Of a DNA stretch of 64,000 nt, positions 1 through 64,000 are shown piece after piece (position 1 is the first letter of the stretch; the number at the start of each line of letters is the position of its first letter). The position numbers and the translations under genes are program-made. The notes beneath the pieces are model-generated. The model did no database searches and had not been told where the DNA came from. It saw only the letters and a program-made list of their open reading frames with translations. The stretch comes from Flagellimonas nanhaiensis (GTDB taxonomy: Bacteria > Bacteroidota > Bacteroidia > Flavobacteriales > Flavobacteriaceae): contig NZ_QTJX01000005.1 of assembly GCF_003382275.1 (NCBI RefSeq), positions 124,001 to 188,000 of the forward strand, read 5' to 3'.

Positions 1-1637
1 AGGTTGAGCAACATACCAACAAAGTTGGAACTTCAGAGCGTACCAAGGCGGTTATTGAGCCCAGACTGTCCGATCAGTGGTTTTTAAAGATGGAAGATTT
101 GGCCAAACCGGCCCTTGAAGGGGTGTTAAAAACAAATGACATCAAATTTTACCCCAAAAAGTTTGAAAACACGTATCGTCACTGGATGGAGGGTATACGG
201 GATTGGAACATTTCCCGCCAGTTGTGGTGGGGACAACAGATTCCGGCATATTATTATGGAGATGGCAAAGAAGACTTTGTGGTGGCAGAAACCCCGGAAG
301 AGGCTTTGAAATTAGCCATTGAAAAGTCTGGAAACCAAGGATTAAAATTGCAGGACCTGAATCAAGATCAAGATGTACTGGATACCTGGTTCTCCTCCTG
401 GCTATGGCCCATCAGCGTCTTCGGAGGCATCTTGGACCCGGATAATGAAGAGATCAATTATTATTACCCCACCAATGATTTGGTCACCGCTCCAGACATT
501 ATTTTCTTCTGGGTGGCACGGATGATCATATCCGGGTATGAATATCGAGATAAACGACCTTTTGAAAATGTTTATTTCACGGGATTGGTAAGGGACAAAC
601 AACGTCGTAAAATGTCTAAACAGTTGGGAAATTCTCCAGATGCACTTAAATTGATCAAAGATTTTGGTGCTGATGGTGTCCGTGTTGGACTGCTGTTGAG
701 TTCGTCCGCTGGTAACGACATCATGTTTGACGAATCCTTATGCCAACAAGGAGCCAACTTTGCCAATAAAGTATGGAATGCGTTCCGATTGGTAAAAGGG
801 TGGGAAGTGGCTGATTTACCACAACCTGAAGCTGCCAAAATTGGAATTGACTGGTACACGGCTAAGTTCAATAAAACATTGAAGGAGATTGAGGACCATT
901 TTTCAAAATATAGAATTTCGGATGCCCTGATGGCTATTTACAAAATGGTTTGGGACGACTTTTGCTCGTGGCTTCTGGAAATAGTGAAACCTGCCTACCA
1001 ACAACCTATTGATCAAACCACGTACAATGCGGTGATTCGATTGTTTGAAGAAAACCTGAAGTTGATGCATCCTTTCATGCCATTTTTAACGGAAGAGGTA
1101 TGGCAACACATGGCAGAGCGTACGCCTGAGGAGGCATTGATGATATCCAATTGGCCAGAGGCTGGTGATGCACAAGCCTCGTTGATTACAGATTTTGATT
1201 TTGCAGCTGAGGTGATTTCTGGTGTACGTACCATAAGAAAAGAAAAGAATATTCCACAAAAGGAAACTTTGGAGCTTTCCATGTTGAATACCGAAGGTAT
1301 CAGCAATCAAATGGATGCCGTGATCATTAAATTGGCCAACCTATCAAAATTGGAAACCGTAGGTTCCAGTTTGGAAGGGGCTCTGAGCTTTCGGGTAAAG
1401 AGCAGTGAGTATTTTATCCCTATGGGTGATGCTATAGATGTTGAGGCCGAGATTAAAAAGATTTCCGAAGAGCTTGATTACACCCGCGGATTCCTAAAAT
1501 CTGTGCAAAAGAAATTGAGCAATGAGCGCTTTGTCAACAATGCCCCAGAACAGGTAGTAGCCCTTGAGAAAAAGAAAGCTGCGGATGCCGAGGCTAAAAT
1601 TGAGACTTTGGAAAAAAGTTTGGCAGGACTGGAGTAA
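1..1637 (+). CDS. valS: Valyl-tRNA synthetase, C-terminal part (5' end outside window)
   Basis: Class I aminoacyl-tRNA synthetase that charges tRNA-Val in the cytoplasm. The frame is open from base 3, reading ERTKAVIEPRLSDQWFLKM before the first internal ATG at 90, so the HIGH motif and most of the editing domain lie upstream of the window. Visible are the DVLDTWFSSWLWP block, the ATP-binding signature RRKMSKQLGNSPDAL (KMSKQ where KMSKS is usual), the helical anticodon-binding domain, and a C-terminal coiled-coil arm over roughly the last 65 residues rich in Glu/Lys. Stop at 1635-1637; 131 bp separate it from the next gene. Identification is secure; the KMSKQ variant I believe is common in this phylum but could not check. 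Confidence 0.97.
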   Translation, partial: VEQHTNKVGTSERTKAVIEPRLSDQWFLKMEDLAKPALEGVLKTNDIKFYPKKFENTYRHWMEGIRDWNISRQLWWGQQIPAYYYGDGKEDFVVAETPEEALKLAIEKSGNQGLKLQDLNQDQDVLDTWFSSWLWPISVFGGILDPDNEEINYYYPTNDLVTAPDIIFFWVARMIISGYEYRDKRPFENVYFTGLVRDKQRRKMSKQLGNSPDALKLIKDFGADGVRVGLLLSSSAGNDIMFDESLCQQGANFANKVWNAFRLVKGWEVADLPQPEAAKIGIDWYTAKFNKTLKEIEDHFSKYRISDALMAIYKMVWDDFCSWLLEIVKPAYQQPIDQTTYNAVIRLFEENLKLMHPFMPFLTEEVWQHMAERTPEEALMISNWPEAGDAQASLITDFDFAAEVISGVRTIRKEKNIPQKETLELSMLNTEGISNQMDAVIIKLANLSKLETVGSSLEGALSFRVKSSEYFIPMGDAIDVEAEIKKISEELDYTRGFLKSVQKKLSNERFVNNAPEQVVALEKKKAADAEAKIETLEKSLAGLE

Positions 1638-1768
1638 GTCGGTGCCAGGGAGTAAAGTACCGTTCGCAAAGAGCATTTCATGCTGTTTTCCAGTTTTGAG
1701 GCACAACATCTATTATTACTGTAACAGTCGTGTTTTGAGATGTGTCTAAAAGTCATAAACCAAAAATT

Positions 1769-2263
1769 ATGACATACAAAAGACGCATTTACGCGGTCCT
1801 GATCATATGTTTAGGTATGGTCACAAGTATTAATTCTCAAACACAAAAATCAATGGAAAAAACAGTAATTTCAACAGATCAACAGGATGTTCTTGATGCA
1901 GTGGAATCAATGACCCTGGCTTTCAACAGCAAAGATATTGAAGGAGTAATGTCCAGCTATAGGGCTGGTGCTTTGGTCATTTTTGAACCTGAAAACCCGG
2001 TTACGGACCACAATCAATTACGGGAAATGTTCCTGGGAGCTTTTACAATAAGTCCCAAATTTGAATATCCGCAGGGTCACGAGGTCTTTGTAAACGGTGA
2101 TGTGGCAACTCATATAGCCCCCTGGGTAATGACGGGCACAGCTCCTGATGGTACGGAAATCAAGCAAAGTGGGCTCTCTGTAGCAAACTTGGAAAAACAG
2201 TTCAATGGAACATGGTTATTGACATTTGACAATCCCCATGGTAGTTATCTAATGAGCAAATAA
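1769..2263 (+). CDS. Secreted SnoaL/NTF2-like protein
   Basis: About 164 residues with an N-terminal signal sequence (MTYKRRIYAVLIICLGMVTSINSQ) followed by a SnoaL-like cone-shaped alpha+beta domain: AVESMTLAFNSKDIEGVMSSY helix, ALVIFEP, the HEVFVNGDVATHIAPWVMTG strands and a final GTWLLTFDNPHGS. Such domains act as small-molecule isomerases, hydrolases or binding proteins; no specific substrate can be read from the sequence. A GTG nine codons upstream (1742) keeps the frame, but the ATG at 1769 gives the normal signal peptide. The stop is one base before the sigma-factor ATG, so the two genes are probably co-transcribed. Confidence 0.8.
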   Translation: MTYKRRIYAVLIICLGMVTSINSQTQKSMEKTVISTDQQDVLDAVESMTLAFNSKDIEGVMSSYRAGALVIFEPENPVTDHNQLREMFLGAFTISPKFEYPQGHEVFVNGDVATHIAPWVMTGTAPDGTEIKQSGLSVANLEKQFNGTWLLTFDNPHGSYLMSK

Positions 2264-2264
2264 C

Positions 2265-3131
2265 ATGGATATCGAACAAAACAACAATATCCCGGACGAG
2301 GCCCTTATTGAAAGGGCCCTTTCCGGGGATAAATCGGCCTTGGAAACATTAATAAAAAAACACCAAGATTGGATTTACAATGTATCGCTAAATTTTGTGG
2401 GAGACGCTCATGAAGCTGCAGATTTAACGCAGGAAGTACTTATCAAGGTTATCACCAAACTTGAAACATTTAAAGGTAAAAGTGCTTTTAGAACATGGAT
2501 GTACCGAATTGTAAAAAACCATTTTTTAAACATGAAAAGGGGCAAACAAGAGGTAGATTCGCTCACTTTTGAACAATTTGGTAAGGGACTGGACCAAATA
2601 CAGGATGAATCTCTGGCGGACTACTCTTATGAAGTTGAAGAAAAAATGTTGGTGGAGGAAGCCAAGATCAGTTGTATGAAAGGAATGTTGCTCTGCCTTG
2701 ATCGGGAGCAACGACTGATTTATATCCTAGGGGAACTTTTTGAGTTTCCAGATTCCGTGGGAAGTGAAATTATGGAGATTTCCAAACAGAATTTTAGGGT
2801 AAAACTACATAGGGCTAAAAAACAACTATATGGCTTTATGGACGATAAGTGTGGTCTGATCAAAAAATCCAACCCCTGTAGATGTCATAGAAAAACAGCA
2901 GGTTTTATCAAGATGGGATATGTTGACCCTGTTGAGCTGAATTTTCAAAAAGGGGTGATCTCTAAAATCAACGAGGTTGTGGAAGAGAAGGTTAAGGCCT
3001 TCTCCAATGAGGTCATATCAGATTATCAGGAAATATATCAGGAACATCCATTTTTGAGAAGCCCAGAAACACTGGACTCCATTAGGGAAATGCTTTCCAA
3101 GGATACACTTAAACAAACATTTGATTTGTAA
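2265..3131 (+). CDS. ECF-type RNA polymerase sigma factor with Cys-containing C-terminal extension
   Basis: 288 residues. Region 2 is recognisable at about residues 27-95 (HQDWIYNVSLNFVGDAHEAADLTQEVLIKVITKL, then FRTWMYRIVKNHFLN, split here only for description) and region 4 at about 140-195 (LDREQRLIYILGELFEF ... NFRVKLHRAKKQLYGFM). Family members direct RNA polymerase to a small regulon. After region 4 is a conserved-looking DDKCGLIKKSNPCRCHRKT segment (three Cys and a His, possibly metal-binding) and about 80 more residues, longer than a minimal ECF factor. It follows the SnoaL-like gene by one base; no anti-sigma gene is adjacent, so control may sit in the C-terminal extension. Function of the extension is inference. 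Confidence 0.88.
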   Translation: MDIEQNNNIPDEALIERALSGDKSALETLIKKHQDWIYNVSLNFVGDAHEAADLTQEVLIKVITKLETFKGKSAFRTWMYRIVKNHFLNMKRGKQEVDSLTFEQFGKGLDQIQDESLADYSYEVEEKMLVEEAKISCMKGMLLCLDREQRLIYILGELFEFPDSVGSEIMEISKQNFRVKLHRAKKQLYGFMDDKCGLIKKSNPCRCHRKTAGFIKMGYVDPVELNFQKGVISKINEVVEEKVKAFSNEVISDYQEIYQEHPFLRSPETLDSIREMLSKDTLKQTFDL

Positions 3132-3218
3132 AATCACGAGGCATGATGTGGCTTGGTAGGAGCAGGGTTGCTAAGGCGAAAAATCAACGATTTTTTTCTT
3201 TTTTTATATATTAGGAAC

Positions 3219-4487
3219 ATGGAGTCTTATGCAACTGCCCTGTTATATGCCATACCGTTTTTTATAATTTTGGTGCTTTTTGAAGTGCTCTACGGGCATC
3301 TGGCCAAGAAACAGAAGCACAATGTTATGGATACCGTGAGCAGTCTCAGCTCCGGCCTTACCAATGTGGTTAAAGACTCCCTTGGGCTTGGCATCATTAT
3401 CGTTACTTACCCATATCTACTGGAGCATCTTGCGTTGATGGAAATCAAAACTACGTGGGTAGTTTGGGTAGTCGGTTTTTTGGCATTGGATTTTGCCGGT
3501 TACTGGAACCATCGTTTGAGCCATCATATCAATTTTTTTTGGAACCAGCATGTAATACACCATAGCAGCGAAGAGTTTAATTTGGCCTGTGCTTTACGCC
3601 AGTCAATCTCGAATCTTTTGGGCTATTTCCCAATATTGTTGATTCCAGCGGCATTATTGGGTGTTCCACATAAAGTCATTGCAATCTTGGCACCCATCCA
3701 GCTTTTTGCCCAATTTTGGTACCACACCCAGCATATTGGTAAAATGGGATGGTTGGAATATATTATTGTTACCCCTTCGCAACATCGAGTGCACCATGCC
3801 ATTAACCCGGAATACATTGACAAGAATTTAGGACAGATATTTTGTATTTGGGATAGAATGTTTGGAACATTCCAAGAGGAATTGAAAGAAGTGCCACCAC
3901 AATATGGGGTTTTAAAACCGGCTGCAACGTGGAATCCCATTGTAATCAATTTTCAACATTTATGGCGGTTGGCAAAGGATGCTTGGCGTACCAAAAGTAT
4001 ATGGGATAAAATTCGGATTTGGTTTATGCCCACAGGATGGCGTCCATCAGATGTAAAAGAAAAATATCCCATAACCGGTATTGAAGACGTCTATAATTTC
4101 AAAAAATACAAACCTCACGCTTCAAAAGCTTTGAAGGGCTATTCCATTTTTCAATTGACCGCGAATACCGTTCTCATGTTGTTTATGTTCTATAATTATA
4201 CAGAAATAGGATTTAGTGGCCTACTACTGTTCGGAGCCTATATTTTTGTAGGTATTTATGGCTACACCACTTTGATGGATAAAGAACCCTATGCGGTATG
4301 GATTGAGGTTTTTAGAGGTATGGCAGGCTTAATGCTGATTTATATTACTGGTGATTGGTTTGGCCTGGACCTATTTGTGCCCTATGGAAGTTATTTGGTG
4401 GGAATCTATTTCCTAATCACCATTTTCGGTGGGATTTACTTCTCGTATTCGGAAAAGAACTTTGTGGCTCCGGATATGGCTTCTTAA
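3219..4487 (+). CDS. Sterol desaturase / fatty acid hydroxylase superfamily membrane protein (AGMO-like)
   Basis: Integral-membrane non-haem di-iron oxygenase of about 422 residues. The eight-histidine signature is present: NHRLSHH, QHVIHHSSEEFN and QHRVHHAINPEYIDKN. Several hydrophobic segments precede the His core and at least three more follow it, a layout like alkylglycerol monooxygenase-type relatives rather than the short bacterial carotenoid hydroxylases. Likely substrate is a lipid acyl or alkyl chain; the exact one is unknown. The frame extends to a TTG at 3153, but the ATG at 3219 gives a normal MESYATALLYAIPFF membrane start. Convergent with the acyl-CoA-binding gene, the two stops overlapping by 4 bp. 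Confidence 0.85.
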   Translation: MESYATALLYAIPFFIILVLFEVLYGHLAKKQKHNVMDTVSSLSSGLTNVVKDSLGLGIIIVTYPYLLEHLALMEIKTTWVVWVVGFLALDFAGYWNHRLSHHINFFWNQHVIHHSSEEFNLACALRQSISNLLGYFPILLIPAALLGVPHKVIAILAPIQLFAQFWYHTQHIGKMGWLEYIIVTPSQHRVHHAINPEYIDKNLGQIFCIWDRMFGTFQEELKEVPPQYGVLKPAATWNPIVINFQHLWRLAKDAWRTKSIWDKIRIWFMPTGWRPSDVKEKYPITGIEDVYNFKKYKPHASKALKGYSIFQLTANTVLMLFMFYNYTEIGFSGLLLFGAYIFVGIYGYTTLMDKEPYAVWIEVFRGMAGLMLIYITGDWFGLDLFVPYGSYLVGIYFLITIFGGIYFSYSEKNFVAPDMAS

Positions 4488-4747
4488 AGCTTTTTTATTT
4501 TGTTATTGACTAGGTCTATGTAATTGCGCATAGCTTCTTCCATGCTAATATTTTGGGCCTGAATAAGGGCATTGGCCTTAAAGGCATTGATCAAAGGGGT
4601 CTTACTGCCGGGGTTATCGTAATTTTTATTCGCAATTTTATAGTAGGCGTATAATTTGAGCAACAAATCCGCAGGCATGGGTTCAGTGTAGCTGTTGACA
4701 TAGGCTACGGCTTCCTCAAACTGCTTATGTAGTTCCTCATCAATCAT
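4484..4747 (-). CDS. Acyl-CoA-binding protein
   Basis: 87 residues, the normal size of the ACBP family, a four-helix cytosolic protein that binds long-chain acyl-CoA esters. Seen: FEEAVAYVNSY, the LLLKLYAYYKIANKNYDNPG core (binding-site Tyr and Lys residues of the family fall here), KTPLINAFKANAL and SMEEAMRNYIDLVN. It is the last gene of an operon with psd and cdsA (start overlaps the psd stop by 8 bp), which fits a role in handling acyl donors for phospholipid synthesis. Overlaps the convergent hydroxylase stop. Confidence 0.9.
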   Translation of the reverse strand: MIDEELHKQFEEAVAYVNSYTEPMPADLLLKLYAYYKIANKNYDNPGSKTPLINAFKANALIQAQNISMEEAMRNYIDLVNNKIKKL

Positions 4748-5405
4748 CCTTATTACGGATTGAAGCTATACAAGTTCTCGCTCCAACCACTTTTTGGTCC
4801 AATTTTACAGTAATGTCGCAGTCCAATGGCAACAAAAGATCTACGCGGGAACCAAACTTTATGAAACCGGCATCCTGTCCTTGGGTAACCTGTTCTCCTT
4901 CTTCAGCATAATTCACTATTCGGCGCGCCAAAGCCCCGGCAATCTGCCGATATCCAATTTCTCCAAACTTTGGAGTGTGCACAATCACGGTGGTTCGTTC
5001 GTTTTCCGTACTCGACTTGGGATGCCAAGCAACCAAATATTTTCCCGGATGGTATTTGGAGTAGGTCACTGTTCCACTGGCCGCATAGCGCGTAACATGG
5101 ACGTTTAATGGCGACATGAAAATGGACACTTGTTTGCGTTTGTCCTTGAAATATTCTGTTTCCTCTATCTCTTCAATAACCACCACTTTTCCATCAACCG
5201 GGGCCAAAATTTCATCAAAATTGGGGGTAACCGGTCTTTTCGGGTTTCTAAAGAATTGTAAGATCAATATCAATAGAATAAGAGCCGCAATTTGTGCTGA
5301 CCATCTAATCCAATCCAAATCAATGTAGAACTGTGTTACCAATAGGATGGCAACTACAATAAAAAAAGTAGCGATAATTATTTTTTGCCCCTCTTTATGA
5401 AACAT
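4740..5405 (-). CDS. psd: Phosphatidylserine decarboxylase, short form
   Basis: Converts phosphatidylserine to phosphatidylethanolamine at the inner membrane. 221 residues: two N-terminal hydrophobic helices (about residues 8-50), then the decarboxylase domain with APVDGKVVVIEE, the MSPLNVHVTRYAASG motif (His expected in the active site), and IKFGSRVDLLLP near the C terminus, where the Gly-Ser bond is the self-cleavage site that creates the pyruvoyl group. The protein is of the small Bacteroidetes/Rhizobium type, shorter than the E. coli enzyme. Overlaps cdsA by 11 bp upstream and the ACBP gene by 8 bp downstream. Confidence 0.94.
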   Translation of the reverse strand: MFHKEGQKIIIATFFIVVAILLVTQFYIDLDWIRWSAQIAALILLILILQFFRNPKRPVTPNFDEILAPVDGKVVVIEEIEETEYFKDKRKQVSIFMSPLNVHVTRYAASGTVTYSKYHPGKYLVAWHPKSSTENERTTVIVHTPKFGEIGYRQIAGALARRIVNYAEEGEQVTQGQDAGFIKFGSRVDLLLPLDCDITVKLDQKVVGARTCIASIRNKDD

Positions 5406-6198
5406 AGGAAAAAATATTTAGTGTCAAATAAGCGAAAGGGGCTGCATAGACCAAACTATCCAATCTGTCCCAAACCCCTCCGTGTCCCGGAAGGATGGCC
5501 CCACTGTCCTTAACTCCGGCCATACGCTTAAACTTGGACTCCAATAAATCCCCCAGACTTCCAGCCAATACAATAACTGTGGCAAGAATCATCCATTCAG
5601 ATAGTGTCAGCGAGGTTTCATAGTCGGCCAAGATATACGCAGCGACCAGTGCAAAAATAAGACCTCCTACAGAACCTTCAATGGTTTTTTTTGGAGAAAC
5701 TGCCGGATAAAGTTTTGTTCGACCCAATGTACGCCCAACCAGATAAGCAAATGTATCGTTGACCCATATCAGAATAAAGATGCCCATAATCAAAAATTGG
5801 GCAAAATCCTTCTGTTTGTATGGGATCATAGTTAAAAAGATGCAACCACCTCCTATATACAATACCGCAATGATGAATTTTTGGAAGTCGTTAAAGTGTT
5901 TTGATTTTTTGGAAAACAAAAACGCAAGTAAAGCAAAATCAACGGTCAAAGTCAGTAACAGCAAACCAATAATCAAGGTTCTGTCCTGTACCAAATAGAT
6001 ATAGGTCCACCATAGCGCCAGATAGGCAATAAATATGTAGTATCCCTTGAGTCGCACTATACGTTTAAACTCGTATAGACAGGCAAGTCCGAAAACCATA
6101 AAAAGGAAATCAAATGCATCGGAACTTAAAAAAATGGAACCTAAAAGCAGTACCACATAGATGACCCCTGTAATGGAGCGCCGTAAAATTTCTTTCAT
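5395..6198 (-). CDS. cdsA: Phosphatidate cytidylyltransferase
   Basis: Makes CDP-diacylglycerol from phosphatidate and CTP, the precursor of phosphatidylserine and phosphatidylglycerol. About 267 residues with eight or so membrane helices and the C-terminal CDS signature: SPKKTIEGSVGGLIFAL, LGDLLESKFKRMAGVKDSG, LPGHGGVWDRLDSL (metal-binding Asp residues). The ATG at 6198 gives MKEILRRSITGVIYVV; the frame runs further upstream to 6267 but that part overlaps the LUD gene. Starts 4 bp after the LUD stop and overlaps psd by 11 bp, so cdsA and psd are translationally linked. Confidence 0.95.
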   Translation of the reverse strand: MKEILRRSITGVIYVVLLLGSIFLSSDAFDFLFMVFGLACLYEFKRIVRLKGYYIFIAYLALWWTYIYLVQDRTLIIGLLLLTLTVDFALLAFLFSKKSKHFNDFQKFIIAVLYIGGGCIFLTMIPYKQKDFAQFLIMGIFILIWVNDTFAYLVGRTLGRTKLYPAVSPKKTIEGSVGGLIFALVAAYILADYETSLTLSEWMILATVIVLAGSLGDLLESKFKRMAGVKDSGAILPGHGGVWDRLDSLVYAAPFAYLTLNIFSYVS

Positions 6199-6202
6199 TG
6201 AT

Positions 6203-6811
6203 CTAGTAATCTTCCAGAAGCAAAAGATATACATTTTTTGAGGCACTTCCGTAGGAAAGGAAGTCATTCTTATTTTCCGGGGTGGGTTGGAAGTGTTTCA
6301 GTGTGGTAATATTGTTTGGAATATTTTTTTGGTATTTCTCTTTGATGATTTTCAATGCCTCACTGATCGAATCCGCCAACTGACTTGTAGTGGCAAAAAC
6401 AATGAGATTGGAAGGAAGCTCATCCAGTTTTTTCTCTTTGATTTGGTTGGAGCATACTAGGATAGAGCCATTGTGTGCGATTAAATGCTCACAGGTTGTG
6501 AAGAAAATATCGCTTTCTTGCCTGTTTTCGGTGAAGGTGATGTTTTCTGAAGCAAATCGGCTTGTTAACCTAGAATCCAGGGAATAGAAAAAACGGCTTT
6601 GCCAGTCGTTTTCGGAAATGATGTTTTTTAAGGCTTCGGATACCTCTGCAAAATCTTCACAGTAAATGAATTTGCCCCCGTTTTTCTTGAAATAAATGGT
6701 GAATTTCTCATCTACGGGAATCTTTAAGTCGGGCATATGCTCTCCTCGAGTTTCCAAGGTTTCCTTGGAGACCTTTTTGCCACCTCCGAATAGTTTCCCA
6801 AAAACACCCAT
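6203..6811 (-). CDS. LUD (LutC/YkgG-like) domain protein
   Basis: About 202 residues. The C-terminal two thirds match the LUD fold: ESDIFFTTCEHLIAHNGSILVCSNQ, LPSNLIVFATTSQLADSISEAL and a final SASKNVYLLLLEDY. Family members such as LutC work in lactate-utilisation complexes, but this copy has no lutA/lutB neighbours; it lies between ftsH and cdsA with 53 bp and 4 bp spacing. Its N terminus (MGVFGKLFGGGKKVSKETLETRGEHMP) is basic and unstructured-looking. The conserved-looking context with membrane proteolysis and lipid synthesis suggests a different job from lactate metabolism; function unknown. Confidence 0.72.
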   Translation of the reverse strand: MGVFGKLFGGGKKVSKETLETRGEHMPDLKIPVDEKFTIYFKKNGGKFIYCEDFAEVSEALKNIISENDWQSRFFYSLDSRLTSRFASENITFTENRQESDIFFTTCEHLIAHNGSILVCSNQIKEKKLDELPSNLIVFATTSQLADSISEALKIIKEKYQKNIPNNITTLKHFQPTPENKNDFLSYGSASKNVYLLLLEDY

Positions 6812-6864
6812 TTACGGATTCAAGAACATTTAGTATACAGGTTAAAGATGATTCGTGACTGGTT

Positions 6865-8805
6865 TTATCCAGCAGTTTCCAATTCTTCTTTTTCAAATGG
6901 CCTTTTGCCAAAGATTTTTTCTAAATCATCCTTAAAGATAACTTCTTTTTCCAATAATCTTTCTGCAAGCTCTGCCAGTTTATCTTTATTTTCCTCCAAT
7001 AATTTTATAGCGCGTTGATATTGCTTTTCAATAATCTTTGATATTTCCATATCAATTTTTTGGGCAGTTTCTTCGCTATACGGTTTGGTAAACCCATATT
7101 CGTTCTGCCCGGAGGAATCATAATAGGTGATATTTCCCAATGTATCGTTGAGACCATAAATGGTAACCATGGCGCGAGCTTGTTTCGTCACTTTTTCAAG
7201 ATCGCTCAAAGCACCTGTGGAAATTTTATTGAAAACCACTTTTTCTGCAGCTCTACCTCCCATGGTGGCACACATCTCATCAAGCATCTGCTCTGGTCGC
7301 ACTATAAGTCTTTCCTCAGGAAGGTACCACGCGGCCCCCAATGATTGGCCTCGGGGGACAATGGTTACTTTGACCAGTGGTGCAGCATGTTCCAGCATCC
7401 AACTTACTGTGGCGTGGCCAGCTTCATGGTATGCAATGGTCTTTTTCTCTTCTGGAGTGATAATCTTATTTTTCTTTTCTAGACCACCAACAATTCTATC
7501 CACAGCATCTAGAAAGTCTTGTTTGGTCACCGCTTTTTTCTCTTTTCTGGCGGCAATCAATGCAGCTTCATTACAAACATTGGCAATATCAGCCCCAGAG
7601 AATCCAGGTGTTTGTTTTGCCAAGAAGTCCAAATCCAAAGTCTCAGCTGTTTTAATAGGGCGAAGGTGGACTTCAAAAATCTCTTTTCTTTCACGTAAAT
7701 CCGGAAGGTCCACATAGATTTGACGGTCAAAACGACCTGCACGCATAAGAGCCTTGTCCAGCACATCTGCTCGGTTTGTTGCGGCCAGTACTATAACATT
7801 GGTATTGGTGCCAAATCCGTCCATTTCTGTCAAGAGCTGGTTCAGTGTGTTTTCGCGTTCGTCGTTGGAACCTGTGAAATTATTCTTTCCCCTTGCACGT
7901 CCAATGGCATCAATCTCATCAATAAAAATGATGGAAGGGGATTTGTCTTTGGCTTGTTTGAACAAGTCCCTTACCCTAGAGGCACCCACCCCTACGAACA
8001 TCTCTACAAAATCAGAGCCCGAAAGAGAGAAAAAAGGAACCTTAGCTTCACCGGCCACAGCCTTGGCCAATAAGGTCTTTCCCGTTCCTGGAGGTCCTAC
8101 AAGCAAAGCACCTTTTGGAATCTTACCTCCCAAAGAAGTGTATTTGTCAGGGTTTTTTAAGAACTCCACTATTTCCTGGACTTCTTCTTTTGCACCTTCC
8201 AGTCCGGCAACATCCTTAAAGGATGTTCTGGTGTCGGTCTTTTCATCAAAAAGCTTGGCCTTGGATTTTCCAATATTGAAGATTTGGCCTCCTGCACCAC
8301 CTCCGGCGCCACCAGACATTCTTCGCATAAGATAAATCCATATACCAATAATCAAAGCAAAAGGTAATAGAGAGAGTAGCAACTCACCCAAAACATTGGA
8401 TTCCGTGTCAAAATCTACTATGGTATCCAGGTTGTTTTCCTTTTTGATGCTGTTGATCTCGTCCTCAAAGTTTTGAAGATCACCATAATCCAAAATATAC
8501 TGAGGAATTTTACCGGCAGAGAAATTAAAAGGTTTGTCCGCCACGTTTCGGTGAACATCCTTTTGCAGTGCTTCTTCGGTCAAGAACACTTTGGCCTGCC
8601 TTGTATTGGTTATGATGAGAATCTCAGAAATGTCACCATTTCTTAAGAATTCTTGAAGCTCTGAAGTAGTTGTTTTTTCAGTACTGGAGAAACTATTTCC
8701 TCCAAAGAACTGGAAACCTACGATCAAAGCAATTACCACGCCGTAGACCCACCATGAGCTGAAACGAGGTTTTTTCGGGGTATTATTGTTGTTTTCCTTT
8801 GCCAT
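6865..8805 (-). CDS. ftsH: ATP-dependent zinc metalloprotease FtsH
   Basis: Membrane-anchored AAA+ protease that degrades unassembled membrane proteins and regulatory proteins. 646 residues: TM1 about 18-36, a periplasmic domain, TM2 about 140-160, then AAA+ with Walker A GPPGTGKT (237-244), Walker [12 protein letters not shown], the pore motif FVGVGA, the second region of homology with GRFDRQ, and zinc motif HEAGH (460-464). The long Gly-rich linker ([11 protein letters not shown]) follows TM2. Starts 3 bp after the rsfS stop. In E. coli FtsH controls lipid synthesis through LpxC; here cdsA and psd follow in the same operon, a suggestive but unproven link. Confidence 0.98.
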
Positions 8806-8808
8806 TTT

Positions 8809-9186
8809 TTACGAATTATAACTGCTCTCCACCATGGTCACTTTGGCATCTCCCCAAAGTCCTTCAATGTCGTAGAATTCCCTAATATGTTTTTGAAATA
8901 CATGTACCACGACGTTCACATAATCCATTAAAACCCATTCTGCGTTTTCAGAACCCTCAATATGCCAAGGTTTGTCTTGAATGGATTTACTTACTGTTTT
9001 TTGGATGGACGAAACAATTGCGTTGACATGCGTATTGGAAGTACCATTGCAGATTATAAAGTAGTCGCAAACTGTATTTTCAATTTCCCTAAGATCCAGC
9101 AGGTTTATATCAACTCCTTTTACTTCTTCTATCCCGTGTAAAATTAAGGCAATCAGTTCATCTGCACTAGCTTTCGTTTTCTGCAT
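8809..9186 (-). CDS. rsfS: Ribosome silencing factor RsfS
   Basis: 125 residues of the Iojap/RsfS family, which binds ribosomal protein uL14 on the 50S subunit and blocks subunit joining when nutrients are scarce. Typical family features: NTVCDYFIICNGTSNTHVNAI, GSENAEWVLMDYVNVVVHVF and FYDIEGLWGDAK. It is the first gene of the rsfS-ftsH-LUD-cdsA-psd-acbP operon and is divergent from birA; the 82 bp between the two starts hold a TAACTTTG box for this strand. Confidence 0.96.
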   Translation of the reverse strand: MQKTKASADELIALILHGIEEVKGVDINLLDLREIENTVCDYFIICNGTSNTHVNAIVSSIQKTVSKSIQDKPWHIEGSENAEWVLMDYVNVVVHVFQKHIREFYDIEGLWGDAKVTMVESSYNS

Positions 9187-9205
9187 TCAAAAATTTTAGT
9201 TTCTA

Positions 9206-9213
9206 CAAAGTTA
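9206..9213 (-). promoter_or_regulatory. Candidate -7 box for the rsfS operon
   Basis: TAACTTTG on the minus strand fits the Bacteroidetes -7 consensus TAnnTTTG, 19 nt before the rsfS ATG. No good TTTG is seen 17-21 nt further upstream, so only half of the promoter is supported. Confidence 0.45.
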
Positions 9214-9268
9214 TATTTTTTTTGTTTTCTTAGCCCTAGATTTTAACATATCCTTGGGCGCACCACTT

Positions 9269-10012
9269 ATGGGAGAACACACTCAAATAATCAAACTTGA
9301 TGCCACTGATTCTACAAATTTGTATTTAAAGGATCTATTGCGGTCGAAGGCACTTATGGACGGTACTGTTGTTGTTGCCAAAAATCAAACAAAAGGTAGG
9401 GGGCAAGTAGGGTCCGTTTGGCAGTCTGAAACAGGTAAAAACTTGACTTTTAGTGTATTGAAGAACTTTGATGCGCTTCATGTGCAACATCAATTTGTGC
9501 TGAACATCTGTACCTCCTTGGTCATTCACGATGTACTATGGCAATTGGGCATACCTAATTTAAAAGTGAAATGGCCTAACGACATTATGTCAGGTTCAAC
9601 TAAGATTTGTGGTATTTTGATAGAAAATATCCTAAAAGGGCAATTTTTACAACAATCCATAATCGGGATTGGTTTAAATGTAAACCAGACCGGATTTCAG
9701 AATTTGGAAAATGCATCTTCACTCAAGGAGATAACTGGAAAATCCTTTGATTTGGACGAGTTATTGCACAAGATCTTGGAAAGGATGGAGTATCAGTTCG
9801 CCGGGATAGAGGGCAAGACCGTAAGCCAGTTACTACCTTCTTATGAAAAAGTTTTGTTCAGAAAGGATAAACCTTCGACGTTCAAAGATGGGAACGGAAA
9901 CATTTTCATGGGGTTCATCCGAAAAATTTCTTCAAGCGGAAAACTTGTTCTGGAGCTGGAAGACAACATTTTTAAAGAATATGAGCTGAAAGAGGTTTCC
10001 CTGCTCTACTGA
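9269..10012 (+). CDS. birA: Biotin--[acetyl-CoA-carboxylase] ligase
   Basis: Attaches biotin to the carboxyl carrier protein through biotinyl-AMP. About 247 residues: TDSTNLYLKDLL, the ATP/biotin loop KGRGQVGSVWQSETGKNLTFS, LKVKWPNDIM and KICGILIENI, followed by the small C-terminal beta domain. There is no N-terminal winged-helix domain, so it is the monofunctional form and does not repress biotin genes. Start is the ATG at 9269; a TTG five codons upstream (9254) is the alternative. Convergent with the SRPBCC gene, the coding ends overlapping by 7 bp. Confidence 0.94.
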   Translation: MGEHTQIIKLDATDSTNLYLKDLLRSKALMDGTVVVAKNQTKGRGQVGSVWQSETGKNLTFSVLKNFDALHVQHQFVLNICTSLVIHDVLWQLGIPNLKVKWPNDIMSGSTKICGILIENILKGQFLQQSIIGIGLNVNQTGFQNLENASSLKEITGKSFDLDELLHKILERMEYQFAGIEGKTVSQLLPSYEKVLFRKDKPSTFKDGNGNIFMGFIRKISSSGKLVLELEDNIFKEYELKEVSLLY

Positions 10013-10404
10013 CCAATCTTGTCCATGTTGTTGGATAGGGTCTCCATGAAGTTTGTAATGGGATTTTTGATCATCATGGCCATCATGGCATTGAACTGAC
10101 CTTCAAAACTTAATCCAATCTCACTTTCATTTTCCCCCAAAGCGGTAATATCTCCGGTCAAAGTAAATGGTAATTTATCGCTGGCCGCACCCAAAATAAC
10201 TTTTTCATTGGGGAATTGCTCTTTTAATCTTAGAACAATTTCTGGCATACCCTTTAAAGCAAATTTGAAGGTTTTTTCATCCAATACTTCAAACTTGTCA
10301 ATGTTATCGGGCATTAGTACTTCAAAGTTTTTGATATCGGTCAAAAAGTCAAATACTTCTTTATCACTTTTGGCCAACTTCTTTTTAGGTACTTCAATAT
10401 GCAT
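10006..10404 (-). CDS. SRPBCC (START-like) family protein
   Basis: 132 residues with the helix-grip pattern of the polyketide-cyclase/SRPBCC superfamily: EVFDFLTDIKNFEVLMP at the N terminus, a run of antiparallel strands (FKFALKGMPEIVLRLKEQ ... GLSFEGQFNA) and a long C-terminal helix (PITNFMETLSNNMDKIG). These proteins bind hydrophobic ligands in a central cavity; no ligand can be predicted. It starts 6 bp after the pyrE stop on the same strand, so it is likely co-transcribed with pyrE, and it overlaps the birA stop. Confidence 0.75.
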   Translation of the reverse strand: MHIEVPKKKLAKSDKEVFDFLTDIKNFEVLMPDNIDKFEVLDEKTFKFALKGMPEIVLRLKEQFPNEKVILGAASDKLPFTLTGDITALGENESEIGLSFEGQFNAMMAMMIKNPITNFMETLSNNMDKIGQ

Positions 10405-10410
10405 AATCTT

Positions 10411-11052
10411 TTATTGTTTCCATTGCTGTGGATTGGATTTCCACTGCAATAAGGTTTGTAACTGTGAATCTTTTATATAATGTGTCTCAGAGGCCTGCTC
10501 AATGAGATGGTCATAGTCTGATAAAGTGTGCAAGGTAACTTCTTCTTGCTCAAAATTCTCGTTGGCCACAGGAAAACCGTAGGTAAAAATGGCAACCATC
10601 CCTTTTACATTGGCACCCTTTTCCTTTAAGGCTCTTACCGCATTAAGGCTACTTTTTCCCGTGCTGATTAAATCTTCAATGACCACTACGTTTTTGCCAG
10701 CTTCCAAATATCCTTCAATTTGATTTTGGCGACCATGGGATTTAGGTTCGGGCCTTACATACACAAAAGGTAGTCCCAAAGCTTCGGCAACGAGTATTCC
10801 AATACCAATGGCACCCGTAGCCACGCCGGCTATAACATCGGGTTTTCCATACAGGGTTTCCACCTGTTTTGCCATTTCTTCACGCACAAAATTCCGTATC
10901 TCAGGATAGGATAACATTATCCTGTTATCGCAATAAATAGGAGATTTCCAACCGGAAGCCCATGTAAACGGATTTTCCGGTTCCAACTTAATTGCATTAA
11001 TTTGTAATAGAAGTTCGGCAGTTTTTTTTGCAGTTCCCTTGTCTAAAACCAT
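10411..11052 (-). CDS. pyrE: Orotate phosphoribosyltransferase
   Basis: Transfers the ribose-5-phosphate of PRPP to orotate in de novo UMP synthesis. 213 residues: substrate-binding FTWASGWKSPIYCDNR, GVATGAIGIGILVAEAL, RPEPKSHGRQNQIEG (flexible catalytic loop) and the PRPP signature VVVIEDLISTGKSS. The frame continues to 11184, but the ATG at 11052 (MVLDKGTAKKTAELLLQ) gives the family-normal N terminus. The start codon lies only 7 bp from the ATG of the divergent NUDIX gene. Confidence 0.96.
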   Translation of the reverse strand: MVLDKGTAKKTAELLLQINAIKLEPENPFTWASGWKSPIYCDNRIMLSYPEIRNFVREEMAKQVETLYGKPDVIAGVATGAIGIGILVAEALGLPFVYVRPEPKSHGRQNQIEGYLEAGKNVVVIEDLISTGKSSLNAVRALKEKGANVKGMVAIFTYGFPVANENFEQEEVTLHTLSDYDHLIEQASETHYIKDSQLQTLLQWKSNPQQWKQ

Positions 11053-11056
11053 TGCG

Positions 11057-11064
11057 CAAATGTA
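11057..11064 (-). promoter_or_regulatory. Candidate -7 box of pyrE (near-leaderless)
   Basis: TACATTTG on the minus strand matches TAnnTTTG and ends 4 nt before the pyrE ATG, so the transcript would start at or next to the start codon. It overlaps the first codons of the divergent NUDIX gene. No clear TTTG at the expected upstream position. Confidence 0.45.
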
Positions 11065-11659
11065 TGAAGTTTTTGTTAATGAATCTCCACTCATTTTAAC
11101 AAACGAGCGGCCGAAAAATTCCAATGGCAACCTGTTTTCATTGGACGGGGACTCTATTATGGAAGCCATTGATTCACTGGCCAAAGGTAATTTGGATGTT
11201 GCCTATCTCTACCATCCGGATGAACAAAAGGTTTTGGACATTTTTATGCACAAAATTCCGGTTGTTGTGGCCGGTGGTGGATTTGTGATGAATAAAAAAG
11301 GGAAGGTGCTCTTTATTTTCAGAAATGGTAAATGGGATTTGCCAAAAGGTAAAGTGGACAAAGGGGAATCAATTGAAAAGGCTGCTATTAGAGAGGTAGA
11401 GGAAGAAACTGGGGTAAAAAACCTGAAGATTGAAAAATTCCTCAGGACCACATACCATATTTTTAAGCGTAGTGGAGAATACAGGCTAAAAAAGGTGCAT
11501 TGGTTTGCCATGTCAACCGAATATAAGGGGAAACTGGTAGCTGAAGAAGCCGAGGGAATCTTAAAAGTAAAGTGGAAAGGTCCTAAAAAGGCGAGAAAGG
11601 CACTGGAAAATTCCTATTTCAATATAAAAGTGCTCTTTGAGGAATGGCCTAGTCGTTAG
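11060..11659 (+). CDS. NUDIX hydrolase
   Basis: About 199 residues. The NUDIX box is complete (GKVDKGESIEKAAIREVEEE followed by TGV), preceded by GKWDLPK, so the protein should hydrolyse a nucleoside diphosphate linked to another moiety, with the Glu cluster binding Mg2+. The N-terminal 70 residues form an extra domain before the VVVAGGGFVMNKKGKVLFIFR beta strand that starts the NUDIX fold. Substrate unknown. ATG at 11060 chosen over a TTG at 11039, which would overlap pyrE. Divergent from pyrE; convergent with the M14 peptidase with an 11-bp overlap of coding ends. Confidence 0.9.
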   Translation: MYEVFVNESPLILTNERPKNSNGNLFSLDGDSIMEAIDSLAKGNLDVAYLYHPDEQKVLDIFMHKIPVVVAGGGFVMNKKGKVLFIFRNGKWDLPKGKVDKGESIEKAAIREVEEETGVKNLKIEKFLRTTYHIFKRSGEYRLKKVHWFAMSTEYKGKLVAEEAEGILKVKWKGPKKARKALENSYFNIKVLFEEWPSR

Positions 11660-13463
11660 ATAACAGGGCTGAAGCCTTACTGCCTTTTGGTATGCGATAC
11701 ACTGGATAATTGAGATACGCATCCTCTACATATTTTGAACGCTTATAGATCCAATCCAGTTGTTCGTACCAATTTTCGGAAAAATCAGCATCAGATGCTT
11801 TTTTAGCCAAGAAATCTTGCCTTAACAGTGTATCCTTTTCCAAAATTTCCAGGGCTAAATCTTCAAAAACATAAGGGGAAAAACCCTCTTTTCGTTGAAG
11901 GACCGTGTCAAAAAAGTTCCAGTTGAAAAACGAATCTGAAGCTTGGGGTTCCAAAGTTTCAAGCAAGTACCTAATGCCAGGTTGTTGGGTTGGTATCACA
12001 ATGTCACCGGCTCTAAAGGAAAGTTCTCGGGTATTTGTTTTAATCTGGGTATTGAAATGGGGATAATGTCCTTCGTATGCCATTTTCCGGGTGCCATATC
12101 CCAGGATTTTATAGGATTCTACCTCCAGGGTGGTATCTTCCTCAATCTCAAAATATTCAATATTATTGGCATCCAGTCTTTCCATGACCCTTTGCCAGCC
12201 TTGTTTGATGATATAGGCATCGGGCACCGAAATGGTATCCATTGGAAAATAGTAGTTATAATATGTGGTCTCTCTGGTAAATGGTCTGCTTTGATCGTAT
12301 TTTAAGCGGAGCAACCCAGTTATTTCACTTTCAATTTGATCGGCTTCATAACCTTTAAATTTCAATGTCGTGGTGCGGGTGGTGTCCACCTGCCAATTGA
12401 AATAATAGTTGGAAAGGTCAAGATTATCTTCCAGGGTCTCTTCACGAAGTTTTTTAATGTTCTTATGGTCTTTTTCTACCACCGTTAGCAAGCTCTGCAT
12501 CAATTGGTAGGTACCTTCAACCCGTTTTTTGTAGGGTTTGAGCATGTGGGTTTCCACCATCAATCCCAAAGTACTCCATAAAGAAGTATAACCGGTTGAA
12601 TACCTTGGATGGTCCATAAATTGACTGAAACCATATTCTGGAGGTCTATTAAAAACATTCACATATGGGGTTATGTCCCATTTGTTCTCCGCCAAGTTCT
12701 CTTCCAAATTTGGCATGAACGAATTGTGCAAGTAATCACCCAATTTTCCACCCAACCTATTGTGCTGGGTAAACAGATGTGTTAAGGTATATTGATAGTC
12801 GGCTCCATTGCTAACATGGTTGTCCACAAAAACGTCAGGCTTTACCAGATGGAAAATTTCTGCAAAAGTTCTGGCATTTTTGGTGTCCATTTTAATGAAG
12901 TCCCTGTTTAGGTCATAGTTTTGTGAGTTCCCTCTGAAACCATATTCCAACGGGCCATTCTGATTTACCCTGGTATTGGAGTTTCTGTTGAGTGCCCCTC
13001 CGATGTTATAGATCGGTATGGTCACCAGGACTGAATGTTTGGGGCTTGGCATTTTCTTGGTCGCTAAATCCCGATACAACAGCATCGTGGCATCAATTCC
13101 ATCGCTTTCACCAGGGTGGATGCCATTGTTTATAAGGATAATGGCCTTTTCTTTTCTAACGTTGTCCAGATTAAAGTCTCCATCTGGATTAAAAGTGACC
13201 ATATGCAGGGGATACCCGCTATCTGTTTCGCCAATGGTGTGGATATTGATTTCGGGAAAATCACGTGCCAATTCTATGTAGTAGGAGATGGTCTCCTCAT
13301 AAGTTGCAGTTTGGGTACCTTCGGAAGTTTCATAAAAAGTGAGGTACGAAGAGGTCTCGTCCTGGGTTACCGTCTCGCAGGAGTAAAACAAAATCAAGAA
13401 AACAAAAAACGTAAAATACTTCAAGGTTATTCGTATGCCAGTTTGGGGTTTAAATCCATTCAA
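11649..13463 (-). CDS. M14 family zinc carboxypeptidase, lipoprotein
   Basis: About 604 residues with an N-terminal lipoprotein-type signal (LKYFTFFVFLILFYSCE, lipobox Cys), so likely exported and membrane-anchored. The metallocarboxypeptidase core shows the zinc-binding NNGIHPGESDGID (His and Glu), LNRDFIKMDT, and DNHVSNGADYQYT (third ligand His). It should trim peptides in the periplasm or at the surface. No ATG exists in frame near the N terminus: the frame opens at a TTG (13463), and a second TTG at 13424 would start right at the lipoprotein signal; either may be used. Same strand as the response regulator upstream but 37 bp apart. Confidence 0.85.
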   Translation of the reverse strand: MNGFKPQTGIRITLKYFTFFVFLILFYSCETVTQDETSSYLTFYETSEGTQTATYEETISYYIELARDFPEINIHTIGETDSGYPLHMVTFNPDGDFNLDNVRKEKAIILINNGIHPGESDGIDATMLLYRDLATKKMPSPKHSVLVTIPIYNIGGALNRNSNTRVNQNGPLEYGFRGNSQNYDLNRDFIKMDTKNARTFAEIFHLVKPDVFVDNHVSNGADYQYTLTHLFTQHNRLGGKLGDYLHNSFMPNLEENLAENKWDITPYVNVFNRPPEYGFSQFMDHPRYSTGYTSLWSTLGLMVETHMLKPYKKRVEGTYQLMQSLLTVVEKDHKNIKKLREETLEDNLDLSNYYFNWQVDTTRTTTLKFKGYEADQIESEITGLLRLKYDQSRPFTRETTYYNYYFPMDTISVPDAYIIKQGWQRVMERLDANNIEYFEIEEDTTLEVESYKILGYGTRKMAYEGHYPHFNTQIKTNTRELSFRAGDIVIPTQQPGIRYLLETLEPQASDSFFNWNFFDTVLQRKEGFSPYVFEDLALEILEKDTLLRQDFLAKKASDADFSENWYEQLDWIYKRSKYVEDAYLNYPVYRIPKGSKASALLSND

Positions 13464-13500
13464 TTATTATTTTGTGGCATAAAAATAGGGAATATTACGA

Positions 13501-13917
13501 TTATGAGGCCATATCGATGGCATCCAAATCAGAAGGTTCAATTTTGAACAAGGGCTTGTTCTTAAAATTGAGGTGATGTTGGCATTTTGACCTGATTTCG
13601 GTCCATTTTTGATAATCGGAAGGATCAATGGAGGAGGTAATGATGTTTACAATAACTTTTTTAGGGATGTCCAAGGTGATAAACTCTTCCAAAAAGTCCC
13701 ACCCATCCATAATGGGCATATTAATATCCAGAAAGATGACATCAGGTACGGAAATACCTTCTTCCAGTCTTCTTTTTAAGTCGTTCAACGCTGGTAGTCC
13801 ATTTTCAAATCCCTGGACATCATCACAAGTTGCAGCTGGTCTCAGCATTTTTTTTATGCCGAAAACCGTAATCGGGTCATCATCGATTATATATATGCTG
13901 TTAACTTTCTTCATCAA
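13501..13917 (-). CDS. Response regulator, single receiver domain
   Basis: About 138 residues consisting only of a CheY-like receiver domain: acidic pocket IIDDDP near the N terminus, phospho-acceptor Asp64 in IFLDINMP, Thr/Ser in NIITSSIDPSD and Lys in FKNKPL. No output domain, so it acts through protein contacts. It overlaps the upstream histidine kinase gene by 17 bp, a clear kinase-regulator pair; the kinase presumably phosphorylates it. The second Met (13914) is an equally possible start. Confidence 0.93.
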   Translation of the reverse strand: MMKKVNSIYIIDDDPITVFGIKKMLRPAATCDDVQGFENGLPALNDLKRRLEEGISVPDVIFLDINMPIMDGWDFLEEFITLDIPKKVIVNIITSSIDPSDYQKWTEIRSKCQHHLNFKNKPLFKIEPSDLDAIDMAS

Positions 13918-15742
13918 AATAAACTTTAAAAGTGGTTCCTTTGTTTACTTGGCTGCTCACTGTTATTGTACCCCCCATGGCCTCAACCTGGTTTTTTGTA
14001 ATGTAAAGCCCAAGGCCTCTGGCATCTTTTCTACTATGGAAAGTTTTATAGAGTCCAAATAATTTCTTTCCATGTTTTTCCAAATCTATGCCCAGTCCAT
14101 TGTCCTCAAAACTCAGGATTATTTTTTTGCGATGTTTTTTAACGCTTAGGGTAATGGTAGGTTTCCTGTCCGGACTTCTGTATTTAACCGCGTTGGTCAT
14201 TAAATTGAGTACAATACTATCCAAATAAGCCGGTACACAAAGTACAGATAGGTCATCAGGGATGGTATTCTTGATTTCTATCTGGTTCTTTGTCAAGAAA
14301 GTTGAAAGATCTTGCTGGACCTTATGGATTACATCATTGATCTTTACAGATTTCTTTTCAAGATTGATATTGGTGTTGATGTCTACCACTTGGTTTAAAT
14401 CAGATAGGGTAAGCATTAAGTTGTCCGAAGCTTGGGACAGCATAGCCAAAATCCGTTCTTTTTCTGTTTCGTCATCTTCTTTTACCAAAAATTCCAACAA
14501 CATGGAAAAATTAGCGGTATGTGATCTAAGATTATGTGAGACAATATGGGCAAAGTTGATCAGTTTTTTGTTCTGAACCGCAGTAACATTGATCAGATCA
14601 CGCAGTTGATCCTCTTTCTTTTTAAGATGGGTAATGTCCATGCTGATCCCTATGAGCCCAGTAACCGTACCTTCCAAATCCAAAAGAGGAATCTTTGAAG
14701 TTAGAAAGTTGGTAATGGTACCATCCTTTTTAATGCTCATGGTCTCTTTGCCAAGAATCGTTTTTTGGGTCCGCATCACTTCCAAGTCTTCTTCACGTGA
14801 AATTTGGGCTATGTCAGCATCATATAGCTCAAAATCTGTTTTTCCAATGAGGTCTTTGGCCTTCTTCCCTAAATACTCACACTCTGCTTTGTTGACCAAA
14901 ATCTTTCTGGAGTCTTTGTCCTTAATGTAAACATTGAGCGGTATGTTGTTGATCAAGGTGGTCAGCAACTGTTGGTTCTCCTTGCTTTTGGTTTCGGCCT
15001 GTACCTGATCATGAACATCCTGAAAGGTTCCAAAAAGCTTAACTATCTTGCCATCCTTTTTTATTGGTTTTCCTGCGGCCATGACCCAGCGTTCTTCACC
15101 TTTTTTGGTGACGATAACTAATTTTTTATTGAATGAGGAACCGTCTTTTAACGCTTTATGGAACAGCATTGAAATTTTATTTCTGCTGTAACCTTGCTTA
15201 TAAAAGGCTATAGCTTCTGCAACGGTAGGTTGATAAGAAGAAGGTACTTGATGGATTTTTTTTGTCTGCTCGCACCATGATACCTGCTCAGTGGCTATGT
15301 CATATTCCCAGCTCCCAATTTTGGCAACTTCTGACTGGGTTTTGTGCAATGTCTTATAGAGTTCAAGCTCTTGCTCTTTTTTAACTTCCTCGGATATATC
15401 ATCTATCTGAATCAACGTTCCAACAACATTCTCTTTTTCATCAAACCAGGGGGTAAAAGTGCTCTCGAACCATTGCTCATCACCATTTTCTTCCTTTAGG
15501 TGACGCAATCTTCCAGATTTGTTCTTGGTAAAAAACCTATCTAAGGTTTTTTGATCAACCTTGTCATGTTTCGCATATAAATCCTGAATACTAAGTTTGG
15601 AAATATCTTTTGAAGAGATGTCAAAAACTGCAGACCATGAATCTGACACACCCACCAGTTTTTGTTCCATGTTTACCAGAGCTGTTGCCTTGGGCAACTG
15701 CTTTAGAAGATACTGATGAATGTCGGTTTGAACTGCTTTCAA
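13901..15742 (-). CDS. Multi-PAS sensor histidine kinase
   Basis: 613 residues without clear membrane segments: three PAS-like domains (about 12-115, 140-250 and 260-375), a HisKA-type dimerisation helix with phospho-acceptor His in FAHIVSHNLRSHTANFSMLL near residue 400, then an HATPase domain with LNLMTNAVKYRSP (N box), FEDNGLGID (G1) and RGLGLYITK (G2). A cytoplasmic sensor, signal unknown. The frame has no early ATG: it opens at TTG 15742, which itself is part of a TAATTTTG box, with an in-frame stop four codons upstream. Overlaps its partner regulator by 17 bp. Confidence 0.9.
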   Translation of the reverse strand: MKAVQTDIHQYLLKQLPKATALVNMEQKLVGVSDSWSAVFDISSKDISKLSIQDLYAKHDKVDQKTLDRFFTKNKSGRLRHLKEENGDEQWFESTFTPWFDEKENVVGTLIQIDDISEEVKKEQELELYKTLHKTQSEVAKIGSWEYDIATEQVSWCEQTKKIHQVPSSYQPTVAEAIAFYKQGYSRNKISMLFHKALKDGSSFNKKLVIVTKKGEERWVMAAGKPIKKDGKIVKLFGTFQDVHDQVQAETKSKENQQLLTTLINNIPLNVYIKDKDSRKILVNKAECEYLGKKAKDLIGKTDFELYDADIAQISREEDLEVMRTQKTILGKETMSIKKDGTITNFLTSKIPLLDLEGTVTGLIGISMDITHLKKKEDQLRDLINVTAVQNKKLINFAHIVSHNLRSHTANFSMLLEFLVKEDDETEKERILAMLSQASDNLMLTLSDLNQVVDINTNINLEKKSVKINDVIHKVQQDLSTFLTKNQIEIKNTIPDDLSVLCVPAYLDSIVLNLMTNAVKYRSPDRKPTITLSVKKHRKKIILSFEDNGLGIDLEKHGKKLFGLYKTFHSRKDARGLGLYITKNQVEAMGGTITVSSQVNKGTTFKVYFDEES

Positions 15743-15907
15743 AATTAGGACCTACATTTAAACCTTTACAATTTATAAGAATTTTCATACGAAAATAACA
15801 GTATTGATCATTTTAGTTGATTTATTGTTGTGAATTATGGCAAAAATGTTGTTTCCCTCGAGGTTATTAGGGTAAGATTGAATTGCAGACTTGCTATAAA
15901 ATGAAGT

Positions 15908-16366
15908 TTACCGCTTAATCACTACTGTATCCGGAACCAGTACAGTGTAATCCCCACCATTGCGAATGACGTCCCTTACAATGGAAGAACTTATATAGGA
16001 TTTTCCCGAAGAGGTAAGCAAGAAGACCGTCTCTATTTCAGATAATCTTCTATTGGTATGGGCTATGGCTTTTTCAAATTCAAAATCAGCAGGATTGCGC
16101 AATCCCCTTAATATGAAATTGGCATCGACTTCCTTGCAAAAGTCCACCGTAAGCCCTTCGTAGGTGACCACCTTTATCTTTGGTTCGTCCTTGAAGGCAT
16201 CTTCGATGAATTTTGTCCTCTCCTCAAGCGAGAACATATATTTTTTGTCCGCGTTTATTCCAATGGCAATCAGCAGTTCATCAAACAGAGTGATTCCTCT
16301 TGTAATAATGTCATAGTGACCAAGAGTAAGTGGATCAAAGGAGCCAGGAAAAATAGCGCGTCTCAT
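15908..16366 (-). CDS. coaD: Pantetheine-phosphate adenylyltransferase
   Basis: Penultimate step of coenzyme A synthesis: 4'-phosphopantetheine plus ATP gives dephospho-CoA. 152 residues with the nucleotidyltransferase motifs AIFPGSFDPLTLGHYDII (T/HxGH), LRGLRNPADFEFE and SYISSSIVRDVIRNGGD (ISSS). The ATG at 16366 is used; the frame's TTG at 16375 adds three residues. It lies 33 bp downstream of ddl on the same strand, so they are probably one transcript. Confidence 0.97.
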   Translation of the reverse strand: MRRAIFPGSFDPLTLGHYDIITRGITLFDELLIAIGINADKKYMFSLEERTKFIEDAFKDEPKIKVVTYEGLTVDFCKEVDANFILRGLRNPADFEFEKAIAHTNRRLSEIETVFLLTSSGKSYISSSIVRDVIRNGGDYTVLVPDTVVIKR

Positions 16367-16399
16367 GGTTGGCAAGGTTTGTTCAAAAATACAGATTTT

Positions 16400-17374
16400 C
16401 TATTGTATTGCTTCTTCAATGGCACTGGCAAACAATTGTTCCAAATTAATTCCGGCAGCCTGGGCTTGTTGGGGTAGAATACTTTCCTCGGTTAATCCAG
16501 GAGTGGTGTTGACTTCCAACAAATAAGGGTCGTCACCCATAAAAATGAACTCACTTCTACTGTATCCCTTAAGTCCAAGGGTTCTATAGATGAACTCTGC
16601 AAGCGCGGTTACATTGGATTCCTGCACTTTGGAAATTCTTGCTGGGGTTATTTCTTGGGATTTTCCTAAATATTTGGCTTCAAAATCAAAAAAATCATTC
16701 TCTGAGACAATCTCGGTAATGGGTAGTACTTTGACCTCATTTTGATAAGTAATCACTCCAACTGAAACCTCTGTTCCATCCAAATAGGATTCAATAATGA
16801 CTTGGTCGTCCTCAGAAAAAGCATGGTCAATAGCTTTCTCCAAATCTTCACTCTGGTATACTTTGGAAATCCCATAGCTGCTACCAGCTCTATTGGCTTT
16901 TACAAAACAAGGCAAGCCAACCTTTTCAACAATTGCTTTTGTGTCAATTGATTGTCCTTTATTTACATAGTAGGAAGTGGCACATCGTACTCCATACGGT
17001 TTTAAAGTGCTCAGTAGGTCTCTTTTATTGAAAGTAAGTGCGGCTTCATAATGATTGCAGGATGTCTGGGGTATCCCTAATAATTCTAAATAGGCCTGCA
17101 GCAAGCCATCTTCACCGGGGGTGCCGTGTATGGCATTGAAAACACAATCAAAATAGATTTTCTCCTGTCCCAGGAATATGCTGAAATCGGATTTATCTAC
17201 TGGGAACTCTTTATCCTGCTCATCCAAATAGATCCATTTGTCCTTGGTAATGACTATTCGATACGGAACATAAGCTGTTCTATTCAAATACTTATACACC
17301 ACGTTTCCACTCTTGATGGAAATACCAAACTCGCTGGAGTATCCACCCATTACAATGGCAATGTTCTTTTTCAT
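16400..17374 (-). CDS. ddl: D-alanine--D-alanine ligase
   Basis: Makes the D-Ala-D-Ala dipeptide for peptidoglycan. 324 residues of ATP-grasp architecture: N-terminal MKKNIAIVMGGYSSEFGISI, FNAIHGTPGEDGLLQAYLELL, PCFVKANRAGSSYGISKVY, DGTEVSVGVI, and the C-terminal YSRSEFIFMGDDPYLLEVNTTPG with metal-binding Glu and Asn. Divergent from the PASTA-domain gene, 78 bp between starts. Confidence 0.97.
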   Translation of the reverse strand: MKKNIAIVMGGYSSEFGISIKSGNVVYKYLNRTAYVPYRIVITKDKWIYLDEQDKEFPVDKSDFSIFLGQEKIYFDCVFNAIHGTPGEDGLLQAYLELLGIPQTSCNHYEAALTFNKRDLLSTLKPYGVRCATSYYVNKGQSIDTKAIVEKVGLPCFVKANRAGSSYGISKVYQSEDLEKAIDHAFSEDDQVIIESYLDGTEVSVGVITYQNEVKVLPITEIVSENDFFDFEAKYLGKSQEITPARISKVQESNVTALAEFIYRTLGLKGYSRSEFIFMGDDPYLLEVNTTPGLTEESILPQQAQAAGINLEQLFASAIEEAIQ

Positions 17375-17425
17375 CCACTTATCGAATATCGCTTGGCCAA
17401 AGTAAAGAAAAAAGGACTGGTTTCC

Positions 17426-17433
17426 TATATTTG
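17426..17433 (+). promoter_or_regulatory. Candidate -7 box for the PASTA-rluD operon
   Basis: TATATTTG, an exact TAnnTTTG match, 19 nt before the PASTA-gene ATG in the ddl/PASTA divergent spacer. The -33 TTTG is not convincing. Confidence 0.5.
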
Positions 17434-17452
17434 TTCCGATAAGGCATTATGC

Positions 17453-18040
17453 ATGAAACATTTTTTCAGGTTTTTAAAGAGCAAAATTTTCTTCATCCAT
17501 TTGGGATTGGCAGTGGTAGCGTTGGTGTTGCTGTCTCTTTTGGCGTTACAGTGGTTGAAGAGTTCCACACACCACGGAGAATTTGTGGAAGTTCCCGATT
17601 TCTCCAAAATGTCCGTAATGGAAATGAGAAAGACGGTGGAAGATGCCGGATTGCGTTACCAAGTATTGGATTCCTCCAATTACAATCCAGATTATCCAAG
17701 ATTTTCCATTTTGGAACAGAACCCTCCAGCAGGAAATAAGGTGAAGACCAACCGTAAAATTTATTTTACGGTCAACCCATCAGGATATAAAAAAGTAACC
17801 GTGCCCGATATTGTTCAGGTCACCCAACGGAATGCAACATCCATGTTGCGTGCCGTAGGTCTCGATGTGCAACGCATAACCTATATAGATGAATTGGGAA
17901 AGGACATGGTCTACAATATGAAGCACAAGGGAAAATATATAAAGCCTGGAGATAAACTTCCCAAGACCTCCAAGATAGAATTGATCTGTGGTAATGGTAA
18001 GATTCCTGGAAGTGCACGTGTACAGGCTGATTCGCAATAG
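17453..18040 (+). CDS. PASTA-domain membrane protein
   Basis: 195 residues: one N-terminal membrane helix (FFIHLGLAVVALVLLSLLAL), then PASTA repeats starting at VEVPDFSKMSVMEMRKTVEDAG and VTVPDIVQVTQRNATSMLRA plus a third, degenerate unit. PASTA domains bind peptidoglycan stem peptides or uncrosslinked muropeptides, so the protein probably senses or docks on the cell wall from the periplasm. No kinase or transpeptidase domain is attached. A much longer upstream frame exists, but it is antisense to ddl; the ATG at 17453 fits the membrane helix. Stop is 2 bp before rluD. Confidence 0.88.
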   Translation: MKHFFRFLKSKIFFIHLGLAVVALVLLSLLALQWLKSSTHHGEFVEVPDFSKMSVMEMRKTVEDAGLRYQVLDSSNYNPDYPRFSILEQNPPAGNKVKTNRKIYFTVNPSGYKKVTVPDIVQVTQRNATSMLRAVGLDVQRITYIDELGKDMVYNMKHKGKYIKPGDKLPKTSKIELICGNGKIPGSARVQADSQ

Positions 18041-18042
18041 AC

Positions 18043-19068
18043 ATGGATATTTCGGATAACCAAGAACTCTCCCAAGAAGAACTTTTTGAACATCACAAAT
18101 TTGTTGCCGCCAAAGGACAGGAACCTTTAAGGGTAGATAAATTCTTGATGAACTTCATTGAAAATGCCACCCGGAACAAAATCCAACAAGCAGCCAAAAA
18201 TGGCCATATCTGGGTCAATGGAACCATAGTAAAACAAAATTATCGTGTTAAGGCAGGGGATGAGGTGAAGGTTCTTTTTGAACACCCGCCCTACGAATTC
18301 TTGCTGACCCCGGAAGATATTCCTTTGGATATTGTTTACGAAGACGAAACCCTCCTGGTGGTGAACAAACCAGCTGGGATGGTGGTTCACCCTGGGCATG
18401 GAAATTATTCCGGTACACTGATTAATGCATTAGTGCATCATTTTGATAATCTACCCAAGAATAGCTCAGAACGACCAGGATTGGTGCATCGTATTGATAA
18501 GGACACTTCCGGTCTTTTGGTCATAGCTAAAACCGAAGAGGCCATGACCCATTTGGCCCAACAGTTTTTTGAAAAGACCAGTGAACGGGAATATGTTGCC
18601 CTGGTATGGGGAAATGTTGAAGAGGACGAGGGTACCGTGGAAGGACATATTGGCAGAAATCCCAAGAATCGTTTGCAAATGATGGTCTTCCCGGAAGGTG
18701 ACAATGGAAAAAAAGCCGTGACACACTTCAAGGTTTTGGAAAGATTGGGCTATGTTACCCTGGTTTCCTGCAAATTGGAAACAGGACGTACGCATCAGAT
18801 ACGGGTGCACATGAAATACATTGGGCACACCCTCTTCAATGATGAGCGCTATGGCGGGGATAAAATCTTAAAAGGAACCACATTTACCAAATACAAACAA
18901 TTTGTAGAGAATGCCTTTAAAATTTTGCCCAGACAGGCTTTGCATGCCAAGACCTTGGGCTTTGAGCACCCAGCTACTGGCAAATTCATGAGCTTTGATT
19001 CGGAGTTGCCCGAAGACATGGTCACTTGTATTGAAAAATGGCGCTCTTATGCCAAACACAGTGGATAA
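18043..19068 (+). CDS. rluD: RluA-family pseudouridine synthase (RluD-like)
   Basis: About 341 residues: an N-terminal S4 RNA-binding domain (LRVDKFLMNFIENATRNKIQ) and the RluA catalytic domain with PGLVHRIDKDTSGLLVIAKT (catalytic Asp), LVSCKLETGRTHQIRVHM and LHAKTLGFEHPATG. The S4-plus-catalytic layout matches RluD/RluC, which modify 23S rRNA; RluD is the better guess. Follows the PASTA gene by 2 bp, presumably translationally coupled. Confidence 0.92.
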   Translation: MDISDNQELSQEELFEHHKFVAAKGQEPLRVDKFLMNFIENATRNKIQQAAKNGHIWVNGTIVKQNYRVKAGDEVKVLFEHPPYEFLLTPEDIPLDIVYEDETLLVVNKPAGMVVHPGHGNYSGTLINALVHHFDNLPKNSSERPGLVHRIDKDTSGLLVIAKTEEAMTHLAQQFFEKTSEREYVALVWGNVEEDEGTVEGHIGRNPKNRLQMMVFPEGDNGKKAVTHFKVLERLGYVTLVSCKLETGRTHQIRVHMKYIGHTLFNDERYGGDKILKGTTFTKYKQFVENAFKILPRQALHAKTLGFEHPATGKFMSFDSELPEDMVTCIEKWRSYAKHSG

Positions 19069-19159
19069 TAGGTTTCTTCGATTCCAGCATTGAAAACAGC
19101 TTTTGGGCATATTACTCAAAGTCCAATATCATCCCTATTTTTACTAAAAATAAAATTTC

Positions 19160-19921
19160 ATGAAAATTGTTATCTCCCCAGCTAAATCATTGGACTTTGA
19201 AACGGCTTTGCCCACTTCGCAATTCTCACAACCACTATTTTTAGAACAGGCTGAGAAATTGAATGCCGTTTTGGCCAAGAAAAAGCCTAAGGCTTTATCT
19301 GAACTCATGTCCATTTCAAATAAACTTGCAGAGTTGAATTGGGAGAGAAACCAACAATTTTCAACTCCGTTTACCCAAGATAATGCCCGGCCAGCAGTGT
19401 ATTCCTTTAATGGAGATGTGTATCAAGGTTTGGATGCATACTCCATCCCAGAGGAAAAGCTGGAAAAATTACAAGGCACGCTTCGGATTTTATCCGGATT
19501 GTATGGAATACTTAAGCCATTGGACCTTATTCAACCCTATAGATTGGAAATGGGGACCAAACTCAAAGTTGGGCGAAAGAAAAACTTATATGAGTTTTGG
19601 CAAAAACAGCTCACCGAACGCTTGAACAATGAGTTGGAGGACAACGAGTTGTTTGTCAATCTGGCCAGCAACGAATATTTTGGTGCTATAGATGAAAAAG
19701 GACTAAAGGTTCCCGTGATCACACCGATTTTTAAGGATTGGAAGAATGACAAGCTCAAAGTAATCAGTTTCTTTGCTAAAAAAGCACGAGGTTCCATGGT
19801 GAGGTACATCTTGGATACCGATGCACAGAACCTGGAAGACATCAAAGGTTTTGATTATGACGACTACCATTTTAGCCAAGAACATGCCCTTAAGGAAAAC
19901 CAACCTGTCTTTGTGAGATAG
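19160..19921 (+). CDS. yaaA: Peroxide stress protein YaaA (UPF0246)
   Basis: 253 residues matching the YaaA family from end to end: [13 protein letters not shown] at the N terminus, [51 protein letters not shown] and [12 protein letters not shown]. In E. coli YaaA lowers free intracellular iron during hydrogen peroxide stress and binds DNA. It stands alone here, 91 bp after rluD and 167 bp before ppc. Confidence 0.95.
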
Positions 19922-19992
19922 GGAAGAGGAGTAAATAGAAAAAAGTACTTCGGTTTTTTGTTTTGGTTGTTAGTTTTATGAAGCGCCTATCT

Positions 19993-20000
19993 TAAATTTG
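19993..20000 (+). promoter_or_regulatory. Possible -7 box upstream of ppc
   Basis: TAAATTTG fits TAnnTTTG and lies in the 167-bp yaaA-ppc spacer, 88 nt before the ppc ATG. The nearest TTTG upstream is 27 bp away, too far for a good promoter, so support is weak. Confidence 0.25.
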
Positions 20001-20088
20001 TGATGCCCATAAATTAACCCCTTAGGTTATGCTTTTATCACGACCTTTGGGTTTGAACACAGCGAAGTAAATTAAACCAAAACCATTC

Positions 20089-22635
20089 ATGCATCAGTCT
20101 AAACGTTTAGAGGAGTTCAAAAAATCGGTCACTAACAAGTTCAATATCTACAATAGTTTGTTTTTGAGCTTGCCTTACCAGAATGTTGAAAACGTAGGGA
20201 TGCTGATTCCACTACTTTTTGATCAATGTGAAAAAGGACTTAAGGCCGGAAAAAATCCACAGGAAATATTGGAAACCTTCTTCACCAACTTTATTGGAAT
20301 GAAGGATGAAAGGGAACGATTGGATTTTATGTTCAGGGTCATTCAATATGTTGAAAGACAGGTTGTGCTTTATGACAGTGTGGAAGATTCCGCTTTTCCC
20401 GAGCTTCAAAAATATTCCCCTTCGCTTTCCATTAAAGATTATTTTGAATTGGTGAATAGGACCAAAAACTGGGATAAAGTATCTAAAAAGCTCTCTTCAT
20501 TTAGTGCGCGAATTGTACTTACTGCCCACCCTACACAATTTTACACTCCCGCTGTCTTGGATATTATAGCTGAGCTCCACTCCTTGATCAATGAGGATAG
20601 GATACACGATATTGACCTTACCCTCCAACAATTGGGACTCACCTCATTGGTGAATGCCAAAAAACCTACCCCGTTGGATGAGGCCAAGAATATCATCTAC
20701 ATTCTACGACATACCTATTATGATGCGGTTGGAGAACTTTTTCAATATGTAAAGAGTAACATCCATGAGGAGGACTTTGACAATTATCGACTTATTAAAC
20801 TTGGATTCTGGCCGGGTGGTGATAGAGATGGTAACCCTTTTGTAACTGCAAAAATCACCAAACAAGTGGCAGAGGAGCTTAGGCTCACCCTAATGAAGTG
20901 CTACTACAACGAGTTGAAGGAATTGCGCAGAAAGCTTACGTTCAAGGGACTTCAAGATGACCTTAACAAGTTGAGCAACAAACTCTATAAGGCTATGTTC
21001 GATGCAAATGCTTCTATAGGGTATGAGGAGATCATAACCCGTTTGGAAGCAATCAAAGACAAGCTGGCTTCAGATTATCATGAACTCTACTTGGACCGAT
21101 TAGACCAATTTATTGATAAGGTCCACATATTCAAGACCCATTTTGCAAGTCTTGATATTAGGCAGGACCATAGTAAACATAAATTGGCGGTACGGGCTAT
21201 ATTGAAACAACAAGGTGCCATTCAGGAAGATTTAGCCGAATTGGAGCAAACGGAGATGCTCCATTGGCTATTGGAGAAAAATTTAAAGTTAAATCCAAAG
21301 GATTTTGATGAAGAAATAGTGGCCGATACCATTTCCAATATTCAACAGCTAAAAGAGATTCAGGGTAAAAACGGCGAGGAAGGATGTAATCGATATATCA
21401 TCAGTAATTCTGAAGATATTTATGCCGTACTTTTCGTTTTTGCATTATTTCGATGGAGTGGATGGAAAACGGATGAGATAACTTTTGATATCATCCCACT
21501 TTTTGAGACCATGAAGGGAATGGATGCTGCAGAAGAGGTTATGCAAACTTTGTTCGATACGCCAATCTACCGTAAACATTTAGAACAAAGAAAAGATTCC
21601 CATACCATAATGCTGGGCTTCTCGGATGGTACAAAAGATGGAGGCTATCTAAAGGCCAACTGGTCCATTCTTAAGACCAAGGAAACTTTGAGCAAAGTGT
21701 GCAAGAAAAATGGAATCAAGGCTATTTTCTTTGATGGTAGGGGAGGACCGCCTGCCAGGGGTGGTGGTAAGACCCATCGCTTTTACTCTTCTCAGACCAA
21801 CGACGTGGCCAATCACGAAATACAATTGACCATTCAGGGGCAGACCATAACCAGTACCTATGGTACCAAAGCGCAATTCATGCATAATTCCGAGCAGCTG
21901 TTGACCGCGGGATTGAGCAATAATCTTTTTGGAAAAGAACATACCATTTCAGCAGCCCAAAGAAAGTTGATTGAAGAACTCTCAGAATTGAGTTTCAGTA
22001 AATATGATGCATTAAAGCAGCATGAAAAGTTCATTCCGTATCTGGAACATAGAAGCACCTTAAAATACTACACCAAGGCCAATATTGGTAGTAGGCCCGG
22101 AAAACGAGGCAATAAAGAGCGATTGACCCTGTCCGACCTACGGGCCATTTCTTTTGTAGGCTCCTGGAGCCAGTTGAAACAAAATGTACCAGGATACTTT
22201 GGTCTGGGCTCGGCCATACTAAAACTGAAGGAAGAGGGCAGATTGCGCGAGGTGAAGAAACTTTACAAGGATGTGCCATTCTTTAGAGCGCTCATGCACA
22301 ACAGTATGATGTCTTTGGCCAAAACCAATTTTGATCTTACCAGCTATATGAAGGACGATTCCGAATACGGAGAGTTCTGGAATATTTTGAACGATGAGTT
22401 CCAATTGTCTAAAAAAATGCTCTTGCAGATTTCTGGACTTAAAATATTAATGGAAGACGAAGAAGTTTCAAGGGAGTCCGTGAAGATTAGGGAAAAAATT
22501 GTGTTGCCACTTTTGGTAATTCAGCAAAATGCATTGTACCATATTACGCAGAACTCCGAGTTCAGGGAACTTTATGAAAAAATCGTTACTCGATCCCTGT
22601 ATGGTAATATTAACGCTAGTAGAAATTCTGCATAA
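20089..22635 (+). CDS. ppc: Phosphoenolpyruvate carboxylase
   Basis: Anaplerotic enzyme making oxaloacetate from PEP and bicarbonate. 848 residues, at the short end of the family. Seen: VLTAHPTQFYTPAVLD (catalytic His), FWPGGDRDGNPFVTA, LDIRQDHSKH, MLGFSDGTKDGGYLKAN, and FFDGRGGPPARGGGKTH. The SDGTKDGG version of the SDSGKDAG motif I take to be the Bacteroidetes type. Followed 18 bp later by the glycosylase-like gene. Confidence 0.96.
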   Translation: MHQSKRLEEFKKSVTNKFNIYNSLFLSLPYQNVENVGMLIPLLFDQCEKGLKAGKNPQEILETFFTNFIGMKDERERLDFMFRVIQYVERQVVLYDSVEDSAFPELQKYSPSLSIKDYFELVNRTKNWDKVSKKLSSFSARIVLTAHPTQFYTPAVLDIIAELHSLINEDRIHDIDLTLQQLGLTSLVNAKKPTPLDEAKNIIYILRHTYYDAVGELFQYVKSNIHEEDFDNYRLIKLGFWPGGDRDGNPFVTAKITKQVAEELRLTLMKCYYNELKELRRKLTFKGLQDDLNKLSNKLYKAMFDANASIGYEEIITRLEAIKDKLASDYHELYLDRLDQFIDKVHIFKTHFASLDIRQDHSKHKLAVRAILKQQGAIQEDLAELEQTEMLHWLLEKNLKLNPKDFDEEIVADTISNIQQLKEIQGKNGEEGCNRYIISNSEDIYAVLFVFALFRWSGWKTDEITFDIIPLFETMKGMDAAEEVMQTLFDTPIYRKHLEQRKDSHTIMLGFSDGTKDGGYLKANWSILKTKETLSKVCKKNGIKAIFFDGRGGPPARGGGKTHRFYSSQTNDVANHEIQLTIQGQTITSTYGTKAQFMHNSEQLLTAGLSNNLFGKEHTISAAQRKLIEELSELSFSKYDALKQHEKFIPYLEHRSTLKYYTKANIGSRPGKRGNKERLTLSDLRAISFVGSWSQLKQNVPGYFGLGSAILKLKEEGRLREVKKLYKDVPFFRALMHNSMMSLAKTNFDLTSYMKDDSEYGEFWNILNDEFQLSKKMLLQISGLKILMEDEEVSRESVKIREKIVLPLLVIQQNALYHITQNSEFRELYEKIVTRSLYGNINASRNSA

Positions 22636-22653
22636 GAGTTAGGAACCTTATTT

Positions 22654-23340
22654 TTGAATTTTCAATTCAAATTTTTGAGTACAAAACCATTTTTGCACAC
22701 ACATCCCTACGAGCCTTTTATATACCCAGAGGCCACCAAACTCATTGTTGGGACCTTGCCTCCTCCCAGGTTCACCACAGGTGAGCTAAAACCAGAAGAT
22801 GTGGATTTCTGTTATGGCAGCTGCAACGGAATGCTTTGGCCCATTTTAGACCGAATCTTTGGCCTTGGGCTAAAATTTGAGACTACTATGGAAGCTGTTG
22901 CCCAGCGTAAGAATTTTTTGTTGGAACAAAAGATCGGCGTTTGCGATATTGTCCACAGCGCTGAACGTCAAAAAATAGATGCTTCCGATTTGGGGATGCA
23001 AAACGTTAAGCTTCGGGATTTGGTAGGTTACTTGAAGAAATACCCAAATCTAGAAACTGTTCTGTTCATGGGTGGCAATAGCAAAAATGGTCCTGAATAT
23101 TTTTTCAGAAAACAATTGAAAGAGTACAAACTACCCTTGGAAGTAATTTCAGATACCGTGCCCAGAATCCACCAAGTTGAGATTGATGGCCGAATAGTAA
23201 AAACAGTTTCCTTGACTGCACCATCTGGAGCGGCCAATAGAGCAGTGGGTAGCTTGCAATTGTATAAAGACCTAAAAAATAAAAACCCTGAATTCAATAC
23301 GTTGGATTTCAGGGTAATGCAGTATAGAGATTTCTTCTAA
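22654..23340 (+). CDS. Uracil-DNA-glycosylase-superfamily-like protein
   Basis: About 228 residues resembling the distant UDG-fold families: KLIVGTLPPPRFTTGE near the N terminus (in the place of motif A), FCYGSCNGMLWPILDRIF, VCDIVHSAERQKIDASDL, LETVLFMGGNSKNG and SLTAPSGAANR (in the place of motif B). It may recognise or remove damaged bases, but the catalytic residues of classical UDG are not obvious. No ATG is available at the N terminus: the frame opens at TTG 22654, inside a TATTTTTG sequence, and other TTG codons follow at 22675 and near PFLHTHPYEP. Start uncertain. The stop overlaps the convergent M20 peptidase stop by 4 bp. Confidence 0.65.
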   Translation: MNFQFKFLSTKPFLHTHPYEPFIYPEATKLIVGTLPPPRFTTGELKPEDVDFCYGSCNGMLWPILDRIFGLGLKFETTMEAVAQRKNFLLEQKIGVCDIVHSAERQKIDASDLGMQNVKLRDLVGYLKKYPNLETVLFMGGNSKNGPEYFFRKQLKEYKLPLEVISDTVPRIHQVEIDGRIVKTVSLTAPSGAANRAVGSLQLYKDLKNKNPEFNTLDFRVMQYRDFF

Positions 23341-24833
23341 TTCATCGAGCTGCTCAAAATCCCGTAAAAAGCTTTGATACCATAGGCCAACTGACCAATC
23401 TTCAAGTTTTCATTAGGACTGTGTTGATTATTGTCCGCGTTCACCATGGGAACAACAAATGCTGGAATCTTCAATTCGTTGATGAAGGCAGCAATTGGGA
23501 CTGTTCCGCCCATAGTCCTGATTTGAATGACCTCTTTTCCAAAGGAACTTTTTAAGGTTTGGGCCAAGAATTGCCCATATGGGTTGTTTAAGTCGGTTCT
23601 AAAAGCATCGGTGACACTTCCTTCGGTTACCTTCACAATCTTTTCATGGGCCATACGCTCTTCCTTGGATGGAACATGGTCAACTATAAAATAACCTTGT
23701 TTGCTGATATAGTTTTTGACCAATTTTTTTAATCGATTTCCATCGGTTTCCACCACCAAACGAAGATCCAATTCGGCCGTAGCACTTTCTGGGACTATGG
23801 TACGAGCCTTATCGCCGACCCATCCTGAGCCAAGCCCACGTATGTTCAAGGAAGGATACTGTAGGGCTTCTTGATAGGAATTGCCCACTTTCTCCGCAGA
23901 TTTAAACTGTAGTTTTTCGGCAATGGCCTCATTGCTATCAGGCACACTTTGCAAAACTTCTTTGACCGAGTCATCTATGGTAATGCCATCATAATACCCT
24001 GGAATGGTCACCCTTCCATCGGTATCCTTCATACCGCTCAAAAGTTGAGCCAGTTGAAACCCAGGATTTGGAGCATAATTGCCGTAGTGACCACTATGTT
24101 GAGGTTTTATTGGTCCAAAAGTGGTCAAAGTAAGTGTGGTGATGCCGCGACACCCGTACACAATTGTCGGTTCTTCCGAAGAATGCATCGGTCCATCTAC
24201 GATGACCAAAAAATCCGCTTCCAACAATTCCCGATATTGTTTAACTGCCTTGGGGAGAGGTTTGCTGCTTTTTTCTTCCTCACCATCCAAAATCACCTTA
24301 ATATTGAATGGTATTTCCTTGCCTTCTTTTTTTAAAAGATCAATGGTGTTCAAGAGCATCACAATTGGACCTTTGTCATCTGAAGTGGAACGTCCAAAAA
24401 GCCTCCAATCGTAATTGATATCATCATCCAATTGGTCAAAAGGAATGGTTTTAAAACCATCACCTTCATTGGATTTGAGCACAACATCATAAGGATTGGG
24501 TTGGTCCCATTTGGAAGGATCTACAGATTGACCGTCCAAATGCATATAAACGAGTATGGTAGGCTTATCGTCTTCTATTGGAAACGCAGCAAAGAACAGT
24601 GGAAGATTTTCTGTTTCCAGCACTGCGGTATTAAACCCACGCTCCCCAAATTTACGTTTTAACCAAAGGATGTTATCGTCAATATCATCTGCATTCAAGG
24701 CATCATTGGGAATGGCAACAAAATCCCTCAATTCTGTAATGGCGTGGGCCACCTGGGATTTAATGGCCATGTCATCTTGGGCAAAAATTGAAGTTGTGAG
24801 TAATAATGACAGTAAAAAGAAAACTTTTTTCAT
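23337..24833 (-). CDS. Secreted M20 family metallopeptidase
   Basis: 498 residues with a Sec signal peptide (MKKVFFLLSLLLTTSIFAQ). The two-zinc M20 site is present: VYMHLDGQSVDPSKW (His and catalytic Asp), STSDDKGPI (bridging Asp), ILDGEEEKSS (general-base Glu and ligand Glu), LVIVDGPMHS (Asp) and a C-terminal NADNNQHSPNEN (His). The dimerisation domain lies in the middle. Likely a periplasmic dipeptidase or carboxypeptidase. It starts 33 bp after the trpA stop on the same strand, so read-through from the trp operon is possible. Confidence 0.9.
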   Translation of the reverse strand: MKKVFFLLSLLLTTSIFAQDDMAIKSQVAHAITELRDFVAIPNDALNADDIDDNILWLKRKFGERGFNTAVLETENLPLFFAAFPIEDDKPTILVYMHLDGQSVDPSKWDQPNPYDVVLKSNEGDGFKTIPFDQLDDDINYDWRLFGRSTSDDKGPIVMLLNTIDLLKKEGKEIPFNIKVILDGEEEKSSKPLPKAVKQYRELLEADFLVIVDGPMHSSEEPTIVYGCRGITTLTLTTFGPIKPQHSGHYGNYAPNPGFQLAQLLSGMKDTDGRVTIPGYYDGITIDDSVKEVLQSVPDSNEAIAEKLQFKSAEKVGNSYQEALQYPSLNIRGLGSGWVGDKARTIVPESATAELDLRLVVETDGNRLKKLVKNYISKQGYFIVDHVPSKEERMAHEKIVKVTEGSVTDAFRTDLNNPYGQFLAQTLKSSFGKEVIQIRTMGGTVPIAAFINELKIPAFVVPMVNADNNQHSPNENLKIGQLAYGIKAFYGILSSSMN

Positions 24834-24865
24834 AGTCGATAGTAGGGTTAATTCCGGGGGTGAAA

Positions 24866-25627
24866 TTAACGAATTCCCTGCACAAACTCCGCAATTTGTC
24901 CAACTCCTTTTTCGGTCAAATGTTTGATGAAAGCTGAACCTATGATCGCTCCTTTTGTTTTTTCCGTAGCCTGAAGAAATGTATCGGAATTACTGATTCC
25001 AAACCCAACAATTTGAGGGTTTTTCAGGTCCATGGCACTAATGCGTTCAAAATAAGTTTGTTGTTCATCCCCAAAGCCTTGTTTGGCACCTGTGGTACTG
25101 GCGGAACTTACCATATAAATAAACCCATCGGAAGCTTCATCAATGGCACGGATTCTTTCTTCGCTGGTCTGTGGGGTAATCAGAAAGACATTGATTAAGC
25201 CATATTCTTTAAAAAGGGCTTCATATTCTTCCTGGTAAACATCAAGAGGTAAATCTGGTAAAATAATACCGTCAATTCCAATTTCCTGGCATTTTTTACA
25301 AAATTCTTCCACTCCATATTGCAACACGGGGTTAAAATATCCCATCATTACGAGGGGAATTGATACTGTTTTTCTGATATCCTTCAATTGCTCAAAGAGC
25401 AAAGCGGTATGCATTCCGTTTTTTAAAGCTTGGGTAGAGCTGTCCTGAATTGTAGGTCCATCCGCCAATGGATCACTGAAAGGAAGACCAATTTCAATCA
25501 TATCCACCCCATTTTTTTCCAGATCTTGGATTATGGAAACGGTGTCGTCCAAATTGGGATAACCGGCCGTGAAATATATGGACAGGAGTTTTTTATTTTC
25601 TCGAAGTTTTTCTTGTATTCTGTTCAT
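24866..25627 (-). CDS. trpA: Tryptophan synthase alpha chain
   Basis: Cleaves indole-3-glycerol phosphate to indole, channelled to TrpB. 253 residues of TIM-barrel sequence: LLSIYFTAGYPNLDDT, MIEIGLPFSDPLADGPTIQ (catalytic Glu), GIILPDLPLDVY (catalytic Asp), FLITPQTSEERI and QIVGFGISN. Last gene of the trp operon. The 85-bp gap to trpB is almost filled by a palindromic repeat. Confidence 0.98.
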   Translation of the reverse strand: MNRIQEKLRENKKLLSIYFTAGYPNLDDTVSIIQDLEKNGVDMIEIGLPFSDPLADGPTIQDSSTQALKNGMHTALLFEQLKDIRKTVSIPLVMMGYFNPVLQYGVEEFCKKCQEIGIDGIILPDLPLDVYQEEYEALFKEYGLINVFLITPQTSEERIRAIDEASDGFIYMVSSASTTGAKQGFGDEQQTYFERISAMDLKNPQIVGFGISNSDTFLQATEKTKGAIIGSAFIKHLTEKGVGQIAEFVQGIR

Positions 25628-25637
25628 TTTTCCGTTT

Positions 25638-25710
25638 AGTCATTCCGAACTTGTTTCGGAATCTTTTGGTTTATTGTTTGATGTGATGCTGAAACCAGTT
25701 CAGCATGACG
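25638..25710. repeat. Palindromic interspersed repeat in the trpB-trpA spacer
   Basis: Two 25-bp arms (25639-25663 and 25685-25709) are inverted copies with 20 of 25 matches by eye; outer ends read GTCAT...ATGAC and the inner part is GAACTTGTTTCGGAATC-like. The same family occurs downstream of rpoC (56753-56834). Confidence 0.85.
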
Positions 25711-25712
25711 TT

Positions 25713-26894
25713 TTATAATTTGAAATAATCAATATAGTTCTTTAAATCCTTATCTCCACGACCGGAGAGATTGACCACTACCACATCTGATGGTTTAAAT
25801 TTTTTGTCCTCAAAAATGGCCAAAGCGTGTGATGATTCAATAGCGGGAATGATACCTTCTAATTGACAAAGCCCTAGTCCGGCGGTCATGGCATCATCAT
25901 CCGTGATGGATATAAATTCGGCACGGCCAGATTTATACAAATGAGCATGCATTGGCCCCACACCTGGGTAGTCAAGTCCTGCCGATATGGAGTAGGGCTC
26001 AGTGATTTGTCCATCCTGGGTCTGCATCAAAAGGGTTTTGCTACCGTGTATGATTCCGACTTTACCCAAGGCAGAGGTAGCTGCACTTTCACCGGTATCA
26101 ATTCCTTTTCCTGCCGCCTCCACAGCTATGATCCCTACATCCGGATTGTCCAAATAATGATAAAAAGCCCCGGCAGCATTACTTCCGCCACCCACACAGG
26201 CTACAACATAGTCTGGATTTTCGGTTCCTTCTTTTTCCAAGAGTTGGGACTGTATTTCTTTAGAAATAACCGACTGGAATCTGGCCACCATATCTGGATA
26301 GGGGTGAGGCCCCACGACCGAGCCAATAATATAATGAGTGTCCACAGGATTGTTGATCCAATCCCTGATGGCTTCATTGGTGGCATCTTTTAAGGTTCTA
26401 CTTCCCGAAAGTGCCGGTCTTACCTCGGCACCCAACATCTTCATTCTGGCCACGTTGGGAGCTTGACGTGCTATATCTATTTCACCCATGTAGACCACGC
26501 ATTCAATCCCCATTAAAGCGCAGACCGTAGCTGTGGCCACTCCATGCTGACCTGCACCGGTCTCAGCAATGATTCGGTTTTTGCCCAATTTTTTGGCCAT
26601 CAATATCTGCCCAATAGTGTTGTTGACCTTATGCGCTCCGGTGTGGCAGAGATCTTCTCGTTTTAAATAGATTTTGGTGTTGTACTTTTCTGATAAGCGT
26701 TTGGCAAAGTATAGTGGGGTGGGTCGGCCTACGTAATCCTTCAATAATTGATCGAACTCTTCTTGAAAAGAAGGTTCTGCCATGATCTTGAGGTAGTTTT
26801 GACGTAATTCCTCGCAATTGGGATACAGCATTTCTGGGATGAAAGCACCTCCGAACTCGCCATAATAACCTTTTTTGTTAACGTGATAGCTCAT
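25713..26894 (-). CDS. trpB: Tryptophan synthase beta chain
   Basis: PLP enzyme joining indole and serine. 393 residues: [36 protein letters not shown] (Schiff-base Lys in AHKVN), [31 protein letters not shown] (phosphate-binding GGGSN) and [13 protein letters not shown]. Complete and full length. Its ATG overlaps the trpF stop by 4 bp (ATGA), coupling the two. Confidence 0.99.
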
Positions 26895-27592
26895 AGTTGA
26901 TCTTCAATTAGCAATTCTTTAAACTTTTTCAATGCTTCTATATTTTTTAAACCAGGTTCGGTCTCGAACCTGCTGTTGACATCAATGGCATAACAATATT
27001 GGGAAGCAGGACTGGCCAAAAAATCTTCCAATTTTTCTGTCGAATCCAACCCGATACCTCCACTTAAAAAATAGGGTTTAGATGAAGGATAATCCTTTAG
27101 GATGGACCAGTCAAACGTATACCCGTTCCCTCCAGGTAGCTTCCCTTTGGTGTCGAACAAGAAGTAATCGCACACTGTTTCATATGCTTTGAGGATGGAG
27201 AAATCAAATTCATCTTTTATTGAAAAAACCTTGATGATTTCAAGTGATGTCAGGTTGAGCGCAGTCGAAACCTCTTTTGTTTCATCACCTTTCTTTTTTC
27301 TCGAATCCGCCCGAAATGACAGAAAGTTGTTTTTTAATTCCATACAAAACGCTGGACTTTCTTTGCCATGTAATTGCACGGCATCCAACTGGTGTTCTTT
27401 CACTTTTTCCAAAACTTCCTCCACGCTGGCATCTACAAAAACTCCAACTTTTTTGATGGATTTAGGCAATTCTGGTACCCTTCCATCAAAATAGCGGGTA
27501 GATGGCTCCCAGAAAATGAAACCCAGATAATCCGGTTGCAATTTTGCAACTTCTTCCGGATTGTATTTCATGCCGCAAACCTTTAGTTTCAT
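26891..27592 (-). CDS. trpF: Phosphoribosylanthranilate isomerase with an in-frame palindromic-element insertion
   Basis: Amadori isomerisation of PRA to CdRP in tryptophan synthesis. 233 residues, about 25 more than the usual 200-210. Seen: [13 protein letters not shown] (catalytic Cys), [54 protein letters not shown] (catalytic Asp) and [10 protein letters not shown]. The extra length is residues 91-115, between ELKNNF and LEIIKVFSI, and is encoded by a palindromic repeat (27247-27322). The barrel motifs on both sides are intact, so the enzyme is probably active. Overlaps trpB by 4 bp. Confidence 0.95.
27247..27322. repeat. Palindromic interspersed repeat inside trpF, translated in frame
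   Basis: On the minus strand it begins CTGTCATTTCGGGCGGATTC and ends TTTCGACTGCGCTCAACCTG plus ACA: two arms related as an imperfect inverted repeat (16 of 25 matched by eye). The same ends, TGTCAT-TTCGA and its complement, delimit the intergenic copies at 27605-27676 and 28471-28545. It has no stop in the trpF frame and encodes [20 protein letters not shown] plus ALNLT. Confidence 0.88.
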
Positions 27593-27604
27593 ATTTTATT
27601 TTTT

Positions 27605-27676
27605 TGTCATTTCGAACGAAAGTGAGAAATCTAACCTAAAGATTTCTCAATCGCTTTGCTCATTTCGAGATGACAG
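27605..27676. repeat. Palindromic interspersed repeat in the trpC-trpF spacer
   Basis: Begins TGTCATTTCGAACGAAAGTG and ends with the inverted arm CTCATTTCGAGATGACAG; the internal GAGAAATCT / AGATTTCTC arms form a long stem. It fills most of the 89-bp spacer. Confidence 0.88.
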
Positions 27677-27681
27677 TTCAT

Positions 27682-28464
27682 TCATACTAGTTGACTTATA
27701 AACTCTTTTGCATGCTTACCGGGATCATTTGTTTTCATGAAGTTTTCGCCTATCAAAAAACCTTGATATCCGTAGGGTTGCAATTCCTTAATGGCTTCTA
27801 CTGTGCTGATGCCACTTTCGGATACTTTGACAAAATCGTTCGGAATTTTTTCTGAAAGATTTTTGCTGGTTTCCAAGCTTACCTCAAAAGTTTTAAGATT
27901 TCGGTTGTTGACCCCCAGCATGTCCAAACTGGGCATGATAGATTTTTGCAGTTCTTCCTCATTGTGCACTTCCAGAAGTACATCCAACCCTAAACTCTTT
28001 GCTGTTTCTGAAAGCACTTTGATTTCAGTTCTATTTAGGATGGCAGCAATCAATAGAATAACATCGGCACCATGCGCCCTAGCTTCCAGAATCTGGTATT
28101 CATCTATGATGAATTCTTTTCTCAGCAAGGGAATATTGGCTGAAGCCCTGGCCAACAACAAATCGTCCAATGAGCCTCCAAAATATTTTCCATCTGTTAA
28201 CACCGACATACCGCAAACACCAGCCGATTCGTAACCTTTGGCAACGTCTTGAACGTTTAAATCTTGATTGATGACTGACTTTGAAGGGGAACGACGTTTA
28301 TGCTCGGCGATTATCCCTGAAGTACTATTTTGAAGTGCTGAGGCCAGGGAAACCGTATTTCGCTCCATTAAAACCGACTTTTCCAACTGCGAAACAGGAA
28401 TCAGAGATTTTTTTAAATCAACTTCCTTGCGTTTATCCGCTACTATTTTGTCTAGTATGTTCAT
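27682..28464 (-). CDS. trpC: Indole-3-glycerol-phosphate synthase
   Basis: Ring closure of CdRP to indole-3-glycerol phosphate. 260 residues: N-terminal MNILDKIVADKRKEVDLKK, GIIAEHKRRSPSKSVIN (catalytic Lys), VLTDGKYFGGSLDDL, PLLRKEFIIDEYQI, LGVNNRNLKTF and VSESGIS. The frame has no stop back to 28527, but that extension is simply the trpC-trpD spacer repeat read through in frame; the ATG at 28464 gives the family N terminus, with ATG 28476 as an alternative. Confidence 0.96.
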   Translation of the reverse strand: MNILDKIVADKRKEVDLKKSLIPVSQLEKSVLMERNTVSLASALQNSTSGIIAEHKRRSPSKSVINQDLNVQDVAKGYESAGVCGMSVLTDGKYFGGSLDDLLLARASANIPLLRKEFIIDEYQILEARAHGADVILLIAAILNRTEIKVLSETAKSLGLDVLLEVHNEEELQKSIMPSLDMLGVNNRNLKTFEVSLETSKNLSEKIPNDFVKVSESGISTVEAIKELQPYGYQGFLIGENFMKTNDPGKHAKEFISQLV

Positions 28465-28470
28465 AAGTTT

Positions 28471-28545
28471 TGTCATTTCGACATGAGCAAAGCGATTGAG
28501 AAATCTTTTTTTGAAGAGATGTCTCACATTCGTTCGACATGACAG
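28471..28545. repeat. Palindromic interspersed repeat in the trpD-trpC spacer
   Basis: Begins TGTCATTTCGACATGAGCAA and ends CATTCGTTCGACATGACAG, abutting the trpD stop codon (28546-28548). The 6 bp beyond it lead to the trpC ATG, so the repeat is essentially the whole spacer. Confidence 0.88.
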
Positions 28546-29541
28546 CTAGTTTTTACTTATTTCTTGCAATTTTTTCAATGCTTCTAAACCATTTCCTCCC
28601 AACAAAGATTCTTTGGCTTTTTCAAATCCTTGTTTTGGAGTCAAACCTTCAACGGTTGCAATTGCGACCCCGGCATTTGCGCAGACCACACTGTTTTGGG
28701 CCTCTGTTCCCTTTCCCTGTAATATTTGCATGAAAATCTGAGCCGATTCTGCCACATCATCACCGCCGATAATTTCTTCTTGGGTAATTTTTTGAACGCC
28801 AAAATCGCTTGGAGCCAAAATTCCTTCGGAATTGTTGGATATGGTCTTAGTATCACCTGTAAGCGAAATTTCATCGTACCCGTCCAGGGCATGTAATACT
28901 GTAAAATTTTTATCTGTGTTTTGGTAGAGGTAACCGTACATTCTGGCCAATTCCAAATTGAAGACACCAACCATTTGGTTTTTGGGAAATGCCGGGTTTA
29001 CCATGGGCCCCAACATATTAAAAAAGGTCTTTACAGCTAATTCCCTTCGGATGGGAGCTACATTTTTCATGGCAGGGTGGAACAGCGGGGCGTGCAGCAC
29101 ACAAATTCCGGCTTCATCGATACTTTTTTTAAGGAAATCGGCCTCATTACTGAACTTAATTCCCAAAAATTCCATCACATTGCTACTTCCACATTTAGAG
29201 GAAACCCCATAATTACCGTGTTTGGTCACTTTGATTCCCGCTCCTGCGGTAACAAAGGAGGCCAATGTGGAAATATTGAACGTGTCTTTTCCATCGCCAC
29301 CAGTACCACAAAGGTCGATGGGATTATAATCAGATAGGTCAACGGCAAGACAAAGCTCCAACAGTGCATCCCTAAAGCCTTCCAGCTCTTCAATAGTGAT
29401 GCTTCGCATCATGTAAACCGTTAGAAAAGCGGCTATTTGGGAAGTGTTGTAATCTCCTTTGGCAATATTGACCAAAATCTGTTTGGCATCTGCCTTGGAC
29501 AGTATTTCGTGATTAATGAGTCTATTGAGTGTTGCTTTCAT
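28546..29541 (-). CDS. trpD: Anthranilate phosphoribosyltransferase
   Basis: Transfers phosphoribose from PRPP to anthranilate. 331 residues: helical N-terminal domain, DLCGTGGDGKDTFNIST (PRPP loop), VTKHGNYGVSSKCGSSNVME, FLHAPLFHPAMKNV-like segment at about residues 150-165, GPMVNPAFPKNQMVGVF and the YDEISLTGDTK motif. Separate from trpG, not fused. Lies 80 bp downstream of trpG, with a repeat in between. Confidence 0.97.
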   Translation of the reverse strand: MKATLNRLINHEILSKADAKQILVNIAKGDYNTSQIAAFLTVYMMRSITIEELEGFRDALLELCLAVDLSDYNPIDLCGTGGDGKDTFNISTLASFVTAGAGIKVTKHGNYGVSSKCGSSNVMEFLGIKFSNEADFLKKSIDEAGICVLHAPLFHPAMKNVAPIRRELAVKTFFNMLGPMVNPAFPKNQMVGVFNLELARMYGYLYQNTDKNFTVLHALDGYDEISLTGDTKTISNNSEGILAPSDFGVQKITQEEIIGGDDVAESAQIFMQILQGKGTEAQNSVVCANAGVAIATVEGLTPKQGFEKAKESLLGGNGLEALKKLQEISKN

Positions 29542-29556
29542 ACTTTATAGTATTCA

Positions 29557-29625
29557 GATGTGAGAGTTGAGTATTGAGAATTTTGAGCGAATATGCTATC
29601 TCAATACCCAATATTTAATGCTCAC
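29557..29625. repeat. TGAG-type inverted repeat in the trpG-trpD spacer
   Basis: Left arm GATGTGAGAGTTGAGTATTG and right arm TCTCAATACCCAATATTTAA then TGCTCAC are inverted copies. The right end contains the trpG stop codon (29622-29624). A relative sits between nusG and rplK (46144-46223). It is a different family from the TGTCAT repeats. Confidence 0.75.
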
Positions 29626-30194
29626 TTCTTATTTTCTAACCAATTTTTTAGCATTTGTTTTCCTTGAGGGGTCAGTACTGATTCTGGATGAAACTGCACT
29701 GCTGTAACATCATAAGTTTTGTGCCTGAGTGACATAATTTGACCATTTTCGTCTACCGAAGTGGCCTCTAAGCTATCGGGCAAATCTGAATGGACCACCC
29801 AAGAGTGGTATCGACCTACTTGAATTTCTTTGGGTAAACCCTTGTAAATAATATCATCTTGGGTAACGGTAATGGTGGTCGCAATACCATGATAGACCTG
29901 GTCCAGGTTCACAAGGCTTCCTCCAAATACCTCACCAATGGCCTGCTGACCCAAACAGACTCCCAAAATACGTTTGGTAGGAGCATATTTCTTGATGATA
30001 TCCTTCAATAATCCAGCTTCGTCCGGAATTCCAGGACCAGGGGATAGTACAATCTCATCAAAAGGCTCTACTTCGTCCAAGGTCAGTTGGTCGTTTCGTT
30101 TTACGGTAACATCACAGTCCAAATCCTCCAGATAGTGCACCAAATTGTAGGTGAAACTATCGTAATTGTCTATCATCAATATCTTTCTCTTCAT
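29622..30194 (-). CDS. trpG: Anthranilate synthase component II (glutamine amidotransferase)
   Basis: Supplies ammonia to TrpE by hydrolysing glutamine. 190 residues of class I amidotransferase: MIDNYDSFTYNLVHYLE, LSPGPGIPDEAG, ILGVCLGQQAIGEVFGG (catalytic Cys) and TAVQFHPESVLTPQG (His, Glu). The ATG at 30194 is one base after the trpE stop; an upstream in-frame Met (30212) would overlap trpE. Confidence 0.97.
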   Translation of the reverse strand: MKRKILMIDNYDSFTYNLVHYLEDLDCDVTVKRNDQLTLDEVEPFDEIVLSPGPGIPDEAGLLKDIIKKYAPTKRILGVCLGQQAIGEVFGGSLVNLDQVYHGIATTITVTQDDIIYKGLPKEIQVGRYHSWVVHSDLPDSLEATSVDENGQIMSLRHKTYDVTAVQFHPESVLTPQGKQMLKNWLENKK

Positions 30195-30195
30195 C

Positions 30196-31593
30196 TTAGA
30201 TGGATTCTGCAATTTCCAACGCCTTGGTCAAAGCGCCCAGTTTGTTATAGGTTTCTTGTAATTCCGTTTCAGGGTCTGAGGCGGCTACCAATCCGGCACC
30301 TGCCTGGTAGTGCAATTCATGGTTTTTACTTAAAAAAGTACGAATCATGATAGCATGGTTAAAGTTGCCTTTAAAATCCATGAATCCGATTGCACCGCCA
30401 TAATAGGCGCGGCCTGTTTTTTCATATTTTTCTATCAATTGCATGGCCATATGTTTGGGTGCCCCGCTTAAGGTGCCCGCAGGAAAGGTATCTGCCACAA
30501 TTTTCATGGTAGGGATATCTTTTTTCTTTTGGCCGGTTACCTTGGAGACCAAGTGAATCACATGGGAGAAATATTGCACTTCGCGATAGGTTTCCACATT
30601 GACTGCGTTACCATTTCGGCTAAGATCATTACGGGCTAGATCTACCAGCATTACGTGTTCACTGTTTTCTTTTTCATCTTGGGCCAGTTCTTTGGCCAGT
30701 TCCGCATCTTTTTCATCATTTCCGGTTCTTTTGTATGTGCCGGCAATGGGATGAATTTCGGCTTTTCCATCTTTCACGATCAATTGCGCTTCAGGCGAGC
30801 TACCGAAAATTTTGAAATTCCCATAATCAAAATAGAAAAGGTAAGGAGAAGGGTTAATAGAGCGCAATGCTCGGTACACGTTAAATTCATCACCTTTAAA
30901 ACCTTGGGAAAATCGTCTGGATAATACCAATTGGAAAACGTCTCCCCGTTGACAATGCTTTTTGGCCAAGGCCACATGTTCTTTATACTCTTCGTCCTTT
31001 AGGTTGGATTTTGGTGCACCTTCCTTTGAGAAATTATATGAGGCGAAATTTCTAACGGTGAAGAGCTGCTCTATTTCATCCACATTACTTTCGTTGTCGT
31101 AACAATGTGCAAACAGGTAGGCTTCATTTTTAAAATGGTTGATGGCGATGATATTTTGGTAGACCGCATAATAGATATCCGGAATATTGATGGAATCCTC
31201 TTTTTTGGAAATCTCCACATCTTCAAAATAGCGAACGGCATCATAGGACATATAACCGAAGAGACCATTATATATGAATTTGAAACCGTTCTGGGTTACA
31301 GAAAACCGCTTCCCGAAGTTATGGATCGTATCGGTTACATCAGTTTCAGCGGTAATTTTTGACACTTCTTTGGAACCATCAGGAAACTTTTGGGTAATAG
31401 TGTCATTCTCCACTTTAATATGGGCAATAGGATTGCAGCAGATGTAGGAAAAGCTATTATCGTTGGCATGATAGTCACTACTTTCCAAAAGAATGCTGTT
31501 GGGAAATTTATCCCGAATTTTCAGGTAGACACTCACGGGAGTAATGGTGTCCGCCAGAATTTTTTTGTAATGTGTTTTTAATTGATATTTCAT
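30196..31593 (-). CDS. trpE: Anthranilate synthase component I
   Basis: Chorismate to anthranilate, first step of tryptophan synthesis. About 465 residues: the N-terminal LLESSDYH segment carries the LLES motif associated with feedback inhibition by Trp; the chorismate-binding domain shows KEYKEHVALAKKHC-like entry helix, SRRFSQGF, FGSSPEAQLIVKDG, HPIAGTYKRTGND, ARNDLSRNG, FPAGTLSGAPKHMAMQLIE and YYGGAIGFMDFKG. The ATG at 31593 is chosen over an in-frame Met at 31611, which would lie inside a palindrome. The GIY-YIG gene intervenes between it and its attenuator. Confidence 0.97.
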   Translation of the reverse strand: MKYQLKTHYKKILADTITPVSVYLKIRDKFPNSILLESSDYHANDNSFSYICCNPIAHIKVENDTITQKFPDGSKEVSKITAETDVTDTIHNFGKRFSVTQNGFKFIYNGLFGYMSYDAVRYFEDVEISKKEDSINIPDIYYAVYQNIIAINHFKNEAYLFAHCYDNESNVDEIEQLFTVRNFASYNFSKEGAPKSNLKDEEYKEHVALAKKHCQRGDVFQLVLSRRFSQGFKGDEFNVYRALRSINPSPYLFYFDYGNFKIFGSSPEAQLIVKDGKAEIHPIAGTYKRTGNDEKDAELAKELAQDEKENSEHVMLVDLARNDLSRNGNAVNVETYREVQYFSHVIHLVSKVTGQKKKDIPTMKIVADTFPAGTLSGAPKHMAMQLIEKYEKTGRAYYGGAIGFMDFKGNFNHAIMIRTFLSKNHELHYQAGAGLVAASDPETELQETYNKLGALTKALEIAESI

Positions 31594-31604
31594 TTTTGTT
31601 TCTA

Positions 31605-31622
31605 TTTCCACGAAGGTGGAAA
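31605..31622. repeat. 18-bp palindrome downstream of the GIY-YIG gene
   Basis: TTTCCACGAAGGTGGAAA, stem TTTCCAC/GTGGAAA with a GAAG loop, 10 bp after the GIY-YIG stop and 11 bp before the trpE ATG. Together with 31933-31950 it forms an inverted pair (15 of 18 matched after reverse-complementing one). Confidence 0.9.
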
Positions 31623-31632
31623 GCTATTTTAG

Positions 31633-31917
31633 TTAATCAAAGAAATAGGTTAAGTCTTCCCAATTTGGATTAAAATCATTGATTAGGTTGATTTTCCAGT
31701 TTCTATTCCATTTTTTAAGTTGTTTTTCTCTTTTTATTGCAGGCATGGGAAACTTGAATTTTTCGTAGTATACCAAAAGATTGAGGTTGTACTTACTGGC
31801 AAATTTACTTCCCGCCCCACGCTTATGTCTATACATTCTCTTTTTCAAATCATTGGTATAACCTATATAAATAGTTCCCATTTTTTTGTTGGATATTATG
31901 TAGACATAAAAATTCAT
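31633..31917 (-). CDS. Small GIY-YIG nuclease (UPF0213-like) inserted in the trp leader
   Basis: 94 residues, a single GIY-YIG domain: FYVYIISN, TIYIGYTNDLKKRMYRHK (catalytic Tyr and Arg27), Glu64 in AIKREKQLKKW. The family cuts DNA with a metal ion; small stand-alone copies have no known partner. It sits on the operon strand between the trp attenuator terminator and trpE, tightly bracketed by palindromes at 31605-31622 and 31933-31950, and should be transcribed only when the attenuator is read through. It has no Shine-Dalgarno. The likely reading is a mobile or formerly mobile nuclease cassette. Confidence 0.92.
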   Translation of the reverse strand: MNFYVYIISNKKMGTIYIGYTNDLKKRMYRHKRGAGSKFASKYNLNLLVYYEKFKFPMPAIKREKQLKKWNRNWKINLINDFNPNWEDLTYFFD

Positions 31918-31932
31918 TTTGTAATCTTAAGA

Positions 31933-31950
31933 TTTCCGCCTTTGCGGAAA
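31933..31950. repeat. 18-bp palindrome upstream of the GIY-YIG gene
   Basis: TTTCCGCCTTTGCGGAAA, stem TTTCCGC/GCGGAAA, 15 bp before the GIY-YIG ATG. It overlaps another perfect palindrome, AATCTTAAGATT (31923-31934), and AAGAACTAAAGTTCTT lies just beyond it (31952-31967). Confidence 0.9.
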
Positions 31951-31965
31951 CAAGAACTAAAGTTC

Positions 31966-32003
31966 TTTAAAAGAAAAAGGCCTGTCGTGATGACAAGCCT
32001 TTT
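31966..32003 (-). terminator. trp operon attenuator terminator
   Basis: On the minus strand AAAAGGCTTGTC-ATCAC-GACAGGCCTTTT: a 12-bp stem with one G-U pair, a 5-nt loop and a T-rich tail (TTTTTCTTTT). It follows the Trp-rich leader peptide. The leader bases TGTCGTGA (minus strand, 32034-32027, including the leader stop codon) are exactly complementary to TCACGACA spanning the loop and 3' arm (31990-31983), giving a candidate antiterminator pairing. Confidence 0.9.
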
Positions 32004-32026
32004 GTATTGTTACAATGGGGACTAGC

Positions 32027-32083
32027 TCACGACATTTGACGTAAGTTGATCCACCACCAAGTATTTACTGTTCTGTTATTCAT
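32027..32083 (-). CDS. trpL: trp operon leader peptide
   Basis: An 18-codon ORF, MNNRTVNTWWWINLRQMS, with three consecutive Trp codons, ending 23 nt before the terminator stem. This is the signature of translation-dependent transcription attenuation: a ribosome stalled at TGG TGG TGG for lack of charged tRNA-Trp leaves the TGTCGTGA segment free to pair with the terminator 3' arm, while a ribosome reaching the stop codon covers it. Its ATG lies 5 nt after a perfect TATCTTTG box, so it is probably translated from a near-leaderless mRNA. The mechanism is inferred from sequence; the features themselves are plainly visible. Confidence 0.9.
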   Translation of the reverse strand: MNNRTVNTWWWINLRQMS

Positions 32084-32088
32084 TGCCT

Positions 32089-32119
32089 CAAAGATAGAAA
32101 GGAAATTATAACTTGCAAA
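32089..32119 (-). promoter_or_regulatory. Promoter of the trp operon
   Basis: Minus strand TTTG (32119-32116), 19-nt spacer, TATCTTTG (32096-32089): both Bacteroidetes promoter boxes with ideal spacing. It lies directly after the yceI terminator. Confidence 0.85.
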
Positions 32120-32136
32120 TTTTGTTTTGTGAAATT

Positions 32137-32174
32137 AAAAAATCCCACCTGACAAAGCATCAGATGGGATTTTC
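32137..32174 (-). terminator. Intrinsic terminator of the marR-nitroreductase-yceI operon
   Basis: Hairpin arms AAATCCCACCTGA and TCAGATGGGATTT around a short loop, 20 bp after the yceI stop, with a T-run on the minus strand. Confidence 0.85.
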
Positions 32175-32193
32175 AAACACTAAACACAGCTGA

Positions 32194-32769
32194 TTACATC
32201 TGCAAATCAACAACCAAGTCGAACTCGTCGTAAATGGTCTTGTCCCCCAAGTTTTCAAAGAAACTTCCGGAACCATATCTTACGTCGTATTTTGCACGGT
32301 CAACTTTCAAAGTGGCAGTAGCTTTACTTCCATAAATGGAAACATCAAAAGTTACAGGTTTGGTAATCCCTTTAATGGTAAGGTCTCCGGTTACCTGATA
32401 AGAATTCTTTCCTGAAGCTTTTACTTTGGTAAAAACCAATTTGGAAGTTGGATTGGAAGCCGTTGAGAAGAAGTCATCGGATTTTAAATGTCCTTCCAAT
32501 TTGCCTTTGTACTCCCCTTCAAGATCGGTATTGGCAATCGTGGTCATATCCACCTCAAACTCACCACCTACCAATTTGTCTCCATCAAATTCCAAGGATC
32601 CTGATTTAAGGTCTACGGTACCGGTATGTGATCCTGTTACCTTGTACGCTTTCCAGGTAACTTTGCTCTCACTGGTCTTTATGGCTTTCTTTTCACCATC
32701 GATTGGATTGGCAAATGCCGATGATCCAAAAATAACCGCTAGGGCCAAACTTAAAATTGTCTTTTTCAT
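32194..32769 (-). CDS. YceI family periplasmic protein
   Basis: 191 residues with a Sec signal peptide (MKKTILSLALAVIFGSSAFA) and the YceI lipocalin-like barrel: SKVTWKAYKVTGSHTGTVDLKSG (split by family convention), GGEFEVDMTTI, LEGHLKSDDFFSTA, YQVTGDLTIKGITKPVTFDV and the final DEFDLVVDLQM. The family binds polyisoprenoid-like lipids in the periplasm and is often stress induced. Last gene of the marR operon, 24 bp after the nitroreductase. Confidence 0.92.
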   Translation of the reverse strand: MKKTILSLALAVIFGSSAFANPIDGEKKAIKTSESKVTWKAYKVTGSHTGTVDLKSGSLEFDGDKLVGGEFEVDMTTIANTDLEGEYKGKLEGHLKSDDFFSTASNPTSKLVFTKVKASGKNSYQVTGDLTIKGITKPVTFDVSIYGSKATATLKVDRAKYDVRYGSGSFFENLGDKTIYDEFDLVVDLQM

Positions 32770-32793
32770 GATTGTGTTTTTAATTGTTCTTGT

Positions 32794-33426
32794 TTATATG
32801 TGTGTAAATAATTCTTCTTTGGATTTTCTTACTTTGGGATAATGCTGGGTTTCATCTTCATCAGACCTGTATCCAATAGGTAGCACAACCGTGGTATTGA
32901 GATTTTTTTCGGTAAGACCAAGGATTTTGTTGTATTCATCGGCTTGGAAACCTTCCATGGGGCAGGTATCTATCTTTAATTCAGAAGCTGCTTGCATCAC
33001 ATTGCCCAATGCTATGTATACCTGTCTGGCGGTCCAATTGTTTTTGATATCAACTGGAAGGTCCAATAGATTGGATTTCATAAAATCGGCGTAATCTTTT
33101 AGATTTTCCAATGGAACATTCCGGGTCTCGCTTAGATTTTGCACATATCCCTCAATCAATTCTTCGCCAAAATCAGTGGTATTGGCAAATACCAATATGT
33201 GAGAGGCATCTGTAATTTGAGATTGGTTCCAAGAATAGGGTCTGAGTTTTTCTTTTAACTCTTGATTGGTGATGACAAACACATGATAGGGTTGTAAGCC
33301 ATATGAGGAAGCACTCAATCGTGTGGCCTCTAAAATGGTCTCTAAATCTTCATCTGACACTTTTTTGCCAGCATCAAATTTTTTGGTGGCGTATCGCCAG
33401 GCTCTATTTTCTAAAACGTTGTTCAT
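32794..33426 (-). CDS. Nitroreductase family NAD(P)H-dependent oxidoreductase
   Basis: 210 residues, an FMN-dependent nitroreductase close to the NfsB/DrgA type: WRYATKKFDAGKKVSDEDLETILEA (N-terminal FMN-binding region), RLSASSYGLQPYHVFVI, QVYIALGNVMQAASEL, CPMEGFQADEYNKIL and VVLPIGYRSDEDE. Reduces nitroaromatics or quinones; the in vivo substrate is not known. 8 bp after marR, 24 bp before yceI: one operon, probably repressed by the MarR protein until an aromatic or oxidant appears. Confidence 0.93.
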   Translation of the reverse strand: MNNVLENRAWRYATKKFDAGKKVSDEDLETILEATRLSASSYGLQPYHVFVITNQELKEKLRPYSWNQSQITDASHILVFANTTDFGEELIEGYVQNLSETRNVPLENLKDYADFMKSNLLDLPVDIKNNWTARQVYIALGNVMQAASELKIDTCPMEGFQADEYNKILGLTEKNLNTTVVLPIGYRSDEDETQHYPKVRKSKEELFTHI

Positions 33427-33434
33427 TTTTTAGT

Positions 33435-33881
33435 TTAAAATTTATCCAATAAGTGATTTAATTGTTCTAATTCCTGTTTGTTGAGATTCTTAACAATATT
33501 GTTTTCTGCCTCGGCAACAGCTTTGCTCATGTTGGAAAGCGCATCCATCCCTAGTGGAGTAATTACAATTTCAACCTTACGACGGTTAGAAGCACAAATG
33601 GACCTACTTACATATTCCTTGGCCAAAAGCTTGTCCACCAAACGAGTGGTATTGCTCATTTTGGTGACCATACGTTCGTTAAGAGTAGATAGATTGGCAG
33701 GCTGCCCTTGCTGTCCCCTGAGAATCCGAAGTACGTTGAATTGTTGCAAAGAAATCCCAAAAGGTTTCAATGCATTGCCAATAACCTCATAGACCTTATT
33801 GTGCACCAATGTTATATGAATCAGTGTTCTTGGTTCCAAAGGAATTTGTTTTGTAGTCTTTATTGCTTCTTCCACATTCAT
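33435..33881 (-). CDS. MarR family transcriptional regulator
   Basis: 148 residues with the MarR winged helix: VIGNALKPFGISLQQFNVLRIL, NLSTLNERMVTKMSNTTRLVDKLLAKEYV (recognition helix) and SRSICASNRRKVEIVITPLG (wing), plus a C-terminal dimerisation helix. No sensor Cys is conspicuous beyond the one in SICASNRR. The ATG at 33881 gives the normal length; the frame's upstream extension to 33977 has no family similarity. First gene of the operon; a 16-bp palindrome 11 bp upstream is its probable operator, implying autoregulation. Confidence 0.92.
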   Translation of the reverse strand: MNVEEAIKTTKQIPLEPRTLIHITLVHNKVYEVIGNALKPFGISLQQFNVLRILRGQQGQPANLSTLNERMVTKMSNTTRLVDKLLAKEYVSRSICASNRRKVEIVITPLGMDALSNMSKAVAEAENNIVKNLNKQELEQLNHLLDKF

Positions 33882-33892
33882 GTATAAACAAT

Positions 33893-33908
33893 ATTTGTAT
33901 GTACAAAT
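33893..33908. promoter_or_regulatory. Candidate MarR operator overlapping the marR promoter
   Basis: ATTTGTATGTACAAAT, arms ATTTGTA/TACAAAT. It overlaps a minus-strand TACATTTG box (33911-33904), so a bound dimer would block transcription. A plus-strand TATCTTTG box (33935-33942) for the divergent gene lies close by. Confidence 0.65.
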
Positions 33909-34015
33909 GTATGGTAATGTTTTTAATGAAATGGTATCTTTGACAGATAAAGTTTTGTTAAAAGGTAGGTCTTGCATAGGGCGTTACTTAATTTTATCAC
34001 TGTAAAACACAGACA

Positions 34016-34576
34016 ATGAAGGGTTTGAAGTCGGTCATAGCTATCGCTATTTTATTATTGACCAGTTGCGGCAACAAGGAAAAACAAGAAACCAAGCATC
34101 AACAAGAGGATATGGCACACTATGCGGAAGCAACGTCCATAAATACAGATGACCAGTCTAAATTTCCTATATATGATTTTGAAGGTTTGGAGCCTATGTT
34201 ACACAGGCAGGATGGTAAAACCTATATCATCAATTTTTGGGCTACCTGGTGCAGGCCTTGTATTGAAGAGATGCCGTACTTTGAACGTGTAAATGCCGAA
34301 CAAAAAGATAACAATGTAAAGGTTATTTTGGTGAACCTGGATATGCCCAGTATGTGGAAAACGAGGATGGAACCTTATGTTGAAAAAAAGCAGTTAAAAT
34401 CTGAAATAGTCATTCTTGATGACCCAAAGCAGAGCGAATGGATTTCCAAGATAGATGAGAACTGGGGTGGAGGTATACCAGCTACATTGATCTATAACAA
34501 AGAAAAGCGCATGTTTTATCCTCATGGTTTTACCTATGAGGAACTAAATAAGGAGTTGGGCAAATTCGTAAACTAG
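34016..34576 (+). CDS. TlpA/thioredoxin-like lipoprotein
   Basis: 186 residues: lipoprotein signal MKGLKSVIAIAILLLTSCGN, a charged linker, then a thioredoxin fold with TYIINFWATWCRPCIEEMPYF (WCRPC redox pair), VNLDMPSMWKTRMEPY, ILDDPKQSEWISKIDENWGGGIPATLIYN (cis-Pro in GGGIPATL). Probably a periplasmic thiol-disulfide reductase. Divergent from marR with 134 bp between starts and possibly under the same regulator. Followed by an intrinsic terminator. Confidence 0.9.
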   Translation: MKGLKSVIAIAILLLTSCGNKEKQETKHQQEDMAHYAEATSINTDDQSKFPIYDFEGLEPMLHRQDGKTYIINFWATWCRPCIEEMPYFERVNAEQKDNNVKVILVNLDMPSMWKTRMEPYVEKKQLKSEIVILDDPKQSEWISKIDENWGGGIPATLIYNKEKRMFYPHGFTYEELNKELGKFVN

Positions 34577-34640
34577 TCCAAACTGGAAAAGCTTTAGGCT
34601 TTGGAATAAACTAAAAAACACAAAAAATAACAAAGTTCTG

Positions 34641-34672
34641 ATCCGGGGTAATGCTCCGGATTTTTATTTTTG
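34641..34672 (+). terminator. Terminator of the TlpA-like gene, overlapping the next -7 box
   Basis: ATCCGGGG-TAATG-CTCCGGAT then TTTTTATTTTTG: an 8-bp stem with T-rich tail. The tail includes TATTTTTG (34665-34672), a TAnnTTTG match placed 20 nt before the rhodanese ATG. Confidence 0.8.
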
Positions 34673-34692
34673 CAGAACCTAAAACAGAAAAA

Positions 34693-35004
34693 ATGTCAGA
34701 TCTATCGCAAGAAGAATGGGCGGAACAACTTAGTAGTGATGCAAACGCCTTTATTTTGGACGTACGTACCGAAGAAGAAGTAGAGGAAGGTTATATCCCA
34801 GGAGCAACCAATATTGATATCTATCTAGGACAAGGTTTTTTGGATGAATTGGAAAAATTGGATAAATCCAAAAACTATTATGTCTATTGCAGGTCTGGAA
34901 ATAGAAGCGGTCAAGCGTGTGCCATTATGAACAGTATTGGTATTGAAAACGCTTATAACCTTGAAGGAGGTTTTATGAACTGGGAAGGCGAAGTATCCGA
35001 GTAA
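34693..35004 (+). CDS. Single-domain rhodanese-like protein
   Basis: About 103 residues of one rhodanese module: FILDVRTEEEVEEGYIPGATNIDI, then the active-site loop YVYCRSGNRSGQACAIM with its catalytic Cys, and NLEGGFMNWEGEV. Carries or transfers sulfane sulfur in the cytosol; partner unknown. The ATG at 34693 (MSDLSQEEWAEQL) is used; the frame runs upstream through the terminator to 34651. Ends 3 bp before the DinB-family gene. Confidence 0.9.
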   Translation: MSDLSQEEWAEQLSSDANAFILDVRTEEEVEEGYIPGATNIDIYLGQGFLDELEKLDKSKNYYVYCRSGNRSGQACAIMNSIGIENAYNLEGGFMNWEGEVSE

Positions 35005-35007
35005 AAT

Positions 35008-35517
35008 ATGCTTCTTGAATCGGTCATAGCGGAACTGAAACGGAACCGGAAAATATTTCAAGAAACACTATCCGGTATTCCTTTGGAGCTTGTTTATTGG
35101 AAGAACAATCCTAAAGATTGGTCGCTATTGGAGATAATTTGTCATTTGGTAGATGAAGAGGTCGAAGATTTCAGGGCCAGGGTAGAGCATACTCTGATCA
35201 GACCTAATGAACCTTTAAAGCCCTTTGATCAGATCGCATGGATTGTAGAAAGAAACTACAACGGTCAGGACTTTGATACTATGCTTAAGCGCTTTGACGA
35301 TGAACGTAGGGAATCTATCACTTGGTTGCGGACCACAAAAGACATGAATTGGGATAACACTATTGAACACCCACAACTAGGAAGTATTTCCGCTCGTTCG
35401 TTTCTCTGGAATTGGTTGGCGCATGACTATCATCATATTCGTCAAATCAACAAGATTAAGTACGCATTTTTAAAACAAAGCTCTGGGGATTCATTAAGTT
35501 ATGCAGGAAAATGGTGA
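35008..35517 (+). CDS. DinB family protein (DinB_2-like)
   Basis: 169 residues of the four-helix DinB/YfiT-type fold: SLLEIICHLVDEEVEDFRARVEH and LWNWLAHDYHHIRQINKIKY, whose His residues would hold a metal ion. Members include thiol-dependent metalloenzymes, such as bacillithiol transferases. Starts 3 bp after the rhodanese stop, so both may be involved in sulfur or thiol chemistry; that link is inference. Confidence 0.85.
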   Translation: MLLESVIAELKRNRKIFQETLSGIPLELVYWKNNPKDWSLLEIICHLVDEEVEDFRARVEHTLIRPNEPLKPFDQIAWIVERNYNGQDFDTMLKRFDDERRESITWLRTTKDMNWDNTIEHPQLGSISARSFLWNWLAHDYHHIRQINKIKYAFLKQSSGDSLSYAGKW

Positions 35518-35538
35518 TCATTTCACTATTTTAGTTGC

Positions 35539-36819
35539 ATGAAGGAAGACCTACTCCATTTTATATGGAGGTGCGATAAGCTTCAAGGACGACCACTCAC
35601 CACTACAACCTCTCAAAACATTGTGATTAAAAGACCGGGAACTTTGAATCAAGGTTCTGGTCCTGACTTTTTCAATGCTTTGATTGAGGTTGGCGGCCAA
35701 CTTTGGGCAGGAAATATAGAAATGCACCTCAAATCTTCGGATTGGTATGCCCACCATCATGAAAGTGATGACAACTATGATAATGTAGTGCTCCACGTGG
35801 TTTGGGAAGACGATATTACCATATTCCGAAAGGATGGTAGCCAAATTGAAACTTTGGAACTCAAAAACCATGTGGACCCTGCCTTATTGACAAAGTATCA
35901 GGAACTCTTCAATCATTTTAATCCATCCTTTATAAATTGTGAACGCGATTTTCCACAATTCGATTCCCTGCGGGTACATAGCTTTTTGGATCGATTGTAT
36001 TTGGAAAGGCTGGAACAAAAGTCAAAACTCATTTTTAGCTTGCTAAAAGCCTCGAATAATGACTGGGAAGGAACACTCTTTGTGTTGTTGGCCAAGAGTT
36101 TTGGAACCAAGGTAAATGGGGATTTCTTTTTTTATAGGGCCAAAAGTTTGTCATTTTCCATTATTAGAAAAGAATGCCATGATCTTTTGACATTGGAAAG
36201 CTTGTTTTTTGGACATTTTGGCCTATTGGTTGAAAAGGACTGTACAGATGGATACTTTCTGAAACTCAAAAAGGAGTATCAGTATTTGACAAGAAAATAT
36301 GAATTACCCTCAAATTATGACCGGCCAGAGTTTTTTGGATTGAGGCCTTCCAACTTTCCAACCTTGAGGTTATCTCAACTTGCCCAATTGTTTTATCAAC
36401 AAAAACATCTCTTCTCATTGCTGATGGAGCAAAAACAGTTGAAGAATATATATGAGCTCTTCAATGTTGGGGCCAGTGACTATTGGGATGACCATTTTAC
36501 CTTTGGTAAACTCTCAAGAAAGAGTAAAAAAAGGTTGACCAAGAAGTTTATTGATCTATTGGTGATCAACGCAGTGATCCCACTAAAATTTTGCTATTCC
36601 CAATATATTGGTCAGGACTGGAGCAACCACTTAATTTCCATGGTTTCCGAAGTTAAAAGCGAATCAAATTCCATTATTGCCAATTTTGAGGCTCTCGGCT
36701 CTGGTACAGCAAATGCCTTGGAAAGTCAGGCCAAAATTCAATTGTATACCCAGTATTGTTCTAAAAATAAATGCCTGAACTGCGCATTGGGAATGCATTT
36801 ATTGAATAGAAATACATAA
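35539..36819 (+). CDS. DUF2851 family protein
   Basis: 426 residues. N terminus KEDLLHFIWRCDKL, then IKRPGTLNQGSGPDFFNALIEV and WAGNIEMHLKSSDWYAHHH with DNVVLHVVWEDD, a pattern typical of DUF2851 and recalling a nuclease-like fold (Asp, His and Glu clustered). C terminus YCSKNKCLNCALGMHLL has a Cys cluster that may bind metal or an Fe-S centre. No function is known. 21 bp after DinB, 8 bp before the PspC gene. Confidence 0.85.
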   Translation: MKEDLLHFIWRCDKLQGRPLTTTTSQNIVIKRPGTLNQGSGPDFFNALIEVGGQLWAGNIEMHLKSSDWYAHHHESDDNYDNVVLHVVWEDDITIFRKDGSQIETLELKNHVDPALLTKYQELFNHFNPSFINCERDFPQFDSLRVHSFLDRLYLERLEQKSKLIFSLLKASNNDWEGTLFVLLAKSFGTKVNGDFFFYRAKSLSFSIIRKECHDLLTLESLFFGHFGLLVEKDCTDGYFLKLKKEYQYLTRKYELPSNYDRPEFFGLRPSNFPTLRLSQLAQLFYQQKHLFSLLMEQKQLKNIYELFNVGASDYWDDHFTFGKLSRKSKKRLTKKFIDLLVINAVIPLKFCYSQYIGQDWSNHLISMVSEVKSESNSIIANFEALGSGTANALESQAKIQLYTQYCSKNKCLNCALGMHLLNRNT

Positions 36820-36827
36820 TTTTAGCC

Positions 36828-37055
36828 ATGGCTTTGTTTTATGACACGCTCTATTATTTCCAAAAAAGAGGCTTTGAGGTCTGCAGGCGCATCGCGGAAC
36901 GTTTGGGAATTCGTGCTAGAGTCGTTCGAACATCCTTTATATATTTAACCTTTGTGACCCTAGGCTTTGGTTTTGCCCTTTACCTTTTCATCGCATTTTG
37001 GCTAAGGATCAAAGATTTGGTCTACACTAAAAGAACTTCTGTATTTGATCTGTGA
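36828..37055 (+). CDS. PspC domain protein
   Basis: 75 residues, essentially one PspC domain: KRGFEVCRRIAERLGIRARVVRTSF then a membrane helix LTFVTLGFGFALYLFIAFWL. The family is involved in envelope-stress sensing at the inner membrane. Its TGA stop overlaps a GTG that could start the K+ channel gene, so the two are coupled. Confidence 0.85.
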   Translation: MALFYDTLYYFQKRGFEVCRRIAERLGIRARVVRTSFIYLTFVTLGFGFALYLFIAFWLRIKDLVYTKRTSVFDL

Positions 37056-37057
37056 TT

Positions 37058-38065
37058 ATGTTACGATGGTTTCGATCTAAGATATTTTGGGCAATAGGTT
37101 TAATGGCATTTGTACTGCTCTTTGGAGTTGTAGGGTACAAACTTTTGTATGGATTTACCTGGATAGAGGCTATTTACATGACCATTATCACCGTGACCAC
37201 GGTGGGTTTTGCAGAAGTAAGGCCCCTGGATCCCAATGCTAAAATTTTTACGGTATTTTTAATTGTTACCAGCGTTTTTATATTTGGTTATGCCTTATCG
37301 GTGGTTACGGAATATTTATTGGGAAGGAACTCACTTCAAATTTTAAAGAAAAAAAAGGTGAAAAGAGCAATTGGAAACCTGTCAAACCACGTAGTGGTCT
37401 GCGGATTTGGAAGAAACGGAATGCAGGCTGCGGAAAAGCTGAGGGCGTATAAAAAGCCCTTTGTGGTCATTGAAAGAGATAAAGAAGTTATAGAACGCCA
37501 TGAAGATGAGGTATTGTTTGTTGAAGGCGATGCCAATGAGGATGATGTTTTGTTGCAAGCCGGCATAGAGAGGGCCCAGTACTTAATTACTGCAGTGCCC
37601 GATGATGCGGCCAATTTGTTCATTGTATTGACAGCAAGACAATTGAACAAGAAACTTTTTATCATCAGTAGAGCTTCACAGATTACTTCCCAAACAAAGT
37701 TGGCCTTGGCCGGGGCAGATAAAGTAATCATGCCAGATAAGATAGGAGGGGACCATATGGCTTCACTTGTGGTCATGCCCGATCTGATTACTTTTATGGA
37801 TAAACTTTCCGTTGAGGGTGAAAACACTACCAATTTGGAAGAAGTTGAAATCGAAGATTTTACCGATCAGATGGATTGTAATTCCATTAGGGATTTAGAT
37901 CTTCGCAGAAAGACTGGTTGTACCATTATTGGATATATTGATCCCGAAGGCAAATACATCATCAACCCTGAGGCAGACCTTCAATTGGAACCCAAGGGAA
38001 AGGTCATAGTTCTGGGAAGACCGGAGCAGATAAAAAAACTCAACCAAATGTTCCAAATAGGGTAG
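37058..38065 (+). CDS. Potassium channel protein with TrkA-N (RCK) domain
   Basis: About 335 residues: two membrane helices (about 10-27 and 62-85) flanking a pore loop with filter ITVTTVGFAEV, then an RCK domain with NAD-binding HVVVCGFGRNGMQAAEKL, EGDANEDDVLLQAGI and a C-terminal TrkA-C region. Conducts K+ across the inner membrane under ligand control. The filter reads TVGFA (residues 48-52) where TVGYG/TVGFG is usual. ATG 37058 chosen; GTG 37052 is possible and would overlap the PspC stop. Confidence 0.92.
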   Translation: MLRWFRSKIFWAIGLMAFVLLFGVVGYKLLYGFTWIEAIYMTIITVTTVGFAEVRPLDPNAKIFTVFLIVTSVFIFGYALSVVTEYLLGRNSLQILKKKKVKRAIGNLSNHVVVCGFGRNGMQAAEKLRAYKKPFVVIERDKEVIERHEDEVLFVEGDANEDDVLLQAGIERAQYLITAVPDDAANLFIVLTARQLNKKLFIISRASQITSQTKLALAGADKVIMPDKIGGDHMASLVVMPDLITFMDKLSVEGENTTNLEEVEIEDFTDQMDCNSIRDLDLRRKTGCTIIGYIDPEGKYIINPEADLQLEPKGKVIVLGRPEQIKKLNQMFQIG

Positions 38066-38150
38066 TTTAACAACCCTGAAATTTGATTCCGTTGATTTTT
38101 TTTAGGATATTGCCCACTTTACATCAAATTAACATAACCAAATAATTATT

Positions 38151-39758
38151 ATGAAGTATAGACTTCTTACTGCTCTAACCCTTTTCATTCCCTTACTCAC
38201 TTTTTCCCAAGAAACCGAAGAAATTGGACTAGATCAAAAAATTGATCAAGCCTTTGCTCCGGTTTCCGATTTTTTTAATACCGTCATTTTCTTTGAGATT
38301 ATGGGGACACCCTTTGTGTTGATCTTATTGGTAGGAAGTGCCCTATTCTTTACACTGTATTTCAAGTTTCCCAATATTAGACATTTCTGGACCGCGATAA
38401 ATGTGGTTCGAGGAAAATACGATGCTTTGGAAGGTGCTGGAGGCCATGGAGTTGAGAAAGCAGAAGTAAATATTGTTGATGGCGATTTACCAGATACTAT
38501 CAGGGATGAAAGTCATGAAGGAGAAGTAAGCCATTTTCAAGCATTGGCAACTGCGGTATCCGGTACTGTTGGAAACGGAAACATCGCTGGTGTTGCTTTA
38601 GCAATAGCCTTGGGTGGACCTGGAGCTACGTTTTGGATGATTGTCTGTGGTCTTTTAGGTATGTCCACCAAATTTGTGGAGTGTACCTTGGGGGTACAAT
38701 ACAGGGATGTGGATGAAAATGGAGTGGTCTATGGAGGTCCCATGTACTATATAAGTAAAGGACTCAAGAAAAGAGGATTTGTAACCTTGGGTAAAATTGC
38801 AGCGGCATTGTTTGCAATTTTCTGTATCGGAGGTTCTTTCGGAGGAGGAAATGCAGCACAGTCCAACCAGGCCACCATTGTGGTTAAAGAGCTTTTTGGT
38901 TGGGAAAGCGCAATGGCCGGAACAATTATAGGTGTGGTCTTGGCCGTATTGGTTGGTATCATAATTATTGGTGGAATTAAAAGAATAGCCTCGGTTACCG
39001 AGAAGGTGGTGCCGTTCATGGCGTTACTGTACATTTTGGCCTGTCTTTATATCATTTTTGGAAACTTTGGACTTATCGATGATGCTATTTCGTTAATCGT
39101 TACCGAGGCATTCAACCCAACTGCTATTGGAGTAGGAGGAGTTATCGGTGTACTTTTGGTAGGCTTTAGAAGAGCTGCGTTCTCAAACGAAGCAGGTGCA
39201 GGTTCTGCTTCCATTGCCCACTCGGCAGTTAAAACAAAATATTCAGCATCCGAAGGATTGGTAGCCTTGTTGGAGCCTTTTATTGATACTGTAGTAATTT
39301 GTACCATGACCGCGTTGGTGATTATTATCTTTAACTTTGGCGGTGTGTTCGACTACGGAGGTGATGGCACAGGTGTGGTGATGATAGATGGTATGCCTTA
39401 TGAAGGTGCTGGAATTACTTCAAAAGCATTTGCAGAGTACATACCTTACTCTAACGTATTCCTAACCATTGCAGTGGTGTTATTTGCAGTTTCAACCATG
39501 ATTTCTTGGTCTTACTACGGTCTTCAGTCCTGGAAGTTCCTTTTTGGAAGAGGAAAGAGAACCGATTTAACATATAAGCTATTGTTTTTGACCTTTGTCA
39601 TCATAGGAGCTGCGGCAAGTATGGATTCCATCTGGGCATTTTCAGATGCTATGATCTTTGCCATGGTATTCCCAAATATGGTAGGGTTATACTTCCTATT
39701 CCCAGAGGTGAAAAAACAATTGGGCAGATATATGGATGCCATACGGGCTTCAAAATAA
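38151..39758 (+). CDS. Alanine/glycine:cation symporter (AGCS family)
   Basis: 535 residues, a sodium-coupled amino-acid transporter. An N-terminal signal-like segment (MKYRLLTALTLFIPLLTFSQ) precedes about ten membrane helices. Family blocks: HFQALATAVSGTVGNGNIAGVA (split by description), YGGPMYYISKGL, GGSFGGGNAAQSNQA, FRRAAFSNEAGAGSASIAHSA and WSYYGLQSWKFLFG. Substrate Ala or Gly by family. 85 bp after the channel gene; no riboswitch is seen in the spacer. Confidence 0.93.
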   Translation: MKYRLLTALTLFIPLLTFSQETEEIGLDQKIDQAFAPVSDFFNTVIFFEIMGTPFVLILLVGSALFFTLYFKFPNIRHFWTAINVVRGKYDALEGAGGHGVEKAEVNIVDGDLPDTIRDESHEGEVSHFQALATAVSGTVGNGNIAGVALAIALGGPGATFWMIVCGLLGMSTKFVECTLGVQYRDVDENGVVYGGPMYYISKGLKKRGFVTLGKIAAALFAIFCIGGSFGGGNAAQSNQATIVVKELFGWESAMAGTIIGVVLAVLVGIIIIGGIKRIASVTEKVVPFMALLYILACLYIIFGNFGLIDDAISLIVTEAFNPTAIGVGGVIGVLLVGFRRAAFSNEAGAGSASIAHSAVKTKYSASEGLVALLEPFIDTVVICTMTALVIIIFNFGGVFDYGGDGTGVVMIDGMPYEGAGITSKAFAEYIPYSNVFLTIAVVLFAVSTMISWSYYGLQSWKFLFGRGKRTDLTYKLLFLTFVIIGAAASMDSIWAFSDAMIFAMVFPNMVGLYFLFPEVKKQLGRYMDAIRASK

Positions 39759-39778
39759 CTCGCTAAAGAACCAACATA

Positions 39779-40627
39779 ATGAAATCCCACTTCAAGTTCA
39801 ATAAGCAAGAACGTAGTGGGATTTTCTTTTTGTTATTGATTATAGTTATTCTGCAGGGAGCGTATTTTTATGCAAAGACTCTACCTTTTAAAGGAAGTTC
39901 CGCATTGACCATAAATGAAATGGAACAGACTAGGTTGGATAGTTTGAAAAGTTTACCCAACCCAGAATCATTTAAACTATTCCCATTCAATCCAAACTAT
40001 CTTAGTGATCATAAAGGCTACACTTTGGGAATGTCAACATTGGAAATTGATAGATTGCTGGCCTTCCGAAAACAGAACAAGTATGTGAACTCACCCAAAG
40101 AGTTTCAAAAAGTGACTTTGGTTTCTGATTCCCTGCTTTCCATTTTATCTCCCTATTTTAAGTTTCCAGAATGGAGTAGAAGAAGCGCTTCGAGAAAAGG
40201 AAATGTACTGGTAAATGATCGAGAGGCATCAATACAGGATTTGAACCAGGTAACCGCTGAAGACTTAATGCGAATCAACGGAATAGGTAAAACCCTTTCA
40301 AAACGGATTATCAAATTTAGAGACCGACTAGGCGGATTCTTATTAGATGACCAGCTGTACGATGTTTACGGTCTGGAACCGCAAGTTGTAAAAAGGGCGT
40401 TCAAAAAGTTCAGAGTATTACATCCTCCTAAAATTGAAAAAATCGATATTAACAAGGCAACAGCCGAAGAAATCTCCCGTTTGGTCTATATAAGTAGGAA
40501 AGTAGCTGAAGATATTGTCACTTTAAGGAATGAAAATGGACGTATAGGCTCTTATGAAGAATTGTTTAACATTAATGGATTTCCGATAAACAAAAAAGAT
40601 AGAATTAAGTTATATTTGTCCTTATAA
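39779..40627 (+). CDS. Helix-hairpin-helix (ComEA-like) protein
   Basis: 282 residues: one N-terminal membrane helix (SGIFFLLLIIVILQGAYFYA), then three helix-hairpin-helix units, YTLGMSTLEIDRLLAFRKQN, TAEDLMRINGIGKTLSKRII and NKATAEEISRLVYISRKVAE, the last like the ComEA IDINKATAEE motif. HhH units bind DNA non-specifically; in ComEA they help DNA uptake in the periplasm, but this larger protein has no competence genes near it. 6 bp before the acyl-CoA dehydrogenase frame. Confidence 0.85.
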   Translation: MKSHFKFNKQERSGIFFLLLIIVILQGAYFYAKTLPFKGSSALTINEMEQTRLDSLKSLPNPESFKLFPFNPNYLSDHKGYTLGMSTLEIDRLLAFRKQNKYVNSPKEFQKVTLVSDSLLSILSPYFKFPEWSRRSASRKGNVLVNDREASIQDLNQVTAEDLMRINGIGKTLSKRIIKFRDRLGGFLLDDQLYDVYGLEPQVVKRAFKKFRVLHPPKIEKIDINKATAEEISRLVYISRKVAEDIVTLRNENGRIGSYEELFNINGFPINKKDRIKLYLSL

Positions 40628-40639
40628 AAACTGTTGAGA

Positions 40640-41803
40640 ATGATAATGGATACGTTGTCTACCATGAACTTTGATTATTCGGAGACCCAGAAGATGGTTA
40701 CCGAATCGGCAAGAGAGTTTGCAGAACAATACATTAAGCCATATGTGATGGAGTGGGATGAGGCCCAGACATTTCCCATTGAGGTGTTTAAAAAAGCTGG
40801 GGAAATGGGATTCATGGGTGTTTTGGTACCTGAAGAACTGGGCGGGTCTGGTTTAGGTTACCATGAATATATTGCCATATTGGATGAAATTTCAAAAGTG
40901 GACCCTGCCATAGGACTTTCAGTTGCTGCGCATAATTCTTTGTGTACCAATCACATTTTATCGTTTGGAAATGATGAGCAAAAAGAAAGATGGATTCCTA
41001 AGTTGGCCACTGCAGAATGGATTGGCGCCTGGGGTCTGACCGAGCACAATACAGGTTCAGACGCTGGTGGAATGAACACTACAGCCGTTAAGGATGGTGA
41101 ATTTTGGGTTTTGAACGGAGCCAAGAATTTCATCACCCACGGAAAAAGTGGTGATGTAGCCGTGGTGATTGCTCGTACTGGAGAAAAAGGGGATAGCCAT
41201 GGCATGACAGCTTTTGTTATTGAAAAGGGTACTCCGGGATTCTCTAGCGGTAAAAAAGAAAACAAACTCGGAATGCGTGCCAGCGAAACTGCAGAATTGA
41301 TTATGTCGGATTGTAGGATACCCGATGAAAACCGTTTGGGTGAAGTAGGAGATGGGTTTATACAATCCATGAAAGTTTTAGATGGAGGAAGGATTTCCAT
41401 AGGCGCATTATCATTGGGGGTGGCCAAGGGAGCTTATGAGGCAGCTTTAAAATATTCTAAGGAACGTATTCAATTTGGAAAGCCCATAAGTCACTTTCAA
41501 GGAGTTTCATTCAAACTGGCCGATGCCGCTACCGAAATAGAGGCAGCAGAGCTGTTATTGCACAAAGCAGCTTTTTTAAAGAATGAAGGTAGGCCCATGA
41601 CCAAATTGGGTGCAATGAGTAAAATGTATGCTTCGGAGATTTGTGTAAAGATTGCCAATGATGCGGTGCAGATACACGGAGGATACGGATATACCAAAGA
41701 TTTCCCTGTTGAAAAATTCTACAGAGATTCAAAACTTTGCACCATTGGAGAAGGGACTACTGAAATCCAAAAATTGGTGATTTCAAGAAATATCCTAAAG
41801 TAA
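40640..41803 (+). CDS. Acyl-CoA dehydrogenase
   Basis: About 387 residues of the FAD-dependent family: GFMGVLVPEELGGSGLGYHEY, WIGAWGLTEHNTGSDAGGMNT (FAD/substrate block), FVLNGAKNFITHG-type segment, RISIGALSLGVAKGAYEAAL, QIHGGYGYTKDFPVEKFYRD with the catalytic base expected just after, IGEGTTEIQKLVI. Oxidises short- to medium-chain acyl-CoA in beta-oxidation or branched-chain amino-acid breakdown. Start ATG 40640 or 40646. The rpsU promoter begins immediately after the stop. Confidence 0.95.
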   Translation: MIMDTLSTMNFDYSETQKMVTESAREFAEQYIKPYVMEWDEAQTFPIEVFKKAGEMGFMGVLVPEELGGSGLGYHEYIAILDEISKVDPAIGLSVAAHNSLCTNHILSFGNDEQKERWIPKLATAEWIGAWGLTEHNTGSDAGGMNTTAVKDGEFWVLNGAKNFITHGKSGDVAVVIARTGEKGDSHGMTAFVIEKGTPGFSSGKKENKLGMRASETAELIMSDCRIPDENRLGEVGDGFIQSMKVLDGGRISIGALSLGVAKGAYEAALKYSKERIQFGKPISHFQGVSFKLADAATEIEAAELLLHKAAFLKNEGRPMTKLGAMSKMYASEICVKIANDAVQIHGGYGYTKDFPVEKFYRDSKLCTIGEGTTEIQKLVISRNILK

Positions 41804-41836
41804 TTTGTGCAATTCTATTTAATACATTTATATTTG
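41804..41836 (+). promoter_or_regulatory. Promoter of rpsU
   Basis: TTTG (41804-41807), 21-nt spacer, TATATTTG (41829-41836). The predicted start would be near 41840, giving a leader of about 30 nt that holds the Shine-Dalgarno. Confidence 0.75.
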
Positions 41837-41854
41837 CACTCCAAAATTTAAAAG

Positions 41855-41863
41855 AAAGGAGGT
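41855..41863 (+). promoter_or_regulatory. Strong Shine-Dalgarno of rpsU
   Basis: AAAGGAGGT, nine bases fully complementary to the conserved 16S rRNA 3' end, with GGAGG 9 nt before the ATG. I noticed no other gene start in this window with such a site. CTCC at 41839-41842 could weakly pair with its GGAG. Confidence 0.9.
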
Positions 41864-41871
41864 TGTAGCCC

Positions 41872-42066
41872 ATGTTAATAATACCTGTTAAAGAAGGAGA
41901 AAACATCGATAGAGCTTTAAAGCGTTTTAAGCGAAAGTTTGATAAAACTGGAACAATGCGTCAGTTAAGGACCAGACAACAGTTTACAAAACCTTCTGTA
42001 AAGCGTAGAGCGGTTATTCAAAAAGCCCAATATATCCAAAGTTTGAGGGATCAAGAAGAAATCTAA
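41872..42066 (+). CDS. rpsU: 30S ribosomal protein bS21
   Basis: 64 residues: MLIIPVKEGENIDRALKRFK, KFDKTGTMRQLRTRQQF, KPSVKRRAVIQKAQYIQSLR. In Bacteroidetes ribosomes bS21, with bS6 and bS18, helps hide the anti-Shine-Dalgarno, which explains why most genes lack a Shine-Dalgarno; rpsU mRNA keeps a perfect one, so ribosomes lacking bS21 should translate it best (autoregulation). Monocistronic: own promoter and terminator. Confidence 0.97.
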   Translation: MLIIPVKEGENIDRALKRFKRKFDKTGTMRQLRTRQQFTKPSVKRRAVIQKAQYIQSLRDQEEI

Positions 42067-42089
42067 GCTCTTATCTAAGAATATATAGT

Positions 42090-42125
42090 AACTCCCGTTC
42101 CATTTATGGAACGGGAGTTTTTTTA
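42090..42125 (+). terminator. Intrinsic terminator of rpsU
   Basis: AACTCCCGTTCC-ATTTAT-GGAACGGGAGTT followed by a run of T: a 12-bp perfect stem. Confidence 0.96.
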
Positions 42126-42145
42126 TCCCCGAGATTAAATTTGGC

Positions 42146-42153
42146 TAACTTTG
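42146..42153 (+). promoter_or_regulatory. Candidate -7 box of xerC (near-leaderless)
   Basis: TAACTTTG ends 4 nt before the ATG at 42158. A second match, TAAATTTG, lies at 42136-42143. No clear TTTG further upstream. Confidence 0.4.
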
Positions 42154-42157
42154 GATT

Positions 42158-43048
42158 ATGCCCGTACCTTCTTTCATAGCGTACCTTAAACTAGAGAAAA
42201 ACTATTCCAAGCATACCCTGGGTGCATATGAAAGGGATATTGAGCAATTTGCAGAGTTCTGTGAGCAAAATTTTGAAGTTCAGTCCATAGACGACGTGGA
42301 TTACAGTCTTATTAGAAGTTGGATCGTGTCACTTGTAGATAAAGGAGTCGCCAATAGGTCCATTAATAGGAAAATATCTTCATTACGTGCTTACTACAAG
42401 TTTCTTCAGAAAATAGGAGAGATCCAGAAATCTCCCCTGGCAAAGCACAGAGCATTAAAAACAGAAAAGAAAGTGGAAATCCCGTTTTCAGAAATGGAAA
42501 TGGAAAAGGTACTGTCCTCAATTCCTTTTGAGGATAACTTTGAAGGGTGTAGAGACAAGCTTATCATTGAACTGTTGTATGCCACAGGTCTCAGAAGAAC
42601 GGAATTGGTAAACCTGAAGTTGAATGATGTTGATGCCGAGAACAAATCAATGAAGGTGCTGGGCAAGAGGAACAAAGAGAGAATTCTTCCTTTGTTACCT
42701 TCTACACTAGATTTGATAGCGGAGTATAAATCACATCGTTCAAAAATTGAAAACGGAGCAGATTCTCCCTTTCTCTTCCTGACCAAGGATGGGCTTAAAA
42801 TTTATGAAACACTTGTTTATCGCATTATAAATAAGTATTTTAGTTTGGTGTCCCCCAAGGTAAAAAAGAGCCCGCACATCTTAAGGCATACCTTTGCAAC
42901 ACACATGCTAAATAGGGGGGCAGACTTAAATTCTGTCAAAGAATTGCTGGGCCATGCCAGTTTGGCTTCAACACAGGTATACACACACAACAGTATAGCC
43001 GAATTGAAAAAAGTTCACCTCAAGGCCCACCCAAGGAACAAGAAATAA
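42158..43048 (+). CDS. xerC: Tyrosine recombinase, XerC-like
   Basis: 296 residues: N-terminal SAM-like domain (FIAYLKLEKNYSKHTLGAYERDI split by description) and a catalytic domain with ATGLRRTELVNL (Arg), the Lys strand GKRNKERILPL, HILRHTFATHMLNRGAD (HxxR), ELLGHASLASTQVYTH (His, nucleophile Tyr). Size and motifs fit the chromosome-dimer-resolving XerC/XerD. No adjacent att sites or integrated element is seen, and it lies between housekeeping genes, so it is not a phage integrase. XerC versus XerD cannot be settled here. Confidence 0.88.
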   Translation: MPVPSFIAYLKLEKNYSKHTLGAYERDIEQFAEFCEQNFEVQSIDDVDYSLIRSWIVSLVDKGVANRSINRKISSLRAYYKFLQKIGEIQKSPLAKHRALKTEKKVEIPFSEMEMEKVLSSIPFEDNFEGCRDKLIIELLYATGLRRTELVNLKLNDVDAENKSMKVLGKRNKERILPLLPSTLDLIAEYKSHRSKIENGADSPFLFLTKDGLKIYETLVYRIINKYFSLVSPKVKKSPHILRHTFATHMLNRGADLNSVKELLGHASLASTQVYTHNSIAELKKVHLKAHPRNKK

Positions 43049-43103
43049 TATTTCTTGTAATGTTTAACTAAGCTGCCCTTGGTAGCACTAAAAACTACAC
43101 CAT

Positions 43104-43406
43104 ATGAAAGTAAACACGCAATCGGTAAATTTTGTGGCTGATGGAAAACTTCTTGATTTTATCCAAAAGAGAATGGATAAACTGGATATGTTCTATGATA
43201 AGGTGGTTGGCGCTGATGTCTATTTAAAGGTGGATAACACCAGTGCAAAAGAAAATAAGATTGTTGAAATCAAAGTACTTGTTCCCAGAGATAAGTTCAT
43301 CGTAAAAAAACAATGTAAATCCTTTGAGGAAGCTGTGGATTCTGCATGCGGTTCTTTAGAAAGGCAGTTGGTGAAAAAGAAAGAAAAATTAAGGGCCAAA
43401 GCATGA
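43104..43406 (+). CDS. hpf: Ribosome hibernation-promoting factor, short form
   Basis: 100 residues of the HPF/RaiA family: KVNTQSVNFVADGKLLDFIQKR, VGADVYLKVDN, NKIVEIKVLVPRDKFIVKKQ, CKSFEEAVDSACGSLERQL, basic C terminus. Binds the 30S A/P-site region and inactivates ribosomes in stationary phase. Short form without the dimerisation tail. 55 bp after xerC; upstream of the tRNA-tuf operon. Confidence 0.93.
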   Translation: MKVNTQSVNFVADGKLLDFIQKRMDKLDMFYDKVVGADVYLKVDNTSAKENKIVEIKVLVPRDKFIVKKQCKSFEEAVDSACGSLERQLVKKKEKLRAKA

Positions 43407-43427
43407 TTAAAATTTTTGAAAATTTAT

Positions 43428-43457
43428 TTTGATTAAAAAAATAAATATATACATTTG
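43428..43457 (+). promoter_or_regulatory. Promoter of the tRNA-tuf-rpoBC block
   Basis: TTTG (43428-43431), 18-nt spacer, TACATTTG (43450-43457), 50 bp upstream of tRNA-Thr. Confidence 0.85.
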
Positions 43458-43458
43458 C

Positions 43459-43486
43459 AGTCCGTTAGAAATAGCGGACTTTTTTT
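43459..43486 (+). terminator. Start-proximal hairpin with U-tract before the tRNA array
   Basis: AGTCCGTTA-GAAA-TAGCGGACT then TTTTTT: a 9-bp stem (one G-U), GNRA-type GAAA loop and a U-tract, beginning within about 2-4 nt of the expected transcription start. It looks like an intrinsic terminator but stands in front of the operon, so it may be an attenuator, a pause signal or a 5' stabiliser. Confidence 0.7.
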
Positions 43487-43507
43487 ATGGAAAAAAGGCG
43501 GATAAAT

Positions 43508-43581
43508 GCCGATATAGCTCAGCTGGCTAGAGCAGCTGATTTGTAATCAGCAGGTCGTGGGTTCGAGTCCCTCTATCGGCT
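43508..43581 (+). tRNA. tRNA-Thr (anticodon TGT)
   Basis: Cloverleaf with acceptor GCCGATA/TATCGGC, anticodon stem GCTGA/TCAGC enclosing loop TTTGTAA, T loop TTCGAGT, discriminator T. CCA is not encoded. Confidence 0.97.
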
Positions 43582-43604
43582 CGTAAGTTACTGAAAATAA
43601 GGCG

Positions 43605-43687
43605 GGGGAGATACTCAAGCGGCCAACGAGGACAGACTGTAAATCTGTTGGTTTTTACCTTCGCAGGTTCGAATCCTGCTCTCCCCA
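43605..43687 (+). tRNA. tRNA-Tyr (anticodon GTA)
   Basis: Acceptor GGGGAGA/TCTCCCC, anticodon loop CTGTAAA, long variable arm as expected for bacterial tRNA-Tyr, T loop TTCGAAT, discriminator A. CCA not encoded. Confidence 0.97.
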
Positions 43688-43764
43688 CTAAAGTTGTTCC
43701 AAGAACAACGAGAACTGGGAAGTTTTTTGAAATATTGATTTTTTGGGCAAGGCCCAAAGTAAAT

Positions 43765-43837
43765 GCGGGAGTAGCTCAGTTGGTAGAGCGTCAGCCTTCC
43801 AAGCTGAATGTCGCCGGTTCGAACCCGGTCTCCCGCT
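43765..43837 (+). tRNA. tRNA-Gly (anticodon TCC)
   Basis: Acceptor GCGGGAG/CTCCCGC, anticodon loop CTTCCAA, T loop TTCGAAC, discriminator T. CCA not encoded. Confidence 0.97.
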
Positions 43838-43858
43838 CTAGATTAAGACTATAATGTC

Positions 43859-43878
43859 ATTCCTGCGAAGGCAGGAAT
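43859..43878. repeat. 20-bp palindrome between tRNA-Gly and tRNA-Thr
   Basis: ATTCCTGCGAAGGCAGGAAT, preceded by GTC (GTCATTCC...). Core layout TTCC-GC-GAAG-GC-GGAA is like the two palindromes flanking the GIY-YIG gene. Confidence 0.85.
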
Positions 43879-43923
43879 CTCTTCCTTTAAAGGATTTTAG
43901 AGGTAGTTGATTCAACACTTTAC

Positions 43924-43995
43924 GCCGGTGTAGCTCAGGGGTAGAGCGTTTCCTTGGTAAGGAAGAGGTCACGGGTTCAAATCCCGTCATTGGCT
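43924..43995 (+). tRNA. tRNA-Thr (anticodon GGT)
   Basis: Acceptor GCCGGTG/CATTGGC (two G-U pairs), anticodon loop TTGGTAA, T loop TTCAAAT, discriminator T. 47 bp upstream of tuf. Confidence 0.96.
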
Positions 43996-44042
43996 CAAAA
44001 CGATTTGTACACTAATATAAACTAAGATTAAAATTATTTAAA

Positions 44043-45230
44043 ATGGCAAAGGAAACTTTTGATCGTTCCAAACCGCACTTAAATATTGGTACTATTGGAC
44101 ACGTGGATCACGGTAAAACTACATTGACCGCTGCTATTACTACCGTATTGGCTAATGCGGGGTTGTCAGAGCTTAGAAGCTTTGATTCTATCGATAATGC
44201 TCCTGAAGAAAAAGAAAGGGGTATTACAATTAACACGTCTCACGTTGAGTATCAAACTGAAAACCGTCACTACGCACACGTTGACTGTCCAGGTCACGCG
44301 GATTACGTAAAGAACATGGTTACTGGTGCTGCTCAAATGGACGGTGCTATCTTGGTTGTTGCTGCAACTGATGGACCTATGCCACAGACTCGTGAGCACA
44401 TCCTTCTTGGACGTCAGGTAGGTATTCCACGTATCGTTGTTTTCTTGAACAAAGTTGACATGGTGGATGATGAAGAGCTATTGGAGCTTGTTGAGATGGA
44501 AGTAAGAGAATTGCTTTCTTTCTATGAGTATGATGGTGACAACGGACCTGTTATCTCTGGTTCTGCCCTTGGAGCACTTAACGGTGAGCAAAAATGGGTT
44601 GATACTGTGATGGAGTTGATGAAGGCAGTTGATGAGTGGATTGAGCTTCCAAAAAGAGATGTTGATAAAGACTTCTTGATGCCTGTTGAGGACGTATTCA
44701 CCATTACTGGTCGTGGTACTGTTGCAACTGGTCGTATCGAAACCGGTGTTGCCAATACAGGTGATGCTGTTGATATCATTGGTATGGGTGCTGAAAAGCT
44801 TGCTTCCACAATTACTGGGGTAGAGATGTTCCGTAAGATTTTGGATAGGGGTGAAGCTGGTGATAACGTTGGTATCCTTTTGAGAGGTATTGAAAAATCC
44901 GATATCAAAAGAGGTATGGTAATCTGTAAGCCAGGTTCTGTTAAGCCGCATGCTAAGTTCAAAGCTGAGGTTTATATCCTTAAGAAAGAAGAAGGTGGTC
45001 GTCACACACCATTCCACAACAACTACCGTCCACAGTTCTACGTACGTACAACTGACGTAACAGGTAACATTAACTTGCCTGATGGTGTTGAAATGGTAAT
45101 GCCAGGTGATAACTTGACCATTACAGTTGATTTGATCCAGCCAATCGCATTGAGCGAAGGTCTACGTTTCGCTATCCGTGAAGGTGGTAGAACAGTAGGT
45201 GCAGGTCAGGTTACTGAGATTTTGGATTAA
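44043..45230 (+). CDS. tuf: Elongation factor Tu
   Basis: GTPase that delivers aminoacyl-tRNA to the ribosome. 395 residues: [14 protein letters not shown] (G1), [12 protein letters not shown] (G2), [12 protein letters not shown] (G3), NKVDMVDD (G4), [10 protein letters not shown] (G5), then beta-barrel domains 2 and 3 ending in [14 protein letters not shown]. Codon use is strongly biased, as expected of a highly expressed gene. Part of the tRNA-tuf-tRNA-secE block; only one tuf copy is visible here. Confidence 0.99.
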
Positions 45231-45247
45231 TTCATTTTACAATAAGT

Positions 45248-45296
45248 ATTACGCTAAAGGGTGTCCCGGATTTCTCGGGATACCTTTCAGTGTAAT
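45248..45296 (+). other. Long hairpin between tuf and tRNA-Trp
   Basis: Arms 45248-45268 and 45276-45296 pair over 21 positions with three G-U wobbles and one A-C mismatch, loop of 7 nt. No T-tract follows, so it is more likely an RNA-processing or mRNA-stabilising element than a terminator. Confidence 0.75.
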
Positions 45297-45301
45297 TATA
45301 A

Positions 45302-45374
45302 ACGGGTGTAGCTCAGTTGGTAGAGCACTGGTCTCCAAAACCAGGTGTCGGGAGTTCGAGTCTCTCCTCCCGTG
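45302..45374 (+). tRNA. tRNA-Trp (anticodon CCA)
   Basis: Anticodon stem CTGGT/ACCAG with loop CTCCAAA, T loop TTCGAGT, discriminator G. Acceptor strands ACGGGTG and CTCCCGT pair except for a T-T opposition at 6:67. Lies between tuf and secE. It is the tRNA whose charging the trp attenuator would read. Confidence 0.95.
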
Positions 45375-45395
45375 CTAGAAAATACAGTAAAAATT

Positions 45396-45584
45396 ATGAT
45401 CACTTACATTAAGGAATCATTTGAGGAATTAAGGAATAATGTTACCTGGCTGAACAGGGAAAATGCATCTAACCTTATGGTTGTGGTTGCGGTTTTTTCC
45501 ATCTTGTTTGCTTTGGCCACTTGGGGGGTAGATTCACTTTTCAGTAAGTTGATCAGATTGTATTTCGATAATATAATAGGATAG
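45396..45584 (+). CDS. secE: Preprotein translocase subunit SecE
   Basis: 62 residues, the short single-helix type: amphipathic MITYIKESFEELRNNVTWLN followed by the membrane helix LMVVVAVFSILFALATWGVDSLF. Clamps SecY in the translocon. The ATG at 45396 is used because the upstream frame runs through tRNA-Trp. 6 bp before nusG. Confidence 0.95.
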   Translation: MITYIKESFEELRNNVTWLNRENASNLMVVVAVFSILFALATWGVDSLFSKLIRLYFDNIIG

Positions 45585-45590
45585 TTCGGT

Positions 45591-46142
45591 ATGTCTGAAG
45601 TTCTGGAAAAAAAATGGTATGTGGTAAGAGCTGTCAGTGGCCAAGAGAATAAAATCAAAGGCTACATAGAGAGTGAAGTAGAACGTGCTGGCTTTGGGGA
45701 TTATCTGGATGAGGTACTTGTGCCAACTGAAAAGGTGGTGCAGATCAGAAATGGAAAAAAAATCAGCAAAGAGCGTGTTTATTTTCCAGGATATATTATG
45801 ATCAAGGCCAATTTGGGAGGAGAGATGGTTCACATCATCAAATCCATTACCAATGTAATTGGCTTTTTGGGTGAGACCAAAGGAGGAGATCCCGTACCGC
45901 TTAGAAAAGCTGAAGTTAACCGTATGCTTGGTAAGGTGGATGAGTTGGCTGTTAATACGGACAATGTTGCGATTCCATTTGTGCTGGGTGAAACGGTGAA
46001 GGTTATTGATGGTCCTTTCAACGGCTTCAATGGAACTGTTGAAAAAATCAATGAAGAAAAGCGTAAGCTGGAGGTAATGGTAAAGATTTTCGGAAGGAAA
46101 ACCCCATTGGAACTCAGCTACATGCAAGTTGAAAAAGTATAA
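45591..46142 (+). CDS. nusG: Transcription termination/antitermination factor NusG
   Basis: 183 residues: NGN domain (KWYVVRAVSGQENKIKGYI, VYFPGYIMIKANLGGEM) and C-terminal KOW motif (GPFNGFNGTVEKINEEKRKL). Binds RNA polymerase and couples it to ribosomes or Rho. Between secE and rplK as in most bacteria; the 152-bp spacer to rplK holds an inverted repeat. Confidence 0.97.
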   Translation: MSEVLEKKWYVVRAVSGQENKIKGYIESEVERAGFGDYLDEVLVPTEKVVQIRNGKKISKERVYFPGYIMIKANLGGEMVHIIKSITNVIGFLGETKGGDPVPLRKAEVNRMLGKVDELAVNTDNVAIPFVLGETVKVIDGPFNGFNGTVEKINEEKRKLEVMVKIFGRKTPLELSYMQVEKV

Positions 46143-46143
46143 G

Positions 46144-46223
46144 TAGATATTAGAATATAGATGGGAGATGTGAGACTTTTTATTGTCAACTTCTCAAATC
46201 TAGAATCTAAAATCTCAAGACTA
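46144..46223. repeat. TGAG-type inverted repeat in the nusG-rplK spacer
   Basis: Left arm contains AGATGGGAGATGTGAGA and right arm TCTCAAATCTAGAATC then TAAAATCTCAAGACTA; reverse-complementing the right arm gives ...TAGATTTGAGA, matching the left. Related to the trpG-trpD spacer repeat. Confidence 0.7.
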
Positions 46224-46294
46224 AAAAATAGAGCTGTTACATATATAAAGTTGTGTTGCTTCCAATTAACACACTTTCATTTTAATTAAAAACA

Positions 46295-46732
46295 ATGGCA
46301 AAAGAAGTAGATAAGGTAGTTAAATTACAAGTTAGGGGAGGTGCTGCGAATCCATCGCCACCGGTTGGACCCGCCTTAGGTGCTGCTGGTGTTAACATTA
46401 TGGAGTTCTGTAAGCAGTTTAATGCTCGTACACAGGACAAACCAGGTAAAGTTTTACCTGTTGTTATCACCGTTTACAAAGACAAATCTTTCGAGTTTGT
46501 TGTAAAAACACCACCCGCGGCAGTTCAATTGTTGGAAGCAGCTAAGATTAAAAAAGGATCTGGCGAACCTAACAGGGTTAAATCTGGTTCAGTCACTTGG
46601 GATCAGGTAAAAGCAATCGCTGAAGACAAAATGGTCGATTTGAATGCATTTACCGTAGAATCTGCAATGAGTATGGTTGCAGGAACTGCACGCTCCATGG
46701 GACTCAAAGTAGCTGGAAAAAGACCTTTTTAA
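46295..46732 (+). CDS. rplK: 50S ribosomal protein uL11
   Basis: 145 residues: [35 protein letters not shown], thiostrepton-binding C-terminal domain ending [18 protein letters not shown]. Part of the GTPase-associated centre. 18 bp before rplA. Confidence 0.98.
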
Positions 46733-46750
46733 AATCTAAAGCAATTTATA

Positions 46751-47440
46751 ATGGCAAGATTGACTAAAAAGCAAAAAGAAGCTCACGCCAAGATAGACAA
46801 GAATAAACTCTATTCTTTGGATGAAGCATCAGCTTTGATAAAAGAAATAACCAATGTAAAGTTTGACGCTTCCATTGACCTTGCAGTTCGTTTAGGGGTA
46901 GACCCAAGAAAGGCAAATCAAATGGTGCGTGGCGTTGTTACCCTTCCTCATGGAACAGGTAAAGATGTTAAGGTTTTGGCATTGGTGACTCCAGACAAAG
47001 AAGCAGAAGCTAAAGAAGCTGGTGCTGATTTTGTTGGGTTGGATGAATATTTGGATAAGATCAAAGGCGGTTGGACAGATGTTGATGTTATCATCACTAT
47101 GCCAAGCGTTATGGGTAAACTAGGTCCTTTAGGTAGAGTTTTGGGACCAAGGGGATTGATGCCCAATCCAAAAACCGGTACCGTAACCATGGACGTTGCA
47201 AAAGCGGTGTCTGATGTTAAGGCCGGTAAGATTGATTTCAAAGTGGACAAAACAGGAATTGTACACGCGGCAATAGGAAAAGCTTCCTTCTCTGCAGACA
47301 AAATTGCAGGAAATGCCAAAGAGTTGTTGGATACATTGAACAAAATGAAGCCAGCAGCAGCAAAAGGTGTTTATATGAAGAGCATCTACTTGTCCAGTAC
47401 CATGAGTCCTAGTGTTCAATTAGACCCTAAAGCAGTTTAA
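46751..47440 (+). CDS. rplA: 50S ribosomal protein uL1
   Basis: 229 residues: [75 protein letters not shown]. Forms the L1 stalk and in many bacteria represses its own rplKA mRNA. 27 bp before rplJ. Confidence 0.98.
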
Positions 47441-47467
47441 TAACTGGTAGTTCAATAATTTATAACG

Positions 47468-47986
47468 ATGACAAGAGAAGAAAAAGCAACCGTAATAGAA
47501 GACTTGACTGCGCAGTTAGCTGAAAACACCAATATTTATTTGGCGGATATTTCAGGTTTGGATGCTGTAGACACCTCCAATTTAAGAAGAGCGTGTTTCA
47601 AGGCAAACATTAAACTTGCGGTCGTAAAGAACACCTTGCTTGCAAAAGCAATGGAAGCTTCTGATAAGGAATTTGGTGAACTTCCTGAAGTATTGAAGGG
47701 CAACACATCTTTGATGCTTTCAGAAACAGGGAACGCTCCTGCGAAACTTATCAAGAACTTTAGAAAAAAATCAGATAGACCTGTACTTAAAGGTGCTTTC
47801 ATTGAGGAAGCCATTTATGTAGGGGACGAAAACCTTGAGGCACTTGTTAATATCAAGTCCAAAGAAGAGGTTATTGGAGATATTATCGGACTGTTGCAAT
47901 CACCAGCCAAGAATGTTATTTCTGGGCTTAAATCTGGTGGTGGTAAACTGGCCGGAATCCTCAAGACATTATCTGAGAAAGAATAA
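47468..47986 (+). CDS. rplJ: 50S ribosomal protein uL10
   Basis: 172 residues: REEKATVIEDLTAQLAENTN, DTSNLRRACFKANIKLAVVKNTL-type core, KGNTSLMLSETGNAPAKLIK, C-terminal helix that anchors L7/L12. 55 bp before rplL. Confidence 0.97.
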   Translation: MTREEKATVIEDLTAQLAENTNIYLADISGLDAVDTSNLRRACFKANIKLAVVKNTLLAKAMEASDKEFGELPEVLKGNTSLMLSETGNAPAKLIKNFRKKSDRPVLKGAFIEEAIYVGDENLEALVNIKSKEEVIGDIIGLLQSPAKNVISGLKSGGGKLAGILKTLSEKE

Positions 47987-48041
47987 TTCGCGCACAATAA
48001 ACTAAGTATATTTTTAAAAATTTTTATTAAACGATAGAAAA

Positions 48042-48425
48042 ATGGCAGATTTAAAAGATTTTGCAGAACAATTGGTTAACCTTACAGTAAAAGAGGTAAA
48101 TGAGTTGGCCGATATATTAAAAGAAGAATACGGTATTGAGCCTGCTGCTGCTGCAGTAGCCGTTGCTGGTGGTGCTGCCGCTGGTGGTGGTGAAGGTGAA
48201 GCTGCTGAGGAAAAATCAGAATTTGATGTAATCCTTAAAGCTGCAGGTGGTTCCAAATTGGCTGTTGTTAAACTTGTAAAAGAGTTGACCGGTCTTGGTT
48301 TGAAAGATGCTAAGGACATTGTTGACAGCGCTCCTAAAGCTGTTAAGGAAGGTGTTGCCAAAGATGAGGCAGAAGGTATCAAAAAATCATTGGAAGAAGC
48401 AGGAGCAGAAGTTGAGCTTAAATAA
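48042..48425 (+). CDS. rplL: 50S ribosomal protein bL12 (L7/L12)
   Basis: 127 residues: N-terminal dimerisation helices ([20 protein letters not shown]), Ala/Gly hinge ([19 protein letters not shown]) and the C-terminal factor-binding domain [20 protein letters not shown] to [10 protein letters not shown]. Recruits translation GTPases. Confidence 0.98.
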
Positions 48426-48450
48426 TAGCTTTTACCATACAAATTTGGTT

Positions 48451-48480
48451 AAGGTCTTTCCATTATAGTGGTTAGGCCTT
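48451..48480 (+). other. Imperfect hairpin in the rplL-rpoB spacer
   Basis: AAGGTC pairs with GGCCTT (one T-G), then CCA with TGG across a small internal loop. Located where many bacteria have an attenuator or processing site; no T-tract. Confidence 0.4.
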
Positions 48481-48553
48481 AGCCTATTTAATAGGAGTGT
48501 ATTAAGTCGTACACCACCCACAGTAATATTTCACGATCAAAATTTGTCCATTG

Positions 48554-51500
48554 ATGTTCACAAACACTACTGAAAGAGTAAATTTCGCATCCGCTAAGAA
48601 CATACCGGAATACCCGGATTTCTTGGACATTCAGATAAAATCCTTTCAAGACTTTTTTCAGCTTGAAACCAAATCTGACGAAAGAGGAAATGAAGGTCTT
48701 TATAACACCTTCATGGAAAATTTTCCAATCACAGACACTAGAAACCAATTCGTACTAGAATTTCTAGATTATTTTATAGACCCACCCAGATATTCGATCC
48801 AAGAATGTATTGAGCGTGGTCTTACCTATAGCGTTCCGTTAAAAGCGCGGCTAAAACTATATTGTACCGATCCAGAGCACGAAGACTTTGAGACTATTGT
48901 ACAAGATGTGTACCTAGGTACCATCCCTTACATGACTCCTAGCGGTACTTTCGTTATAAACGGAGCAGAAAGGGTTGTTGTTTCACAGTTGCACAGATCT
49001 CCAGGGGTTTTCTTTGGACAATCTTTCCATGCAAACGGAACTAAGTTGTATTCAGCCAGGGTAATCCCTTTTAAAGGATCTTGGATTGAATTTGCAACAG
49101 ATATCAATGGAGTAATGTATGCTTACATTGATAGAAAGAAGAAATTACCGGTTACCACGTTGTTCCGTGCCATTGGCTTTGAAAGGGACAAGGATATTTT
49201 GGAAATCTTTGACCTTTCGGAAGAAGTAAAAGTTTCCAAGGCCGGTTTGAAAAAAGTATTGGGACGAAAACTTGCTGCAAGGGTTTTGAACACTTGGCAT
49301 GAGGATTTTGTTGATGAAGATACTGGTGAAGTGGTGTCCATCGAGCGTAATGAGATCATCCTAGATCGTGATACTGTTCTTGAAAAAGAGCACATAGATG
49401 AAATCATTGACGCAGATGTGAAAACTATTCTCCTTCACAAGGAGAACAATGCGCAGTCAGATTACGCCATTATTCACAATACACTGCAAAAAGACCCTAC
49501 CAACTCTGAAAAAGAAGCGGTAGAACATATTTACAGACAGTTGCGTAATGCCGAACCACCAGATGAAGAAACGGCTAGAGGTATTATCGACAAGTTGTTC
49601 TTCTCGGACCAACGTTATAGCCTTGGTGAAGTAGGTAGGTACCGAATGAACAAAAAATTAGGATTGGATATTGGCATGGACAAAGAAGTCCTTACCAAGG
49701 AGGATATCATCACTATCATCAAGTATTTGATTGAGTTGATCAACTCCAAAGCAGAGATTGATGATATCGATCACTTGTCCAACCGTCGTGTTAGAACTGT
49801 TGGGGAACAATTGTCTTCTCAGTTCGGTGTTGGTTTGGCCCGTATGGCACGTACCATTCGTGAGCGTATGAACGTTCGTGATAATGAGGTCTTTACCCCA
49901 ATCGATTTGATCAACGCCAAGACGTTGTCTTCGGTGATCAACTCGTTTTTTGGTACAAACCAGTTGTCTCAGTTCATGGATCAGACGAATCCATTGGCGG
50001 AGATTACACACAAAAGAAGATTGTCGGCACTGGGCCCTGGAGGTCTTTCAAGAGAAAGAGCAGGTTTCGAGGTGCGTGACGTTCACTATACCCACTACGG
50101 AAGATTGTGTCCTATTGAGACACCTGAAGGTCCAAACATTGGTTTGATTTCTTCTCTATCCGTATTCGCCAAGGTAAACCCAATGGGCTTCTTGGAAACT
50201 CCTTACCGTAAGGTGGAAAATGGTGTGGTGAATACTAAGGAATACTCCTATCTAAGTGCAGAGGAAGAAGAAGGAATGAAGATTTCCCAAGCAAACATCC
50301 CAATGGATGCAAAAGGGAAAATTGAGGATGATAAGGTAATTGCACGTGAAGAAGGCGATTTCCCGGTAGTTGATCCATCTGAGGTGAACTATACCGATGT
50401 TGCCCCTAACCAAATTGCTTCTATTTCAGCTTCCTTGATTCCTTTCTTGGAGCATGATGATGCGAACAGGGCTTTGATGGGGTCAAACATGATGCGTCAG
50501 GCAGTTCCATTATTAAAACCACAATCTCCAATTGTAGGTACAGGTTTGGAAAAGCAGGTAGCTACAGATTCTAGGGTGTTGATCAATGCAGAAGGCGATG
50601 GTGTTGTGGAGTATGTTGATGCTCAAAAAATCACTATCAAATACACTAGATCAGAAGAAGAGCGATTGGTAAGCTTTGAAGAAGATTCCAAGACCTATAA
50701 CTTGGTGAAGTTTAGAAAAACAAACCAAGGAACAAGTATCAACCTAAAACCAATTGTCAGAAAAGGAGACAAGGTTAAAAATGGTCAGGTACTTTGTGAA
50801 GGTTACGCTACTGAAAAGGGAGAACTGGCACTAGGTAGAAACATGAAAGTGGCCTTTATGCCATGGAAAGGGTACAACTTTGAGGATGCGATTGTAATTT
50901 CTGAAAAAGTAGTACGTGAGGATATTTTCACCTCCATCCACATTGATGAGTATGCCTTGGAAGTGAGGGATACCAAGTTGGGAGCTGAAGAATTGACCAA
51001 CGACATACCTAACGTTTCTGAAGAAGCAACTAGGGATTTGGACGAATACGGTATGATTCGTATTGGTGCAGAAGTTAAGCCTGGGGATATCTTGATTGGT
51101 AAGATTACTCCAAAAGGAGAATCCGATCCAACTCCAGAAGAAAAACTGCTCCGTGCCATCTTTGGTGATAAAGCAGGTGATGTAAAAGATGCTTCTCTAA
51201 AAGCATCACCTTCGTTAAGAGGTGTTGTTATCGATAAGAAATTGTTCTCACGTTCCATCAAGGACAAGAGAAAACGTTCTGAAGATAAAGAGGCCATCTC
51301 TAGGTTGGAAATGGACTATGAAGTGAAGTTCCAACAACTGAAAGATGTATTGATCGAGAAACTATTTGGTTTGATCAATGGTAAAACTTCGCAGGGTGTT
51401 ATCAACGATTTAGGTGAAGAAGTACTTCCAAAAGGAAAGAAATACACCATAAAAATGTTGAATGCTGTAGATGATTTTGCCCACTTGGTTGGGGGAAGCT

Positions 51501-52363
51501 GGACAACGGATGACACTACCAATGCATTGGTAGCTGATTTGTTGCACAACTACAAAATCAAATTGAACGATATTCAGGGTAACCTTAGAAGGGATAAGTT
51601 CACTATCTCCGTAGGAGATGAACTGCCTGCAGGTATCATGAAATTGGCTAAGGTGTACATCGCCAAAAAGCGTAAGCTAAAAGTTGGTGATAAAATGGCG
51701 GGTCGTCACGGAAACAAAGGTATTGTGGCCCGAATCGTTCGTCAAGAGGATATGCCTTTCTTGGAAGACGGAACACCTGTTGATATTGTATTGAACCCAC
51801 TTGGAGTACCTTCCCGTATGAACATTGGTCAGATTTACGAAACTGTTCTTGGTTGGGCAGGATTGAAGCTTGGCAAGAAATATGGAACTCCGATTTTCGA
51901 TGGGGCTACCTTAGATCAAATCAATGAGTACACGGACGAAGCTGGTGTACCAAGATTTGGACACACCTACCTATACGATGGAGGTACTGGTCAACGATTT
52001 GACCAAGCTGCTACCGTTGGGGTGATCTACATGTTGAAACTAGGTCACATGGTAGATGATAAAATGCACGCCAGATCTATCGGTCCATACTCGTTGATTA
52101 CACAACAACCATTGGGTGGTAAGGCCCAGTTTGGTGGTCAGCGTTTTGGAGAGATGGAGGTTTGGGCACTAGAGGCCTATGGAGCATCATCTACCCTAAG
52201 GGAAATACTTACGGTTAAGTCCGATGACGTGATCGGAAGAGCCAAGACCTATGAGTCCATCGTTAAAGGTGAGACCATGCCGGAACCTGGACTTCCAGAA
52301 TCTTTCAATGTATTGATGCACGAGCTTAAAGGATTGGGCTTGGATATCAGATTGGAAGAATAG
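48554..52363 (+). CDS. rpoB: DNA-directed RNA polymerase subunit beta
   Basis: About 1269 residues, complete. The rifampicin region reads [20 protein letters not shown] then [11 protein letters not shown] with the wild-type sensitive residues at the Asp, His and Ser positions. Other blocks: [45 protein letters not shown], and [16 protein letters not shown] near the C terminus. The ATG at 48554 is preceded by an in-frame TTG at 48551. 38 bp before rpoC. Confidence 0.99.
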
Positions 52364-52401
52364 AACACTATAAAAATTAATAATATCATCACCATATTGT
52401 T

Positions 52402-55400
52402 ATGGCTAGAATAAAAGACAATAACGCACCAAAAAGGTTCAATAAAATTTCCATAGGATTAGCTTCTCCTGAGTCAATTTTGGCTGAATCCCGTGGAGAG
52501 GTATTGAAACCCGAAACTATTAACTATAGAACGCACAAGCCCGAGCGTGACGGACTTTTCTGTGAGCGGATTTTTGGTCCTGTAAAGGATTACGAATGTG
52601 CCTGTGGAAAGTATAAGCGAATCCGCTATCGTGGTATTGTTTGTGATCGTTGTGGTGTTGAAGTAACGGAAAAGAAGGTTCGTAGGGATCGTGTAGGTCA
52701 TATTAACCTTGTGGTTCCCGTTGCACATATCTGGTACTTCCGTTCACTTCCAAATAAGATAGGATACCTTTTGGGATTACCTTCCAAGAAATTGGACATG
52801 ATCATTTATTATGAAAGATATGTGGTCATTCAACCTGGTATTGCCAAAGGCCCTGAAGGAGAGGAAATCAATAAAATGGATTTCTTGACCGAGGAGGAGT
52901 ATTTGAACATTTTGGAATCCATTCCAAGTGAAAACCAATATTTGGAAGACACGGACCCCAATAAGTTCATCGCTAAAATGGGTGCCGAATGTTTGATTGA
53001 TTTGTTGTCTCGAATCGATTTGGAGCAATTGTCCTATGAACTTCGACACAAGGCAAACACAGAAACTTCAAAGCAACGTAAGACAGAAGCATTAAAGCGA
53101 CTTCAGGTTGTGGAAGCTTTGCGTGAATCTCAAGGGAACAGGGAAAACAGACCAGAATGGATGATCATGAAGGTTGTTCCCGTTATTCCACCAGAATTGC
53201 GTCCTTTGGTGCCTTTGGATGGAGGACGTTTTGCCACTTCGGATTTGAACGATCTCTATAGAAGGGTAATTATCCGTAACAATCGTTTAAAGCGATTGAT
53301 GGAAATCAAAGCACCTGAGGTAATCCTAAGAAACGAGAAGCGTATGCTTCAAGAAGCTGTGGATTCCCTATTTGACAATACTAGAAAAGCCTCTGCGGTT
53401 AAAACGGAATCAAACAGACCTCTAAAATCCCTATCGGATTCCTTGAAAGGTAAACAAGGTCGTTTCCGTCAGAACCTTTTGGGTAAACGTGTGGATTACT
53501 CTGCTCGTTCCGTAATTGTTGTAGGACCAGAGATGAAATTGTACGAGTGTGGTCTGCCCAAGGATATGGCAGCCGAGCTGTACAAGCCCTTTGTGATCCG
53601 TAAACTGATAGAAAGAGGTATTGTAAAGACGGTAAAATCCGCCAAGAAGATAATAGATAAGAAAGAACCCGTAGTTTGGGATATTCTGGATAATGTGATC
53701 AAGGGTCATCCGGTATTATTGAACCGTGCCCCCACATTGCACAGATTGGGTATACAAGCATTCCAGCCAAAACTTATAGAAGGTAAGGCTATCCGCTTGC
53801 ACCCATTGGCCTGTACCGCATTTAACGCGGATTTTGATGGTGACCAGATGGCTGTTCACCTTCCTTTGGGGCCAGAAGCAATTTTGGAAGCTCAATTGTT
53901 GATGTTGGCTTCTCAAAATATCCTGAATCCTGCTAACGGTTCGCCAATTACTGTACCTTCTCAGGATATGGTTCTTGGATTGTACTATATGACCAAGGAA
54001 AGAAAGTCCACCAAGGAGGTGCCAATTAAAGGTGAAGGATTGACCTTTTATTCTCCTGAAGAAGTGGTAATCGCTTTCAATGAGAAAAAGGTTGACCTGA
54101 ACGCTGGAATCAAGGTAAGAACCAAAGATTTCAATGATGAAGGGGAATTGGTCAACAAGATTATAGAAACTACCACTGGACGTGTACTCTTTAACAGAGT
54201 TGTTCCGGAACAGGCTGGGTATATCAATACTGTTTTGAACAAGAAATCCCTTAGAAATATTATTGGGGATATTCTTGCGGTGACCGATGTTCCTACAACG
54301 GCTGAGTTCTTGGATAGGATAAAGAGCATGGGGTACGATTTTGCCTTCAAGGGAGGATTGTCCTTCAGTTTGGGAGATATTATCATTCCAAAGGAAAAAC
54401 ACGAAATGATTGCCGATGCCAACGAGCAGGTAGATGGTATCATGATGAACTATAATATGGGTCTTATCACCAACAATGAGCGATATAACCAGGTTATTGA
54501 TGTTTGGACATCAACAAATGCAATGTTGACCGAGTTGGCCATGAAGCGTATTCGTGAGGACCAACAAGGATTCAATTCTGTATATATGATGTTGGATTCT
54601 GGTGCAAGGGGTTCCAAGGAACAGATTCGCCAGTTGACCGGTATGCGTGGATTGATGGCCAAGCCTAAAAAATCTACCGCAGGAGGTGGGGAGATTATTG
54701 AAAACCCCATTCTTTCCAACTTTAAGGAAGGATTGTCCATTTTGGAATACTTTATCTCAACGCACGGTGCACGTAAAGGTCTTGCGGATACCGCTTTGAA
54801 AACTGCTGATGCTGGATACTTGACCAGACGTTTGGTAGATGTATCCCAGGATGTGATCATCAACATTGAGGATTGTGGTACCTTGAGAGGTATTGAGGTT
54901 AGCGCCTTGAAAAAGAATGAAGAAGTAGTTGAAACATTGGGAGAAAGAATCCTTGGTAGGGTTTCACTTCACGATGTGTACAATCCGTTGACTGAAGAAT
55001 TGATTCTTGAAGCAGGTCAGGAGATTTCTGAAGCTGATGTTAGAAAGGTTGAAGCAGCTCCAATTGACAAAATTGAAGTACGCTCCGCATTAACCTGTGA
55101 AGCTCCAAAAGGAATTTGCGCAAAATGTTACGGAAGAAACTTGGCCACCAATAAAATGGTTCAGCGAGGTGAAGCTGTAGGTGTTGTTGCAGCACAGTCC
55201 ATTGGGGAACCTGGTACTCAGTTGACACTTCGTACTTTCCACGTGGGAGGTATTGCAGGTAACATTTCTGAGGATAACAAGCTTGAAGCTAAGTTTGATG
55301 GTGTTGCCGAGATTGAAGATTTAAGAACGGTTGTTGGAGAAAACAGTGAAGGAGGAAAAGCCAACATTGTAATTTCCAGGACATCCGAAATCAAAATAGT

Positions 55401-56700
55401 AGATGCCAAAACAGGAATCACGTTAAGTACCAACAACATTCCTTACGGTTCCCAATTGTTCATTAAGAACGGAGCCAAGGTTAAAAAAGGTGATGTTGTT
55501 TGTCAGTGGGATCCTTATAACGGTGTTATCGTTTCTGAATTCACAGGGGCAATTGCCTATGAGAATATTGAGCAAGGTGTTACCTATCAAGTGGAAATTG
55601 ATGAACAGACCGGTTTCCAGGAAAAGGTGATTTCTGAATCAAGAAACAAGAAACTTATTCCAACCCTTTTGATCAAGGATGGAAAAGGTGAAACGCTACG
55701 TTCATACAACTTACCAGTTGGTTCCCACTTGATGGTGGATGATGGTGAGAAGATTAAGGAAGGTAAAACTTTGGTAAAAATCCCAAGAAAATCTGCTAAA
55801 GCAGGGGATATTACTGGTGGTCTTCCAAGGGTTACAGAGCTATTTGAAGCAAGAAACCCATCCAATCCAGCTGTTGTTACCGAAATTGATGGTGTGGTTT
55901 CATTTGGTAAGATCAAACGTGGAAACAGGGAGATTATCATTGAATCCAAAACCGGAGAGATCAAGAAGTACTTGGTTAAACTTTCAAACCAAATATTGGT
56001 ACAGGAGAATGACTACGTACGTGCCGGAATGCCATTGTCTGATGGATCTATTACACCTGAGGATATTTTGGCAATCAAAGGCCCATCTGCGGTTCAGCAA
56101 TATTTGGTGAACGAAGTACAGGAGGTATACCGTTTACAAGGGGTGAAAATCAACGATAAGCATTTTGAGGTCGTAGTACGTCAGATGATGCGTAAGGTTC
56201 GTATTGAAGACTCTGGAGATACCACGTTCTTGGAAAACCAGTTGGTGCACAAGGATGATTTCATCCGCGAAAACGATGAGATTTTCGGTATGAAGGTAGT
56301 AGAAGAGGCAGGTGATTCTGAGAACCTTAAAGCTGGTCAGATTGTTTCTGCACGTGATCTAAGGGATGAAAACTCTATTTTGCGTAGAGAAGACAAGACT
56401 TTGGTAACCGCAAGAGATGCTGTGGCCGCTACGGCTACACCAATCCTTCAAGGTATTACCAGGGCGTCATTGCAGACTAAGTCCTTTATTTCTGCTGCAT
56501 CGTTCCAAGAAACGACCAAAGTATTGAACGAAGCTGCGGTTAGCGGTAAAGTGGATACTCTGGAAGGATTGAAGGAAAATGTTATTGTAGGACATAAGAT
56601 TCCGGCCGGTACCGGTATGAGGGATTATGATAGCATCATTGTAGGCTCCAAAGAGGAGTACGATGAGATCATGGCCCGAAAAGAGGAATTCAAATTCTAA
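52402..56700 (+). CDS. rpoC: DNA-directed RNA polymerase subunit beta'
   Basis: 1432 residues, complete. N-terminal zinc ribbon [20 protein letters not shown], clamp and rudder, catalytic [16 protein letters not shown] with its three Mg-binding Asp residues, bridge helix and trigger loop region, second zinc site [17 protein letters not shown], and [19 protein letters not shown]. Last gene of the block, followed at once by an intrinsic terminator. Confidence 0.99.
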
Positions 56701-56706
56701 ATACTA

Positions 56707-56735
56707 AACCCTGACAATAAAGTCAGGGTTTTTTC
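56707..56735 (+). terminator. Intrinsic terminator after rpoC
   Basis: AACCCTGAC-AATAAA-GTCAGGGTT followed by TTTTC: a perfect 9-bp stem. Confidence 0.95.
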
Positions 56736-56752
56736 TTTTTGTATTATAAGAT

Positions 56753-56834
56753 GTCACCCTGAATTCATTTCAGGGTCTCATAATTAAAAGCTCGATGATA
56801 GGTATTTGAGATTCTGAAACAAGTTCAGAATAAC
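56753..56834. repeat. Palindromic interspersed repeat downstream of rpoC
   Basis: Arms GTCACCCTGAATTCATTTCA... (56753-56780) and ...CTGAAACAAGTTCAGAATAAC (56807-56834) are inverted copies, about 21 of 28 matched by eye. Same family as 25638-25710. Confidence 0.8.
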
Positions 56835-56874
56835 GTTTTCGTATCATTGACAATTATTTTAAACTAAAATTATA

Positions 56875-57192
56875 ATGGCAGAAAATAATAAGAATCAAAA
56901 CCAAAAACAGATCAATATAGAATTGGATGAAAAAACCGCGGAAGGAACGTATTCCAACCTGGCTATTATTAACCATTCTGTTTCTGAATTTGTTGTGGAT
57001 TTTATAAGCATGATGCCTGGAGCGCCCAAAGCTAAGGTGAAGAGCAGGATTATTTTAACGCCCCAGCATGCCAAGAAATTTTTAAAGGCCTTGAGTGAAA
57101 ATGTCGCTAGATTTGAAAAGGCGCATGGACCGATCAAGGATTATGAGCAACCGGCGATACCGCTGAACTTCGGTCCGACCGGAGAAGCTTAA
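56875..57192 (+). CDS. DUF3467 domain protein
   Basis: 105 residues matching DUF3467: INIELDEKTAEGTYSNLAII, HSVSEFVVDFISMMPGAPKA, VKSRIILTPQHAKKFLKALS and LNFGPTGEA. A small cytosolic protein of unknown function common in Bacteroidetes, often next to RNA polymerase genes. Own short leader after the repeat; ends in a bidirectional terminator. Confidence 0.9.
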   Translation: MAENNKNQNQKQINIELDEKTAEGTYSNLAIINHSVSEFVVDFISMMPGAPKAKVKSRIILTPQHAKKFLKALSENVARFEKAHGPIKDYEQPAIPLNFGPTGEA

Positions 57193-57227
57193 AAAAAGGC
57201 CCCAAACTTTGTTTGGGGCCTTTTTTT
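57191..57227. terminator. Bidirectional terminator between DUF3467 and prfC
   Basis: AAAAAAAGGCCCCAAAC-TTT-GTTTGGGGCCTTTTTTT: a very strong stem with A and T runs on both sides, serving both convergent genes. Confidence 0.97.
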
Positions 57228-57232
57228 GTTGA

Positions 57233-58822
57233 TCAATTAAATTCTGAGGTAAAATGCAGATGTACCGAAGGATATTTTTGCTGTGTCATTTGTAGGGAAA
57301 AGGCAGAATCCGCCAAAAATACCAACTGCCCTCGTTTATCTGTTGCCAGAAACTTTTGTTTTACCCTCTTAAATTCTTTGAATTCCTCATTGTTTTCATC
57401 CTCAACCTCTACCCAACAGGCTTTGTGTACCGGGAAGTTTTCATAAGTACATTTGGCTCCGTACTCGTGCTCAAGCCGATATTGAATAACTTCATATTGA
57501 AGTGCACCAACAGTACCAATGACCTTTCTTCCATTCATTTCCAGAGTGAATAACTGTGCGACTCCTTCATCCATCAGCTGGTCAATGCCCTTAGAAAGTT
57601 GTTTGGCTTTCATAGGGTCAGCATTGTTGATATATCTGAAATGTTCGGGAGAAAAACTAGGGATGCCCTTATAGCTTAACTTTTCACCACTGGTCAAGGT
57701 ATCTCCAATTTTAAAGTTTCCCGTATCATGTAATCCTACAATATCCCCTGGATAAGAAACATCTACAATCTCTTTCTTTTCAGCAAAAAAGGCATTGGGA
57801 CTGGAAAATTTCAATTTCTTGTCATGACGAACATGGAGATAAGGTGTGTTTCGTTCGAAGGTTCCCGAAACCACTTTTACAAATGCCAAACGATCCCGGT
57901 GCTTGGGGTCCATGTTGGCGTGTATCTTGAATACAAAACCGGAAAAATCTTTTTCATTGGACTCCACCAACCGTTCCTCTGCCATTTTGGAACGTGGAGT
58001 AGGAGCAATGTCCACAAAACAATCCAAAAGTTCTCTTACTCCAAAATTATTCAGGGCCGAGCCAAAGAAAACAGGCTGCAACTCTCCATTAAGATAAGAT
58101 TCCTTGTTGAACTCAGGATAAACCCCACTCACCAGTTCCAAGTTGTCCCTCAGTTCTTGGGCAGACTCGGTACCTATGATGTTTTCCAACTCTGGGTTTT
58201 CCAAATCATCAAAGGCAATGGTCTCCTCAATATTCTTTTTACTGTTACCACTAAATAGGTTGATGTTTTTCTCGTAAATGTTATAGATTCCCTTGAAATC
58301 AAATCCCATTCCGATAGGAAAGCTCAATGGTGTGACCGAAAGCCCTAATTTTTGCTCCACTTCGTCCAATAGGTCAAAGGCATCTTTTCCCTCACGATCC
58401 AACTTGTTGATAAAAACGATCATGGGAATGTTTCGCATTCGGCAGACTTCAACAAGTTTCTCGGTCTGCTCCTCAACACCTTTGGCCACATCAATAACCA
58501 CAATAACACTGTCAACTGCGGTAAGCGTCCTAAATGTATCCTCGGCAAAATCCTTGTGCCCTGGAGTATCCAGGATATTTATTTTTTTGTCTTTATAGAT
58601 AAAGGCCAAAACCGAGGTGGCTACGGAGATTCCCCGCTGGCGCTCTATTTCCATGAAATCACTCGTGGCCGACTTTTTAATTTTGTTGCTCTTAACAGCC
58701 CCAGCCTCTTGAATGGCACCTCCAAATAGTAGAAGCTTTTCCGTTAAGGTGGTTTTTCCTGCATCTGGGTGGGAAATAATCCCAAAAGTTCTACGTCGTG
58801 CTATTTCTTTCTCAAAATCCAT
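57233..58822 (-). CDS. prfC: Peptide chain release factor 3
   Basis: GTPase that recycles RF1/RF2 from the ribosome. About 529 residues: RRTFGIISHPDAGKTTLTEK (G1), ERQRGISVATSVLAF (G2), ILDTPGHKDFAEDT (G3), FINKLDREGKD (G4), then domain 2 and the RF3-specific C-terminal domain with VIGTVGALQYEVIQYRLEHEYG. The ATG at 58822 (MDFEKEIARRRTFG) is used; six more codons upstream contain another Met. Monocistronic. Confidence 0.97.
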   Translation of the reverse strand: MDFEKEIARRRTFGIISHPDAGKTTLTEKLLLFGGAIQEAGAVKSNKIKKSATSDFMEIERQRGISVATSVLAFIYKDKKINILDTPGHKDFAEDTFRTLTAVDSVIVVIDVAKGVEEQTEKLVEVCRMRNIPMIVFINKLDREGKDAFDLLDEVEQKLGLSVTPLSFPIGMGFDFKGIYNIYEKNINLFSGNSKKNIEETIAFDDLENPELENIIGTESAQELRDNLELVSGVYPEFNKESYLNGELQPVFFGSALNNFGVRELLDCFVDIAPTPRSKMAEERLVESNEKDFSGFVFKIHANMDPKHRDRLAFVKVVSGTFERNTPYLHVRHDKKLKFSSPNAFFAEKKEIVDVSYPGDIVGLHDTGNFKIGDTLTSGEKLSYKGIPSFSPEHFRYINNADPMKAKQLSKGIDQLMDEGVAQLFTLEMNGRKVIGTVGALQYEVIQYRLEHEYGAKCTYENFPVHKACWVEVEDENNEEFKEFKRVKQKFLATDKRGQLVFLADSAFSLQMTQQKYPSVHLHFTSEFN

Positions 58823-59219
58823 CAACAAAAATTTCGGCAAAAATAGCGTAAATATCTATTTTAGAATCTATTTCTACGAGAATCAATAATGTTGATATTA
58901 TTGTAAAATTTTCTCTTCTAATAGGCATGTAAAATTAAAAAGAGAAGTAATTTTCCGCCGTCTTGATTTTAAAGATTTCGAAGAGCATATAATCTTTTTA
59001 TAAAGACAAAACGTATTACTATATGTGGCATCTAATGATGATGAATGAGCTTTTTGTCGAGAAAAATAGGCATTGAGCAATAAATACGCTAACTATGTGC
59101 ACAAAGTGTATTTTGATCTAACGAGGACACAGTTGACCGCAAATAGATAAGAAAGCCCCATTTTCTTACACGTTCTAGACCTCTAGCCATGGTGATTAGT
59201 TGACCAAAACTTATCATTT
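58823..59219. other. Intergenic region, no feature supported
   Basis: AT-rich spacer of nearly 400 bp between divergent prfC and the thrombospondin-repeat gene. It must carry both promoters, but no exact TAnnTTTG with TTTG partner is found. A small hairpin AATAATGTTGATATTATT (58886-58903 region) is the only structure; a 60-codon ORF on the minus strand has no sign of being real. Confidence 0.5.
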
Positions 59220-61430
59220 ATGGAAAATATTACTTTCTTGGATTCTCGAAAAAAACTGCTTTGTGGTGTTTTTCTACTTCTGGGAATCTTACTATATCCA
59301 AACAATACCTTCCGTGAATTTCCTGACCGCAGTGCTGAGGAACAACCGTTCCCACCTACGGATACGGACGGGGATGGAATTCCGGACAATATAGACATTG
59401 ATGATGACGGAGACGGAATCATTGATACAGTTGAGGACGAAAACCTAGATGGAGATAACTGTTATTGGACCAATCCTACAGATACTGATGGAGATACTAT
59501 TCCTGATTATTTGGATGTGGATTCCGATGATGATGGCATAATTGACAACATTGAGGCCCAAACTACGCATGGGTATATACCTCCATCTGGAAAAGATACG
59601 GATTGCAACGGTTTAGATGATGCCTATGAAGAAACTCCAGGAAGCTGTGGAGGACTTATCCCAGTTGATACTGACGGTGATACTTTTCCTGATTATAAAG
59701 ACATAGATTCGGATGATGATGGAATTTTGGATAATGTGGAAGCACAACATCCAGATAGCTATCTTCCTCCCTCGGGAACAGATTGTGATGGTAATGGTTT
59801 GGATGATACCTACGAAGAAACCCCTGGAAGCTGCGGAGGATTACTTCCAATAGACTCAGATGGTGATGGCGTTAAGAATTTTAGAGATATAGATTCTGAT
59901 GATGATGGCATTCCTGACAATGTAGAAGGACAATCAACCGCGGGATATGTACCTCCCACAGGACACGATGACGATAACGATGGACTGGACAATGCCTATG
60001 AAGGTAGTGGTGATGAAGGCCTTACGCCGGAGAACACAGACGGTGTGGACGTGCCTGACTATCTTGACGACGACAGTGACAACGACCTTGTTGCGGACAA
60101 CAACGAGGGGAACGACTTCAACTTTGACGGTGTGCCCGACCAGGCGTACACCGGCAGCGATACGGACAACGACGGGCTTGACGACGGCTACGAGGGCAGC
60201 GATGTTGACGACGGCTATGATGTGAACGACGAGATCGACGATCCTGCCAACGACCTACCGGACACCGATGGGACAGAGGACGTGAACTACCGTGACTTTG
60301 ACGACGACGGCGACGGTATCGACACCCCCGACGAGGACGTTGACGAGGACGGCGACCCGACCAATGACGACACGGACGGCGACGGGACCCCGGACTACCT
60401 GGACCCCGACACCCCTCCCGGTGACGACACCGATGGCGACGGCGTTCCGGACAGTGTCGACCTTGACGACGACAACGACGGTATCCTGGACACGGTGGAG
60501 GACCCCGACCTTGACGGCGACGGCGACCCATTGACGGACCCGTTGGACAGTGACGGCGACGGACGCCCTGACCACCTGGACATCGACAGTGACGACGACG
60601 GTATCCCGGACAACGTGGAGGCACAGCCCACGGCGGGCTATATAGCTCCGAACGACGATGACGAGGCGACCTATGCTGCCAACCAGGGGGTGAACAGTGC
60701 CTACCTTGGCGGTCTTACGCCCGAGAACACAGACGGTGTTGACGTGCCTGACTATCTTGACGACGACAGTGACAACGACCTTGTTGCGGACAACAACGAG
60801 GGGAACGACTTCAATTTTGACGGCGTGCCCGACCAGGCGTACACCGGCAACGATACGGACAACGACGGGCTTGACGACGGCTACGAGGGCAGCGATGTTG
60901 ACGACGGCTATGATGTGAACGACGAGATCGACGACCCTGCGAACGACCTACCGGACACCGATGGGACGGAGGACGTTAACTACCGTGACTTTGATGACGA
61001 CGGCGACGGTATCGACACCCCGGACGAGGACGTGGACCAGGACGGCGACCCGACCAATGACGACACGGACGGCGACGGGACCCCGGACTACCTGGATCCA
61101 GTAGATGACTCTCCTCCACCAGTGGATGAAGATATAGAAGTAATGCAATTGATTACGCCAAATGGAGATGGAGATAATGACTTTTTGTGGATCAATGGTT
61201 TGGATAAAGTAAGAAGTAACACACTTCAAGTCTACAATAGATGGGGAGTGAAGGTTTACGATGGAACAAACTACAATAACGTAAATAATATTTTTGATGG
61301 TCGATCACGAGGCAGATCAACGCTGAGTGTGAACGATTATCTTCCGGCGGGGGTATATTTTTATATATTTGAATACGAAACAGACGAAGGTAGGTTTACT
61401 GACTCCCAATACTTATATATAAGCCGTTAA
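59220..61430 (+). CDS. Type IX-secreted thrombospondin type 3 repeat protein with type B C-terminal sorting domain
   Basis: 736 residues. An N-terminal hydrophobic segment ([16 protein letters not shown]) is the export signal. Residues about 40-635 are Asp-rich calcium-binding repeats of the [19 protein letters not shown] type, with Cys-containing units ([20 protein letters not shown]) in the first part. The last 95 residues are a gliding-motility-type CTD ([20 protein letters not shown] ... [12 protein letters not shown] ... [14 protein letters not shown]), the type B signal for the type IX system. A surface or secreted Ca2+-stabilised stalk. Bases 60020-61098 are far more GC-rich than the rest and contain a long duplication. 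Followed by porP/sprF and ompA genes. Confidence 0.92.
60021..60405 (+). repeat. 385-bp in-frame repeat, copy 1
   Basis: Begins CTTACGCCGGAGAACACAGA and ends ...CGGACTACCTGGACC. Near-identical to 60714-61098 at an offset of 693 bp (231 codons). Confidence 0.93.
60714..61098 (+). repeat. 385-bp in-frame repeat, copy 2
   Basis: Same sequence as copy 1 apart from scattered single-base changes; its end coincides with the 3' edge of the GC-rich part of the gene. Confidence 0.93.
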
Positions 61431-61441
61431 CATATTGACAG

Positions 61442-62389
61442 ATGGTTAAAAAACACCTTTTAATTTCGTTACTATTTGTAGGAGCAGTATTCCAGGGAAT
61501 CCAGGCCCAGCAAGATGCCCAATATACCCAGTACATGTTCAATACCTTGAGTGTCAACCCTGCTTATGCAGGATCTAGAGGGCAATTGAGTTTTGCGGGA
61601 TTATATCGGTCACAATGGGTTGGACTTGATGGCGCACCAGAAACTTTTACGTTGAACTTGCACTCACCTATTAGAAACAGTAGGCTGGGTTACGGGATTT
61701 CAATTGTAAACGATAACATTGGGGACGGTGTAGTACAGGAAACCTATCTGGATGCTGTGGTTTCTTATACTCTTGAATTGGCTAGGGATGCCAAACTTTC
61801 ATTTGGTTTGAAAGCAGGAGGAAACATGTTGAGTATCGATTTCAACGGTCTTCGCCAAAGACAGATTGAAGTGACCAATCAGAATAATATCGACAATCAA
61901 TTTTCACCAAACTTTGGACTTGGGCTATACTACCATACAGATAGATTTTATGCTGGAGTATCTGCACCCAATATTTTGGAAACTGAATATTTTGACAATG
62001 ATAACTCAGACGATTCCGTAAACTTTTTATCCGCAGAACGGATTAATTTTTATCTCATAACCGGGTATGTATTTGATTTAGGGGCTGACCTCAAATTTAA
62101 ACCTGCCTTGTTGACCAAGGCTGTAGGTGGAGCTCCATTACAAGTAGATATGTCCGCTAATTTTCTTTTTGCTGATAAATTCAGTTTTGGTGCGGCCTAT
62201 AGATGGGATGCCGCTGTAAGCGCACTGGCCGGGTTTCAGGTAACGGATCAGATAATGATTGGTTTAGCGTACGATCGCGAAACGACCGAGCTGGGAGGTA
62301 CACAATTTAATGATGGTTCGTTCGAGATATTTTTAAGACTGGAGTTATTGAAATCGTTTCAAAGAACTGTATCACCAAGATTCTTTTAA
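61442..62389 (+). CDS. PorP/SprF family outer-membrane protein
   Basis: 315 residues: signal peptide MVKKHLLISLLFVGAVFQGIQA, then QDAQYTQYMFNTLSVNPAYAGSRG-type opening of the PorP/SprF family, and alternating strands of an outer-membrane beta barrel ending in FEIFLRLELLKSFQRTVSPRFF with terminal aromatic. SprF-like proteins help type IX secretion of specific type B substrates, and this one is 11 bp downstream of such a substrate: its probable dedicated partner. Confidence 0.93.
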   Translation: MVKKHLLISLLFVGAVFQGIQAQQDAQYTQYMFNTLSVNPAYAGSRGQLSFAGLYRSQWVGLDGAPETFTLNLHSPIRNSRLGYGISIVNDNIGDGVVQETYLDAVVSYTLELARDAKLSFGLKAGGNMLSIDFNGLRQRQIEVTNQNNIDNQFSPNFGLGLYYHTDRFYAGVSAPNILETEYFDNDNSDDSVNFLSAERINFYLITGYVFDLGADLKFKPALLTKAVGGAPLQVDMSANFLFADKFSFGAAYRWDAAVSALAGFQVTDQIMIGLAYDRETTELGGTQFNDGSFEIFLRLELLKSFQRTVSPRFF

Positions 62390-62400
62390 TACTGTATAGA

Positions 62401-64000
62401 ATGCTAAAAAGAATACTTTTACTTCTTACTATTTTATTAGGGTTCTCTAACAATATCTCGGGACAGGACACTATTCCGGATAGACAACAGGCTAGGGTCA
62501 AGGAAAAGGCAGATGAGCGCTACGACGAATATTCTTTTAGCCCTGCAATCGACATCTACAAGAAGGTACTGGACAAGGGATATGTATCCATAGATTTGTT
62601 AAAACGTCTTGGGAATTCGTATTACTTCAATGCAAAATATGAGGAAGCGGCCAATATTTATAAAAAATTAGCAGAGACCTATCCCGATCAAACAGAGCCT
62701 GATTATTTGTTCCGATATGCCCAAAGTTTGAAAACTCTTGGTAATTACGAGGAATCCGATGAGATAATGGCCCGTTTTAAGGAAATGACCTCATCCATTG
62801 AAGGTTTTGATGAAGATTACCTTACCAAAATTGAAGAGAATTCAGGAAGATATCAAGTCAAGCCTTTTGGGTACAACAGCAAGTATTCAGATTTTGCGGC
62901 TTCCTTTTATGAAAAAGGACTGATTTTCGCTTCGGATAGGGATACTGGAAATTTGGCCAGATACAGACATACCTGGAATTCCAGGGACTTCTTGGACCTG
63001 TACAAGGTAAACGCCGATAGCATTTCAAACAATACCGTTGTCAAACTTGAAGGTGATGTAAACACAAGGCTTCATGAGTCTACTTCCGTGGTTACCAAGG
63101 ATGGTACAACCATGTACTTTACTAGGAACAACTTTTTGGATGGAAAAAAATTCAAAGATCAACAAGGGATAATACGGCTAAAAATCTATAGCGCGGAACT
63201 TGTAAATGGAGAATGGACGAACATAATTGAACTTCCATTTAATAACGATTCTTATTCCGTGGCGCACCCTGTGCTCAGTCCGGATGAAAAGAGACTCTAC
63301 TTTGTGTCGGACATGCCAGGAACGCATGGAGAGTCTGATATTTTCATGACGCGGATTATCGGGGACGGAACGTATGGCCCTATTGTTAATCTTGGAAAAA
63401 ATATCAATACAAGGGCACGGGAGACTTTTCCATACATTACAAAGGATGGAGTACTTTATTTCTCTTCAGATGGCCATCAGGGTCTAGGGGGACTGGACGT
63501 ATTTGCCACCAAAATAGCTTTTGATGACTATGATCAACCCATTGTAAATGTGGGAAGACCCATTAACGGCCCTCAAGATGACTTTGCCTTCATCATAGAT
63601 GATGAATATAAAAAAGGCTATTTCTCTTCCAACAGGGAAGGTGGAATGGGAGAGGACGATATCTATGAATTTGATGAAACAGAGCCATTGGTACTGGATT
63701 GCATCCAAGATGTTACCGGAACTGTTCGAGATAGGATATCCAACGAGGTTTTGGCCGGAGCAACGGTCATGGTCATTGATGAAGAAAATAAAGAAGTCTC
63801 GTCTACCATAACAGATTCTGAAGGGAATTATGTTCTGCAACTGGACTGTTCCAAAGGTAATTTTGTTAGGGCTTCAAGGGATGGCTATGTGCCTGCCGAG
63901 GAATACTTGAACAGATCTTACGGAAAACCCAGAATAATAGATTTTTATTTGGAACGGGATGTGGTTACCGGCGGTTTTGGGGATGATTTGGCCAAATTGC
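62401..64000 (+). CDS. OmpA-family protein with TPR and beta-propeller repeats (3' end outside window)
   Basis: 533 residues visible, open at the window edge. Signal peptide MLKRILLLLTILLGFSNNISG; TPR-like helices (YSFSPAIDIYKKVLDKGY, YYFNAKYEEAANIYKKLAET, YLFRYAQSLKTLGNYEESDE); PD40/WD40-like propeller units (FAASFYEKGLIFASDRDTGN, AHPVLSPDEKRLYFVSDMPG, ETFPYITKDGVLYFSSDGHQ, GYFSSNREGGMGEDDIY); then a carboxypeptidase-regulatory-like beta domain (VTGTVRDRISNEVLAGATVM). The usual C-terminal OmpA peptidoglycan-binding domain would follow. Third gene of the T9SS substrate-SprF-OmpA trio, 11 bp after porP/sprF. Confidence 0.9.
   Translation, partial: MLKRILLLLTILLGFSNNISGQDTIPDRQQARVKEKADERYDEYSFSPAIDIYKKVLDKGYVSIDLLKRLGNSYYFNAKYEEAANIYKKLAETYPDQTEPDYLFRYAQSLKTLGNYEESDEIMARFKEMTSSIEGFDEDYLTKIEENSGRYQVKPFGYNSKYSDFAASFYEKGLIFASDRDTGNLARYRHTWNSRDFLDLYKVNADSISNNTVVKLEGDVNTRLHESTSVVTKDGTTMYFTRNNFLDGKKFKDQQGIIRLKIYSAELVNGEWTNIIELPFNNDSYSVAHPVLSPDEKRLYFVSDMPGTHGESDIFMTRIIGDGTYGPIVNLGKNINTRARETFPYITKDGVLYFSSDGHQGLGGLDVFATKIAFDDYDQPIVNVGRPINGPQDDFAFIIDDEYKKGYFSSNREGGMGEDDIYEFDETEPLVLDCIQDVTGTVRDRISNEVLAGATVMVIDEENKEVSSTITDSEGNYVLQLDCSKGNFVRASRDGYVPAEEYLNRSYGKPRIIDFYLERDVVTGGFGDDLAKL

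Follow-up and report, generated by a model that had tools for sequence, protein, structure and literature searches.

A GIY-YIG gene between two palindromes in the trp operon

The window, a stretch of 64,000 nucleotides from the 4.03-Mb genome of Flagellimonas nanhaiensis, contains a trp operon in which the attenuator is followed by a palindrome, a 94-aa GIY-YIG gene, a second palindrome and trpE. The features used below are as follows.

25628..25712, no strand: GIY-less tagged palindrome pair in the trpB/trpA gap (GTCATGCTGAAC..., ...GTTCGGAATGAC)
30196..31593, minus: trpE, an ORF taken from an ATG start instead of the listed GTG
31604..31623, no strand: 3' palindrome, an inverted relative of the 5' palindrome, its outermost pair broken in the window
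31633..31917, minus: GIY-YIG nuclease gene, 94 aa, with a PF01541 match
31932..31951, no strand: 5' palindrome, stem of 8 with an outer G-T pair, loop of 4
31975..32003, minus: trp attenuator terminator, a terminator-like stem recognisable in relatives
32027..32083, minus: trp leader peptide, MNNRTVNTWWWINLRQMS and stop, containing WWW

A sequence-only reading of the window had placed a 94-residue GIY-YIG gene on the operon strand between the trp attenuator and trpE, and the ORF at 31633-31917 (-) agrees with it, matching PF01541 at E 3.5e-17 with a score of 62.9 bits, where 22.6 would suffice. The palindromes described there, the first at 31933-31950, ending 15 bp upstream of the ATG, and the second at 31605-31622, starting 10 bp downstream of the stop, are indeed identical at 15 of 18 positions after inversion, the 3' one ending about 10 nt ahead of the trpE ATG. 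The further statement that TTGTTTC borders both outsides held for one side, where an inverted copy lies at 31597-31603; on the other, the motif overlaps the palindrome. A sigma-70-type scan, to which Bacteroidota promoters are outside scope, found no promoter-like site between the terminator and the GIY-YIG gene. Production of the nuclease on tryptophan starvation alone, as proposed in the sequence-only reading, would be a prediction from this position.

The protein belongs to the GIY-YIG superfamily by its fold and by the catalytic Y, Y, R and E, with Y6, Y17, G19, R27, H31 and E64 invariant in 16 aligned sequences, the window's included. Its AF2 model (pLDDT 92.7) has 1zg2 (UPF0213) as the best PDB fold match (E 1.5e-4), and sequence matches to solved structures reach E 2.9e-10 for 1zg2 and E 2e-7 for 1ywl, UPF0213 / YhbQ-like small GIY-YIG proteins being the nearest solved structures.

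With up to 3 mismatches allowed and near-symmetric sites scored on both strands, the palindrome pattern has 12 occurrences in the window, where chance predicts 3.8, and 0 of 100 shuffles reach that count. The strict pattern TTTCCRCNNNNGYGGAAA is confined to the two cassette sites in the whole 4.03-Mb genome. Elsewhere than at trpE, the number of matches is close to that of a reversed control pattern, and solo copies of the window palindrome were rejected on that ground.

The window hairpins keep their pairing

Both hairpins keep pairing through compensatory changes. Across 19 loci, 97.9% of cells are paired in the 5' palindrome, for which L084, L085 and L198 were realigned manually, the automatic pick there having been another hairpin, and 94.1% in the 3' palindrome; 3 and 5 pairs, respectively, have changed on both sides, counts reached in 0 of 500 shuffles for either palindrome, and slid controls are 24-63% (5') and 38-58% (3') paired. 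The number of pair types is not above that of the shuffles, 45 of 500 (5') and 500 of 500 (3') being as high. The possibility that the palindromes are ordinary terminators, raised together with the sequence-only reading, was rejected, since no operon-strand T-run is present, the stems covary, the palindrome type matches the nuclease across relatives, and the sole terminator-like call at a flank lies on the + strand, opposite to the operon.

In 2013, Di Nocera, De Gregorio and Rocco (PMC3733652) described CGTC-type REPs, which carry a CGTC, TGTC or CCTC tag, a stem of 8-9 beginning with AT, a loop of 4-5 and a CCA tail. The window stems consist of 7 paired positions plus a G-T pair or mismatch around a loop of 4, with a ATTTCCGC stem in many orthologues. 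No outward CGTC, TGTC or CCTC tag is found at either window palindrome, the tags being TCTT (5') and TTCT (3'), nor is there a CCA tail, the tails being CTT and CTA; having failed these strict tests, the window palindromes were not filed as CGTC REPs. They do look like diverged CGTC REPs, since the Salegentibacter orthologues L199 and L200 retain CGTC and TGTC tags at the 5' palindrome.

Occupied and empty sites

We retrieved 57 trp operons from 60 Muricauda/Flagellimonas genomes (trpE orthologues being found in 58), F. nanhaiensis included in each case. The site before trpE is occupied in 16 of the 57, with 14 intact and two broken copies (G045 and G040), and empty in 41, in line with the expectation of empty sites in related strains. 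By eye, the 41 empty sites contain no palindrome remnants, the gene and both hairpins being absent together, and in all 16 occupied sites the gene is flanked on either side by a hairpin in which 6 or more of the 8 stem pairs form. A gene universal in distant relatives but free of palindromes, which the sequence-only reading had named as the outcome against it, is thus not what was found, and its nuclease-plus-palindrome unit of REPtron-like layout is borne out, as is the existence of clean empty sites.

On a quick TrpE tree the occupied or empty state has to change at least 12 times, at least 8 of these changes being forced by well-supported branches; shuffled labels give 14 changes, with about 1 shuffle in 9 as low as 12, so that presence at trpE is close to scattered. 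Within the 60 genomes the window cassette type is confined to the trpE site, which accounts for each of the 16 matches above 55% identity (at least 81% when intact, two being broken); the remaining matches reach 55% at most. Three loci outside the genus sample, two from Salegentibacter and one from an uncultured Flavobacteriaceae, also carry this type before trpE.

GIY protein distances follow those of TrpE (r 0.66, Mantel p 2e-4, n=14 in the genus; r 0.95 when the three outside loci are added). The trpE-site protein is under strong purifying selection, with a median dN/dS of 0.044 and a ratio of sums of 0.062 for the 45 of 136 pairs that were usable (dS between 0.05 and 2). The cassette is thus old and is maintained wherever it is present, but it disappears (or is exchanged) as a whole; with distances that track TrpE, the window copy looks resident rather than active.

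Other GIY genes and other trp gaps

The F. nanhaiensis genome has eight small GIY-YIG genes, which by eye were split into "class P" (repeat-flanked) and "class T" (tRNA-side). Inverted or palindromic repeats lie close to L004-L008, on one or both sides, and their sequences differ. Thus, the expectation that the genome's other small GIY-YIG genes would have the same palindromes did not hold, the flanked ones having their own repeats, and a single palindrome shared by every GIY gene of the genome is ruled out. L004 (G000:C1:1224164) is a cassette with a different type of palindrome, placed immediately ahead of an apparent hisF (named by eye), and its relatives, 76-78% identical, are in trpB/trpA of G033 and G028.

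The second small GIY-YIG class, found next to tRNA or tmRNA genes, comprises L002, L003 and L009. L002 shares its 3' end with the start of a tRNA-Arg, which it overlaps at the 5' end, L003 stands between an apparent partial 5' tRNA-Leu copy and the whole tRNA-Leu gene, and L009 follows the tmRNA. Three tandem class-T copies are found at L129:1600-2650 (G018), where the two distinct copies analysed have TCCCGATAGCCATCGGGA palindromes with a long hairpin between them. Besides, a solo CGTC-type REP (TCATTCCTGCGAAGGCAGGAATC) is present at 43857-43879 of the window, between two stretches reading as tRNA genes.

Within the trp operon, GIY cassettes of two further types, all sense, are found in the trpD/trpC gap (5 of 55 genomes, the tree requiring 5 changes) and in the trpB/trpA gap (7 of 55 genomes, 6 changes), so that occupied and empty sites exist at three places, counting that before trpE. 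GIY-less palindrome pairs with outward TGTCATTCC-type ends fill many of these gaps, and other genomes have overlapping genes there. In these gaps, exact motifs of the L005 type were counted 40 times in one orientation and 2 in the other, sister-species copies not being independent, and the 2 reversed ones are, by eye, right-hand members of pairs. No target-site duplication is evident by eye at the trpE, trpD/trpC or trpB/trpA junctions.

Other small genes occur in trp gaps as well. The trpD/trpC gaps of L075, L083, L101 and L112 and the trpG/trpD gaps of L079, L109 and L121 hold a cassette that by eye is of the 23S rRNA intervening-sequence protein type (PF05635, E 3.5e-32 in L075), framed by imperfect inverted repeats. 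In the trpF/trpB gap of L099 (G015), repeats of the AGGGGATTAAGGGG type enclose a DUF559 nuclease-like gene (PF04480, E 1.1e-31), and gene-less repeats resembling this type by eye are present in trpB/trpA of L074, L075 and L102.

Relatives in several phyla

A search of genome contigs, with a query built from the genus cassettes, several of them in trp operons, yielded at least 540 confirmed relatives, and the best 80 were analysed. Inverted-repeat flanks (score of at least 28) frame 59 of these 80 GIY loci, compared with 17 of 494 control ORFs taken from these loci. Of 2000 mismatched flank pairs, 15.6% reach that score, and 21 of the 80 loci fall short of it. Hairpins stand on both sides at 47 of 80 loci (20 of 435 controls), and outward hairpins with a GTC tag on both sides at 25 (7 of 435) or on either side at 52 (32 of 435), leaving 28 loci with none. 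The titles of the records scoring at least 28 include Bacteroidota, Pseudomonadota, Spirochaetes, Chloroflexota, Parcubacteria, Uhrbacteria and Calditrichota, several being MAGs that may be misassigned.

The commonest flank form is TGTC/CGTC, stem and CCA, with tags outward. Among the 160 hairpins near the genes, the tag is TGTC in 66 and CGTC in 12, the tail is CCA in 58, the stem starts with AT in 109 and has 8 pairs in 102, and the loop is 4 or 5 in 146; GAC stands at the inner end, facing the other way, in 22. Thus, the relatives' flanks display the features of CGTC-type REPs as a population, with at least one GTC-tagged outward hairpin at those 52 loci.

Of 50 Bacteroidota loci flanked by an ORF on each side, 45 have the gene 3' of an ORF on its own strand, and in the 36 tandem gaps the gene is sense 33 times (p 2e-7); this usual position, downstream of and co-directional with a host gene, fits read-through expression. 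The L005-type protein matches 33 plasmid records, several of them chromosome-sized, and no match at E 1e-8 or better was found in 50,697 phage records, so phage carriage was set aside. Six further records were picked among 20 of these plasmid matches, three because PMC3733652 names the species, and in five of them (A. lipoferum, where sufB and sufC enclose the gene, N. aromaticivorans, S. meliloti, Rhizobium sp. CIAT894 and N. gonorrhoeae) a GIY gene is found among such repeats, not all of which face outward or have a CCA tail. In the sixth, from Planktothrix, the gene lacks a hairpin.

Neither recent relocation nor recent transposition was seen: in each of the 38 pairs at or above 90% protein identity the two members have the same context, and pairs in different contexts are 60-85% alike, a different context meaning no 150-base blastn flank match, which diverged or truncated flanks (L282, near a contig end) may mimic.

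Nuclease and palindrome match

The two tagged stems of a locus differ at 1.04 of 8 letters, against 3.57 between loci (25 loci), and protein distance correlates with stem distance among the 37 of 80 loci that have a tagged upstream hairpin (Mantel r 0.48, p 2e-4, n=37). Palindrome type follows the nuclease tree: with types assigned by stem and loop rules (a GTC or TTC tag being accepted), 33 of 51 Bacteroidota loci were typed and used, giving 4 changes against 12.6 when shuffled (0 of 200 as low), on a quick tree with 2 of 30 inner branches strongly supported. Two CTGAA-type loci, L216 and L272, lie outside their clade. Winogradskyella genomes carry both palindrome types, each with its matching nuclease clade, so host kinship alone does not explain the correspondence.

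The 14 genomes with an L005-type nuclease (at least 61% identity) hold more of its REP than the others (mean 5.0 vs 2.2, p 3e-4). When the gene-flanking copies are subtracted, one copy being assumed for three genomes, the excess is modest (3.6 vs 2.2, p 0.01). The cognate REP is still present in 29 of 46 genomes that lack the nuclease, so its persistence needs no nuclease; in many genomes REPs outlive or outspread it. At E 0.001 or better, PF01797 (RAYT/IS200) is unmatched in 50 of the 60 genus genomes, that is, in F. nanhaiensis and 49 of its 59 genus-mates, and a RAYT was rejected as the mover.

Comparison with known systems

In REPtrons, a RAYT tyrosine transposase is associated with GTAG REPs (PMC3733652). 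The GIY cassettes resemble them in having a small enzyme gene between cognate palindromes, with enzyme-less pairs dispersed in genomes, and differ in the tag, of GTC type rather than GTAG, and in the enzyme: the window cassette encodes no Y1/HUH tyrosine transposase, its product is a GIY-YIG hydrolase and the genome has no PF01797 match. CGTC-tagged REPs, in turn, are described as apparently lacking a dedicated transposase; dRS3 of Neisseria is counted among them, as are Rickettsia and Bradyrhizobium repeats, A. lipoferum, N. aromaticivorans and S. meliloti being named as CGTC-positive; "GIY" does not occur in the main text of that article (PMC3733652). The likeness to CGTC REPs lies in the paired flanks of the relatives, with a TGTC/CGTC tag, a stem of 8-9 bp starting with AT, a loop of 4-5 nt and a CCA tail, and in the GIY genes found among such repeats in the three named species and in the genus Neisseria. 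The window pair differs in its degenerate tag and tail.

A literature search of the titles and abstract starts listed, with bioRxiv preprints and most subscription journals outside its scope, found no link between GIY-YIG genes and REPs. We take the closest known enzyme to be the Ssn ssDNA-nuclease family. These GIY-YIG proteins, which reportedly appeared in Nature Communications in 2025, are said to be site-specific ssDNA nucleases acting on Neisseria NTS repeats, and that work is said to deal with transformation and ssDNA tools. The likeness would be that a small GIY-YIG protein goes with a dispersed repeat of its own, and the N. gonorrhoeae homologue found here, which has 53% identity to the L005-type protein, is located amid dRS3-like repeats. 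The occupied and empty sites and the CGTC REP match were worked out in the present analysis.

Interpretation

We consider the cassette to be probably one unit, made of a GIY-YIG gene and the two hairpins that its family would recognise, and an old, diverged and resident copy of a widespread element type that may be called a GIY REPtron. It would be a REPtron-like unit in which a hydrolytic GIY-YIG nuclease, with putative cleavage activity, replaces the RAYT. What is directly observed is the layout, the match between nuclease and palindrome, the covariation, the purifying selection, the existence of both occupied and empty sites, and the GIY-less doublets that fill the same gaps. Such an element would run from tag, hairpin and tail through the nuclease gene to tail, hairpin and tag, with GIY-less pairs (CGTC-type REP doublets) as its non-autonomous form. 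Presumably expressed by transcription reading through from the host operon, in this case past the trp attenuator, the nuclease may recognise and nick the tagged hairpin when it is single-stranded, as in replication, transcription or DNA uptake, and host repair could then copy the element into, or remove it from, intergenic sites. Against the GIY REPtron stand the restriction of the window type to trpE, the degenerate tag and tail, and the lack of a recent move. The control-level number of matches to the window palindrome, the absence of an evident target-site duplication, the loci and hairpins that depart from the common layout and the REPs persisting in genomes that lack the nuclease count against it too.

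The single fixed place before trpE could instead reflect a domesticated Ssn-like ssDNA nuclease, kept there for a service to the host such as control of incoming or exposed ssDNA at its cognate repeats, the repeats being regulatory or target sites and not mobile ends. Strong purifying selection, co-inheritance with TrpE and the N. gonorrhoeae relative among dRS3-like repeats would all suit such a protein, but 8-12 state changes at one site are odd for a host gene, the gene and both hairpins are jointly missing from 41 of 41 empty sites, and two copies (G045 and G040) are broken; we regard it as unlikely. GIY-YIG is a homing-nuclease fold, and an intergenic homing endonuclease that cuts insert-less trp operons and spreads by repair from the occupied allele would agree with this fold, with the scattered presence on the TrpE tree and with a type always at the same site, even in Salegentibacter and the uncultured Flavobacteriaceae genome. 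It would, however, have to manage with no separate DNA-binding domain in 94 aa, and it leaves the conserved matched palindromes and the GIY-less palindrome pairs unexplained, which makes it a distinctly poor candidate. That the GIY genes are passengers, caught by chance between two REPs moved by another enzyme (RAYT or IS), accords with the REPs that many genomes hold without the nuclease, but PF01797 is unmatched in 50 of 60 genomes, the GIY-hairpin association is far above that of control genes and the palindrome type tracks the nuclease tree, so we give this explanation very little credence.

Beyond the window, and more tentatively than for the cassette itself, GIY REPtrons may belong to something wider. 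It is possible, if short of probable, that GIY-YIG nucleases supply the dedicated enzyme hitherto missing from the CGTC REP superfamily, which would then be a multi-phylum, transposon-like class using a hydrolytic nuclease and host repair on folded single-stranded hairpins and inserting co-directionally behind host genes. The nuclease-hairpin pairs found across many bacteria suggest an enzyme partner for a widespread REP class whose enzyme was missing, and a cognate nuclease inside a repeat pair makes the question of the CGTC REP enzyme testable. If true, this would add a form of DNA movement without transposase chemistry and would explain why the core-operon spacers of sister species hold differing hairpins.
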